From assembly GCA_947625045.1 (NCBI GenBank), contig CANQMW010000022.1, positions 1 to 47,417 of the forward strand: a stretch of DNA of 47,417 nucleotides, in the 5' to 3' direction. The notes under the pieces are model-generated. The model was not told where the DNA came from and did no database searches. It was given only the letters and a program-made list of their open reading frames with translations. A program made the position numbers and the translations under genes. Shown here piece after piece: positions 1-47,417 of the stretch; the stretch's first letter is position 1; the number at the start of each line of letters is the position of its first letter. Source of the DNA: an uncultured Oscillospiraceae bacterium. Its GTDB lineage: Bacteria > Bacillota > Clostridia > Oscillospirales > Oscillospiraceae.

Positions 1-76
1 CCTGCTCAACACAGATACCAGACCCTTCAGGTCGCTTAGCTCCTTATTTTGTCTAACTTTTGGGGTTCACTTCAGT
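1..76. mobile_element. Probable end of an IS3-family insertion sequence (partial)
   Basis: The stretch at about 53-76 reads TGTCTAACTTTTGGGGTTCA followed by CTTCA. Its reverse complement starts TGAAGTGAACCCCAAAAGTT, which resembles the terminal inverted repeats I remember for IS3-family elements of Firmicutes. No transposase is visible because the window starts 76 bases away. If correct, the element lies to the left and its end sits about 28 bp beyond the PilO stop codon. The identification rests on recalled terminal sequence only; no target duplication can be checked here. Confidence 0.4.
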
Positions 77-103
77 GCCGGGCCGGGATATTATTTGCCT
101 TAC

Positions 104-1159
104 TCAGACCACGGGGCGGTAATCTTTAAATTCGCCCCAGGCGTCGGTATAGGTACAGGAGCCGTAATGGCCGTTATGGGCGGTCTCGAACCAGCCTGCG
201 TTGCCCTCGCTGATGGTCTGCCAGCCGGTGAGCATGGCGCCCACATCATTGCCCTCGGTGGCGAAGTAGAAGAAGCCGGAGCTGGAGGCGTTGCTGACGT
301 AGGTGAAGCCGGTGGCCATGACGCCGTTGAGCTGGATATAGTACCACTGGCCATAGGTGCCGGTGATCCACTCGTCGGTCACCATCTGCCCGTCCCGGAA
401 GTAGAAGTAGAGCCCATCCCGGTTCTGCATCCAGCCGGTATAATCCTCTTTCACGTCGGGCACCTCGGGGCCGGCATAGGCCGTCTCCTGGGCCGGGGCC
501 TTCCACTGCACGGCGTTGTCGGCGCCGGCCTCCAAGGGGCCGTCGGTGTACTCGAAGAAGGTGAGGGTGGCGGTCACGGTCACGTCGGAGTACTCGTCCA
601 TGGCGTCTTCCATATCGGGGACACTGTCCACAGAGCCCATGAGCAGGTTATACCACCAGCCGCCCTCACGGGAGCGCTCTTTCAAGGAGAGCATCACATT
701 ATTCAACAGGCACCGGTACTGGCTGTCATGGAGCCGCTGGAGGATATCCAGGGCGGCGCTGTAGCCGGAGCTTGTGTAGGTCAGGGAGATGTCCCGCCGG
801 ACCACGTCGCTGTCCTCGTCGGCGGTCACGGAGGCGAAGGAGAGGGAGTAGTCCTGCGTATTCTCCAAAATGGCGTTCAGCTCATGCATCACGTTGCGGC
901 TGTTGTCGTAGGGAGCCATGGATACCGGGTCCGGGTCGGCGGCGAAGATGGCGTCCAGCTCCTCCTGCATCTGCTGCTTCTGGGCCAGGCGGAGCTGGTC
1001 GGCGGTGATCTGATCCTGGGTGTCGGCGATGCGGGTCTCGGTGATCTCGATCTCCTCAGTGGTTGGCGTATAGAAGAGCAGGTAATAGGCGCTGCCCAGC
1101 GCCAGGACCAGCAGCAAGATCAACAGCGCGGTCTCCCTGGGCGTAAGCTTTCTTCTCAT
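104..1159 (-). CDS. pilO: PilO-like type IV pilus assembly protein with C-terminal cell-wall-binding repeats
   Basis: This is a 351-residue inner-membrane alignment-complex protein. Residues 1-30 form a short basic N-terminus and one membrane segment (TALLILLLVLALGSAYYLLF). Residues about 35-75 are a Gln/Glu-rich coiled coil and residues about 80-205 a ferredoxin-like PilO core, the usual PilO plan. After a linker, residues about 238-345 contain aromatic repeats (GWMQNRDGLYFYF, GQWYYIQLNGVMATGF, GFFYF, GWFETAHNGHYG) typical of choline-binding/cell-wall-binding repeats (PF01473 type). Ordinary PilO proteins end at about 200-210 residues, so the tail is an added domain. The start overlaps the pilN stop by 4 nt (ATGA), so translation is probably coupled. 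Inferred role: PilM-PilN-PilO platform with an extra anchor to peptidoglycan or wall polymers. The core call rests on position and topology, the repeats on visible motifs. Confidence 0.82.
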   Translation of the reverse strand: MRRKLTPRETALLILLLVLALGSAYYLLFYTPTTEEIEITETRIADTQDQITADQLRLAQKQQMQEELDAIFAADPDPVSMAPYDNSRNVMHELNAILENTQDYSLSFASVTADEDSDVVRRDISLTYTSSGYSAALDILQRLHDSQYRCLLNNVMLSLKERSREGGWWYNLLMGSVDSVPDMEDAMDEYSDVTVTATLTFFEYTDGPLEAGADNAVQWKAPAQETAYAGPEVPDVKEDYTGWMQNRDGLYFYFRDGQMVTDEWITGTYGQWYYIQLNGVMATGFTYVSNASSSGFFYFATEGNDVGAMLTGWQTISEGNAGWFETAHNGHYGSCTYTDAWGEFKDYRPVV

Positions 1160-1758
1160 TCTATACCCGCCTCCTTTGCCAGGGTGATGGTCACCGTCGC
1201 GGTGACGGGCATGTTGGGGTCCTCGGGCACGACGGCGTCGCCCGCGTTCTCATCGGTGGCGGCGGTGTCCACGCCGGCGGCGGCCACCAGGGGGCTCTCC
1301 CGCAGGTCGCGGATGATCTCGGCGGACTCGCCCAGGGTGATGCCGGACATCTGGAAGGTGACGGTGGGCCCGGCGATGGAGTAGGTCTCCACATCCGCCC
1401 GGGAGCGGACCAGCTCATCCAGCATGTCCAGTATCTCCATGCGGTCGGTAGTGTTCAGCTCGTCCTCGGTGGCGCTGTAGAGGTGGTACTGGTGCAGCAC
1501 CTCGTCGTAGTCTGTCAGCTGCATAGCGTACTGCTGCTCGGCGGCCTGGGTGCGGGCAAGCTCCGACTGGGCGTCCTCCAGCTTCATGAGCAGGTCATAG
1601 ACGCCGAACTTGGCCGCTGCCAGCAGCAGCGACAGCGCGAACAGCACATACAGTGCGATGGTGGCGGGGCGGGTGGTGCGGTCCGGCTTATAGTAGAGGT
1701 TCATGGTCCGCTTGTCCGGCGGGACTATTTTCTTTTCCTTTTCTTTCGCCTTTGCCAT
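1156..1758 (-). CDS. pilN: PilN-like type IV pilus alignment protein
   Basis: This 200-residue protein has a Lys/Glu-rich cytoplasmic N-terminus containing MNLYYKP, equivalent to the short PilN peptide that inserts into PilM. A single membrane helix follows at about residues 32-55 (IALYVLFALSLLLAAAKFGV). A coiled coil spans about 60-100 and a small periplasm-equivalent domain follows. PilN normally bridges cytoplasmic PilM and PilO in the T4P basal platform. It lies 14 bp after pilM, with GGAGG upstream of the ATG, and overlaps pilO by 4 nt. Sequence conservation in this family is low, so the call rests on topology, size and the M-N-O gene order. Confidence 0.85.
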   Translation of the reverse strand: MAKAKEKEKKIVPPDKRTMNLYYKPDRTTRPATIALYVLFALSLLLAAAKFGVYDLLMKLEDAQSELARTQAAEQQYAMQLTDYDEVLHQYHLYSATEDELNTTDRMEILDMLDELVRSRADVETYSIAGPTVTFQMSGITLGESAEIIRDLRESPLVAAAGVDTAATDENAGDAVVPEDPNMPVTATVTITLAKEAGIE

Positions 1759-1772
1759 AGCTCCGCCTCCTC

Positions 1773-2762
1773 TCAGCCCACGGCCATGCCGATGGCGAGG
1801 GCGCCCTTGACGGCGCTGGTCAGGTCCAGACCGGGGGCGTTCATCAGCTCATCCAGGGGCAGGGCGGGCATCTCCGCCATATCCACCACCGCGCCGGTGA
1901 GCTGGCTCATGGAGGCGCCGCCGCCTAAGAGATACATGCCCGCAAGCTCGCTGTCCCGGTAGTTGAAGCGGTAGAAGTTCAATACCCGCTGGACCTCCAC
2001 GGCGATGCGCTGGTACACCTCGGCGCACTGGGGCGAGTCCAGCACGCCCTGGAAGTTGTTGTACTTATACGTCCCCGCCAGGAAGGGGTCCACGCCCATC
2101 ATGTCCGCGATGGCAGTGTCGATGGCGGCGCAGCCGATCTCGATCTGGCGGGCGGCCCGGATGCGGTCGTTTTTGATGATGGTGATGACCACGGTGTTCC
2201 GGCCCAGGTTCACGAAGCAGTACTCCTGGGGCCGGTTCTCCGGGTCCTTGGCCCGGTAGCCCGCCACAAGGCGCATGAGGCTCATCTCTACGGGCAGGAG
2301 GGTCTTCAGCTTCAGCCCCGCGCCGGAGAAGATGCGGATATACTGGGTAATGCGCTCCTTGGAGGCGGCCGCGGCCATCATATACATCTGCTCCGGGTCG
2401 TCGTTTTCGTCGGGGGCGCACATGGCGTAGTCATAGACGAACTTATCCGGGTCGTTCTCCACGAACTCGGAAAACTCATAGGGCAGGTTCAGGGCCAGCT
2501 GGTCCTTGCTCATTTTGGGCATGGCGAGAAAGCGGCATATGGCCTGCCGGGCGGGGAAGACCAGGGCGCACTCACGGCCCTTGATCTTCCGGGCCTTCAT
2601 CTCCCGGCGGAGGAAGTCGGAAAAGCCGTTGGGCATGGCGATCTCGCCGTCATTCATCATGTTGTCCGGCATGCGGATATCGTGGACGGTCAGCTTTCCG
2701 CCGCGGACTTCCGCGATCTTCACGCTGTTGTTGCCTATGTCAAAGCCCAGCTTTGTACCCAT
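1773..2762 (-). CDS. pilM: PilM, actin-like ATPase of the type IV pilus platform
   Basis: This 329-residue soluble protein has the actin/FtsA-like fold of PilM. Its phosphate-1 motif is at the N-terminus (LGFDIGNNSVKIAEV), a second phosphate region is CFVNLGRNTVVITII, and the adenosine motif is MYLLGGGASM. PilM binds the PilN N-terminus and couples the cytoplasmic motors to the envelope part of the machine. I chose the ATG at 2762 because GGGAGG lies 8 nt upstream. A GTG 9 nt further out overlaps that ribosome-binding site and is unlikely to be used. The gene sits 24 bp after pilD. Family assignment is secure; ATPase activity is inferred. Confidence 0.92.
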   Translation of the reverse strand: MGTKLGFDIGNNSVKIAEVRGGKLTVHDIRMPDNMMNDGEIAMPNGFSDFLRREMKARKIKGRECALVFPARQAICRFLAMPKMSKDQLALNLPYEFSEFVENDPDKFVYDYAMCAPDENDDPEQMYMMAAAASKERITQYIRIFSGAGLKLKTLLPVEMSLMRLVAGYRAKDPENRPQEYCFVNLGRNTVVITIIKNDRIRAARQIEIGCAAIDTAIADMMGVDPFLAGTYKYNNFQGVLDSPQCAEVYQRIAVEVQRVLNFYRFNYRDSELAGMYLLGGGASMSQLTGAVVDMAEMPALPLDELMNAPGLDLTSAVKGALAIGMAVG

Positions 2763-2786
2763 AGGATGCACCTCCCAAAAATGCTG

Positions 2787-3608
2787 TCAGAAGAGGCCCA
2801 GATACCAGTTTATCACCGGCCCGCCCGCCAGGCGTGTGATGAACGCGCCCAGGGCGATGTAGGGCCCGAAGGGGAAGGGCCTGCCCCGCCTGGCGGTGAT
2901 GAGCCCGCCCACGATGCCGATAAGACAGGACGCCAGGAGCAGGAATATCATCTGCTGCCAAGGGAAATAAAGCCCCAGCACCGCCATGAGCTTGACGTCC
3001 CCGCCGCCCAGGCTCTCCCGGCCCAGGACCTTGTCCATCAGTAGGGAGAGGAGCAGCAAGGGCACACTTATGCTGAGCGCCCCTATCGCCATCTGCCCCA
3101 AGGCGGGGAGGGAATGGCCCTCGATGGCCCAGAAGATGAGCCGCACCACGGCCGCGGCGATCAAAAGGCCGTCGGGCAGTATCTGCTCCCGGGCGTCGAT
3201 GAGGGAGAGCTCCAGTAAGAGCGCCGCCAGAATGAGCCACATCAAAAGCTCCCAGGACCCGCCAATGGCGAGGGTCAACGTGGCGAAGGCGGCCGCGCCG
3301 ATGACCTCCGCCAGCCAGCACTCCACCGGGATATGGGCCCCGCAGTGGCGGCAGGTGCCCCGGAAGAGGGGCCAGCTTATGAGGGGTATCATCTCCCAGG
3401 CGGCCAGCTGATGGCCGCAGGAATCGCACTGGGAGCGGCCTTTTAAGACCGAGCGGCCGGTGCCCCGGCGGGAGGCGGCGCAGTCCAGAAAGCTGCCCAT
3501 CACCGAGCCCAGCACCCCCAGCCACAGGGCCAGCAGGGGGCGGAGGTACGGGCTGGTCAGGGTCTCGGTGACCATCTCCCAGAAGGTGTGGTCGTGTACG
3601 TGCTCCAT
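2787..3608 (-). CDS. pilD: PilD, prepilin leader peptidase / N-methyltransferase (A24 family)
   Basis: This 273-residue polytopic membrane enzyme cleaves the class III leader of prepilins after the conserved Gly and usually also methylates the new N-terminal residue. The N-terminal domain shows GSFLDCAASRR and two CxxC pairs (CDSC, CRHC) of the zinc-binding methyltransferase loop. The catalytic aspartates are in LIDAREQILPD and GGGDVKLM. About seven to eight hydrophobic segments are visible, matching the family length. It would process the six prepilin-like proteins encoded upstream in the same operon. A 190-bp hairpin-rich spacer separates it from the prepilin gene before it, the largest internal gap in the operon. 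Confidence 0.95.
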   Translation of the reverse strand: MEHVHDHTFWEMVTETLTSPYLRPLLALWLGVLGSVMGSFLDCAASRRGTGRSVLKGRSQCDSCGHQLAAWEMIPLISWPLFRGTCRHCGAHIPVECWLAEVIGAAAFATLTLAIGGSWELLMWLILAALLLELSLIDAREQILPDGLLIAAAVVRLIFWAIEGHSLPALGQMAIGALSISVPLLLLSLLMDKVLGRESLGGGDVKLMAVLGLYFPWQQMIFLLLASCLIGIVGGLITARRGRPFPFGPYIALGAFITRLAGGPVINWYLGLF

Positions 3609-3630
3609 GAATAAAGGTATCCTTTCCTTT

Positions 3631-3760
3631 GCCCTTGAAACTCCGTCAAGCGCCTTGACGGAGGCTCAAAGGCGAATAGGACCGGCCCGGACCGACGGCA
3701 TAAAGCCGCCGGCCGGGTCGTTTTCCGTCTTGCCCCGCCCGGTGACCCGTGCGGGCGGGG
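3631..3760 (-). other. Hairpin cluster between the major prepilin gene and pilD
   Basis: The spacer holds three potential stem-loops. In transcription order the first is at 3760-3733, with a 9-bp G/C stem (CGGGCGGGG with CCCCGCCCG) starting 38 nt after the prepilin stop. An imperfect G/C-rich stem at about 3720-3680 follows. The third is at 3663-3641, a perfect 10-bp stem (CTCCGTCAAG with CTTGACGGAG) that can be extended to 3631-3673. None has a good U-tract, so a full terminator is unlikely. mRNA stabilisation or partial attenuation of downstream genes is the usual explanation (inference). Confidence 0.5.
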
Positions 3761-3798
3761 AGGTGTTATGTTACAGTCAGGTCAGAGCCGCGGCTCCT

Positions 3799-4254
3799 TT
3801 AGGAACCAGTATACCCCTTGCCGGTAAGGTGAACTTTACCAGCACCTTTGGACCAGTCAAGAGTTACTTCGCCGGTAGACTTATCAACTTTGACAGTGAT
3901 ATAGCCGCCCTTGTGGTCGGCGCACTGGCCGTAATTGTAACTACCGGTGCTAGAGGTAGGGGGAACTACCTTTCCTGAGGCAGCATCGTATATGCAGGCT
4001 GCGCTTCCGACGATTTGGTCACTAGTTGCTTCGCCTGTAGTGGAGCCGCTGCTGGACTTCAGGTCCCCGCCAAGATAGATGACCAGGGCGGCGGCCTTGG
4101 CGGAGCGCTCGTTGGCCATGTCGGTGGCCACGCGGGCCCGCTCCAGGGAGCTGTTGACCATGGGGATGGACACGGCGACCAGCACCGCGATGATGCCCAC
4201 GACGATCAGCATCTCGATCAGGGTAAAGCCCTTCTTGCTCTTCATTTTACGCAT
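3799..4254 (-). CDS. pilA: Type IV prepilin, probable major pilin (PilA-like)
   Basis: This 151-residue prepilin begins with a short basic leader (MRKMKSKKG) followed by the cleavage motif G|FTLIE with Glu at mature position 5. A long hydrophobic helix follows (MLIVVGIIAVLVAVSIPMV), then SSLERARVATDMANERSAKAAAL and a small variable globular domain with two cysteines. The start has AGGAGG 11 nt upstream. The N-terminal helix is nearly identical to that of the neighbouring prepilin at 4343-4783, while the C-terminal parts differ. The best spaced ribosome-binding site, compact size and downstream hairpins make this the better candidate for the major subunit. That ranking is inference. Confidence 0.88.
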   Translation of the reverse strand: MRKMKSKKGFTLIEMLIVVGIIAVLVAVSIPMVNSSLERARVATDMANERSAKAAALVIYLGGDLKSSSGSTTGEATSDQIVGSAACIYDAASGKVVPPTSSTGSYNYGQCADHKGGYITVKVDKSTGEVTLDWSKGAGKVHLTGKGYTGS

Positions 4255-4342
4255 GATTTTTCATTCCTCCTTTAAAATGGTGTCTACTATCTGAGCGCGG
4301 TGGGTCAGGCCGCGTACTCGATGTGGAACGCATGGGGCAAGA

Positions 4343-4783
4343 TCAAAGGTCAGGCTCTGCGCCGGAGGTAACAGGATACAGATGTGTTTCCAGGTTATGA
4401 TCGGAATAGTCCGCTGAATCCCAATACAAGGTGCACGCTCCATCTTCGCCGATATAGACAAAGAGAAAACACCCGTTATGCTCCCGGCATTTGCCGTAAG
4501 GAGCGGGACAATTGGCCCTGCTATATGGGACATAGGAGGATAACGTACCCGTGACAGCGTCATATGAAAATATCCGGGAATCGTCGTCATCCAGATCATC
4601 CTCAAGATATTTTACCAGGGCGGCGGCTCTGGCGGCGCGCTCATTGGCCATGTCGGTGGCTATGCGGGCCCGCTCCAGGGAGCTGTTCACCATGGGGATG
4701 GACACGGAGACCAGCACCGCGATAATGCCCACGACGATGAGCATCTCGATGAGGGTGAAGCCTCTCATATCGCGTCGTTTCAC
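4343..4783 (-). CDS. Type IV prepilin paralogue
   Basis: This 146-residue prepilin has leader VKRRDMRG and then FTLIE, with the same helix as the prepilin that follows it (MLIVVGIIAVLVSVSIPMV, SSLERARIATDMANERAARAAALV). Its globular domain is different, rich in Asp/Tyr and with three cysteines (NCPAPYGKC, ACTLY). I chose the GTG start at 4783 because AGAAGGAG lies about 8 nt upstream. An internal ATG five codons later (MRGFTLIE) would leave a leader of only two residues. It lies 17 bp after pilC. It is probably a tandem duplicate used as a minor or alternative subunit. The longer open frame upstream of the GTG overlaps pilC and is not supported. Confidence 0.85.
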   Translation of the reverse strand: MKRRDMRGFTLIEMLIVVGIIAVLVSVSIPMVNSSLERARIATDMANERAARAAALVKYLEDDLDDDDSRIFSYDAVTGTLSSYVPYSRANCPAPYGKCREHNGCFLFVYIGEDGACTLYWDSADYSDHNLETHLYPVTSGAEPDL

Positions 4784-4800
4784 TTCGGTTTCTCCTTCTT

Positions 4801-6006
4801 CTATGCGATGGCGTTTTCCATGGAGAATATGGGCAGGTAGATGGCCAGCAGGAGAACCACCACGATGACGGCCAGGAAGGCGATGATGATGGGCTCCAGC
4901 ATGGACAGGGCGCGGGCCGTGGCGGTGTCCACCTCGTTGTCGTAGTACTCCCCGATGATCTCCAGCATGCTCTCCATGGCGCCGGTGCTCTCGCCCACGG
5001 CGGTCATCTGCACCAGCATCTTGGGCAGGTGCTTCGCCCTGGCCATACACTCGCCCAGGGATTTGCCAGACTCCACGCCGGGGATGGTTTCCAGGATCTC
5101 ATGGCTCATGCAGTAGTTGGACATGCTCCGGCCCGCCACGGACAGGGACTGGAGGATGGGCGTGCCCGCCGCCATCATGGCGGACATGGTGTGGGCGAAC
5201 TGGCTGGCGCCGCTCATGAGGGCGATGCGGCCCAGGACGGGCAGGCGCAGACGCATCTTCGCCAGGGTCATGTGGCCGGAGCCGGTGCGGCCCCAGAGGA
5301 ACACCGCCAGCGCGAAGGCCGCGACGCCCAGGATGAGGTGGAGGAGATGCTGCTGCATGAAATCGGACAGGTTGATGAGCATGCGGGTGGGGAGAGGCAG
5401 CTCCGAGCCCATGTCGGCGAAGGACTGGGTCATGGCGGGCACGGCCACCGTCACGATGACGATGACGACAACCACCGCCGCCAAAAGCACGAAGGCAGGG
5501 TAGATCATGGCGCCGGAGACGGAGTTTTTCGTCTTCGCCAGACGCCCATAGTAGGTACTCATGCGGGCAAAGGCGCCGGACAGGTCGCCGGTCTCCTCGC
5601 CGGAGCGGATGGTCTCCACGAAGGCGGTGGGGAGCTTTGCCCGCCGCTGGAGGCTGTAGGACAGGCTCCAGCCGTTGGACACGTCCTCCGAGGCCTGCTT
5701 TAAAATCTTCGTCAGGACCTTGTCCTGGCACTGGCCGGACACCAGGTCCACCGCCTGGACCAGGGGCAGACCGGCTTTTAAGATGATGGAGAACTGCTGG
5801 CAGACGATACTGAGGGCCTTGGGGTCCACCTTCTTGAAGGAGGTGAAGTCCTTGGCCTTCTGCTGGGTGTGGACCTCCCTGACGGACAGGATGGTGTCGC
5901 AGCTCTGGCGGATGAGCACCACGGCTTCCGCCTGGGTCGTGGCCTCTACGGTGCCGGTGACCTTCTCACCGTTGGAATAGGCGCCCTGATAGTAGTAATA
6001 AGGCAA
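4801..6006 (-). CDS. pilC: PilC, type IV pilus inner-membrane platform protein (GspF family)
   Basis: This 401-residue platform protein has two GspF domains (about residues 70-190 and 270-395), each followed by hydrophobic segments. The clear membrane helices are YPAFVLLAAVVVVIVIVTVAV, HLILGVAAFALAVFLWG and the C-terminal IIIAFLAVIVVVLLLAIYLPIF. PilC binds the PilB and PilT motors and transmits rotation to the growing fibre base. The start is a TTG: an in-frame stop lies three codons upstream, and GGAG is placed 9 nt before the TTG. An overlapping ATGATG in another frame looks tempting but does not read PilC. It is downstream of pilT by 35 bp. Confidence 0.95.
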   Translation of the reverse strand: MPYYYYQGAYSNGEKVTGTVEATTQAEAVVLIRQSCDTILSVREVHTQQKAKDFTSFKKVDPKALSIVCQQFSIILKAGLPLVQAVDLVSGQCQDKVLTKILKQASEDVSNGWSLSYSLQRRAKLPTAFVETIRSGEETGDLSGAFARMSTYYGRLAKTKNSVSGAMIYPAFVLLAAVVVVIVIVTVAVPAMTQSFADMGSELPLPTRMLINLSDFMQQHLLHLILGVAAFALAVFLWGRTGSGHMTLAKMRLRLPVLGRIALMSGASQFAHTMSAMMAAGTPILQSLSVAGRSMSNYCMSHEILETIPGVESGKSLGECMARAKHLPKMLVQMTAVGESTGAMESMLEIIGEYYDNEVDTATARALSMLEPIIIAFLAVIVVVLLLAIYLPIFSMENAIA

Positions 6007-6041
6007 AGAACATCATCTCCTTTCCGAGAGGATGGGAAACG

Positions 6042-7133
6042 TCAGAAGTGATAGCGATTGGGCGCGGGGGCGGCGGAGGCGCCGCCCGGGGCGTTCTTCG
6101 ACGCCAGGGGGTCCCGGAGGGCGGATTCGTATACCTCCCGGGAGATGTCGCCCTTGGAATAGAGGTTCGCCAGGGTCTTGTCCATGAGGATGTTGCCAAG
6201 GCCCGCCGTGGTCTGGATGATATTGCTGATCTGAGGGGTCTTGCCCTCCCGAATGAGGTTTCGGATGGCGCTGTCCACCTTCATGACCTCGCAGGCCAGC
6301 ACCCGGCCCGTGCCGGACTTCCGGGGCAGGAGCTGCTGGCTCAGCACGGCCCGGAGGGTCATGGACAGCTGAAGCCTGATCTGCTGCTGGCGCTCGGCGG
6401 GGAACACGTCCACGATGCGGTCGATGGAGTCGGCGGCGGAGTTGGTGTGGACTGTTCCGAAGACCAGGTGGCCCGTCTCCGCGGCGGTGAGGGCCGTCTC
6501 GATGGTGTCCAGGTCCCGCATCTCGCCCACAAGGATGACGTCCGGGTCCTCCCGCAGCGCCGCCCGCAGGCCCGCTGCGAAGCTCTTGGTGTCCCGGCCG
6601 ATCTCCCGCTGGTTGATGACGCATTTCTTCGGCGTGTAGACGTACTCCACCGGGTCCTCCAGCGTGAGGATGTGCTTGGACTTGGTTGCGTTGATGCGCT
6701 CCAGGACCGAGGCCAGGGTGGTGGATTTGCCGGAGCCGGTCTCGCCGGTAATGAGGACGATGCCCTGGCTGTAGCCGGGGAATTCCTGGACGACGGAGGG
6801 CAGGCCCAGCTCCTCCATCCTGGGGATGTGGTCGTTCAATAGACGCAGCGCCACGGAGCAGTGGCCCTGCTGCATGAATACGTTGAGACGGCAGCGGACC
6901 CCGGCGATGGTCTGGGCGAAGTCCAGCTCGCCGATCTTTATGAGCTCGTTATAGTGGTCCCCGCACAGCTCCCGGGCGTACTGGCGGCAGTCGGCGTCCT
7001 GCAGGGGCTGGGTGCCCGGGGCGTCCACAAGGGCGCCGTCCACGCGGAAGCGGGGGGGAAGGGTGCAGACCAGATGCACGTCGCTGGCCCGGCTTTCGTG
7101 GGCCAGGTCCACCAGGTCGTGGATGTTCATCAT
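6042..7133 (-). CDS. pilT: PilT, type IV pilus retraction ATPase
   Basis: This 363-residue hexameric secretion ATPase powers pilus disassembly. It shows a Walker A motif TGETGSGKSTT near residue 129, a Walker B/Asp-box region (DPDVILVGEMRDLDTIETAL), the His box (HTNSAADSIDRI) and the PilT-specific AIRNLIREGK motif near the C-terminus. Length matches the family, with a 20-residue Ala/Pro-rich tail. Its presence implies retractable pili able to support twitching or tight surface contact. It starts with a double ATG preceded by AGGAGA, 15 bp after pilB. Confidence 0.96.
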   Translation of the reverse strand: MMNIHDLVDLAHESRASDVHLVCTLPPRFRVDGALVDAPGTQPLQDADCRQYARELCGDHYNELIKIGELDFAQTIAGVRCRLNVFMQQGHCSVALRLLNDHIPRMEELGLPSVVQEFPGYSQGIVLITGETGSGKSTTLASVLERINATKSKHILTLEDPVEYVYTPKKCVINQREIGRDTKSFAAGLRAALREDPDVILVGEMRDLDTIETALTAAETGHLVFGTVHTNSAADSIDRIVDVFPAERQQQIRLQLSMTLRAVLSQQLLPRKSGTGRVLACEVMKVDSAIRNLIREGKTPQISNIIQTTAGLGNILMDKTLANLYSKGDISREVYESALRDPLASKNAPGGASAAPAPNRYHF

Positions 7134-7148
7134 AATACGTTCTCCTTG

Positions 7149-8849
7149 TCAGCCGACGATGCGCCGGACCTCCTCCACGGAGGTGACGCCCCGGAGCACC
7201 AGGTCACGGCAGTTGTCCATGATGGGATGGAAGTTCATGTTGGTCATGGCGTCCGCCATGGCGGCGCGGTCGCCGGAATAGATGGACTGGCGGAACTCGG
7301 GGGTGATGGCCAATATCTCGAAGGCGGCGATGCGCCCCCGGTAGCCGGTGTGGAAGCAGGAGTCGCACCCCGCGCCCCGGTAGAAGACCTCGTCCCCCTC
7401 GGGGGAAAGGCCCATATACTCCCGCTCCTGGGCCGTGGGGGTGTACTTCTCCCGGCAGTCGGGGCATATGCGCCGCAGAAGGCGCTGGGAGATGATGCCC
7501 TTCAAAGCGCCTGCCAGCACGTAGGGCTCCACGCCGATGTTCAAAAGCCGGTCCAGGCTCGCGAGAGCGGAGTTGGTGTGGATGGTGGACAGGACCACGT
7601 GGCCGGTGATGGCCGAGCGCATGGCGATGTCCGCCGTCTCACCGTCCCGGATCTCGCCCACGGCGATGATGTCCGGGTCCTGGCGCAGCACCGAGCGCAG
7701 GGCGCTGGCGAAGGTCAGGCCCGCCCGGTCGTTGATCTGCACCTGGCAGACCTGGTCTATAAAGAATTCCACCGGGTCCTCCAGGGAGATGAGGTTCACG
7801 GTCTCATCCTTCAGCATGTCGATGATGGTGTACATAGTGGAGGTCTTGCCGGAGCCGGTGGGACCAACCATGAGGATGGCGCCCTCCTTGGTGGAGGTGA
7901 TGAGCTTTTGGAACAGCTTCAGGTTGTCCCCCTGCAGGCCGATGCCCTCCATGCTGATGAGCTCGGGATTCTTCCGCAGAAGACGGATGACCACCTTTTC
8001 GCCGTAGACCGTGGGCAGGGTGGAGACACGCAGGTCCATGGTCTCGCCGTGGACCGTGATGTTCACGTGGCCGTCCTGGGGGATGTTCCGCTGGGCGATG
8101 TCCATCCGGGCCATGATCTTCAGGCGGGAGACCACGGCATTCTCCAGCTCCTTGGGCACCACGATGACCTCGTGCAGCAGGCCGTCCACCCGGATGCGGA
8201 TGCTCATCCTGTCCTCGCAGGGCTCCAGGTGGATGTCGCTGGCGTGCTCGTTGTAGCCCCGCTCAATGATGGAGTTCACAAGGCGTATGGCCGGGGCGGC
8301 CTCCTTGTCCTCCTCGTCCACGACCAGGTTTTCCGCCGTGGCGGTGGCCGAGGCAGCGGGGGCGGCCTGGCTGCTCAGCTCGAAGCGCATCTCCTCGATG
8401 GCCCGATTGGCGCCCTGGCTGCCGTATAGATTCTGGATGGCCCGCTGGGCGGAGGCCTCGGTGGTGATCATGGGAATGACCCGGCGCTTTGTGGCGGCGG
8501 TGACCTCCTCCACGGCCACGAAGTTCAGAGGGTCCGCCATGGCCAGATACAGCTCCGAACGGGTGGCCTTCACGGGCACAACGGTATATTTTTTCGCGAT
8601 GCTCCGGGGGAGGATGCGGGCCATGTCCGCGGGGATGGTGAGGGTGCTCAGGTCTATGTATTCCACGCCCAGCTGGGTGGTCAGGGCGTTGATGAGCTGG
8701 CTCTCCTTGATGATGCCGCTGTCGATGAGCACGGCGCCGAGACGCTGGCCCGTCGTCTTCTGCATGGCCAGGGCCTCATCCAGCTGCTCCGGGGTGATGG
8801 CGCCGCTCTTGATGAGGACGTCGCCCAGGCGTATGTATTTCATGCTCAT
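7149..8849 (-). CDS. pilB: PilB, type IV pilus extension ATPase with MshEN c-di-GMP-binding domain
   Basis: This 566-residue extension motor has an N-terminal MshEN domain with two 24-residue motifs of pattern RLGxxLxxxGx6Lx3LxxQ. One starts RLGDVLIKSG near residue 7 and the next starts RLGAVLIDSG, separated by five residues (KTTGQ). This is the known cyclic-di-GMP-binding layout. The catalytic half has Walker A GPTGSGKTSTM (about residue 330), DPDIIAVGEIRDGET, the His box HTNSALASLDRL, and a tetracysteine zinc site (CPDC about 463, CDSC about 491). The start overlaps the preceding stop as ATGA and has GGAGG 9 nt upstream. Function is secure; c-di-GMP control is predicted from motif conservation. 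Confidence 0.96.
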   Translation of the reverse strand: MSMKYIRLGDVLIKSGAITPEQLDEALAMQKTTGQRLGAVLIDSGIIKESQLINALTTQLGVEYIDLSTLTIPADMARILPRSIAKKYTVVPVKATRSELYLAMADPLNFVAVEEVTAATKRRVIPMITTEASAQRAIQNLYGSQGANRAIEEMRFELSSQAAPAASATATAENLVVDEEDKEAAPAIRLVNSIIERGYNEHASDIHLEPCEDRMSIRIRVDGLLHEVIVVPKELENAVVSRLKIMARMDIAQRNIPQDGHVNITVHGETMDLRVSTLPTVYGEKVVIRLLRKNPELISMEGIGLQGDNLKLFQKLITSTKEGAILMVGPTGSGKTSTMYTIIDMLKDETVNLISLEDPVEFFIDQVCQVQINDRAGLTFASALRSVLRQDPDIIAVGEIRDGETADIAMRSAITGHVVLSTIHTNSALASLDRLLNIGVEPYVLAGALKGIISQRLLRRICPDCREKYTPTAQEREYMGLSPEGDEVFYRGAGCDSCFHTGYRGRIAAFEILAITPEFRQSIYSGDRAAMADAMTNMNFHPIMDNCRDLVLRGVTSVEEVRRIVG

Positions 8850-9358
8850 GTGGCAGTACCTCCGTTCAGGCAGCGGACAGTGAATTCCTGCTCCGCAAAG
8901 GCCAGATCCTCCTGCTCCGCCCGCAGGGTGAAGGTGAATAGGTGCTTCTCAGAGTCGTATTGGATGCCGCCTCCAACGAAGGAGAGGTCGTATACATCGT
9001 TCTTGCCGTAGACGCCGGAGGGGAGAAGGGGAACACTATTGACGACCAGACGGCCATCGGCATTGATCTCGATCTTTGCGCCGGGGCCGTAACTGGCGCT
9101 GGTGTACTCCACAAGCTTTCCGCCGGCATCCGTGGAAGTGGGAACGGCGTAGCGCAGCTCCTGAATGAGTGCGTCCGACGCGGTGGAGAGGAGAAGCTGT
9201 GTCTCCGATTCGGCGGTGACGGACCGGTAGGTGTGGGTAGCGATGCTCATGCCGGAATTGAGCGCCAGACACAGGAGCGTCAGTATCACCGCCGCCGCCA
9301 GGGTCTCGATGAGGGTAAGGCCTCCCTGGGCCCGCAGCTTTTTCGCAAGCTTTTTCAT
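8846..9358 (-). CDS. Minor prepilin-like protein (PilW/ComGF-like position)
   Basis: This 170-residue protein has a basic leader (MKKLAKKLRAQG) and a type III signal G|LTLIET with Glu at +5. A hydrophobic helix follows (LAAAVILTLLCLALNSGMSI), then a beta-rich domain of about 130 residues with one cysteine near the C-terminus. Minor pseudopilins of this kind prime fibre assembly and sit at the tip. It overlaps both neighbours by ATGA (9355-9358 and 8846-8849), so translation is probably coupled with the other minor pilins and PilB. The exact counterpart among named minor pilins cannot be decided from sequence alone. Confidence 0.8.
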   Translation of the reverse strand: MKKLAKKLRAQGGLTLIETLAAAVILTLLCLALNSGMSIATHTYRSVTAESETQLLLSTASDALIQELRYAVPTSTDAGGKLVEYTSASYGPGAKIEINADGRLVVNSVPLLPSGVYGKNDVYDLSFVGGGIQYDSEKHLFTFTLRAEQEDLAFAEQEFTVRCLNGGTAT

Positions 9359-9753
9359 GGTGTGCCGCCTCCCACGTCAGGAGTGGGGACAGGGCTGGGG
9401 GCGGCGTAGGAGAATACGCCGTCGCCGCCGAAATACTCCACATCGACCGGAACGGAGTTGACCTCCGGATAGGTGGCGCTCACCGTCACCCTGCCAGGAG
9501 CAGGGGAGCCCAGTATGGGAGGGTCAGAAGGATCGGCGCTGGTCTCGGCCGTGACACCGGTATGGGCCTCGGCGGCGTTGAGGGCGGCATAATAGGCTGC
9601 GTCGTTATCTTGGGTGCTCTTGTCTATGCGGGTGGCTGCGGCGGCGTAGGACAGAAGCAGCAGCACTGCCAGCGAGCATATCAGCACGGCGGCCAGCACC
9701 TCGATCAGAGTTTCGCCCCGGGCGTCATGGAGTTTGCGTGTGAGCGTTCTCAT
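9355..9753 (-). CDS. Minor prepilin-like protein (PilV-like)
   Basis: This 132-residue protein has the leader MRTLTRKLHDARG, signal G|ETLIEVLAA and hydrophobic segment VLICSLAVLLLLSYAAA. A short soluble domain ends in a Pro/Gly-rich tail. The GETLIEV form is common in PilV-type minor pilins of Firmicutes. The usual Phe at +1 is replaced by Glu, which peptidases of this family often tolerate in minor pilins. Four-base ATGA overlaps on both sides place it in a tightly coupled minor-pilin block. Family membership is clear from the N-terminus; specific role is inferred. Confidence 0.78.
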   Translation of the reverse strand: MRTLTRKLHDARGETLIEVLAAVLICSLAVLLLLSYAAAATRIDKSTQDNDAAYYAALNAAEAHTGVTAETSADPSDPPILGSPAPGRVTVSATYPEVNSVPVDVEYFGGDGVFSYAAPSPVPTPDVGGGTP

Positions 9754-10580
9754 GACGTCGCGCCTCCGGCGTCATAGGCGCTCTCGATATCGCCCTGCTT
9801 CCACGTGACAGCAGGGGAGGCGGGTATAGGCGTTGTGGTGTCATCTGTGGGTATATCGATATCCGGAAGGGTGGAAGAAGAGCGCGTAAGCTTCGTGGAA
9901 AGGCGGAAGTTTTTGGCGTAGCTGTCGGCGCCGTCCCCGGCCAGATGAGCCGTCAGGGTGATGCCGTAGCTGTCGTCTATTTTCACATCCACTGCCACTT
10001 TGCGGGCGGCATCATAGGTGTCGTCATCCTCTGTGACCGGCAGATCCTCCGGGGAGACCGTCAGGGTGAATGCTTGCTCGTCGGAAGCGGCGGACGTAAA
10101 GTCGTTGATATATCTGTACTCATCGTCGCCTAAATAGGAATCAGGAAAACTCTTTTTGCTCATATAGGTGCTGAAGATCATGTCAAGGCTCTCCTGAAAA
10201 AGGCTGCCAAGACTGCCGCCTTTCATCACGCACGTCCCTTTGCTGAGGGTATGGGTATAGGTAGTGATGGTCTTTTGCTCGGGCACGCCGTTCTCATCCT
10301 CGGTGCCCGGGATATTTTCCTCACGTGTTGTCACAGAACAGTCGTCGTTCACCTGAGGGGTATAGCTGGTCCGGGCCAGGTCGTCGGCCACAAGCTGCAG
10401 GGCGGAGGACAGGGAGAGATAGAGCTGCTGTTCCGCATGGTTGCTGCGGGTGCGGCCCGCGTTGGAGGCGGCGGCGGAGAGGATGGATACGCCCACCATC
10501 ACGCACGCCAGCACGAATACCAGCGCCAGCAGGATGGACGCGCCGCGGCGGCTGTTCAGTTTTTCCGCGGCGCGTTTCAT
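9750..10580 (-). CDS. PilX/GspK-like pilus assembly protein
   Basis: This 276-residue protein has a basic start (MKRAAEKLNSRRG) and a hydrophobic stretch ASILLALVFVLACVMVGVSILSAA. The segment resembles the degenerate prepilin signal of PilX/GspK-type proteins, which lack FTLIE. The remaining 240 residues are polar and predicted extracellular, with two cysteines and a Thr/Pro-rich C-terminal section. It starts 15 bp after the giant prepilin gene and overlaps the next minor pilin by 4 nt. In other T4P systems the PilX/GspK member helps to cap and initiate the fibre. Here that is inference from position and N-terminal layout. Confidence 0.7.
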   Translation of the reverse strand: MKRAAEKLNSRRGASILLALVFVLACVMVGVSILSAAASNAGRTRSNHAEQQLYLSLSSALQLVADDLARTSYTPQVNDDCSVTTREENIPGTEDENGVPEQKTITTYTHTLSKGTCVMKGGSLGSLFQESLDMIFSTYMSKKSFPDSYLGDDEYRYINDFTSAASDEQAFTLTVSPEDLPVTEDDDTYDAARKVAVDVKIDDSYGITLTAHLAGDGADSYAKNFRLSTKLTRSSSTLPDIDIPTDDTTTPIPASPAVTWKQGDIESAYDAGGATS

Positions 10581-10595
10581 AGGCGTTCTCCTTCT

Positions 10596-13500
10596 TTACC
10601 AGGGGATCAGCTCTTCCTCCGGGAGAAAGTCCGGCACATCCGGGGCGTCCGGGACCGGCTCGGGCTCCCATTCGGGCTGCCAGTCTGGTTCGGGCTCCGG
10701 CTCCGGCTGCCATTCCGGTTCCTGAACGGGCGGGGCAGGCGTTACTTCCTCCACGGGCGGCGCCGTGTTTTCGGGCACAGGCGTCGCCTCCGGCGCGGGA
10801 GTTGGCTCCGGCGTGGGGGAGGGTGCGCTCTCGTTGATGATATGTACGGGGATGCTGCCGGTGAACGTCACGCCCAGCCAGGGCTCGGGGAGGGTGACGG
10901 TCACGGTGAGCGTGCCCTCTGTCATGTTCGTCTCGGGCATGCCCGTCACAGCAAGCCACGCGGTGCCGCCGTCGGACATGATGCTCACATAGGGAGCGAC
11001 GGCGCCCTCCAGGGACCACTGCACGGACCAATCCCCGTCCAGATACTCCTGCACATGCACGGGCGTGCCGGCGCCGGGGGCAGCACCGTTATCTTCCGGT
11101 GACACGGGCGTCGTGACAGGCGTCTCCGCTTCAAAGGAGATGGGTTCCACAGCGGCGGCCGCGGGCATGTCTATGTCCTCCGGCATATCGAAAGCCTCGG
11201 CGGGCACAGGCTCGCCATCGGCAGGCTCATCCAGGGCCAGCGCTGCCGGTCCTTCCGCTGTACCGGTGTAAAGATCCATACTGCCGTCGTCATTTATGGT
11301 GTCACCGGCAAAGTGGAGGTCCATGCCGTCCTCATAGAAGCATACAGGGGGGGAGACGGAGACGGTATGGCTGGCCGGGCCGTAGGTGAAGGTCAGGTCC
11401 AGCTGGGTCTGCTCCATGGCATAAGAGCCGCTCTCATTGCCGGGCGCAGCCGTCACGGAGCCGTCCTCACTGAGGGAGAAGGCGACGGCGCCGGAGGGGC
11501 TGACGGCGTTGGTGATACGCAGGTCCTCCACAGAAACGGCCTCGCCGTCAACGGTAAAGAGGATGTCCTCCGGGCCGTAGGTGACCGAATCGGGAGTGAA
11601 AACGCCGTCCCGGCGCACGAAGACGATGGCCCCGGGCTCCGCGGCCAGGTCCTTCACCTCGTAGAGGATGTCGTCGCTGCCGGTGAGGCTGCCGTCGATG
11701 CCCTCGATGGTGTAGCTGTAATCCACCGTCATGGTCCGGGCACCGTCGGTGGCCGCCGCGCCGTCCAGCATGATGACGGCGGGGGCATCCGTTTCGGAGA
11801 AGTCGGGAGCGATGTCCACGGTGGGAGCGGCGGCGATCAGGGACACGCCGTCACTGCCGAAGCCGGTCACCGTCACGGAGAGTTTTTCCTCCAGTTCCGG
11901 GGTGATGGGCTTATTGTTCTTGTCGAAAGGGTAGAGCTCCAGCTCCGTGTCAGCGCCGGTGAAGGCGGTCACGTTCTCGGTGGTTTGGGCGTAGGCCGCC
12001 GCCTCATCTTCCAGGCCGCCGTCGGACACGGCCGTATCCGCGGGCTGCATATGCAGTTCGGCAGTGTCGGTCACGGGGATGGTGAGGGCCACGCAATCGG
12101 CTATATCCGCCCAGGGCTGGCCGTAGTACACGGTCACCTCGGCGTCACCGGGCCGGAGGAAGGTGACGCGCAGGATACGCTGGCCGTACCCCGGAGCAGG
12201 ATAGGCGTCGCTCTCGTCCACAAAGGCCGCCTCGCACACCGGCTCGGCGTTTTCATCGCCCTCTGCGTTCACCACCCGGGTCAGCTCGGGGCGGAACTGG
12301 CCGCCGGGCATGTGGGCCGCCAGGTCCCGGCTGGCCCAGACCAGATCATCCTGATAGACCGTGCCGGTCCCGGCGTCATAGTCCGCGAACAGGTCGACGG
12401 TCATGGCGGCGCTGGCGCTGGCCAGGCCGCGCACGGGAAGCTTTCCGTAGTGGACAAAGGTATCGGTATCGACTGTTTTCAGAACGGCGGGGAAGGGATA
12501 CAGTTTGCCCGCGTCATTGTTATCCGGGCTGTTGCTGTCGACAGCACTCCCAAAGCCATTAAGACGGCTGAAGAGACCGCTGGCCATCTCGTCATAGTTA
12601 AGCCCGGTTATCCCTGTTCTTTCCGGCGGGGTCCAAGTATCATCGTCACCAGGGGTGACGGATCCGCTGAAACCGGACTGGATCAGATAATAGGAATTCT
12701 CAACGGTGATATATTTAAATGTATCTGACGGTGTGAGCTCCGCGTCGCCGGCGATGTTGTAAAGTTCGCGTGTCCTGCTATCAGCGGGTAAAAGAGAGTT
12801 ATCTATTGTTTGCAGCTGTTCCGGCAGGGTGACATAGCTGTAACAGTCGTTGACCGTGAGCGTTTCGCCGTTTGGATACAAAGTGCCTATGTCCAGCTTC
12901 GTATCCACGCCGCCGGATATGCGCCCGATATAGAGGCTGACGATACAATAATTGCTCCACTCGCTGCCCCCTGTCATGTTTTCACTGCTGTGCGCTGTGC
13001 TGACGCTTATGCTTCCGCCGGAGTAGCAGGAGCGGATGCTGCTTTCACAGGCGCCGACCAAGCCGCCGACACGGATACCGTTGGGGTCGGAGCTATTGCG
13101 ACTATATTCAAGTTTAATGTCATTGACGGCTGTGCATCTGCTGATCGGCACGTTGGCCGCGCCAACCAGGCCTCCGATATTGCCGCCATACCGGCCCGGG
13201 TTCTGTGTGCTGTCCTTGATGGTGAAGCCAGCCGAGGCGCAGTTCGTTATGTAGGCGCCGTCATGCGTCTGCATCGCCAGGCCAGCCAATGGGCCCACAT
13301 AATACCAGCCGTTGTTATTGCTGAAATTATAGCTGTCTTTGCTATAATTATATATGTCAAGTGAGGCCGTGCAGTAGAGGATGATGTTTTCAAGCCGGGC
13401 GTTCACCGTGGTGCCGAAGAGACCGAGGGTGTTCGCCTCCATATCGTTGCCGCCGAAGCAGATATTTCGGATCACATAGCTCTGCCCGTCGTAGCGGCCG

Positions 13501-16500
13501 CAGAACGCGGCAGGCACATCCGTTATCCCTCCGCCCGTGCTGTCCAGAAATGCGGCGATAGAGAAGAAGGATGCAGCGCCTCCATTCACCTTACCGTCCA
13601 GATCATGGGTCTGCCGGAACGAAAGGTCTTCTCTGTTAAGGAAGAGGAACTGATCTCCGTTTCCGGCCTCGACATGCGTGGTGCAGCTTCTGCTCTGGGT
13701 ATTCCAGTTGATGAACTGCAGCTGCCGGATGGAGCGGATCTCGTAGGGCGTGCTCGTACCCAGACCGGAGGGCATATCACTGCCGGTGTTATCATAGTTG
13801 ATGGCGTTGGCGAAGAAGGGGTCGATCTCAAAGACGGCCTTATCATGGCCGCTTTCGCCATTGCTGCTGCTTATCGTCCATTTACCGTTGATACTGCTTC
13901 CGTCAAGGGACAGGCCGCCGGTGCCGCCATTGGAGGCGGCAGGGAAAGAGTGGAACATATAGGCGCCCAAAAGGTCAGACAATGCTTTGTTGACGTCACC
14001 AAGCTGGCCGCCCTCATACCAGTCTGCTTCACCATCGTAAGCGATACCTTCAGAGCTGAATTTCCAGCCGGTCAATGCCGGCGACTTGAACCAGCCATAG
14101 CCGTAGTCTGTGATGATGCCGCCGTCGTGTTCTGTGCAGAGGCCGAGGTTATTGACAGGCACTTCGGAATACTTGCCGGAGGCAGGATCGTAACTGACGA
14201 CGCGGAAATGATAGCCGCTGCCCTCTTTCTCCCAATAATACACACCCATCGGCATCGTGTCCGGCACCTGGTAAACGGTGCTGCCGTAGTGGAAGTAATT
14301 GTCGTTGGCGTCCTTGACGATGGCGGGCAGGCGGTGTTCGCTCTCATCATCAAGGCAGCCAAAGCGGAAAACTTTACCTTCAGGATCTTTCTGGGGCTCG
14401 AACAGGGAATCAACGGAGCCGGTCAGTTCGCCCCAGGTCTTGGGCATGCCGCCGCCGGCAAGATTCGGCGCGGTGAACGGTACGTCCAGATATTCACCCT
14501 TGTCCAGATAATAGCAGTTGTCGCCGCAGGCGGAGGCGAAAGGATACTTTGTACCGCCGGACACATCGGCCGCCGCGTAGGAGTTGGAGATATTGTTGTT
14601 GCTTTGCACGGCAAAGCCCGCGGCCGTGCCGTTTCCGGCGTCGATACGGCTGATCGCGTAGCAGTTTTGGATGATGGCGTCGGAGTAGCCCGCAAAGCCG
14701 CACGCATTGCCGCCAATGGCAGTGATGCTGTCTGTGGAGGCATAGCAGTTGGTGATCTCTCCACTCACCGAACCGACCAGGCCGCCGGCGGTAGCAGACG
14801 TGCTCTTGCTCTCCAGCGTCACATAGCCAACGGCGCAATTGGAGATGAAGCCATTGCACGATCCCGTCAGGCCGCCGACAATGGAATCTTCGCCGGTGCT
14901 GCTGATCGACACATTGCCCACGACGCAGCCATTGATGGTGCCGCCGCTGTTTTCCCCAACCAGGCCGCCGACATAGGAGCCGTCCACGGTGCTGTTGATC
15001 GACACATAATTCACAGCGCAATTTATGATCTTACCGCTGCTGACGCCCACCAGAGAGCCTACCGAAGACTTCTTGCTGCCGTCGATCGTAACGATATCAT
15101 CGCTGCCCGTTCCGCCATAGAACAGGTTCCGGATCTCACCGCCGTTGCTGTTGAACAGACCTGTTGTATTATTAACATCCGTTTTGTAAATATCGTCAGT
15201 GTAGACAATATCATTAGAGCCGTCAGTGTAGAGAGGAATATTCCGGATCCAGTGGCCCATGCCGTCATAGGTGCAGGTATCCAGGAAGTCGATAGGGGGC
15301 AGAGGGTTCTTGAAATAATTCTCAAAAGCGGCGCCTTCCAGGTTCTTATATATGCTGTAATCAATGTTCAGCTCCTGCTGAAATTTGCGGCCGCCGTACA
15401 TATAGTCATACCGGCCCAGGTTATACAGGTGCCGGGCCGAGCGGACAGACGCCGTGCCGTCGCTGTCGGGCTCGGTATCGCTCTCAATGGGCAGTTTGGC
15501 GAAAAGGGGATCATACCAGTAGGTGCCGGAGCCGGAAATGCCTATGGTCACGTTCAGCTTATGAAGGCGGCGGTACTCTCCGTAGAAGGTCGTGTCAGTA
15601 TAACACCTTGCGGGCAGCTCGGCCAGGTAATAGGTCGTTCCATCGATCTCATATTTATCCAGGCTGCCGTCGTTCAGGTAATATGTTTTGGACTCTTCAT
15701 ACTCATTAATGTTTGTCTCATAATTGAGGAAATAATTGACCGTGACCGAGCCATTTATAAAGTCGCTCTCCTCCAGCAGCAGGGCATAGCTGTCTGTCAC
15801 GACGAGCGCATTCTCATCGGCGTCGGTCCTCAGATATTTCCCAAGGCTGCCCCATATGCCGAGTTTGCCGTCTGTATACCGCTCCCAATAGACGAGCCGG
15901 TTGCCCTTCTCCGGCTTGGAAGCGGCCAGCCAGTCGCCATAATGGTCAAGGCCTGCCAGCCCGGGATAGGGATAGTTGCCCAGCGTCACATCGGGCCGAA
16001 GGTTGTAGGCATAAGTCTTCGGGGCTTTTACAAAGTCAGCGGGAAGGCCGCTGAGCTCCTCCGCCGAGGTGAAGGACTTTCCGCCGTTATTGGATTTTAA
16101 GCTGCCCAGATAATATACGCTGCCGCCAAAGTTGCCATTTTGGGCCAGGGGATAAACATTTTCGGTGGAACTGTAAGCCATAGCGGCGTAGCTGTTGGTG
16201 ATATTGCCGCCCCAATCGTTTTTCAGAAAGAGGCCCGCGGCACTGTCGCCGTCGTCCATGGAAACGAAACCGGCGGTGTAAACATTATCCAGTGTAAAAT
16301 TGGAGGCAAGAGTGCCAACCATCCCGCCGACGCTGGTACCTTTGAGGTAACAGTCGGCATAGGAATTCTTGATGGTGAGCTTATTCTCACCGCGGCCCAC
16401 CATGCCGCCCACAGTAGTGCCGCGCACGGTAGTGGAGGCGGAGCTGTTGGCGATGGTGATATCGACGTTGTTATTATTGCTGTTGGCATAGCCAATGAGA

Positions 16501-17978
16501 CCGCCGGCCGTTTCGCCGGTGATCTTATATTGGCTGAAGGCGTAAGTCCCGTCCGCCTCGCCCAGCAGGTCCCGCAGATCGGCCGCGCCGGATGTCTCCG
16601 CCTTCCAGTAGACTTGGCAGCCGTTGACTTCGACGCCGCCCCAAGCCTCGCCGCACAGCGCGCCCACATTCTCAGTGCCGGAGATGTACGCGTTCATGAG
16701 GCGGATATCCTTAAGAGAACCGGAAAATTTGGAGAACAGTCCGGCGTTGACGCTGCCAGTGGAATACAGCCAGCGGATCTCCTTCGTCTGGCCGTCATAG
16801 GAGGTCAGGTCGTCGTTGCTGATGGGCGTGAAGTTATAGTCCGGTTTCTGGGGGGCGTATTTGCTGGGATCGGCGTCATCAAGGATATACCCGGTCTTAT
16901 CTGAAGGCTTACCGATGTCCTCGTCCTGTATGGCAGAGGTGATACCATCCACGCCGGAGAAGCCGGGGTGCAGATTCTGCAGATGGCGCAGGTAGGAGAT
17001 ATGGGCCGTGGTTCCGTCGGTGTCGTCGGCAAAGAGACTGTTGGCTGTCTTTTCGACAGGCTGGGGGATATAGCTGGTGCCGTCATAGACGACCTGAGCG
17101 CGGAGGGTGAACTCACCGCCAAAGCTCAAGCCGGATACATCGGGGAACAGGTCTTTGAACTGCATACCGGGCACGAGGCTGTCCAGCAGGTACACTTCCG
17201 AAACGGAAATACCGCCGTTTTCGGCTATGGAATCATTAAAGAAGATGCGTCTGGTCTCAGGGACCAGCACTTCAGCGTCTTCGCGGCCGTTATAGGCGGC
17301 GGTGACCTGAAGATGCATAGCGTTCCTGTTTTTTGTCTGCTCCTTGGGGATGGTCCAGGTGATCTCGGCCCGGAGGGTGTCCTCATTTAAGATCTCGAAG
17401 ATCTTGATCTCCGGCGCGTCCTGGTCGGAAGCGTCGCCGGCCACGGCAGGCTCGCCGCTGTACCAGCCAACCATGGGGTCGTCTTGCCGGCGGTCCTCCG
17501 CGGAGATGGGGTGGGTCGCATAATAGAGGGGGAAACCCTCCTCCAGCCGGCCGTTTTCCATATAAAATGCGTCCGTAACGCTGCCGCTGTCCGGCTCATA
17601 GACGATATAGAACTGCCCCTCCCGCAGAGAGGGATCGATGGTCCCCACGGGAAGGAGCTGGTCAAGAACCTCGGCTTTATCGGGCTCTGTGTTCGTTATG
17701 TAGAAAAGCTTTGAACCGTCGCCGGCATCGGCGGCGGTGAGACTTATACCGTCATCTGTCAGCATCTGCTCCAGAGCGCCGCGGCTACGGAGGAGCACGG
17801 CCCGGTTCTGGGCGGCGAGATAGATCTGGCGGGCCGCATTGTCCAGCTCTGTGATCTTCAGCTGGCTCTGATAGGAACCGACGGCGAGGACGGAAAAGGC
17901 GAGGAAGACCACTGTGATCGCCACAGTGGCCAGCAACTCTATCAGCGTAAAGCCGCGCTGACGCCGCTGCTTTCTCAT
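10596..17978 (-). CDS. Giant prepilin-like adhesin with GLUG-type repeats (2460 aa)
   Basis: First gene of the T4P operon, encoding 2460 residues. The N-terminus is a canonical class III signal: basic leader ending RRQRG, then FTLIEL with Glu at +5 and a helix (LATVAITVVFLAFSVLAVGSY). Three blocks of Gly-rich GLUG-like repeats follow at about residues 410-600, 955-1160 and 1570-1660 (GGLIGY, GGMVGRGENKLTIKNSYADC, VGGLVGENSGGTINGCVV, IGGLVGA). Each unit pairs a (V/I)GGL(V/I)G turn with a T/I-x-NCY/A strand. Beta-sandwich-like regions fill about 1850-2350, and a Pro/Glu/Trp-rich tail spans about 2382-2460. There is no sortase or second membrane signal, so attachment would be through the pilus. 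AGGAGG lies 8 nt before the ATG. It is probably a tip adhesin loaded by the prepilin pathway (inference); normal pilins have 130-200 residues. Confidence 0.85.
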   Translation of the reverse strand: MRKQRRQRGFTLIELLATVAITVVFLAFSVLAVGSYQSQLKITELDNAARQIYLAAQNRAVLLRSRGALEQMLTDDGISLTAADAGDGSKLFYITNTEPDKAEVLDQLLPVGTIDPSLREGQFYIVYEPDSGSVTDAFYMENGRLEEGFPLYYATHPISAEDRRQDDPMVGWYSGEPAVAGDASDQDAPEIKIFEILNEDTLRAEITWTIPKEQTKNRNAMHLQVTAAYNGREDAEVLVPETRRIFFNDSIAENGGISVSEVYLLDSLVPGMQFKDLFPDVSGLSFGGEFTLRAQVVYDGTSYIPQPVEKTANSLFADDTDGTTAHISYLRHLQNLHPGFSGVDGITSAIQDEDIGKPSDKTGYILDDADPSKYAPQKPDYNFTPISNDDLTSYDGQTKEIRWLYSTGSVNAGLFSKFSGSLKDIRLMNAYISGTENVGALCGEAWGGVEVNGCQVYWKAETSGAADLRDLLGEADGTYAFSQYKITGETAGGLIGYANSNNNNVDITIANSSASTTVRGTTVGGMVGRGENKLTIKNSYADCYLKGTSVGGMVGTLASNFTLDNVYTAGFVSMDDGDSAAGLFLKNDWGGNITNSYAAMAYSSTENVYPLAQNGNFGGSVYYLGSLKSNNGGKSFTSAEELSGLPADFVKAPKTYAYNLRPDVTLGNYPYPGLAGLDHYGDWLAASKPEKGNRLVYWERYTDGKLGIWGSLGKYLRTDADENALVVTDSYALLLEESDFINGSVTVNYFLNYETNINEYEESKTYYLNDGSLDKYEIDGTTYYLAELPARCYTDTTFYGEYRRLHKLNVTIGISGSGTYWYDPLFAKLPIESDTEPDSDGTASVRSARHLYNLGRYDYMYGGRKFQQELNIDYSIYKNLEGAAFENYFKNPLPPIDFLDTCTYDGMGHWIRNIPLYTDGSNDIVYTDDIYKTDVNNTTGLFNSNGGEIRNLFYGGTGSDDIVTIDGSKKSSVGSLVGVSSGKIINCAVNYVSINSTVDGSYVGGLVGENSGGTINGCVVGNVSISSTGEDSIVGGLTGSCNGFISNCAVGYVTLESKSTSATAGGLVGSVSGEITNCYASTDSITAIGGNACGFAGYSDAIIQNCYAISRIDAGNGTAAGFAVQSNNNISNSYAAADVSGGTKYPFASACGDNCYYLDKGEYLDVPFTAPNLAGGGMPKTWGELTGSVDSLFEPQKDPEGKVFRFGCLDDESEHRLPAIVKDANDNYFHYGSTVYQVPDTMPMGVYYWEKEGSGYHFRVVSYDPASGKYSEVPVNNLGLCTEHDGGIITDYGYGWFKSPALTGWKFSSEGIAYDGEADWYEGGQLGDVNKALSDLLGAYMFHSFPAASNGGTGGLSLDGSSINGKWTISSSNGESGHDKAVFEIDPFFANAINYDNTGSDMPSGLGTSTPYEIRSIRQLQFINWNTQSRSCTTHVEAGNGDQFLFLNREDLSFRQTHDLDGKVNGGAASFFSIAAFLDSTGGGITDVPAAFCGRYDGQSYVIRNICFGGNDMEANTLGLFGTTVNARLENIILYCTASLDIYNYSKDSYNFSNNNGWYYVGPLAGLAMQTHDGAYITNCASAGFTIKDSTQNPGRYGGNIGGLVGAANVPISRCTAVNDIKLEYSRNSSDPNGIRVGGLVGACESSIRSCYSGGSISVSTAHSSENMTGGSEWSNYCIVSLYIGRISGGVDTKLDIGTLYPNGETLTVNDCYSYVTLPEQLQTIDNSLLPADSRTRELYNIAGDAELTPSDTFKYITVENSYYLIQSGFSGSVTPGDDDTWTPPERTGITGLNYDEMASGLFSRLNGFGSAVDSNSPDNNDAGKLYPFPAVLKTVDTDTFVHYGKLPVRGLASASAAMTVDLFADYDAGTGTVYQDDLVWASRDLAAHMPGGQFRPELTRVVNAEGDENAEPVCEAAFVDESDAYPAPGYGQRILRVTFLRPGDAEVTVYYGQPWADIADCVALTIPVTDTAELHMQPADTAVSDGGLEDEAAAYAQTTENVTAFTGADTELELYPFDKNNKPITPELEEKLSVTVTGFGSDGVSLIAAAPTVDIAPDFSETDAPAVIMLDGAAATDGARTMTVDYSYTIEGIDGSLTGSDDILYEVKDLAAEPGAIVFVRRDGVFTPDSVTYGPEDILFTVDGEAVSVEDLRITNAVSPSGAVAFSLSEDGSVTAAPGNESGSYAMEQTQLDLTFTYGPASHTVSVSPPVCFYEDGMDLHFAGDTINDDGSMDLYTGTAEGPAALALDEPADGEPVPAEAFDMPEDIDMPAAAAVEPISFEAETPVTTPVSPEDNGAAPGAGTPVHVQEYLDGDWSVQWSLEGAVAPYVSIMSDGGTAWLAVTGMPETNMTEGTLTVTVTLPEPWLGVTFTGSIPVHIINESAPSPTPEPTPAPEATPVPENTAPPVEEVTPAPPVQEPEWQPEPEPEPDWQPEWEPEPVPDAPDVPDFLPEEELIPW

Positions 17979-18093
17979 GGGCAGTTCCTCCTCTCCGTAG
18001 CAGTATTCCCGGCCTGTTTACCAGCACACTATTTACTGACATGGGATAAGATAAAGCTCAAAGCATTAATTAATATAAGTGTAACTAAAAAAC

Positions 18094-18122
18094 AGTATAA
18101 TCCATTCCACTCACTTTTTCAA
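18094..18122 (-). promoter_or_regulatory. Promoter of the type IV pilus operon
   Basis: On the minus strand TTGAAA (18122-18117) and TATACT (18099-18094) are separated by 17 nt. This is a good vegetative sigma-factor promoter reading into the giant prepilin gene. Confidence 0.75.
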
Positions 18123-18254
18123 TAAAAACAGCTAAATTTTTGAAAAGAAATTTTGCAGAATGCCCAAAAAATTAAGGATGACTGATCAGGCCGCCCTTCA
18201 GACTGCCATAAAGAACGGCGATATAATTTCATAAGGAATTACATAATAAAATAC

Positions 18255-18283
18255 TTGCACTGTTATGGTAAACCTGATAGAAT
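18255..18283 (+). promoter_or_regulatory. Promoter of the M60 protease operon
   Basis: TTGCAC (18255-18260) and TAGAAT (18278-18283) are separated by exactly 17 nt. Transcription would start near 18,290, about 45 nt before the protease ATG. Confidence 0.75.
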
Positions 18284-18334
18284 ATGACATATTCCGACTC
18301 TGCGGGGCAGGGTCACAGAGGAGAGGTGCTGGCA

Positions 18335-21300
18335 ATGAAGAGAATGATCGCGCTGGTCCTGGCGCTGGTCCTGGCGTTCGGCATGGCTGTCCCGGCGCTC
18401 GCGGCAGAGGATATGCTGCAGGATAACGGGGGTAACTGGCCGGAGGAAATGCCACAGGACATGCCGTCCGGTGATATGAGCTTGAAGCAGCCGGGGACTG
18501 AGGAGCCCCCGGCAGAGGAAACGCCTGTCCCCACGGCAGAGCCAACGGCGCCGCCTGAGCCGGCGCCGGAGGAGTCGGTCACGCCCGCGCCTACAGATGT
18601 GCCTGCCGCCGATGACAGCGCCACGGATACGGTGGCACCGGAGGAGACGGCAGAACCTTCCCCCAGTGCGGAGCCCTCATCCTCGCCTGCGCCGGAGCCG
18701 GAGAATGGGATCATGCTCGTCTCCCTCGGCGGCGCCTCCACCGGCGAGATCGGCGTGACCATCTCCCTGGCGATGGACATCGCCGGGATGCCGGTTTTTA
18801 ATGTGTCTCTTACCAATGGGGATACACAAAACTATAGCGCGAGCGTGGCTGCGGATGAGAGCGTATATACCTTCGGCGGTCTGCCCCAGGGGACGTATAC
18901 CCTCACCGTCTTGGGGCAGGGATTCACGGCCTATACCCAGGATATAGAGATCGGCCCGAGTGACGGCGCGCTGGTGAAGCTCACGGTGGGCCGTTTGGCC
19001 GGCTATGAGACCGGACCCCATCCGGGCGTCATCCTGCCCGGCGACGTGAACGGCGACGGTCTGCTGGATGAGGCAGACTTTACTGCAATGAAAGACGCCC
19101 TGGTCAGCGGCGACGTTTCCTGCAACCTGACCGGGGACAATGAGACAGATCTGGCCGACGCGGAGTATCTGATGAAGGCCATGAAACTGAGCCGGGAGCT
19201 GGCGGCGTCCGGCATGCAGACGGCCACGCTGGAGCGGTATGTTCCTGCCGGCGCCATCCAGCAGGTCCAGCTTGAGGACACCAGCGTGACCGGCGAATTG
19301 ACTGACCTCTTTGAAGAAAACGCGCGGGTCGTTCAGCTTGGGAATGCCGGCGGCGGGATCATCTCCGATACGGAGCCGGTGCAGGTGTCTGTCGAGCTTG
19401 CGGACGGCGCCAGGACGGACGCTATCGTGCTGGAAAATACCAATATCGCCAAGGGCTGCATTGAGATAACGGACGCTGACGGCGTGACAAAACAATATAC
19501 CATCGGAGGCGCGGAGCCTGTGGCGGCCGCGGCCATCGCCATGGACGTGCCTGCCGTGATCGCCGCCGGTCCGGCGGCGGTGGACGGCAGCGGCAATATC
19601 ACTGTGAAGCTGGATGGCCAAGTGGCCGTAAAGAAGGTCACCATCCGCATCACCGGCACCAATGACGGAGGGAGCCTGGCCTCTATCAGCCAGGTGGAGT
19701 TCGTCAACGGCATGGAAAGCCGCATCCCGGCACCCCAGGCGAGCATACCCGAGGGAGTCTCCGCTGTGGCCGGCAGCCGTCAGTTCACCGTCTCCTGGAC
19801 GGCATGCACCAATATCACCGGCTACGAGGTGTTCGTCTCCAACGGGGATGTCTCCGACACCTATTCGCTCACCGGCACAAGCCTCACCGTCACCAACTTC
19901 AACATCAAAGAGGTAGAAAACTATAAGACCTATACGGTCACGGTCCGGTCCGTCAACGGCAGGTGGAAGAGCGATATGAGCGCTGCCGTCACCGTGACGC
20001 CAAAGCCCACAGGACGGCCGGACAAGCCGGACAACGTAAAGGCCGTTGGCGGCTACCAGATGATCACGGTCACCTGGAAGAACATGAAGGACACCCAGTC
20101 CTATAACCTCTATTACAAGACCCCCGGGGAGACCGAATACCATAAGCTCGAGGGCCTCAATGGGACGAAGTATGAATTCACCGGCCTTTCCGGCGATGAT
20201 CAGACGGAGTATGAGGTCTACGTGACCGGCGTGAATGAGTTCGGCGAGAGCGGCGAGTCCATGCACGCCAGCGCCAAGACCGTCACTTTGGACCCGGCGG
20301 AAATGCCCCGGTTCAACCTCATCAACGCAGACGAGAGCGGCAGACCCGGCACATATCACATCACCTCCGCGGTCCTGGGCTGCGGCGGGGACAACATGTT
20401 CAACAGCCCGCTTGATACCGCCGCGGGCTCCGCCTGGGGCACCGTGGACGGCGATCCCCGGTCCTACTATGAGCGGGGCACCTGGAACGACGGCGGCTGG
20501 TGGAATATGCCTGCCAACGTGGGTCTCGTCTATACCTTCGACCAGGCCTATGAAATGGACACTATCGGCATGGTGAGCACCGACGCCGGCATGGATTACA
20601 CCTACTGCCGGGTCCGCTGGTGGGATGAGACCGGCGCCGAGCATATGTACGACGACTCCTTCATGACGAGCCAGCGCCGGACGGACAGCCAGGGCCGCAG
20701 CTACTTCTTCCTGCGCATGCCTGCGCCTATCACGGCCACGAAGGTGCAGATCGGCGTGGCCCGCTACTGGGCCGGCAATAACCGCGTCAATGTTGCCGAC
20801 GTATATTTCTACCGCTACGACGATCTGAAGCGGCAGCTGTACGGCATGTATGACGACGACCTGCACACTACCCTGAAGAGCACAGTGACGAAGGAGCAGC
20901 TTGAGCAGCTGAAAGTCGCCATCGAAAACTCTGTGGATGAATTCGGCAATGTGAACCCCGATAAGGACCTGCTCCTGAAGGAGTGGGAGACAGCCTGGAA
21001 GATATTCAACGACCAGTTCCTTCGGAAGGTCACCTATGTCCACACCGGTATCACCGCCAGCGGCGACGAGCATGGCTTCGGCGGCCTGAACGCATGGCAG
21101 CCTCTGGGCGTCACGGCGGCGGCAGGGGAGAAGATCACAGTCTACGTCTCCAGCAGCCTCAAGAAGACCGGCGACGCCACCCAGCTGAAGCTGGTGGCCA
21201 CCCAGTACCACGCCGAGGCCAGCGCCCTGTCCCAAATACTTACTTCCAACCTGAAAGTGGGCGCTAATGAGATCATCGTTCCCAAGGTGTGGACCAATAC

Positions 21301-23722
21301 CGGCATGGAGTCCGGCGGGGCCCTGTACGTGCAGTATATGGGCGGTGCCGGTTCCCGGGAGCAGTACGCCGTGCGTGTGAGCGGCGGCGTGCAGGTACCG
21401 GTGCTGGACCTTTATAAGGTCACGGACCCGGGCGAGCGGTCCGCGAGGGTGAGCGCTTATTTGAGCGAGCTGAACGCCTATGTGGGCAATATGCCCGCTC
21501 TGCATGACCAGGTGCACCAAAGCGCGGAAGAGCCCAATGCCGAGGTCAGCTATGACTATGACGAGCGTAACTGCATTCTGGGCGCCACGGACATCATGCT
21601 GGACACCATGATGCTGTCCCTGCCCGCAAAGCAGGTGATAAACGGCTGCAGCGGCAATGCCGGGACGCTGCTGAACTCCCTGAACGCCATGGAGAGCATG
21701 ATGTACCTGTTCTACCAGCACAAGGGACTGAACGACAGTGCCAAGGACGCGGTGGACCGTATCCCCTTCCGGCACCTGAATATCCGGTACCAGCGGATGT
21801 TCTCCGGCGCGTTCATGTACGCCTCCGGCGACCACATCGGCATCGAGTGGCCCGAGACGGCTGGCATGGCAAGCTGCGTGGGCGTCCAGGCCGACGCCAG
21901 CGGCAGGTATGAGTCCGGCAATTATTTCGGCTGGGGCATCGCCCATGAGATCGGTCACGACATCAACCAAGGAAACTACGCCATCGCCGAGATCACCAAT
22001 AACTACTTTGCCGTCCTGGCCCAGGCAAAGGAGACCAACGACAGCGTCCGCTTTGACTACAACAATGTCTACGCCAAGGTCACCAGCGGCGCCAAGGGCA
22101 GCGCCTCCAACGTGTTCACACAGCTGGCCATGTACTGGCAGCTGCATCTGGCCTATGACACGGGCTATAACTTCAGGACCTATGCCAACTACGATGAACA
22201 GCTGGCCAATCTCTTCTGGGCCCGGGTGGATACGTACGCCCGCACGCCCTCCAAGGCGCCCGGCAAACTGTCCCTGGAGGGGGCTGACATCGACCAGACC
22301 CTGATGCGCCTTGCCTGCGCGGCGGCAAAGAAGAACATCCTGGACTTCTTCCGGCGCTGGGGCAAAACGCCCGACGAGGAGACCGTCACCTATGCCAGCC
22401 AGTTCCCGGCGGAGACAAGGGCCATTTACTACGCCAACGATGAGGCCCGGCTCTATGCCCTGAACGGCGCCGGCAGCGCCCTCGCTGCGGACGGGACCAC
22501 AGCGGCCATCGCCTCCGTGGACGTCCAGGCCGACCCGGTCCAGCGCAACCGCGTGACGGTCACCGTCACGCATGACGATGCATTCCCCGAGAGCGACATC
22601 CTTGGCTATGAGATCGTCCGCCGGACCATCGAACGGGGCGTGACCGAGCGGCGGACCGTAGGCTTCACAACCACGAACAGCTTTACGGACGTGGTATCTG
22701 CCATGAACAACCGGACCGTGTCCTATGAGGTCACGCTGGTGGACAAGTACCTGAACCGCTCCGCCGCGGCGGAGGGCGCTATGGTAAAGGTGGAGCACGG
22801 CGGCGACCTGGGGAAGGAGAACTGGACTGTCCGCACCGTGGGCCTGGAGGCCGCGCCCATCACCAGCGGCGGCGAAAACGCCGAGGACCCGGAGGCGGTG
22901 GAAGAGAACGCCGCCCTGTACGCCATCGACGGAAAAGCGGAGACCGTCTATGAGGCGGCCATGGCCGGGGCCGGCGTCATCGAGATCAGCTTCAATGATA
23001 CGCAGACCGTCACTGCCCTGCGGTATACAGACGCCGCGCTGGGTCAGTGCAGTATAGCCGTCCGCCAGGCCGGCCAGTGGGTCGACGTGGCAGCCGGTAT
23101 GCTGGACGGGAGCGGTATCGTCTACTTCTCCAACGGTGACGCCAGATATGTGAGCACCTACGCGGCGGACGCCGTCCGGCTGGTGCTGACGGGTGAAAAC
23201 GCGGCTGTCTCCGTGGCGGAGCTGGACGTGCTGGGACCCACCGGCGACAACGTAGACGTCCACACGGCTGACGGCCAGATGTCCGTTGGCTATCTGAAAA
23301 CGGCCTATGTGTACGGTAAAAGCGACGACGGAAAAGATCTCTCCATCCCGGCAGATTCGCTGGTGTTCACCGGCAGCTATAAGGGCAACGCGGCCTATAA
23401 CGTGGTCATGCTCTACGATGAGAACGGCGAGCTTGTGACCGGCGTCGACCCGCTGACCGGCGAACATGTATCCAACCAGACCATACTCTCTCCGGTGCCT
23501 GAGACCGGGAACATCCAGGATGTGAATGAGGGCACATGGGTCTGGTGGATCGAGCCCCAGGATATGGACGTGAACAAATTCCAGCTGCCCAAGCGGGTCC
23601 GTGTGGAGCTGTACCGGGTCAACGACGCAAAGACCAATGAGGGCGAACGGCTGGTGAGTGACTCGCTGTTTGTGGACGTGCCCGCTGAACTGGGCGATAT
23701 CATCCTCGGCAATGCGGACTGA
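18335..23722 (+). CDS. Secreted M60-family (mucin-type) metalloprotease with dockerin-like, FN3 and discoidin-like modules
   Basis: A 1795-residue secreted protein. It has a signal peptide (MKRMIALVLALVLAFGMAVPALA|AE), a Pro/Thr/Glu-rich linker to about 125 and a small beta domain. A dockerin-type pair of Ca-binding loops lies at about 235-285 (DVNGDGLLDEAD and NLTGDNETDLAD). Two FN3 domains (about 463-655) and a discoidin/CBM32-like domain (about 658-828) follow. The M60/enhancin-type catalytic region is about 895-1375, and further FN3-like and discoidin-like domains reach the C-terminus. The zinc motif is HEIGH at 1204-1208 with a ligand Glu at 1219 (HExxHx10E). M60 enzymes cleave O-glycosylated proteins such as mucins. 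The ATG at 18335 has GGAGAGG upstream and begins the signal peptide. There is no anchor of its own; the next gene, 25 bp on, has a sortase-type signal. Host mucin as substrate is inferred. Confidence 0.88.
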   Translation: MKRMIALVLALVLAFGMAVPALAAEDMLQDNGGNWPEEMPQDMPSGDMSLKQPGTEEPPAEETPVPTAEPTAPPEPAPEESVTPAPTDVPAADDSATDTVAPEETAEPSPSAEPSSSPAPEPENGIMLVSLGGASTGEIGVTISLAMDIAGMPVFNVSLTNGDTQNYSASVAADESVYTFGGLPQGTYTLTVLGQGFTAYTQDIEIGPSDGALVKLTVGRLAGYETGPHPGVILPGDVNGDGLLDEADFTAMKDALVSGDVSCNLTGDNETDLADAEYLMKAMKLSRELAASGMQTATLERYVPAGAIQQVQLEDTSVTGELTDLFEENARVVQLGNAGGGIISDTEPVQVSVELADGARTDAIVLENTNIAKGCIEITDADGVTKQYTIGGAEPVAAAAIAMDVPAVIAAGPAAVDGSGNITVKLDGQVAVKKVTIRITGTNDGGSLASISQVEFVNGMESRIPAPQASIPEGVSAVAGSRQFTVSWTACTNITGYEVFVSNGDVSDTYSLTGTSLTVTNFNIKEVENYKTYTVTVRSVNGRWKSDMSAAVTVTPKPTGRPDKPDNVKAVGGYQMITVTWKNMKDTQSYNLYYKTPGETEYHKLEGLNGTKYEFTGLSGDDQTEYEVYVTGVNEFGESGESMHASAKTVTLDPAEMPRFNLINADESGRPGTYHITSAVLGCGGDNMFNSPLDTAAGSAWGTVDGDPRSYYERGTWNDGGWWNMPANVGLVYTFDQAYEMDTIGMVSTDAGMDYTYCRVRWWDETGAEHMYDDSFMTSQRRTDSQGRSYFFLRMPAPITATKVQIGVARYWAGNNRVNVADVYFYRYDDLKRQLYGMYDDDLHTTLKSTVTKEQLEQLKVAIENSVDEFGNVNPDKDLLLKEWETAWKIFNDQFLRKVTYVHTGITASGDEHGFGGLNAWQPLGVTAAAGEKITVYVSSSLKKTGDATQLKLVATQYHAEASALSQILTSNLKVGANEIIVPKVWTNTGMESGGALYVQYMGGAGSREQYAVRVSGGVQVPVLDLYKVTDPGERSARVSAYLSELNAYVGNMPALHDQVHQSAEEPNAEVSYDYDERNCILGATDIMLDTMMLSLPAKQVINGCSGNAGTLLNSLNAMESMMYLFYQHKGLNDSAKDAVDRIPFRHLNIRYQRMFSGAFMYASGDHIGIEWPETAGMASCVGVQADASGRYESGNYFGWGIAHEIGHDINQGNYAIAEITNNYFAVLAQAKETNDSVRFDYNNVYAKVTSGAKGSASNVFTQLAMYWQLHLAYDTGYNFRTYANYDEQLANLFWARVDTYARTPSKAPGKLSLEGADIDQTLMRLACAAAKKNILDFFRRWGKTPDEETVTYASQFPAETRAIYYANDEARLYALNGAGSALAADGTTAAIASVDVQADPVQRNRVTVTVTHDDAFPESDILGYEIVRRTIERGVTERRTVGFTTTNSFTDVVSAMNNRTVSYEVTLVDKYLNRSAAAEGAMVKVEHGGDLGKENWTVRTVGLEAAPITSGGENAEDPEAVEENAALYAIDGKAETVYEAAMAGAGVIEISFNDTQTVTALRYTDAALGQCSIAVRQAGQWVDVAAGMLDGSGIVYFSNGDARYVSTYAADAVRLVLTGENAAVSVAELDVLGPTGDNVDVHTADGQMSVGYLKTAYVYGKSDDGKDLSIPADSLVFTGSYKGNAAYNVVMLYDENGELVTGVDPLTGEHVSNQTILSPVPETGNIQDVNEGTWVWWIEPQDMDVNKFQLPKRVRVELYRVNDAKTNEGERLVSDSLFVDVPAELGDIILGNAD

Positions 23723-23747
23723 GGCGGAAAGGGAGGAGGAAAGCAGA

Positions 23748-24662
23748 ATGAAACGTATCCTTCATGTATTTATGGCGGTGCTGGTCCTGACGGCGGTGAT
23801 GCTGCTACCGGTGACCGACACGCTGGCGGCGGAGGGGGAGGCAAGCGCCTCGCCCGTGCCCGGCGGCGACTATATAACAGTGGACGGCGGTGTGGTGACG
23901 CTCCACTCCGAAAGCATGGCCGGAGAGGGGATATGCTCCCTGCAGCTGACGCTGGCAGGGGCCGCAGATTTCGCCTTTGACGGGACGCTGGCGGGCGGCC
24001 GCATGACCAATATGAGCTATACGCCGGACGGCGTGACGATCTATATCGCCGGAGCTGAGCCGCTGATGGCCGCGGGAAATACGACCTTGACCCTTGGCAC
24101 GGTCACATCCGCCGGCGGCACGGTGACATTGGCGGAGAATTCATTGAAATACGTCTATGGCTCCCGGACCATCATCCGCAACGTTGTGGATGAGGAGGAA
24201 GAAACGGCGACAGAGCCAGAACCTCAGGCCGACGGCCAGACGGAACTGCCGCCGGAGACATTACCGGAAAACGATCCTCCTGCCGAGAGACAGCCGGACA
24301 GCGGCTTTACCGACAACAACGCCGGCGGCGTCATTGGGGACGGCTATGACAGCGGCGTTGGCCCCGGCGCCCCGGAACCCACCGCCACGTTGGAGCCCAC
24401 CCCGATCCCGACGGCCACACCGGTACCTACCGCCGAGCCCACGGCGACTCCGGCTCCTACAGAGGCTCCTGCGGCCACCTCTGAGCCAATGACCAGGTCT
24501 GCGGATACCGCCGCTCCTGCGGCCACACAACAGCCGGCTGCCGCCGGTCCGCAAGCCCCCGCCACGGGAGACGAGACCGTGTTCCTGCCTTGGGCGTTGA
24601 CCCTTGTCATGTGCGGCGGACTGCTGGCGGTCATCCTGGCCCGCGGAAAACGCCGTCAGTAA
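23748..24662 (+). CDS. Sortase-anchored surface protein, possible cohesin-like partner of the M60 protease
   Basis: A 304-residue secreted protein. The signal peptide is MKRILHVFMAVLVLTAVMLLPVTDTLA. A beta-rich domain of about 115 residues (about 35-150) begins GGVVTLHSESMAGEGICSLQLTLAG. An acidic, then Thr/Pro/Ala-rich wall-spanning stalk (about 155-270) has TP-E/TP-T repeats. The C-terminal cell-wall sorting signal is APATGDE, a hydrophobic helix (FLPWALTLVMCGGLLAVILA) and RGKRRQ. The start at 23748 has GGGAGGAGG 8 nt upstream. Cohesin domains also begin with a strand-rich GxxSLQFTL pattern, so a divergent cohesin that docks the protease is possible. The similarity is weak, and a different adhesion domain would fit as well. 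Confidence 0.7.
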   Translation: MKRILHVFMAVLVLTAVMLLPVTDTLAAEGEASASPVPGGDYITVDGGVVTLHSESMAGEGICSLQLTLAGAADFAFDGTLAGGRMTNMSYTPDGVTIYIAGAEPLMAAGNTTLTLGTVTSAGGTVTLAENSLKYVYGSRTIIRNVVDEEEETATEPEPQADGQTELPPETLPENDPPAERQPDSGFTDNNAGGVIGDGYDSGVGPGAPEPTATLEPTPIPTATPVPTAEPTATPAPTEAPAATSEPMTRSADTAAPAATQQPAAAGPQAPATGDETVFLPWALTLVMCGGLLAVILARGKRRQ

Positions 24663-24678
24663 AGAAAATACATCATCT

Positions 24679-24710
24679 GGCCCCCGGTGCTCACCGGGGG
24701 CCCTTTTTCT
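24679..24710 (+). terminator. Rho-independent terminator of the M60 protease operon
   Basis: The 11-bp perfect stem GGCCCCCGGTG (24679-24689) / CACCGGGGGCC (24692-24702) is followed by CTTTTTCT. It begins 17 nt after the stop codon. Confidence 0.93.
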
Positions 24711-24775
24711 TGTGGAGGGACAAACTGGGCAGAATAGCTAAAATTTACCATCTCTTTGACGGAAAAATGTCTTTT

Positions 24776-24787
24776 CCCGCATGCGGG
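24776..24787. promoter_or_regulatory. Palindrome CCCGCATGCGGG next to the purine promoter (possible operator)
   Basis: A perfect 12-bp palindrome ends 6 bp before the -35 box of the purine promoter and can be partly extended (TTCCCGCATGCGGGGAA). It does not match the PurR boxes I know. The regulator, if any, is unknown. Confidence 0.3.
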
Positions 24788-24793
24788 GAAGAA

Positions 24794-24823
24794 TTGACTT
24801 TCCATTGGGCCCTTTGTTATAAT
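24794..24823 (+). promoter_or_regulatory. Promoter of the purine operon
   Basis: TTGACT (24794-24799) and a perfect TATAAT (24818-24823) are separated by 18 nt. The predicted start near 24,830 places the whole ZTP aptamer in the leader RNA. Confidence 0.85.
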
Positions 24824-24844
24824 CTATACAACAATGAAACACAC

Positions 24845-24943
24845 ATGAATTGGCAACTGACGGTGAGCGGCGAACGCAAGGGAGCCAATTTCATTGTTTT
24901 TGCCGACCGTCTGGGCAGTTCTATTTGCAGCAAATAGAACTGC
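24845..24943 (+). ncRNA. ZTP riboswitch (pfl motif) with overlapping hairpin expression platform
   Basis: P1 is AATTGGC (24848-24854) / GCCAATT (24884-24890). It encloses the conserved ACTGACG joint, a small P2 (24867-24877) and GGGAGC. After a linker, P3 (TGCC 24901-24904 / GGCA 24914-24917) holds the hallmark CCGTCTGGGCA. The pseudoknot GACGG (24859-24863) with CCGTC (24907-24911) replaces the usual GGCG/CGCC pairing, a compensatory change. A perfect 13-bp hairpin (24915-24927 / 24931-24943) shares the 3' strand of P3, so aptamer and hairpin exclude each other. The hairpin lacks a clear U-tract, so whether control is by termination or translation is open. ZTP accumulates when 10-formyl-THF is scarce, matching the genes downstream. 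Confidence 0.9.
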
Positions 24944-24970
24944 TCTGACTGCTTTAAAGGAGCGTTTTAA

Positions 24971-25468
24971 ATGAAGAAAGTAGCCATCATCATGGGCAGC
25001 GACAGTGACCTGCCCGTGGCGGAAAAGGCGGCGGATAAGCTGGCGGAATACGGCGTGCCCCACGAGGTGCACATCTTCTCTGCCCACCGCACGCCGGACC
25101 AGGCGAGGGACTTCGCCCTGAACGCCCGAAGCCGCGGCTTCGGGGTGATCATCGCGGCTGCGGGTATGGCGGCCCATCTGGCCGGGGCCATTGCGGCCAA
25201 CACCACCCTGCCGGTGATCGGCATTCCCTTGAAAAGCAAAAATCTAGACGGCGTTGACGCCCTTCTGTCCACGGTGCAGATGCCCTCCGGCATCCCGGTA
25301 GCCACCGTAGCGATAGACGGGGCCGTCAACGCCGCGCTGCTTTCCGTAGAGATACTGGCCCTGGAGGACAGCGCCCTCGCGGACAAGCTGGATGCGGTCA
25401 GAGCCGAAGGGCGGGCGAAGGTGCTGGAGAAGAACGCCGCCGTGGAGGCCCGGTTCAACCACAAGTAA
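24971..25468 (+). CDS. purE: PurE, N5-carboxyaminoimidazole ribonucleotide mutase
   Basis: This 165-residue class I PurE moves the carboxyl group of N5-CAIR to give CAIR in de novo purine synthesis. It shows the phosphate-binding start [12 protein letters not shown], the catalytic-region SAHRTPDQ and [23 protein letters not shown]. Its length is typical. The ATG follows AAAGGAG by 7 nt and is the first gene behind the ZTP riboswitch. No purK lies beside it. Confidence 0.97.
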
Positions 25469-25495
25469 ACAACCACTTTTATGGAGGTCGATATC

Positions 25496-26203
25496 ATGGA
25501 AAAGAAAGAGCAGCTCTACGAAGGCAAGGCCAAGAAGGTCTACGCCACCGAGGACCCTGAGCTTCTGATCGTGTCCTACAAGGACGACGCCACCGCCTTC
25601 AACGGCCTGAAAAAGGGTCAGATCGCCGGCAAGGGCGCCATCAACAACCGGGTGACCAACTACCTGATGCAGGTCCTGGAGAAGGAGGGCGTACCCACCC
25701 ATTTTGTGAAAGAACTGAACGATAGGGAGACGGTGGTGAAGAAGGTCACCATCGTGCCCCTGGAGGTCATCATCCGCAATATCTCCGCCGGCTCCTTCGC
25801 CAAGCGCTATGGCGTGGAGGAGGGCATCGTCTTCGCCGCTCCCACCTTTGAGACCTCCTATAAAAACGACGCGCTGGGCGACCCCCTCATCAACGACTAC
25901 CATGCCCTGGCCCTGGGGCTTTGCACCCCGGAGGAGTTGGAAACCATCAAGGCCATGGCTTTTAAGGTCAACGACGTGCTGAAGGCCTTTTTCAAGGCTG
26001 TGAACGTGGACTTGGTTGACTTCAAGCTGGAGTTCGGCAAGACCTCGGACGGCTCTATCGTCTTGGCTGACGAGATCAGCCCCGATACCTGCCGGTTCTG
26101 GGACAGCACCACCCATGAGAAGCTGGACAAGGACCGCTTCCGCCGGGACCTTGGCGGGGTGGAGGACGCCTACGCCGAGATGATGAAGCGCATCCTGGGC
26201 TGA
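25496..26203 (+). CDS. purC: PurC, SAICAR synthetase
   Basis: This 235-residue ATP-dependent ligase joins CAIR and aspartate to give SAICAR. It shows [10 protein letters not shown] at the N-terminus, the KGAINNR motif, [21 protein letters not shown], and [14 protein letters not shown] with the metal/ATP-binding DEISPD. I chose the ATG at 25496 ([11 protein letters not shown]) because GGAGG lies 8 nt upstream. An in-frame ATG five codons earlier overlaps that ribosome-binding site. It lies 27 bp after purE and 3 bp before purF. Confidence 0.97.
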
Positions 26204-26206
26204 GAT

Positions 26207-27649
26207 ATGAGCAGTCTTCACGAGGAATGCGGCGTATTCGGCATCTTCGCAACCAAGCAGATGCCGCTGGTATCCACCGCTTATTACGGCCTGTACGCTC
26301 TGCAGCACCGGGGTCAGGAGAGCTGCGGCATCGTCATCAACGACGACGGCCTGTTCAGCTTCTATAAGGACCTGGGGCTTGTGAACGACGTGTTCACTAA
26401 CCGGGTGCTGAACCACCTGCCGGAGGGGAACATGGCCGTGGGCCACGTGCGCTACGGCACCACCGGCTGCAGCGGGCGGGAAAACTGCCAGCCCATGGTT
26501 GTGAACCACATCAAGGGCCGCATGGCCCTGGCCCACAACGGCAATCTCGTCAACTCCGCCGAGCTGCGCAAGGCCCTGGAACTGCAGGGCTCCATCTTCC
26601 ACTCAACCAGCGACACGGAGGTCATCTCCTATGTCATCACCAAGGAACGGCTCACCGCTCCCTCCATCGAGCAGGCGGTGAATCAGGCCATGTTCCTGAT
26701 AAAAGGCGCCTATTCCATGGTGGTCATGAGCCCCTCCAAGCTATTGGCCGTGCGGGATGAGAACGGCTTTAGGCCCCTGTGCTACGGCCAGCGGGAGGAC
26801 GGCGCCTATGTGGTGGCGTCTGAAAGCTGCGCTCTGGAGGCGGTGAACGCCCGGTTCATCCGGGACGTGGAGCCTGGGGAGATCGTCATGTTCTCCAAGG
26901 ACGGGGTCCAGAGCATCCGGGACCACTGCGGCAAGGCGCCCAGGAAGCTGTGCATATTCGAGCACATCTACTTTGCCCGGCCCGACTCCGTCATCGACGG
27001 CGTCAGCGTGCATGAGGCCCGTATCCGGGCGGGGGAGCGGCTGGCCGCCCGCCACGGCGTGGAAGCCGATGTCGTTATCGGCGTGCCCGATTCCGGGCTG
27101 GATGCCGCCCTGGGCTATGCCCGGGCCTCTGGCATCCCTTATGGCGTGGGATTCATCAAAAACAAGTACATCGGCCGCACCTTCATCGCCCCGGGGCAGG
27201 GCACTCGGGAGGATATGGTGCGCATCAAATTGAACCCCGTGGCCAGCGTGGTCCGGGGCAAACGAGTGGTCGTGGTGGACGACTCCATCGTCCGGGGCAC
27301 CACCAGCGGCCGGTTCGTAAGGCTGCTGCGGGAGGCCGGCGCGGCGGAGGTCCACATGCGCATCTCCGCGCCGCCCTTTTTGAACCCCTGCTATTACGGC
27401 ACGGACATCGACTCCCGGGACAATCTCATCGCCTGCCACCACTCGGTGGAGGAGATATGCGCCATCATCGGCGCGGACAGTCTGGGGTATCTGCCGACCG
27501 AGGACCTGCCGTACCTGCTGGGGGACGCGAACTGCGAGGGCTTCTGTGACGCCTGCTTTACCAATAACTACCCAACCATGATACCAACCAACAGCTCCAA
27601 GAGCCGCTTTGAGTACAAGATCAGCGAGGGGAGAGGCCGGGATGAATAA
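26207..27649 (+). CDS. purF: PurF, amidophosphoribosyltransferase
   Basis: This 480-residue first enzyme of purine synthesis makes phosphoribosylamine from PRPP and glutamine. The N-terminus MSSLHEE|CGVFGI shows a short propeptide before the nucleophilic Cys8 of the Ntn glutaminase. RYGTTG and NGNLVN are the glutaminase motifs. The PRPP loop VVVVDDSIVRGTTSGR lies near residue 356. The C-terminal cysteines (CEGFCDACF) and CHHSVEEI suggest the iron-sulfur type known from Bacillus. The start is 3 nt after purC with no strong ribosome-binding site, suggesting coupling. It overlaps purM by 8 nt. Confidence 0.97.
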   Translation: MSSLHEECGVFGIFATKQMPLVSTAYYGLYALQHRGQESCGIVINDDGLFSFYKDLGLVNDVFTNRVLNHLPEGNMAVGHVRYGTTGCSGRENCQPMVVNHIKGRMALAHNGNLVNSAELRKALELQGSIFHSTSDTEVISYVITKERLTAPSIEQAVNQAMFLIKGAYSMVVMSPSKLLAVRDENGFRPLCYGQREDGAYVVASESCALEAVNARFIRDVEPGEIVMFSKDGVQSIRDHCGKAPRKLCIFEHIYFARPDSVIDGVSVHEARIRAGERLAARHGVEADVVIGVPDSGLDAALGYARASGIPYGVGFIKNKYIGRTFIAPGQGTREDMVRIKLNPVASVVRGKRVVVVDDSIVRGTTSGRFVRLLREAGAAEVHMRISAPPFLNPCYYGTDIDSRDNLIACHHSVEEICAIIGADSLGYLPTEDLPYLLGDANCEGFCDACFTNNYPTMIPTNSSKSRFEYKISEGRGRDE

Positions 27650-28685
27650 GGAGAGCTTTTCCGAAAGCTACGCCGCCGCCGGCGTGGACATCACCGCGGG
27701 CTATAAATCCGTGGAGCTGATGAAAGCCCATATCGCCCGGACCAATATCCCCGGCGTGGTGGGGGACGTGGGCGGCTTCGGCGGCCTGTTCAGGCCGGAC
27801 CTGGCCGGTATGAAGGAGCCCATATTGGTCTCCGGCACCGACGGCGTGGGAACCAAGCTGCGTATCGCCCAGATACTGGATAAGCACGACACCATCGGCG
27901 TCGACTGCGTGGCCATGTGTGCCAACGACGTGATCTGCGCCGGGGCGAGGCCTCTGTTCTTTTTGGATTACATCGCCTGCGGGAAGAATATCCCCGAGCG
28001 CATCGCGGCTATCGTGGCCGGCGTGGCGGAGGGATGTGTGCAGGCGGGCTGCGCCCTCATCGGCGGGGAGACCGCCGAGCACCCCGGCGTCATGGCTGAG
28101 GACGACTACGACCTGGCCGGGTTCGTAGTGGGCATCGCTGATCGGGAGAAGATGCTGGACAACAGTACTACGAGGCCTAGTGACGTGTTGATCGCCCTGC
28201 CCTCCAGCGGCGTTCATTCCAACGGTTTTTCCCTGGTGCGCAAGGTCTTCGGCGTTGGGGAGAAGGACATCACCCGCCCCTGCGAGGCACTGGACGGCGC
28301 CTCCATCGGCGAGACGCTGCTGACCCCCACCCGCATCTATGTGAAGCCTGTGCTGGCCTTGATGGAGGCCGTGCAGGTGAAGGGCGTCAGCCATATCACC
28401 GGCGGCGGGTTTTACGAGAATATCCCCCGGAGCATCCCGGAGGGGCTGGGCGTGCGCATCGGGAAAAAAGCGGTGCGGACCCCCACTATATTCGACCTCA
28501 TCCAAAGGACCGGGAACATCCCGGAACGGGACATGTTCAACACCTTCAACATGGGCGTGGGCATGACCGTGACCGTGGCCGCGGCCGACGCCGACAGGGC
28601 CATGGAAGTCCTGAGGGCCAATGGGGAGGAGGCCTATATCCTGGGCGAAGTTGTCCAGGGCGGAGAGAGGGTGCAGCTCATATGA
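27642..28685 (+). CDS. purM: PurM, AIR synthetase (phosphoribosylformylglycinamidine cyclo-ligase)
   Basis: This 347-residue ATP-dependent cyclo-ligase converts FGAM to AIR. It has the PurM signature SGTDGVGTKLRIA, then DCVAMCANDVICAGARPLFFLDY, GGETAEHPGVM and the C-terminal ITGGGFYENIPR. I chose the ATG at 27642 (MNKESFSESYAAAGVD) because GGGGAGAGG lies just upstream and the alignment starts there. An in-frame upstream ATG would add eleven unrelated residues. It overlaps purF by 8 nt and purN by 4 nt. Confidence 0.97.
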   Translation: MNKESFSESYAAAGVDITAGYKSVELMKAHIARTNIPGVVGDVGGFGGLFRPDLAGMKEPILVSGTDGVGTKLRIAQILDKHDTIGVDCVAMCANDVICAGARPLFFLDYIACGKNIPERIAAIVAGVAEGCVQAGCALIGGETAEHPGVMAEDDYDLAGFVVGIADREKMLDNSTTRPSDVLIALPSSGVHSNGFSLVRKVFGVGEKDITRPCEALDGASIGETLLTPTRIYVKPVLALMEAVQVKGVSHITGGGFYENIPRSIPEGLGVRIGKKAVRTPTIFDLIQRTGNIPERDMFNTFNMGVGMTVTVAAADADRAMEVLRANGEEAYILGEVVQGGERVQLI

Positions 28686-29299
28686 CAAAGACGCGTATCG
28701 CCGTGTTCGTATCCGGCGGCGGCACCAACCTGCAGGCATTGCTAGACGCCCAGGCGGCGGGGAAGCTCCCTTCCGGCCAGATCGTGCTGGTTGTATCCAG
28801 CCAGCCGGACGCCTACGCCCTCACCCGGGCGGAAAAGGCCGGGGTGCCTGCGGTGGTCTGCTCCCGGAAGGAGCTGGGCAGCCAGGAGGCCTTTGAGACC
28901 GCCATTTTAAAGGCGCTGGAGGAAGCCGGTGCGGAGATGATCGTGCTGGCGGGGTTCATGAGCATCCTGTCCAAGGACTTCACAGACCGCTTCCCGGAGC
29001 GGATCCTGAACGTCCATCCGGCGCTGATCCCCTCCTTCTGCGGCAAGTGCTATTACGGCCTCAAGGTCCACGAGGAGGCCCTGAAGCGGGGCGTGAAGGT
29101 CACCGGCGCCACGGTGCATTTTGTCAACGAGATACCGGACGGCGGGCGCATCATCGCCCAAAAGCCGGTGATGGTAGAGGACGGCGACACGCCGCAGGTC
29201 CTGCAGCGGCGGGTCATGGAACAGGCGGAGTGGATCATCCTGCCCCAGGCTGCGGAGATGGTGGCCGCCCAGATCATGAAAGGAAAAGAGCATGACTGA
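28682..29299 (+). CDS. purN: PurN, glycinamide ribonucleotide (GAR) formyltransferase
   Basis: This 205-residue enzyme transfers a formyl group from 10-formyl-THF to GAR. It shows IAVFVSGGGTNLQALLDA (phosphate site), LAGFMSILSKDF, and NVHPALIPSF with the catalytic Asn-His. GATVHFVNEIPDGGRII supplies the conserved Asp. It overlaps purM by ATGA and the next gene by 8 nt. It is one of two 10-formyl-THF-dependent steps in this operon, which explains the ZTP sensor upstream. Confidence 0.97.
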   Translation: MTKTRIAVFVSGGGTNLQALLDAQAAGKLPSGQIVLVVSSQPDAYALTRAEKAGVPAVVCSRKELGSQEAFETAILKALEEAGAEMIVLAGFMSILSKDFTDRFPERILNVHPALIPSFCGKCYYGLKVHEEALKRGVKVTGATVHFVNEIPDGGRIIAQKPVMVEDGDTPQVLQRRVMEQAEWIILPQAAEMVAAQIMKGKEHD

Positions 29300-29996
29300 T
29301 TTGACAGCTTACCTGCGCGAGAGGACCTACCCCGGCCGGGGCATCTTCCTGGGCCGGAGCGCCGATGATAAGAAGGCGGTGATCGCCTACTTCATCATGG
29401 GCCGCAGCGTCAACAGCCGCAACCGGGTGTTCGTGACCACCGACGACGGCATCCGCACCCAGGCCCACGACCCGGCCAAGATGTCGGACCCCAGCCTCAT
29501 CATCTACCACCCCGTGCGCATTTATGAGGGCGCGACCATCGTCACCAACGGTGATCAGACCGACACCGTCCGGGACGCCCTGCAGGCTGGCCGGACCTTC
29601 GCCGCCGCCCTGCGCACCCGGGAATTTGAGCCGGACGGGCCCAACTGGACCCCCCGCATCTCCGGCGTCGTGGAGCCGGACGGCAGCTATAAGCTGTCTA
29701 TTCTGAAGAGCCAGGACGGCGACCCCGCCTGCTGCTGCCGGTACTTCTATGAGTACGATAAGCCCAAAGCGGGCATGGGCCACATCATCCACACCTATGC
29801 CGCCGACGGTGACCCGCTGCCCTCCTATGAGGGGGAACCCGCCCCGGTCACCATCGACGCGCCCGACGCGGCTGCCCTGAGCCGGCAGGTCTGGGCGGCC
29901 CTCAACGAGGACAACAAGGTGTCCCTCTATGTGTCCTATATCGACCTGGCCACCGGCGAGCGCGATACCGTGCTCACCAACAAACACGAAGGCTGA
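29292..29996 (+). CDS. purO: IMP cyclohydrolase, PurO-like
   Basis: This 234-residue protein matches the archaeal-type IMP cyclohydrolase family (PF07826). Its N-terminus has YPGRGIFLGRS and AYFIMGRSVNSRNRVF, with IYHPVRIYEGATIVTNGDQTD after it. The reaction is ring closure of FAICAR to IMP, the last step of the pathway. In most bacteria the N-terminal domain of bifunctional PurH does this. Here it lies directly before a stand-alone AICAR formyltransferase, so the two genes together replace PurH. It overlaps purN by 8 nt. The family call is from recognised sequence pattern. Confidence 0.85.
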   Translation: MTDLTAYLRERTYPGRGIFLGRSADDKKAVIAYFIMGRSVNSRNRVFVTTDDGIRTQAHDPAKMSDPSLIIYHPVRIYEGATIVTNGDQTDTVRDALQAGRTFAAALRTREFEPDGPNWTPRISGVVEPDGSYKLSILKSQDGDPACCCRYFYEYDKPKAGMGHIIHTYAADGDPLPSYEGEPAPVTIDAPDAAALSRQVWAALNEDNKVSLYVSYIDLATGERDTVLTNKHEG

Positions 29997-30007
29997 AAGG
30001 AGACGAC

Positions 30008-31186
30008 ATGAACTCTCTGGAACTGAAATACGGCTGCAACCCCAACCAGAAGCCCTCCTGCATCTTCATGAAGGATGGCTCCGACCTGCCCATCGAGGTG
30101 CTGAACGGCAAGCCCGGCTTCATCAATTTCCTGGATGCCTTCAACGCCTGGCAGCTGGTGAAGGAGCTTTCCGAGGCCACAGGCCTGCCCGCCGCCGCCA
30201 GCTTCAAGCATGTGTCCCCGGCGGGCGCCGCCGTGGGCAAGCCCCTGTCTGAGACGGACAGGAAGATATACTTTGTGGACCCGGACGCGGAGCTCAGCCC
30301 CATCGCCTGTGCCTATATCCGGGCCCGGGGGGCAGACCGGCTCTGCTCCTACGGGGACTGGGCGGCCCTGTCCGAGACATGCGACGAGGCAACGGCGAAG
30401 TACCTGAAGGAAGAGGTCTCCGACGGTGTCATCGCCCCTGACTACACCCCCGAGGCCTTGGCCATCCTTAAAACCAAGAAAAAGGGCAATTATAACGTGG
30501 TGAGGATAGACCCCGCCTATGTGCCCGACCCGGTGGAGAGGAAGGACGTGTACGGCGTCACCTTCCAGCAGGGGCGGAACGACTACAAGGTCACGGCGGA
30601 GGCCTTCGCCAATATCGTGACGAAGAACAAGGCCCTGCCCCCCGAAGCGGTGACGGACATGACCGTGGCCCTTATCACGCTGAAGTACACCCAGTCCAAT
30701 TCCGTCTGCTACGTAAAGGACGGACAGGCCATCGGCGTGGGCGCGGGCCAGCAGAGCCGCATCCACTGCACGCGCCTTGCCGGCAGCAAGGCGGACAACT
30801 GGTACTTCCGGCAGCATGAGAAGGTCTTGAACCTGCCCTTCAAGGCGGATATCCGCCGGCCGGACCGGGACAACGCCATCGATGTGTATATCTCCGATGA
30901 GTACGAAGACGTGCTGGCCGACGGCGCCTGGCAGAACATGTTCATCCGGCGGCCCGAGCCACTGACCGCAGAGGAGAAAAAGGCCTGGATCGCCACCCAG
31001 TCCGGCGTCACCGTGGGCAGCGACGCGTTCTTCCCCTTCGGGGACAACGTGGAGCGCGCCCGCAAGTCCGGCGTGGCCTATATCGCCGAGCCCGGCGGCT
31101 CTATCCGGGACGACAACGTCATCGAGACGGCGGACAAGTACGGCATCGTCATGGCCTTTACGGGCATGCGGCTTTTCCACCATTGA
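30008..31186 (+). CDS. purH: AICAR formyltransferase, stand-alone (PurH C-terminal domain homologue)
   Basis: This 392-residue enzyme formylates AICAR with 10-formyl-THF. The motifs of the PurH transformylase domain are all present: LKYGCNPNQKPS, SFKHVSPAGAAVG (catalytic Lys-His), KYTQSNSVCYVKDGQAIGVG with AGQQSR, and SDAFFPFGDNVERA. The MGS-like cyclohydrolase domain that makes up the first 200 residues of classical PurH is missing, and its job is taken by the PurO-like protein just upstream. GAAAGGAG precedes the ATG. I use the symbol purH for the activity; the gene is not the fused form. Confidence 0.9.
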   Translation: MNSLELKYGCNPNQKPSCIFMKDGSDLPIEVLNGKPGFINFLDAFNAWQLVKELSEATGLPAAASFKHVSPAGAAVGKPLSETDRKIYFVDPDAELSPIACAYIRARGADRLCSYGDWAALSETCDEATAKYLKEEVSDGVIAPDYTPEALAILKTKKKGNYNVVRIDPAYVPDPVERKDVYGVTFQQGRNDYKVTAEAFANIVTKNKALPPEAVTDMTVALITLKYTQSNSVCYVKDGQAIGVGAGQQSRIHCTRLAGSKADNWYFRQHEKVLNLPFKADIRRPDRDNAIDVYISDEYEDVLADGAWQNMFIRRPEPLTAEEKKAWIATQSGVTVGSDAFFPFGDNVERARKSGVAYIAEPGGSIRDDNVIETADKYGIVMAFTGMRLFHH

Positions 31187-31194
31187 TAGAAGTC

Positions 31195-32778
31195 ATGTTC
31201 GGCGCTGACAGAAAAAGACGCCGCAGGCTGGAGGCGGCCTTTGGGAAAAAGCCGGACGTGTACTTTACCGACGGGGACATGGAGCGTATTCGTGCCTGGT
31301 CGGACTACCGCCGGGCGCGGGAGGACGGCTACAGTGTAGACGATGTCACCTGGCACGACTTGGACATGGACCGGGTGTTCAGGCGCATTGACCCGGGTCT
31401 GTCCACGCCGGGGGAGCAGGTGCTCTACGATACCCTGCGCCACCCGGCTCTGAACGGGGAGGAATACGGCCGCCGGGCCAGGCTCCTCGCGTTCATGGAG
31501 GCAGAGCCGGGAAAGCGTTTGGAAATCCAGGTCATTTTGGACGCTCTGGGCCGGACCCGGCGGTCGGACCTTTGTACAGCGTTCGTGCCGGAGGTAAGGG
31601 GCCGGAGACGGTTTATCCTCTATGCGGTTCTGTCGGCGGCGTTCATAGTCAGCCTAGTGCTGGGAGTGCTAGACGTCGTTCCGATCATGGCGGCGGTCAT
31701 GCTCATGTCCTTCAATATGGTGCTCCGGGAGTTCGCGCTGCGGCGGGTGCGCCGGGAATTTGATACCCTCAACTACTCAGTGGCAGAGGTGTTCGCCCTG
31801 CGGCGGGTCCAAAAGCTGTGCGTATCGGATCTGGACCGGGAGCTGACAGACGCTTATGCAGCATTGAAAAAGCTGCGGTTCGTACTGCGCACTGGCGGCG
31901 TGTCCAGTATGGACACCGGCAACGCGGGGGACCTGCTGGCCTCGTTGTTTTTGCTGGACCTCATTACCTATGAGTACCTGAAAAACAAGCTGTGGACCCA
32001 TCAAAAGGACCTGATGGCCGTCATCGAGGGCCTGGGACGGCTGGATACGGCCATCGCGGCGGCCTCCTGGCGGGCGAGCATGGATGTGTACGCCATTCCG
32101 GCCATCGCCTTTGACGGCTCAGCGGAGTTGCATGTCCGGGGCATGGTCCACCCGTTGCTGGACGCCGCTGTGCCCAACGACCTGGACCTGGACAGGCCCA
32201 TGCTGCTCACCGGCTCAAACGCCTCCGGCAAGAGCACCTATCTGCGTACAGCGCTTTTGAACGCTCTGCTGGCCCAGAGCCTGTGCACGGCAGCGGCGGA
32301 GAGTTATCAGGGCGGCGTGTTTTACATTTATTCGTCTATGGCCCTGGAGGACGACCTGCTGGCGGGGGAAAGCTATTACGTCACGGAGATCAAGTCCATC
32401 CGCCGCATCCTGATTGCGGCGGAAAAGGAAAGACCTGTCCTTTGCGTGGTGGACGAGGTCCTGCGGGGCACTAACACCGCCGAGCGCATCGCGGCATCCA
32501 GTGCCATTTTGGAGACGCTCTTTGACGCGGGGGTCCTGTGTCTCGCGGCCACCCACGATCTGGAGCTGTGTACCCTGCTGGCAGGAAAGTGCCGGATGTG
32601 TCACTTTGAGGAGACAGTGGGCGAAGGTTCCATGGATTTCGACTACCGGCTCCGGGAGGGGCCGGCTCGATCCCGGAACGCCATCCGGCTTTTGGGAATG
32701 ATGGGCTTTGACGCCGCGCTCGTGGCCAAGGCGGAGCACCGGGCGAAGCGATATTTGGAAACAGGCGCATGGGAATAA
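31195..32778 (+). CDS. MutS-related ATPase with two predicted membrane helices
   Basis: This protein of about 527 residues has a C-terminal MutS-type ABC ATPase: Walker A LLTGSNASGKSTYLR (about 340), Walker B VLCVVDEVLRGTNTAER (about 415) and the H-loop ATHDLEL. The clamp/lever region precedes it. The mismatch-recognition and connector domains of true MutS are absent. Two adjacent hydrophobic helices (FILYAVLSAAFIVSLVLGVL and VPIMAAVMLMSFNMVL, about 138-182) suggest membrane attachment. The start is uncertain: ATG at 31195, or TTG at 31183 overlapping the previous stop. It sits inside the purine operon between purH and purD without a known link to purine synthesis. Its role is unknown; MutS-like membrane proteins of this shape occur in Clostridia. 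Confidence 0.85.
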   Translation: MFGADRKRRRRLEAAFGKKPDVYFTDGDMERIRAWSDYRRAREDGYSVDDVTWHDLDMDRVFRRIDPGLSTPGEQVLYDTLRHPALNGEEYGRRARLLAFMEAEPGKRLEIQVILDALGRTRRSDLCTAFVPEVRGRRRFILYAVLSAAFIVSLVLGVLDVVPIMAAVMLMSFNMVLREFALRRVRREFDTLNYSVAEVFALRRVQKLCVSDLDRELTDAYAALKKLRFVLRTGGVSSMDTGNAGDLLASLFLLDLITYEYLKNKLWTHQKDLMAVIEGLGRLDTAIAAASWRASMDVYAIPAIAFDGSAELHVRGMVHPLLDAAVPNDLDLDRPMLLTGSNASGKSTYLRTALLNALLAQSLCTAAAESYQGGVFYIYSSMALEDDLLAGESYYVTEIKSIRRILIAAEKERPVLCVVDEVLRGTNTAERIAASSAILETLFDAGVLCLAATHDLELCTLLAGKCRMCHFEETVGEGSMDFDYRLREGPARSRNAIRLLGMMGFDAALVAKAEHRAKRYLETGAWE

Positions 32779-32803
32779 GATTTGGATGTAAGAGAGGTAG
32801 ATT

Positions 32804-34072
32804 ATGAAACTCATGGTCATCGGCAGCGGCGGCCGGGAACACGCCGTCATCCGCAAGCTGAAAGAGAGCCCCCAAGTGGAGACGATATACGCCCTGCCCG
32901 GCAACGGCGGCATCGCCGCGGATGCGGTGTGCGTAGATATAGGCGCAAAGGATATAGACGGCGCGGTGCGTTTTGCGAAGGAGAACGCCATAGACTTCGC
33001 TGTGGTGACACCGGATGACCCCCTGGTGCTGGGGATGGTGGATGCTCTGGAGGGGGCGGGCGTGCCCTGCTTCGGGCCGGATAAAAAAGCCGCCATTATT
33101 GAGGGCAGCAAGGTCTTCTCCAAAAACCTCATGAAGAAGTACGGCATCCCCACCGCCTCCTATGAGGTCTTCGACGACGCTGAAAAGGCGCTGGAATATG
33201 TGAAGACCGCGCCGCTGCCTACGGTGGTGAAGGCGGACGGCCTGGCCTTGGGCAAGGGTGTGCTCATCGCTCAGACCCGGGAAGAGGCAATAGAGGCCGT
33301 CAAGTCCATCATGGAGGACAAAAAGTTCGGCGCCAGCGGCGACCAGATCGTGGTGGAGGAATTCCTCACGGGCCCGGAGGTGTCCGTGCTGGCCTTCACC
33401 GACGGCGTGACCGTCAAGCCCATGGTTTCCTCCATGGATCACAAGCGGGCCCACGATAACGACACCGGCCTCAACACCGGCGGCATGGGCACCGTGGCCC
33501 CCAACCCCTATTACACGAAGGATGTGGCCGGGGTGTGCATGGAGACCATTTTCAAGCCCACTATCGCGGCTATGGCCGCCGAGGGCCGGCCCTTCAAGGG
33601 CTGCCTCTATTTCGGCCTGATGCTCACCCCCGACGGGCCCAAGGTCATTGAGTACAACTGCCGCTTCGGCGATCCGGAGACCCAAGTCGTTCTGCCCCTG
33701 ATGGAGTCGGACCTCTTAGAGGCCATGACGGCCTGCCGGAACGGCACGCTGGATAAGACGGACGTGCGCTTTTCGGACAAGCACGCCTGCTGCGTCATCA
33801 TGGCGAGCAACGGCTATCCTGAAAGTTATGAAAAGGGTTATGAGATAAGTTATGACGCCGGGATAAAGGCGCAGGTCTATGTGGCCGGGGCAAAGCTGGA
33901 GGATGGCAAGCTCCTGACCAATGGCGGCCGGGTGCTGGGCGTCACCGCCGTGGCAGAGAACCTGCCGGAGGCCATTAAGGCTGCCTACGCCGACGTGGAG
34001 AAGGTCCATTTCGGCAACGCCTTTTACCGCCATGACATCGGCGGCCTGGCCCTGAAAGCGCTGGAGAACTGA
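32804..34072 (+). CDS. purD: PurD, GAR synthetase (phosphoribosylamine-glycine ligase)
   Basis: This 422-residue ATP-grasp ligase joins phosphoribosylamine and glycine. The N-terminal domain starts MKLMVIGSGGREHA. PGNGGIA, VVKADGLALGKGV (ATP loop), EEFLTGPEVSVL and KGCLYFGLML are standard PurD motifs, and NCRFGDPETQVVLP binds the metal. AGAGGT lies 5 nt before the ATG. It follows the MutS-like gene by 25 bp and precedes purL by 10 bp. Confidence 0.97.
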   Translation: MKLMVIGSGGREHAVIRKLKESPQVETIYALPGNGGIAADAVCVDIGAKDIDGAVRFAKENAIDFAVVTPDDPLVLGMVDALEGAGVPCFGPDKKAAIIEGSKVFSKNLMKKYGIPTASYEVFDDAEKALEYVKTAPLPTVVKADGLALGKGVLIAQTREEAIEAVKSIMEDKKFGASGDQIVVEEFLTGPEVSVLAFTDGVTVKPMVSSMDHKRAHDNDTGLNTGGMGTVAPNPYYTKDVAGVCMETIFKPTIAAMAAEGRPFKGCLYFGLMLTPDGPKVIEYNCRFGDPETQVVLPLMESDLLEAMTACRNGTLDKTDVRFSDKHACCVIMASNGYPESYEKGYEISYDAGIKAQVYVAGAKLEDGKLLTNGGRVLGVTAVAENLPEAIKAAYADVEKVHFGNAFYRHDIGGLALKALEN

Positions 34073-34082
34073 GAGAGAGTAT

Positions 34083-37000
34083 ATGGTCTATCGGATATTT
34101 GCAGAGAAGAAACCGGGGGTATCCCCGGAAAGCGCCAGCCTGCTGGCCGACCTGCGGGACTTCCTGGGCGTGAAGGCCCTGGAGGAAGTGCGCATCCTGA
34201 ACCGGTATGATGTGGACCACATCGACCGGGAGGTATTTGAACGGGCCCGGTCCGTGGTCTTTTCCGAGCCCCAGGTGGACATAGTCTATGATGAGACGTT
34301 TCCAATGCCGGAGGGTCAGTGGACGGTGCTCGCGGTGGAGGCCCTGCCGGGGCAGTTCGACCAGCGGGCCGACTCCGCCGCTCAATGCATCCAGCTCATG
34401 GCCGGCGTGGAGCGGCCCCTGGTGTCCTACGCCAAGGTGTATCTCCTGCGGGGAGACCTGACGGCGGAGGACGTCGACAAGATCAGCGGCTACGTCATCA
34501 ACCCCGTGGAGAGTCGCCGCGCCTCCATGGACAAGCCTGAGACCCTGGCGCGGACTTATGCCGTGCCCGACCATGTGCAGACGGTGGAGGGCTTCATCGG
34601 CATGGATGATGGGGCCCTGGCCGCGCTTTTGGACAAGCTGGGCCTGGCCATGGACCTGGACGACCTGAGATTCCTCCAGAATTATTTCAAGAACGAGGAG
34701 CACCGGGACCCCACCCTCACCGAGGTGCGGGTGGTGGACACCTACTGGTCCGACCACTGCCGCCACACCACCTTCTCCGCTCATCTGGACAGCGTGGAGA
34801 TAGAGGACTCGGCTGTCAAGGCAGCCTATGAGCGGTACAAGGCGGCGCGTGTGGAGGTATATGGGGAGGCGAAGGCCGCCGCGCGGCCCCAGACCCTGAT
34901 GGACATCGCTACCCTTGGCACCAAAGTCCTTAAAAAGCGGGGGATGCTCCCCGAGCTGGACGAGAGCGAGGAGATCAACGCCTGCTCTATCCATGTGCCT
35001 GCCCGGGTGGATGGGAAGGAGCAGGACTGGCTCCTCATGTTTAAAAACGAGACCCACAACCATCCCACGGAGATCGAGCCCTTCGGCGGCGCGGCCACCT
35101 GCATTGGCGGCTGCATCCGGGACCCCCTGTCCGGCCGGGCCTATGTGCACCAGGCCATGCGTGTCACCGGCGGGGGCGACCCCCGGGCAGCGGTGGACGA
35201 TACCGTGCCCGGGAAGCTCCCTCAGCGGAAGCTGGCCCAGACCGCCGCGGCGGGCTATTCCTCCTACGGCAACCAGATAGGCCTCGCCACCGGCCACGTG
35301 GCCGAGATGTATCATGAGGGCTATATCGCCAAGCGTCTGGAATGCGGCGTGGTGGTGGCGGCGGCCCCGGCGGAGAACGTGCGCCGGGAAGAGCCGGCGC
35401 CGGGAGACGTAGTTATATTGCTGGGCGGCCGCACCGGCCGGGACGGCATTGGCGGCGCCACCGGTTCCTCCAAGAGCCATAACACCAAATCCCTGCAGAC
35501 CATGGCCTCTGAGGTCCAGAAGGGCAACGCTCCCGAGGAGCGGAAGATACAGCGGCTTTTCCGGGATGGGAACGTGACCCGGCTCATCAAGCGCTGCAAC
35601 GACTTCGGCGCCGGCGGCGTCAGCGTGGCCATCGGCGAGCTGGCGGACGGGCTGGAGATCGACTTGGATGCGGTGCGGAAGAAGTATGAGGGCCTGGATG
35701 GCACGGAGCTGGCCATCTCCGAGAGCCAGGAGCGCATGGCCGTGGTGGTGGCCCCTGAGGACGCGGAGGCGTTCATCGCCGCCGCTGAGGCGGAGAACCT
35801 GGAGGCCTATCGGGTGGCGGTGGTCACCGAGAGCCCGCGGATGGTCATGACCTGGAAGGGGAGGACCGTCGCGGACCTAAACCGGGCGTTTTTGAACACC
35901 AACGGCGCGGTGAAGCACGCGGCAGTGGCCGTCCCGGTGAAGGACAGGGATGCCATGGGCAAGCCCCGCTTTTCCAGCCTGCGGGAGATGGCCGGGAGCC
36001 TGAAATGCGCCTCCCGCCGGGGCCTCACGGAGCGGTTCGACGGCACCATCGGCGAGGGGAGCGTGCTCATGCCCTTCGGCGGCAAGACCCAGACCACCCC
36101 GGCCCAGGCCATGGCGGCCCTGCTGCCGGTGCTGCCGGGGCAGAGGACGGACCAGGCCAGCGTCATGGCCTGGGGCTGCGACCCGGACCGGATGACCGTG
36201 GACCCCTATTCTGGGGCCATGGACAGCGTGGTCACGTCGCTGACCAAGATCGTGGCTGCCGGTGCGGACTACAAGGCTGCCTATCTAACGCTTCAGGAGT
36301 TTTTCGAGAAGCTGCGGGACGATCCAGACCGCTGGGGCAAGCCCTTCTCCGCGCTGCTTGGGGCATTGGAGGCTCAGCTGGACTACGGCTGCGCCGCCAT
36401 CGGCGGCAAGGACTCCATGTCCGGCTCCTTCATGGACAGGGACGTGCCGCCCACGCTGATCTCCTTCGCCATCGCGCCCATCCAGGCCGGAGAGGTGCTA
36501 TCGCCTGAGTTCAAAGAGGCGGGCCATCCGGTGTATGTGTTCGGCGGCGACGAGCCGGAGTACACGAAGGCCGCCTGGGAGGCGTTCCACGCGCTGGCCC
36601 GACAGGGCAGGGTGAAGGCCGCCTGGGCCATCGAGGAGAGCGCCGCCGAGGCGGTGATGAAAATGTCCTTTGGCAACCGGATCGGGTTCAAGGCAAATGA
36701 AGAGATGACAGGGGACATGTGGCATATCCCGTTTTACGGAGCCATCGTGGCGGAGCTGGAGTCGGATACCGACTGCCCCTATGCCCGCCGCGTGGGCGTC
36801 ACCACGGCGGAGCCGACGATCGACCTGGGGGCGGACAGCGCCCCCATCGATGAGCTGCTGGCCCTGAACGAGGCGGTGCTGGAGGACGTGTATCCCACCC
36901 GCACGGCTGAGACCGGCCCTGTGGAGGCGTTTTCCTATACCGCCTCCGAGCGCAAGGCTCCCGCGGTGAAGCATGCCAAACCCAGGGCGTTCATCCCCGT

Positions 37001-37775
37001 GTTCCCCGGCACAAACTGCGAGTATGACACCGCCCGGGCTGTGATTGAGGCCGGCGGCGAGGCGGAGATCCTGGTGGTGCGGAACCTGACCGCGGCGGAC
37101 ACCGCCGCCAGCATCGACCGCGCCGCCAAGGCCATCGAACGGGCCCAGATGATCGTGCTTCCCGGCGGCTTCTCCGGCGGTGATGAGCCGGAGGGCAGCG
37201 CCAAATTCATCGCCGCTTTCTTCCGGGGCGGCCCCGTCCGGGAGCAGGTGACGAGGCTCTTGGAACAGCGGGACGGGCTGATGCTGGGCATCTGCAACGG
37301 TTTCCAGGCTCTCATCAAGCTGGGCCTTGTGCCCTTCGGGAAGATCGTGGACACGGACGAGAACTGCCCCACCCTGAGCTATAATGTCATCGGGCGGCAC
37401 CAGTCCCGCATTGTGCACACCCGCATCGCCTCCAACAAGTCTCCCTGGCTGGCCGGGACGCAGCCCGGCGAGGTCTACACCGTGCCCATCTCCCACGGCG
37501 AGGGCCGGTTCCTGGCCTCGGAGGAGCTGGTAAGGAAGCTTGCCGCGAACGGTCAGATCGCCACTCAGTATGTTGACTTGGACGGCGTGCCCTCCATGGA
37601 CACGGCCGATAACCCCAACGGCTCCGTGTTCGCCATCGAGGGCATCACCAGCCCCGACGGGCGGGTGCTTGGCAAGATGGGCCACTCCGAGCGCGTGGGC
37701 CAGGCGCTTTATAAGAACGTACCCGGCCGGTACGACATGGGCATTTTCCGGGCCGCGGTCCGGTATTTCAGATAA
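34083..37775 (+). CDS. purL: PurL, FGAM synthase, single-chain large type
   Basis: This 1230-residue enzyme amidates FGAR to FGAM using glutamine and ATP. It combines in one chain the PurS-like N-terminus, the two PurM-like synthetase halves and a C-terminal class I glutaminase. The synthase half shows [32 protein letters not shown] and [19 protein letters not shown]. The glutaminase has [10 protein letters not shown], nucleophile Cys in [13 protein letters not shown] (about residue 1072) and SHGEGRF. The single large chain replaces the PurS-PurL-PurQ trio of Bacillus. It is 17 bp before guaB. Confidence 0.97.
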
Positions 37776-37792
37776 AACAAGGAGGACAGACC

Positions 37793-39295
37793 ATGGCACA
37801 GTATTGCAGCGAACCATCCCGCACCTTCAACGAGTATCTCCTGATCCCCGGGTATACCTCCGAGCAGTGCATCCCGGCCAACATCAGTCTGAAAACGCCC
37901 CTGACAAAGTTCAAAAAGGGGGAGGAACCGGCCATTACCTTGAGCATCCCCATGGTATCAGCCATCATGCAGTCCGTATCCAACGACACCCTGGCCATTG
38001 CCCTGGCAAGGGAGGGAGGCCTCTCCTTCATCTACGGCTCCCAGACCATCGAGGACGAGGCAGCCATGGTGGCCCGGGTCAAGAACTATAAGTCCGGCTT
38101 CGTGGTCAGCGCCTCCAACGTGACCCCGGACGCCACTTTGGCGGACATCCTGGCCCTGAAGGCGAAAAACGGCTTTTCCACCGTGGCCGTCACCGAGGAC
38201 GGCACCGCCAACGGAAAGCTTCTGGGTCTGGTCACCAGCCGGGATTACCGCGTCAGCCGCATGGAGACCACGGAGCTTGTCAGGGATTTCATGACGCCCT
38301 TTGACAAGCTGGTCACCGCCCCCGAGGGCACTACCCTCAAGGAAGCCAACGACATCATTTGGGACCACAAGCTGAACGCCCTGCCCATCGTGTCCGCTGA
38401 CGGACGGATGGAGTACTTCGTCTTCCGCAAGGACTACGCCAGCCACAAGGAAAATCCCGAGGAGCTGTTGGATACGCAAAAACGCCTCATGGTTGGCGCG
38501 GGCATCAACTCCCGTGACTACGCCCAGCGGGTGCCGGCGCTGGTGGAGGCCGGGGCGGACGCCCTGTGCATCGACTCCTCCGAGGGCCACTCCATCTGGC
38601 AGAAACGAACCATCGAGTGGATACGGGCCCACTACGGCGAGAGCGTGAAGGTGGGCGCGGGCAACGTGGTGGACGCGGCTGGGTTCCGCTTCCTGGCGGA
38701 GGCGGGTGCGGACTTTGTAAAGGTGGGCATCGGCGGCGGCTCCATCTGCATCACCCGGGAGACCAAAGGCATCGGCCGGGGCCAAGCCACGGCGGTAATC
38801 GAGGTAGCCAAGGCCCGGGACGAGTACTTCCAGGAGACCGGCATATACGTGCCCATCTGCTCCGACGGCGGCATCGTCCATGACCACCACATCACCCTGG
38901 CCCTGGCCATGGGCGCGGACTTCGTCATGCTGGGCCGGTACTTCGCCCGCTTTGACGAGAGCCCCACTCCCAAGCTGAACATCAACGGGACCATGGTGAA
39001 GGAGTACTGGGGCGAGGGCTCCAACCGGGCCCGGAACTGGCAGCGCTACGACCTGGGCGGCAGCGAGGGCCTCAGCTTCGAGGAGGGCGTGGACAGCTAT
39101 GTCACCTACGCCGGCGGCCTGCATGAGAACGTCCAGAAGACGCTCTACAAGGTCAAATCCACCATGTGCAACTGCGGCGTCACAACCATCCCCGACCTGC
39201 AGCGGGACGCCAAGCTCACCCTGGTCAGCGAGACCAGCATCGTGGAGGGCGGCTATCACGACGTGACATTGCGCAACACCAGCGCTATCAAGTAA
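37793..39295 (+). CDS. guaB: GuaB, IMP dehydrogenase
   Basis: This 500-residue IMP dehydrogenase oxidises IMP to XMP on the way to GMP. Two CBS domains lie at about residues 95-220 ([31 protein letters not shown]). The catalytic loop is [12 protein letters not shown] with Cys319, followed by CSDGGIV and the flap arginine region. GGAGG lies 8 nt before the ATG. Unlike the preceding genes it commits IMP to guanine nucleotides, so putting it under the ZTP-controlled operon couples guanine branch flow to the main pathway. guaA is not in the window. Confidence 0.96.
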
Positions 39296-39310
39296 TAGGA
39301 GGATCAGTTC

Positions 39311-40978
39311 ATGACCGATATCGAGATCGCCCAGGCCTGTAAAATGGAGCCCATCGGCGTCATTGCGAAGCGCGCCGGCGTGGATGAAAAGTACCTGGAG
39401 CCCTACGGAAAGTATAAGGCCAAGGTGGACTATGCCCTCCTGAACGAGAGCGACCGGCCCGACGGAAAGCTCATCCTTGTGACGGCTATCACCCCCACCC
39501 CGGCGGGCGAGGGCAAGACAACCACCAGCATCGGTCTGGCCGACGGCATGCGCCGCATCGGCAAGAACGCCATCCTGGCCCTGCGGGAGCCCTCTCTGGG
39601 CCCCGTGTTCGGCGTGAAGGGCGGCGCCGCCGGCGGCGGCTATGCCCAGGTAGTGCCCATGGAGGATATAAATCTCCACTTCACCGGGGACTTTCACGCC
39701 ATCGGCGCGGCCAACAACCTGCTGGCCGCCATGCTGGATAACCACATCTATCAGGGAAACGCCCTGAACATCGACCCCAAGACCGTCACCTGGAAGCGCT
39801 GCGTGGACATGAACGACCGGCAGCTGCGCCACGTGGTGGACGGCCTGGGCGGGCGCGTCAACGGCGTGCCCCGGGAGGACGGCTATGACATCACCGTGGC
39901 CACGGAGATCATGGCGGTGTTCTGCCTGGCCTCGTCTATCCATGACCTCAAGGAGCGCCTGGGCCGCATCGTGGTTGCCTATACCTACGACGGCGCGCCG
40001 GTGACCGCCAAGGACCTGAAGGCCGTGGGCGCCATGGCGGCCCTTTTGAAGGACGCGCTGAAGCCCAACCTGGTCCAGACCCTGGAGGGGACACCGGCCT
40101 TCGTCCACGGCGGCCCCTTCGCCAACATCGCCCACGGCTGCAACAGCGTGCTGGCCACCCGCATGGCCATGAAGCTTTCCGACTACACCGTCACGGAGGC
40201 CGGCTTCGGCGCGGACCTGGGCGCGGAGAAATTCCTGGACATCAAGTGCCGCTACGCGGGCCTCACGCCCGCCGCAGTGGTAGTGGTCGCTACCATCCGG
40301 GCGCTCAAGATGCACGGCGGCCTTCCCAAGACCGAGCTGGGTCATGAGGACCTGGCGGCCTTGGAAAAGGGCATGCCGAACCTTTTGCGGCATGTGGCCA
40401 ACATCAAGAACGTCTACGGCCTGCCCTGCGTGGTGGCGGTGAACCGCTTCCCCACAGATACGGACGCGGAGGTGCAGCAGGTCATCGAATCCTGCGCCAA
40501 GCTGGGCGTAAAGGCGGTCCTGGGCAACTTTTGGGCCAAGGGCGGCGCCGGCGCTACGGATCTGGCCGCCGAGGTGGTCCGGGTCTGCGAGACCGAGAAG
40601 CCGGACTTCCGCTTCAGCTATGAGTTGGACATGCCCCTGGACAAGAAGATCGAGGCCGTGGTGCAGAAGGTCTACGGCGGCGCGGGCGTGAGCATCCTGC
40701 CCGCCGCCCAGAAGCAGATCGCCCGGCTCACGGACCTGGGCTTCGGCGGCCTTCCCGTGTGCATCGCCAAGACCCAGTACAGCTTTTCCGACGACCCAGC
40801 TCTGCTCGGCGCGCCGGAGGGCTTCACCGTCACGGTGAAGGAGGTCAAGGTATCCGCCGGCGCCGGCTTTGCCGTGGTCCTGACCGGCGACATCATGACC
40901 ATGCCGGGCCTGCCCAAAGTCCCCGCCGCGGAGAAGATAGACGTGGACGACAACGGCGTCATCTCCGGCCTGTTCTGA
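39311..40978 (+). CDS. fhs: Fhs, formate-tetrahydrofolate ligase
   Basis: This 555-residue enzyme makes 10-formyl-THF from formate, THF and ATP, supplying the formyl donor used by PurN and the AICAR formyltransferase. It shows the P-loop [39 protein letters not shown] in two conserved blocks, and [14 protein letters not shown]. The C-terminal end is [10 protein letters not shown]. Length is typical. It starts 15 bp after guaB with AGGAGG upstream and is the last gene of the operon, directly followed by a hairpin terminator. Confidence 0.97.
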
Positions 40979-40989
40979 TAGTATACAGC

Positions 40990-41020
40990 ACGTCCCCCGC
41001 CTGCGGGCGGGGGACGTTTC
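40990..41020 (+). terminator. Terminator hairpin of the purine operon
   Basis: The perfect 12-bp stem ACGTCCCCCGCC (40990-41001) / GGCGGGGGACGT (41006-41017) has a TGCG loop. The T-run is short (TTTCC), but position right after fhs and stem strength support termination. Confidence 0.8.
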
Positions 41021-41043
41021 CATGTACAGAGATAGAGAAATAT

Positions 41044-41051
41044 GCTATAAT
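41044..41051 (+). promoter_or_regulatory. Extended -10 promoter for the helicase gene
   Basis: TGC directly before a perfect TATAAT (41046-41051) forms an extended -10. No good -35 box is visible 17 nt upstream. The leader would be about 75 nt. Confidence 0.55.
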
Positions 41052-41133
41052 TAGTGGAGAATGTACGGTTGCTGTCCGGCCTTTGGGACAGTTGATATGG
41101 ATAATGGCATCAAAGCTGAAGGAGGGACGGACC

Positions 41134-43278
41134 ATGGACTACAAGCTGAACGACGCCCAGCGGGCGGCGGTCACCACGACGGAGGGGTATGTACGCGTCA
41201 TCGCCGGGGCCGGCTCCGGCAAGACCCGGGCTCTGACTCACCGTTTCGCCTATCTTGTGAATGAGCTGGGCATCCTGCCGGGAAACATCCTGTGCGTCAC
41301 CTTCACCAACAAGGCCGCAAACGAGATGCGCCAGCGCATCCATAACCTGACCGGCGACAACGATACCGGTTATATCAACACCTTCCACGGCTTCTGCGTC
41401 TCTGTCCTGCAGGAGGACAGCTATGCCGTTCAGTACCCCAAAAGCTTTCTTGTGCTGGACAACTCCGACATCGACGCCATGCTCCGCATCATCTACGAGG
41501 AACGGGGTCTGACTCTCCGGGATATGACCTTTGTCGCCGCTCGGGACATGATAGAGATCGAAAAGCTCTTCAAGCGGCCGGAATATTATCTCGACATGAT
41601 CGCCATGGACCTGGACGGCCTGCGGGAGAAATACGAAAAGGCCGTGTCCGCCCGGGACATCATTTTCTACGGCTACCTCTACCAGGAGAAAAAGTGCTTC
41701 GGCCTGGACTATAACGACCTCATCAAGTTCACTCTCTACATATTCCAGCAGCATGAGGACATCCGGCTCAAATGGCAAAAGCGGCTGGAATACATCATGA
41801 TCGACGAGTTCCAGGACATCGACACACTCCAATACGAGCTGATGGAGGCTCTCTGCGGCTACCATAAAAATCTCTTCATCGTGGGGGACCCGGACCAGAC
41901 CATCTATACCTGGCGGGGCGCGGACGTGAAGTTTCTGCTGGACTTCGACCGGCGCTTTCCCGGCACGAAGACCATCATGATGATGGAAAACTACCGCTCC
42001 ACGCCGGAAATATTGGCTGCCGCCAATTCCCTTATCGACAAAAACCACACCCGCATCAAGAAGGACCTGATACCCAAGCTCCCGGCGGGGGAGAGCGTCC
42101 TCTGCCACCACGCGAAGACCGCTGAGGCGGAGGCGGAGTGGATAGCATTGCAGGTGCAGCAGATGCACGATCAGGGCGTGCCTTATAAAGACATGACCGT
42201 CCTCTACCGGGCCCACTACGTGACCCGGTCGGTGGAGGAGGTCCTCTTAAAGCGAAAGGTGCCCTATACCATCTACAGCGGCGTGCAGTTTTTCGCCCGC
42301 ATAGAGATAAAGGACGCGCTCAGCTACCTGCGCATGCTCGCCTATAAAGACGATCTTTCCTTCCGCCGCATCGTGAACAGCCCCAAGCGGAACATGGGCC
42401 GGCGGAGGATGGAGTATCTGGAAAAAGCGGCGGAGAGGCTGGGCTGCTCCCTCTATGACGCCCTGACCCGCTCTCTGGAGGACGATATCTTCAAGGGCAC
42501 GAAGGCCGCGTCCTTCGTAAGTCTCATCGAGCGCTATGCCGCGGACTATGCCCAGCGGCCGGTGAGCGAGGTGCTGTCGGCCATTTTAAACGAGAGCGGC
42601 TATGAAGAGGCCCTGCGCACCGAGGGCAGCCAGGAGCGGCTGGATAATCTGGCGGAGCTGAAGCAGGCGGTATATGAGTATGAGACCACCTGCGGCGAGG
42701 AGGCCACCCTGGTGCACTACTTGAATCACGTGGCCCTCTTTACCAACGCCGACGCCGCCGAGCCGGGGGACAAGGTGAAGCTCATGACCGTTCACGCGGC
42801 CAAGGGGCTGGAATTTCCCTACGTGTTCCTGTGCGGCATGAACGAGGGCATTTTCCCCTCCCGGCGGACCCGGACCCTGCCGGCCATGGAGGAGGAGCGG
42901 CGTCTTGCCTTCGTAGCCATGACCCGGGCGGAAAAGCGGCTCTTTCTCACCGAGGCGGAGGGTAGAAACACCGACGGCTCGCCCCGGTATCCCTCCCGGT
43001 TCATCCTGGACATCGACCCAGGGTGCGTGGAGTACACACAGCCGCCCCGGGAGGGGCTCATCGCCGAGGCGCGGGAATATATCGCCGTGACGGAGAAGTA
43101 CCTGCCGGAGAATATGGAAGGGCAGACATTTGCCGTGGGAGACCGGGTGGCCCATGATATCCTGGGGCCCGGCACCGTGGTGGAGGTGGACACAGACAGA
43201 GGCGCCCACATCGTGCGCTTTGACGGCATGGACACCCCCCGTGCCATCTCCTTCCGGGCGAAGTTAAGAAAACTGTGA
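41134..43278 (+). CDS. pcrA: PcrA/UvrD-family superfamily 1 DNA helicase
   Basis: This 714-residue ATP-dependent 3'-5' DNA helicase acts in repair and removal of recombination or replication blocks. It shows motif I VIAGAGSGKTRALTHR (about residue 25), Ia FTNKAANEMRQRI and motif II MIDEFQDIDTLQYEL. Motif III is GDPDQTIYTWRGAD, IV NYRST and V MTVHAAKGLEFPYVFLCG; motif VI is VAMTRAEKRLFLT. The C-terminal tail has a Tudor-like fold (GDRVAHDILGPGTVVEV) like PcrA. GGAGG lies 8 nt before the ATG. A longer in-frame opening overlaps fhs and the terminator and is rejected. Confidence 0.93.
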   Translation: MDYKLNDAQRAAVTTTEGYVRVIAGAGSGKTRALTHRFAYLVNELGILPGNILCVTFTNKAANEMRQRIHNLTGDNDTGYINTFHGFCVSVLQEDSYAVQYPKSFLVLDNSDIDAMLRIIYEERGLTLRDMTFVAARDMIEIEKLFKRPEYYLDMIAMDLDGLREKYEKAVSARDIIFYGYLYQEKKCFGLDYNDLIKFTLYIFQQHEDIRLKWQKRLEYIMIDEFQDIDTLQYELMEALCGYHKNLFIVGDPDQTIYTWRGADVKFLLDFDRRFPGTKTIMMMENYRSTPEILAAANSLIDKNHTRIKKDLIPKLPAGESVLCHHAKTAEAEAEWIALQVQQMHDQGVPYKDMTVLYRAHYVTRSVEEVLLKRKVPYTIYSGVQFFARIEIKDALSYLRMLAYKDDLSFRRIVNSPKRNMGRRRMEYLEKAAERLGCSLYDALTRSLEDDIFKGTKAASFVSLIERYAADYAQRPVSEVLSAILNESGYEEALRTEGSQERLDNLAELKQAVYEYETTCGEEATLVHYLNHVALFTNADAAEPGDKVKLMTVHAAKGLEFPYVFLCGMNEGIFPSRRTRTLPAMEEERRLAFVAMTRAEKRLFLTEAEGRNTDGSPRYPSRFILDIDPGCVEYTQPPREGLIAEAREYIAVTEKYLPENMEGQTFAVGDRVAHDILGPGTVVEVDTDRGAHIVRFDGMDTPRAISFRAKLRKL

Positions 43279-43288
43279 GAGGCGCAGT

Positions 43289-44104
43289 ATGGACAAGATC
43301 ATCGAAATAACCGATATTTCCGCGCCGGAGCTGGATATGTTCGCCCGCCTCACGGAGGCACAGCTTCGCAGCCGTCTGGAGCCGGAAAAGGGCCAGTTCA
43401 TCTGCGAGAGCGCCAAGGCCATCCGGGTGGCGCTGGCGGCTGGCTGCGCGCCCAAGGCGCTCTTGATGGAGCGGCGGCACCTGACGGGGCAGGGGGCGGA
43501 GCTCATGGCCCTGTGCCCGGAGGCCGCGGTGTATACGGCGGACCGGGAGGTGTTGGAAAAGCTCACGGGCTACACCGTGAACCGGGGCATCCTCTGTGCC
43601 ATGGCCAGGCCCGCGCCCAAAACGGTGGGGGAGGTATGTGCCAATGCCCGGCGCGTGGCCGTGCTGGAGGATATCACGGACTCTACTAACGTGGGGGCGG
43701 TGTTCCGCTCCGCGGCGGCCCTGGGCATGGACGGGGTACTTCTGACGGAGAGCTGCTGCGACCCATTGAACCGCCGGGCGGTACGGGTGAGTATGGGCAC
43801 GGTTTTGCAGGTCCCCTGGGCCTGTCTGCCCGGCTGGCCGGAGGAGGGCATGGCACGGCTGCACGCCCTGGGCTTTAAGACAGCGGCTATGGCGTTGAGC
43901 GACGACTCCGTGCCCATTGACGACCCGGCGCTCAAAGCGGAACCGCGCCTGGCCGTCGTGCTGGGCACGGAGGGGGACGGGCTCAAGACCACGACCGTCG
44001 CCGCCTGCGACTGGACCGTACGCATCCTCATGGCCAACGGTGTGGACTCCCTGAACGTGGCGGCGGCCGGGGCGGTGGCCTTCTGGGAGCTGCGGGCAAG
44101 ATAA
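43289..44104 (+). CDS. TrmH/SpoU-family RNA 2'-O-ribose methyltransferase
   Basis: This 271-residue SPOUT enzyme has an N-terminal substrate-binding domain (GQFICESAKAIRVALAAG). The C-terminal knotted SAM-binding domain has motif 1 NVGAVFRSAAALG, motif 2 VVLGTEGDGL and motif 3 GVDSLNVAAAGAVAFWEL. Homologues methylate rRNA or tRNA riboses; the target here cannot be read from sequence. It starts 10 bp after the helicase gene and is probably co-transcribed with it. Confidence 0.92.
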   Translation: MDKIIEITDISAPELDMFARLTEAQLRSRLEPEKGQFICESAKAIRVALAAGCAPKALLMERRHLTGQGAELMALCPEAAVYTADREVLEKLTGYTVNRGILCAMARPAPKTVGEVCANARRVAVLEDITDSTNVGAVFRSAAALGMDGVLLTESCCDPLNRRAVRVSMGTVLQVPWACLPGWPEEGMARLHALGFKTAAMALSDDSVPIDDPALKAEPRLAVVLGTEGDGLKTTTVAACDWTVRILMANGVDSLNVAAAGAVAFWELRAR

Positions 44105-44152
44105 AGAAAAAGCCGCCGCGCTGTGATGCACGGCGGAGGAGGCATAAATGGC

Positions 44153-44794
44153 ATGAGCGCATTGTACATGCGTATCCTTTTGGTTTTATTGGGATTAAAT
44201 ATGGCGACAGGAATACTGGGCGGCGCACCGTCTGATACATACGATTTTTCGGATTGGGACGGCGAGGCCGTCTTTTTCGGCGACAGTATCACGGACTACT
44301 GCGACCTGGAGGAATACTATCCGGGCCTCGATGCGGTGAATCTGGGCGTGGCCGGCAACACCACCGGGGACATGCTGGACAGGATCCAGTCCGTATATGA
44401 CCGGGAGCCGGATATCGTGGTGATCCTGGGGGGCGTGAACGATCTCTATGTGGATATACCGGAGGACGTCATCGTCTCAAATCTGCGGGCCATCATCCGG
44501 GGCATCCAGGAGCATTTGCCCAAGGCAAAGATCCTGGTGCAGTCCGTCTATCCTGTCGTGGAGGGCAGCCCGCTCCTTTTCAACCGGCGCATCATGACGT
44601 TGAACGGACGGCTGGAAGGCGCGGCCTTTGAACTTGGCTGTACATATGTGGACGTGTTCAGCACCCTCCGCACGGAGGACGGACGGCTGCAGGACGGCTA
44701 TTCCTACGATGGCCTCCATCCCAGCGAGGCGGGGTATGCCGCCGCCTGCCCGGTGGTGGCCAAAGCGCTCCGGGACGCGATAGAACAGGGCTGA
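44153..44794 (+). CDS. SGNH/GDSL-type hydrolase, membrane-anchored or secreted
   Basis: This 213-residue protein has an N-terminal hydrophobic segment (MRILLVLLGLNMATGILGG), likely an uncleaved anchor or signal peptide. The SGNH blocks follow: FFGDSITD (nucleophile Ser), VNLGVAGNTTGDM, ILGGVNDLY and DGLHPSEAGY with the catalytic Asp-His. Such enzymes deacylate lipids or polysaccharides. I chose the ATG at 44153 because GGAGGAGG lies 10 nt upstream; a nearer ATG runs into a stop after two codons. It converges on the ABC-F gene with only 12 bp between them and no visible terminator. Confidence 0.88.
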   Translation: MSALYMRILLVLLGLNMATGILGGAPSDTYDFSDWDGEAVFFGDSITDYCDLEEYYPGLDAVNLGVAGNTTGDMLDRIQSVYDREPDIVVILGGVNDLYVDIPEDVIVSNLRAIIRGIQEHLPKAKILVQSVYPVVEGSPLLFNRRIMTLNGRLEGAAFELGCTYVDVFSTLRTEDGRLQDGYSYDGLHPSEAGYAAACPVVAKALRDAIEQG

Positions 44795-44806
44795 CAGGGG
44801 AGAAGG

Positions 44807-46417
44807 TCACTCCACGATCTCGTTCTGGTCCCGGCCCATCATGTGCATATATTCGTCATAGGTGCACTGCCGGTCGACGCAGCCGCCCTCGGTCAATTCA
44901 ATGATGCGGTTGGCCACGGTCTGGGTCAGCTGGTGGTCGTGGCTGTAGAAGAGGATGTTGTAGGGGAAGGCGGTCATGCCGTTGTTGAGGGCGGCGATGC
45001 TCTCCAGGTCCAGGTGGTTGGTGGGCTGGTCGAACATGAGCACGTTGGCCCCCTCCAGCATGGTCTTGGATATCATGCAGCGCATCTTCTCCCCGCCGGA
45101 GAGGACGGATACTTTTTTGTATACGTCGTCGCCGGAGAAGAGCATACGGCCCAGGAAGGTGCGCAGATAGCTCTCCCGCTTGTCTGCGGAGAACTGGCGC
45201 ATCCAGTCCATGAGCTCCAAATCGCAGCCGTCGAAGTAGGGGCCAAAATCCCGGGGGAAGTAGCTCTGGGTGGTGGAAACGCCCCACTTGATTTCCCCCT
45301 CGTCGGGCTCCAGCTCTCCGGCAAGGAGCTGGAACAGGCAGGTGATGGCATTCTCGTTAGCGCCGATGACGGCGATCTTGTCCTCTTTGCCCATGATGAA
45401 GGAGACATTGTTGATGAGCTTGACGCCGTCCACGGTCTTGGAGAGGTTCGTAACGAAGAGCCGGTCCTTGCCCGGTTCACGCTCCGCCTTGAAGCCCACC
45501 CAGGGATAGCGGCGGGAGGAGGCAGGCATCTGCTCCACGGTGATCTTGTCTAAGAGCTTCCGGCGGCTGGTGGCCTGGCGGGACTTGGACTTATTGGCGG
45601 AGAAGCGGGCGATGAAGCTCTGCAGCTCCGCGATTTTCTGTTCCGCCTTCTTGTTCTGGTCCTTGATGAGCTTTTGCATCAGCTGGCTGGACTCGTACCA
45701 GAAGTCGTAGTTGCCTACGTACATGCGTATCTTGCCGTAGTCGATGTCCACGATGTGGGTGCAGATGTTGTTAAGGAAATACCGGTCGTGGCTCACCACC
45801 AGGACGGTGCCCTCGTAGTCCATGAGAAAGTCCTCCAGCCACACGGTGGAGGCCAGGTCCAAGTTGTTGGTGGGCTCGTCCAGCAGGATGATATCCGGGT
45901 GGCCGAAGAGAGCCTGAGCAAGCAATACCTTCACCTTCTGGCGGCCTTCCAGCTCGGTCATCTGCTTTTGATGCAGCGCCACGGGGATGCCAAGGCCCTG
46001 GAGAAGGCGGGACGCGTCGGACTCGGCCTCCCAGCCGCCCAGCTCCGCGTATTCCTCCTCCAGCTCCGCGGCCCGGATGCCGTCTTCATCGGAGAAGTCC
46101 GGCTTATCGTATATGGCGTCCTTTTCCTTCCCGCATTCATAGAGCCGGGGATTGCCCATGATGACCGTCTCCAGCACGGCGTAGGCGTCGAACATGTTCT
46201 GGTCCTGCCGGAGCACGCTCATGCGGCACTTTGGGTCGATGTAGATATGGCCCTTGGTTGGCTCCTCCTGGCCGGACAGCAGCTTCAGAAACGTGGATTT
46301 GCCCGCGCCGTTGGCGCCGATGATGCCGTAGCAGTTGCCGGCGGTGAACTGCAGGTCTGCGCCGGAGAAAAGGACCTGGCTTCCGTATTGCAGGGAAAGG
46401 TTCTCAACGGTGATCAT
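44807..46417 (-). CDS. ABC-F family ATPase (YkpA/YbiT-like ribosome-associated type)
   Basis: This 536-residue tandem ABC protein has no membrane domain. NBD1 has Walker A GANGAGKSTFLK, a changed signature ELEGRQKVKV, Walker B ILLDEPTNNLDL and switch VVSHDRYF. The linker (about residues 240-310) is basic and helical, like the P-site tRNA interaction motif of ABC-F factors. NBD2 has IGANENAITCLFQ in place of Walker A, without the usual Lys, then LSGGEKMR, MFDQPTNHLDLES and SHDHQ. ABC-F proteins act on ribosomes in translation rescue or drug protection. No fused resistance domain is visible, so a housekeeping factor is more likely. GGGAGG lies 7 nt before the ATG. Confidence 0.93.
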   Translation of the reverse strand: MITVENLSLQYGSQVLFSGADLQFTAGNCYGIIGANGAGKSTFLKLLSGQEEPTKGHIYIDPKCRMSVLRQDQNMFDAYAVLETVIMGNPRLYECGKEKDAIYDKPDFSDEDGIRAAELEEEYAELGGWEAESDASRLLQGLGIPVALHQKQMTELEGRQKVKVLLAQALFGHPDIILLDEPTNNLDLASTVWLEDFLMDYEGTVLVVSHDRYFLNNICTHIVDIDYGKIRMYVGNYDFWYESSQLMQKLIKDQNKKAEQKIAELQSFIARFSANKSKSRQATSRRKLLDKITVEQMPASSRRYPWVGFKAEREPGKDRLFVTNLSKTVDGVKLINNVSFIMGKEDKIAVIGANENAITCLFQLLAGELEPDEGEIKWGVSTTQSYFPRDFGPYFDGCDLELMDWMRQFSADKRESYLRTFLGRMLFSGDDVYKKVSVLSGGEKMRCMISKTMLEGANVLMFDQPTNHLDLESIAALNNGMTAFPYNILFYSHDHQLTQTVANRIIELTEGGCVDRQCTYDEYMHMMGRDQNEIVE

Positions 46418-46448
46418 GTGTCATCCTCCCGGGGAGATGGTCTTTTGC

Positions 46449-46458
46449 CTATATTAGC
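46449..46458 (-). promoter_or_regulatory. Possible extended -10 promoter of the ABC-F gene
   Basis: On the minus strand TGC precedes TAATAT (46456-46451), about 34 nt before the ABC-F start codon. No clear -35 box is seen. Confidence 0.4.
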
Positions 46459-46519
46459 ATATTTTTCTGTCCGCGCACAGACCCGATGGAAAAATTCTAC
46501 CTTATGACGGCGATTTCAT

Positions 46520-46548
46520 TTGACAGACGTGCGTTTGTGTGCTAATAT
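46520..46548 (+). promoter_or_regulatory. Promoter of the tRNA-Ser pair
   Basis: A perfect TTGACA (46520-46525) is followed after 17 nt by TAATAT (46543-46548), 12 nt before the first tRNA. This is a strong stable-RNA-type promoter. Confidence 0.88.
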
Positions 46549-46560
46549 GTTCGGGCATGC

Positions 46561-46649
46561 GGAGAGATGTCCGAGTGGTTTATGGAGCTGGTCTTGAAAA
46601 CCAGTGACTCCGCAAGGGGCCGGGGGTTCGAATCCCTCTCTCTCCGCCA
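46561..46649 (+). tRNA. tRNA-Ser (anticodon UGA)
   Basis: Acceptor GGAGAGA pairs with TCTCTCC (46639-46645), followed by G and an encoded CCA (46647-46649). The anticodon arm CTGGT-CTTGAAA-ACCAG gives UGA. There is a long variable arm, as in class II tRNAs, and a T-loop GTTCGAATC. Confidence 0.97.
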
Positions 46650-46698
46650 TTTTATCTACCCGCGGAGCCGGCCTCCGCACAATATATTTTTTCGGCTT

Positions 46699-46790
46699 GG
46701 AGAAGTACCCAAGAGGCCGAAGGGGCTCCCCTGCTAAGGGAGTAGTGCGTGATGAGCGCAGCGCGGGTTCAAATCCCGCCTTCTCCGCCA
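46699..46790 (+). tRNA. tRNA-Ser (anticodon GCU)
   Basis: Acceptor GGAGAAG pairs with CTTCTCC (46780-46786), then G and an encoded CCA (46788-46790). The anticodon loop CTGCTAA gives GCU. There is a long variable arm and T-loop GTTCAAATC. It lies 49 bp after the first tRNA-Ser, probably on the same transcript. Confidence 0.97.
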
Positions 46791-46834
46791 CGTCAGAAGA
46801 GCTTTGAAGATTCGAGGTCCTGGCAACGGAGGGG

Positions 46835-46889
46835 TTCCGTAAGACAGTGTGAAACCGAAAAATTGAAAAGTGACAACTGCCTTACGGAA
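46835..46889. repeat. Imperfect inverted repeat downstream of the tRNA genes
   Basis: TTCCGTAAG (46835-46843) pairs with CTTACGGAA (46881-46889). After one mismatch CAGT pairs with ACTG, enclosing a 27-nt A-rich loop. Function unknown; it may be part of the tRNA trailer or a small mobile remnant. Confidence 0.5.
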
Positions 46890-46910
46890 TTGGAATCGAC
46901 AGAGCAGACA

Positions 46911-46948
46911 GCGGCTGGTGCGAAATGCACCAGCCGTTGCCTGTTGTA
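46911..46948 (+). terminator. Terminator-like hairpin after the tRNA genes
   Basis: The perfect 10-bp stem CGGCTGGTGC (46912-46921) / GCACCAGCCG (46927-46936) has loop GAAAT and is followed by TTGCCTGTTGT, a weak T-rich stretch. It ends just before the 176-bp repeat array. Confidence 0.5.
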
Positions 46949-46951
46949 ATC

Positions 46952-47417
46952 TACTTAAAACTTTTGAAGTATGTCACGCAATGGACCCCCGTTTTTGATG
47001 GGTGCCGTATAGTATCATTCCCCCTTCAGCTTTGGCGATTTGAACCTGTTGTGCCGCAAGGGTTTCAGAAGCTCTAAAGCGTGACATCGAACCCCTGTTT
47101 TTCATAGGCGTTTATATGCGGGGCGGATACTTAAATATTTTGAAGTATGTGACGCAATAGACCCCGGTTTTCGAGGTGTGCCATATACTACCCTTACCCC
47201 CCTGACTTTGGCGCTCTGAAAGCCCCACGCCGCAAGGGGGCTGACCGGCCAAAAGCGTCACATCGAAGCCTTGTTTTCACCGGGTCACACATATAGTAGC
47301 AAATCATTAAATATTTTTAAGTATGTCCGCATATAGACCCCCTATTTCGGGTGTCGCCATATACCACCATTACCCCCTTGCGTTTAACGGCTCCAATCCC
47401 TTGCGGCAGAAGTGGTC
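46952..47417. repeat. Tandem array of a 176-bp structured repeat (copies 1, 2 and partial 3)
   Basis: The copies start at 46952, 47128 and 47304 (cut by the window end at 47417). Matching landmarks recur exactly 176 bp apart: the AT-rich near-palindrome TACTTAAA...TTGAAGTA, then ATGTSACGC, GACCCC, CCRTATA, CCCCC, TTTGGCG, GCCGCAAGGG, and GCGTSACATCGAA. Arms ATGTCACGC (46971-46979) / GCGTGACAT (47079-47087) in copy 1 become ATGTGACGC (47147-47155) / GCGTCACAT (47255-47263) in copy 2, keeping the 9-bp pairing. Inside are TTTGGC/GCCAAA and a hairpin with loop GCCGCAAG. No reading frame is conserved between copies. Strand and expression are unknown. Confidence 0.85.

Follow-up and report, generated by a model that had tools for sequence, protein, structure and literature searches.

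Two tRNA-Ser genes and the array behind them

The window, by which we mean the whole stretch of 47,417 nucleotides analysed here, is the entire contig C22 of a 73-contig assembly. Towards its right-hand end, behind a pair of tRNA-Ser genes, lies an array of short repeats with complementary outer arms. The array consists of two full copies and a third one which is truncated, since the contig end (position 47417) falls within it. The following features were recognized:

46561..46649, plus strand: tRNA-Ser (TGA), found by ARAGORN and Rfam
46699..46790, plus strand: tRNA-Ser (GCT), found by ARAGORN; the array unit follows immediately 3'
46791..46826, plus strand: left half of a palindrome which contigs of two relatives (L276, L277) carry in full after this tRNA; the junction with the array unit falls approximately at its apex
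46835..46889, plus strand: module X, in which TTCCGTAAGACAGT and ACTGCCTTACGGAA form an inverted repeat; other families have a similar module at a distance of about 100 bases from the element
46905..46943, plus strand: hairpin in the interval from module X to copy 1 (repeat and hairpin listing)
46970..47088, plus strand: element copy 1 (model R2, 53.8 bits, E 2.9e-11; model R3, 88.3 bits)
47146..47264, plus strand: element copy 2 (model R2, 62.2 bits, E 1.9e-13; model R3, 89.7 bits)
47322..47417, plus strand: element copy 3, ended by the contig end (model R2, 22.5 bits, E 0.0036, truncated)

The repeat starts are spaced by exactly 176 bases (46952, 47128 and 47304), with copies 2 and 3 sharing 78% and 62% identity with copy 1 over the 93 bases compared. 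Both this regular spacing of diverged copies and the preservation of the outer arms by a paired change had been reported in the first-pass annotation, and both are borne out: the arms ATGTCACGC (46971-46979) and GCGTGACAT (47079-47087) of copy 1 are replaced in copy 2 by ATGTGACGC (47147-47155) and GCGTCACAT (47255-47263). The 5' arm of copy 3, ATGTCCGCAT, is located at 47323-47332, and its partner lies beyond the contig end. The repeat observation is real, and it proved to be larger than first stated. Elsewhere in the window, a ZMP/ZTP riboswitch was identified above its gathering score (24843-24923, 47.9 bits).

Arrays in the same genome and genus

Contig C19 of the same genome contains a second array (approximately 565-1050, locus L006), composed of three complete copies. 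In the third of these, ATGTCCGC (934-941) pairs with GCGGACAT (1043-1050), which is the 3' arm that had been predicted for a third copy and that copy 3 of the window ends short of. When the C19 array was used as a blastn query, matches were obtained in 21 of 119 genomes, including that of the window, all of them within its genus. A single genome of the genus can carry up to 15 matches (E<=1e-4).

Most of the genus units that were read comprise module X, a hairpin, two or three copies and two further hairpins, often followed, on the other strand, by a Cys-rich KTR gene, and some units are remnants. They adjoin differing chromosomal genes and their right ends also differ, one stopping directly after the last hairpin and others within the KTR gene. 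A divergent further copy with other arms, TGTAATGGTATAGA/TCTAAACCATTACA, is present in the same genus at L036 468-585.

The tRNA locus of the window was compared with the loci of 19 relatives, using an exact 18-base match to the tRNA end. In 11 of them the tRNA runs straight into other sequence, often a hairpin, without an array; one of the remaining eight ends at the tRNA end, and the match was not found in seven. On the contigs of two relatives the tRNA-Ser end is followed by a complete palindrome, of which only the left half remains in the window, which indicates that the array unit was joined approximately at the palindrome apex. The placement of the array behind the tRNA pair, as first described, stands, but the tRNA genes constitute only a local landing place, at which 11 relatives carry other sequence. 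The window copy is probably a fragment stranded in the chromosome after insertion behind tRNA-Ser, without a function of its own there.

The C19 array is situated upstream of mobC and has the same sense as this gene. For this reason oriT was considered as the identity of the array repeats, and was rejected because only C19 carries the array among the 23 loci found with the C19 MobC protein, several of which run into a contig end or contain remnants. Module X (consensus TAARACAGTAT...GGTARCTGCCNTAC) also occurs near the element in several families (L064, L065, L068, L101, L124, L140 and others) and is perhaps an oriT or an attachment site. The sequence upstream of mobC in L230 (approximately 9840-9950) differs from module X. 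It represents a second dispersed sequence, GTTTGGGA...CCCAACAAGC...GGGTACCC...CTATGCTTGCT, which is shared with L172 (approximately 5950-6075) and L136 and, upstream of the L230 mobC, looks like an oriT; the homology between L172 and L136 ends directly after CTATGCTTGCT.

These surroundings bear on the idea that the repeats are single-strand DNA elements serving conjugative or rolling-circle replication, for example as single-strand origins. An inverted repeat of this kind is able to fold as a strand, and its position in C19 is behind module X, a neighbour of mobC that could be oriT-like. However, the orientation of the element relative to the presumed transferred strand differs between C19 and L172 on the one hand and L230 on the other, at oriT positions that are themselves presumed, and we consider this explanation quite improbable.

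A family beyond the genus

A first covariance model, built from 61 genus copies, gave weak matches in 9 of 400 genomes of a family sample (4 of the 9 in the genus) and in 11 of 391 genomes of a class sample, the window's own included. The distant matches have in common a long outer stem, a similar length and a central ATATA/GTATAAA motif. A pattern of two arms separated by a gap of 80-100 bases was then found in at least 120 genome stretches and in 5 viral contigs. Among the 80 titles listed, most are Lachnospiraceae, Oscillospiraceae and other Clostridia; several are labelled only as bacterium, and one metagenome-assembled genome is labelled Alistipes. The 125 stretches yielded 126 copies, 95 of them distinct. 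Their length is fixed: 113 of the 126 measure 114 bases, though the pattern permitted a range of 20. Across the family the element is about 114-120 bases long.

Two further models were constructed. Model R2 was based on 41 copies, one of which is a divergent copy from the window's genus and none of which comes from the window; its base pairs were one column out of register, so that it acted as a sequence profile, and it recovered all three window copies with the scores listed above. In model R3 the register was corrected and the window copies were part of the training set. R3 matches at E<=1e-4 were obtained in 18 of 35 genomes of the genus and, counting that of the window, in 44 of 391 of the class. 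In the phylum sample 14 of 398 genomes matched, namely the window's own, three others of its family or class and ten from beyond the class. The search of related genomes with a covariance model, as originally proposed, has thus extended the distribution well outside the genus.

No Rfam 15 family reaches its gathering score over the element, which agrees with the initial statement that no named RNA class is known for it. In L065 (2657-2839) a match to RF03532 scores 49.2 bits, below the gathering score of 100. The genus array has no match in the plasmid and phage collections, in which the distant copies match two plasmid records and one phage record. Contig L184 (7.4 kb), the label of which is Alistipes and thus no Clostridium, carries three copies. 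In the literature text covered, part of the writing on Tn1549, antitermination, structured RNAs and DUF6017 (subscription papers and preprints lie outside this scope), no description of the element was found; the arm sequences gave no relevant match there, the only hit being a wheat study whose title and abstract show it to be unrelated. What can best be defended is that the repeats belong to a widespread family of inverted-repeat elements of conjugative elements, so far apparently unnamed.

Position relative to transfer operons

Clustering of the flanks of the 126 copies produced a few recurrent types. In one flank class, read on the minus strand, 49 of 49 copies, which are homologous loci and not 49 independent cases, have a ribosome-binding site and ATG 26-28 bases downstream and a run of five or more T residues 7-9 bases upstream. 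Where read (L113, L231 and L316), the downstream gene of this class encodes DUF6017 and is the first of a transfer operon. Another 13 copies overlap the 3' end of a gene that in L108 is a Cys-rich VLP gene. Both situations occur in the Monoglobus record NZ_OY725736.1, with one copy before the DUF6017 gene and, about 20.5 kb away and in the same orientation, a second one where the Cys-rich VLP gene ends, so that a 20.5-kb transfer operon is bracketed by the two.

A common right flank, containing orf8-like and orf7-like genes where read, is shared by 25 copies. Their left flanks fall into 15 different clusters starting at the element edge. Over the whole set, a given copy type keeps its right flank in most combinations. 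In this orf8-like context the element lies approximately 138-252 bases past the stop codon of the orf8-like gene, behind an orf7-like sigma gene (L114, L115, L123, L159 and L172). Placement behind orf8 near the end of a mobile element is confined to this one context (the same five loci, with L065 and L099).

The neighbouring gene lies on the minus strand of the element in seven contexts that were read (genus KTR, DUF6017, Cys-rich VLP, orf8-like with three right-flank types, and L171), and has the opposite sense in two divergent contexts (L092/L096 and L090/L097). Many copies occupy chromosomal places without a transfer gene in view. Terminator-like signals were counted near 77 arrays (left plus 45, left minus 35, right plus 51, right minus 64) and in 262 control windows (62 on the plus and 50 on the minus strand); we give this enrichment little weight, since the loci compared are homologous and the minus-strand window on the right exceeded the control in length.

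Arms, folding and strand

The outer stem is 87.2% paired in the 61 genus copies. When the two stems named in the first pass were examined jointly in these copies, three of five measures exceeded all 500 shuffles, which (here and below) take no account of relatedness among copies, while the counts of pairs changed on both sides and of further pair types were reached by 487 and 496 of the 500. Against a tree-based null no pair of the genus alignment passes, the best outer-stem pair being second-ranked with an E of about 3. In 34 diverse copies, pair 8-118 attained a score of 42.7, compared with a maximum of 40.9 in 200 tree-based null alignments (CG in 13, TA in 9, GC in 6 and AT in 2 of the 34), and no other outer-stem pair passes. 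Pairing of the outer helix amounts to 89.0% in a set of 43 copies; this percentage, the number of doubly changed cells and the covariation score lie above all 500 shuffles, and two counting measures were reached by 12 and 1 of the 500.

The internal columns of the 95 pattern-chosen copies, the arms of which are fixed by the selection, display no significant covariation, and the alignable inner stem (P3) is 67.2% paired in the 61 genus copies. The suggestion that inner stems are maintained is accordingly weak; the covariation expected in a larger alignment appeared at outer pair 8-118 but not at the inner pairs. The best reading frame is open in only 51 of the 95 copies, and a small conserved peptide was rejected on these grounds. 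The view that selection acts on structure rather than on protein holds as far as the frames are concerned, but selection on RNA structure does not follow from this: of the stems only the outer one is supported, and within it arm positions 10 and 14 show combinations approximately as expected for independent arms. Complementarity between the arms is maintained, which falls short of proving a folded RNA; a protein binding both arms would have the same effect.

The strand in use was assessed in several ways, all pertinent to the possibility that the element acts in cis as a leader RNA (by antitermination, attenuation or processing) on the strand opposite the window plus strand, analogous but unrelated to canT of Tn916. 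Over the first 14 stem positions of the 95 copies, wobble pairs favour the minus strand by 103 to 9, and RNAalifold energies are lower on this strand in all five sets. On the other hand, the wobble bias is carried by positions 10 and 14 only, each of them compatible with independent arms, the ratio is reversed (6 to 12) in 14 other sequences, and the folds of five complete single copies (z from -1.8 to -5.2 on the plus and from -0.4 to -3.9 on the minus strand) show no strand preference; the lack of internal covariation also counts against a leader RNA. Moreover, as the T-run of the 49-copy context ends 7-9 bases before the element, a leader RNA that starts further upstream would need to get past a likely terminator before reaching it. 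Sigma-70 (vegetative) promoters are not enriched in the copies on either strand, and such a promoter within the element was rejected.

By location, canT is the nearest known system. It is a cis-acting antiterminator RNA, and the fragment described in PMC11658703 reaches 126-577 bases after orf8. Like canT, the element is non-coding and found downstream of genes of the orf7-orf8 type in conjugative elements, and in the orf8-like context the two positions overlap, which speaks for a leader RNA. Homology with canT is nevertheless not supported: with filters off, R3 detected nothing at E<=1 in the regions behind orf8 of Tn916 and Tn1549 (L232 and L233), and no significant match in that of a Vescimonas element (L235). 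In Pusillibacter (L234, 5761-5881) a weak R3 match (16.1 bits, E 0.049) lies 132 bases past the orf8-like stop. The Tn916, Tn1549 and Vescimonas regions differ from the element in having a common motif of their own, recognized by eye around ATGNTACTC...AGTCCGAGCGT and absent from the element; this motif could form the basis of a canT family model. There is also a likeness, by the description in PMC11658703, to conAn of pLS20, a cis-acting element in a Gram-positive transfer operon. On balance a leader RNA appears rather unlikely.

Close arrays and dispersed palindromes

A spacing of 173-176 bases recurs outside the genus in five arrays from four genomes of another family, and other close tandem arrays have a spacing of 128-129 bases. 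In the seven close arrays that were read, neighbouring units differ in their arms, for example AGTGGAACAATAG beside TGTCACGCAGTAG, in either order. Widely spaced copies (approximately 370-430 bases) can have the same arm. Differing arms are an observation on the close arrays seen rather than an established rule. Copies also occur as inverted pairs, at distances of about 370-400 bases, in L105, L109, L158, L173, L178, L185, L199 and L200.

MITE, REP, BIME and RUP sequences are short, dispersed, non-coding palindromes, frequently located at gene ends. The element resembles them in being a short dispersed non-coding palindrome, and differs in its link to the genes of conjugative elements, its tandem units with differing arms and its recurring spacing. 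It could therefore be a selfish, non-autonomous mobile palindrome (MITE- or REP-like) moved by an unknown enzyme, its nearness to transfer genes resulting from hitch-hiking. The number of matches per genus genome, the varied chromosomal neighbours, the 15 left-flank clusters that end at the element edge and the junction of the window unit near a palindrome apex are all in keeping with mobility, and terminal inverted repeats, a feature of MITEs of DDE transposons, are present. However, none of 78 flanks has a direct repeat of four or more bases, and two-base repeats occur in 4 of the 78 (5.7 expected), so that a transposon making target duplications was rejected. The linkage of right flank and copy type, the conserved close spacing and the differing arms of neighbours would not be expected from a random inserter, and we regard a selfish palindrome as unlikely.

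Integron attC sites are palindromic sites at gene ends with a GTTRRRY core. The element is similar in length, location and palindromic nature; attC was rejected, as the element arms (GTTACGC/GTCACGC/GTCCGC/GTGGAAC) do not fit this core and have the reverse order.

A putative control region at operon boundaries

The explanation we favour, if only tentatively, is that the array consists of copies of an inverted-repeat family of the conjugative and mobilizable elements of gut Clostridia, most likely acting in cis as a control region between the end of one operon and the start of the next. Direct observations are the family itself, its constant length, its location next to transfer genes and its maintained arms; the control of transcription is what we infer from them. 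The sense strand would be opposite to the window plus strand. The 13-14 base arms, about 101 bases apart from centre to centre, would constitute the recognition feature, either as an operator pair bridged by an element-encoded regulator or as the stem that closes a leader RNA, and we lean towards an operator at the DNA level. Several observations count against a control role: the lack of sigma-70 promoter enrichment, the many chromosomal copies with no transfer gene in view, the two divergent contexts in which the neighbouring gene has the opposite sense, and the outer-stem pairs other than 8-118, which do not pass the null.

In its more general form, which we put forward with greater reserve, this proposal holds that fixed-length palindromic control elements of about 114 bases may mark operon boundaries in conjugative elements of the Tn1549 type and related kinds, across Clostridia and beyond, the units of a close array having arms of their own and so folding individually or responding to different regulators, and that they form a previously unnamed family.

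Many genes are carried from one gut Clostridium to another by conjugative elements of this kind, and little is understood of how their long transfer operons are controlled. If the proposal is true, fixed-length boundary elements would represent a new class of conjugation control element. Their presence in about one in nine of the sampled class genomes (44 of 391), and their placement at both ends of one transfer operon, would offer a direct handle on operon control, and the element could be used as a sequence marker for conjugative elements and their remains in draft genomes.
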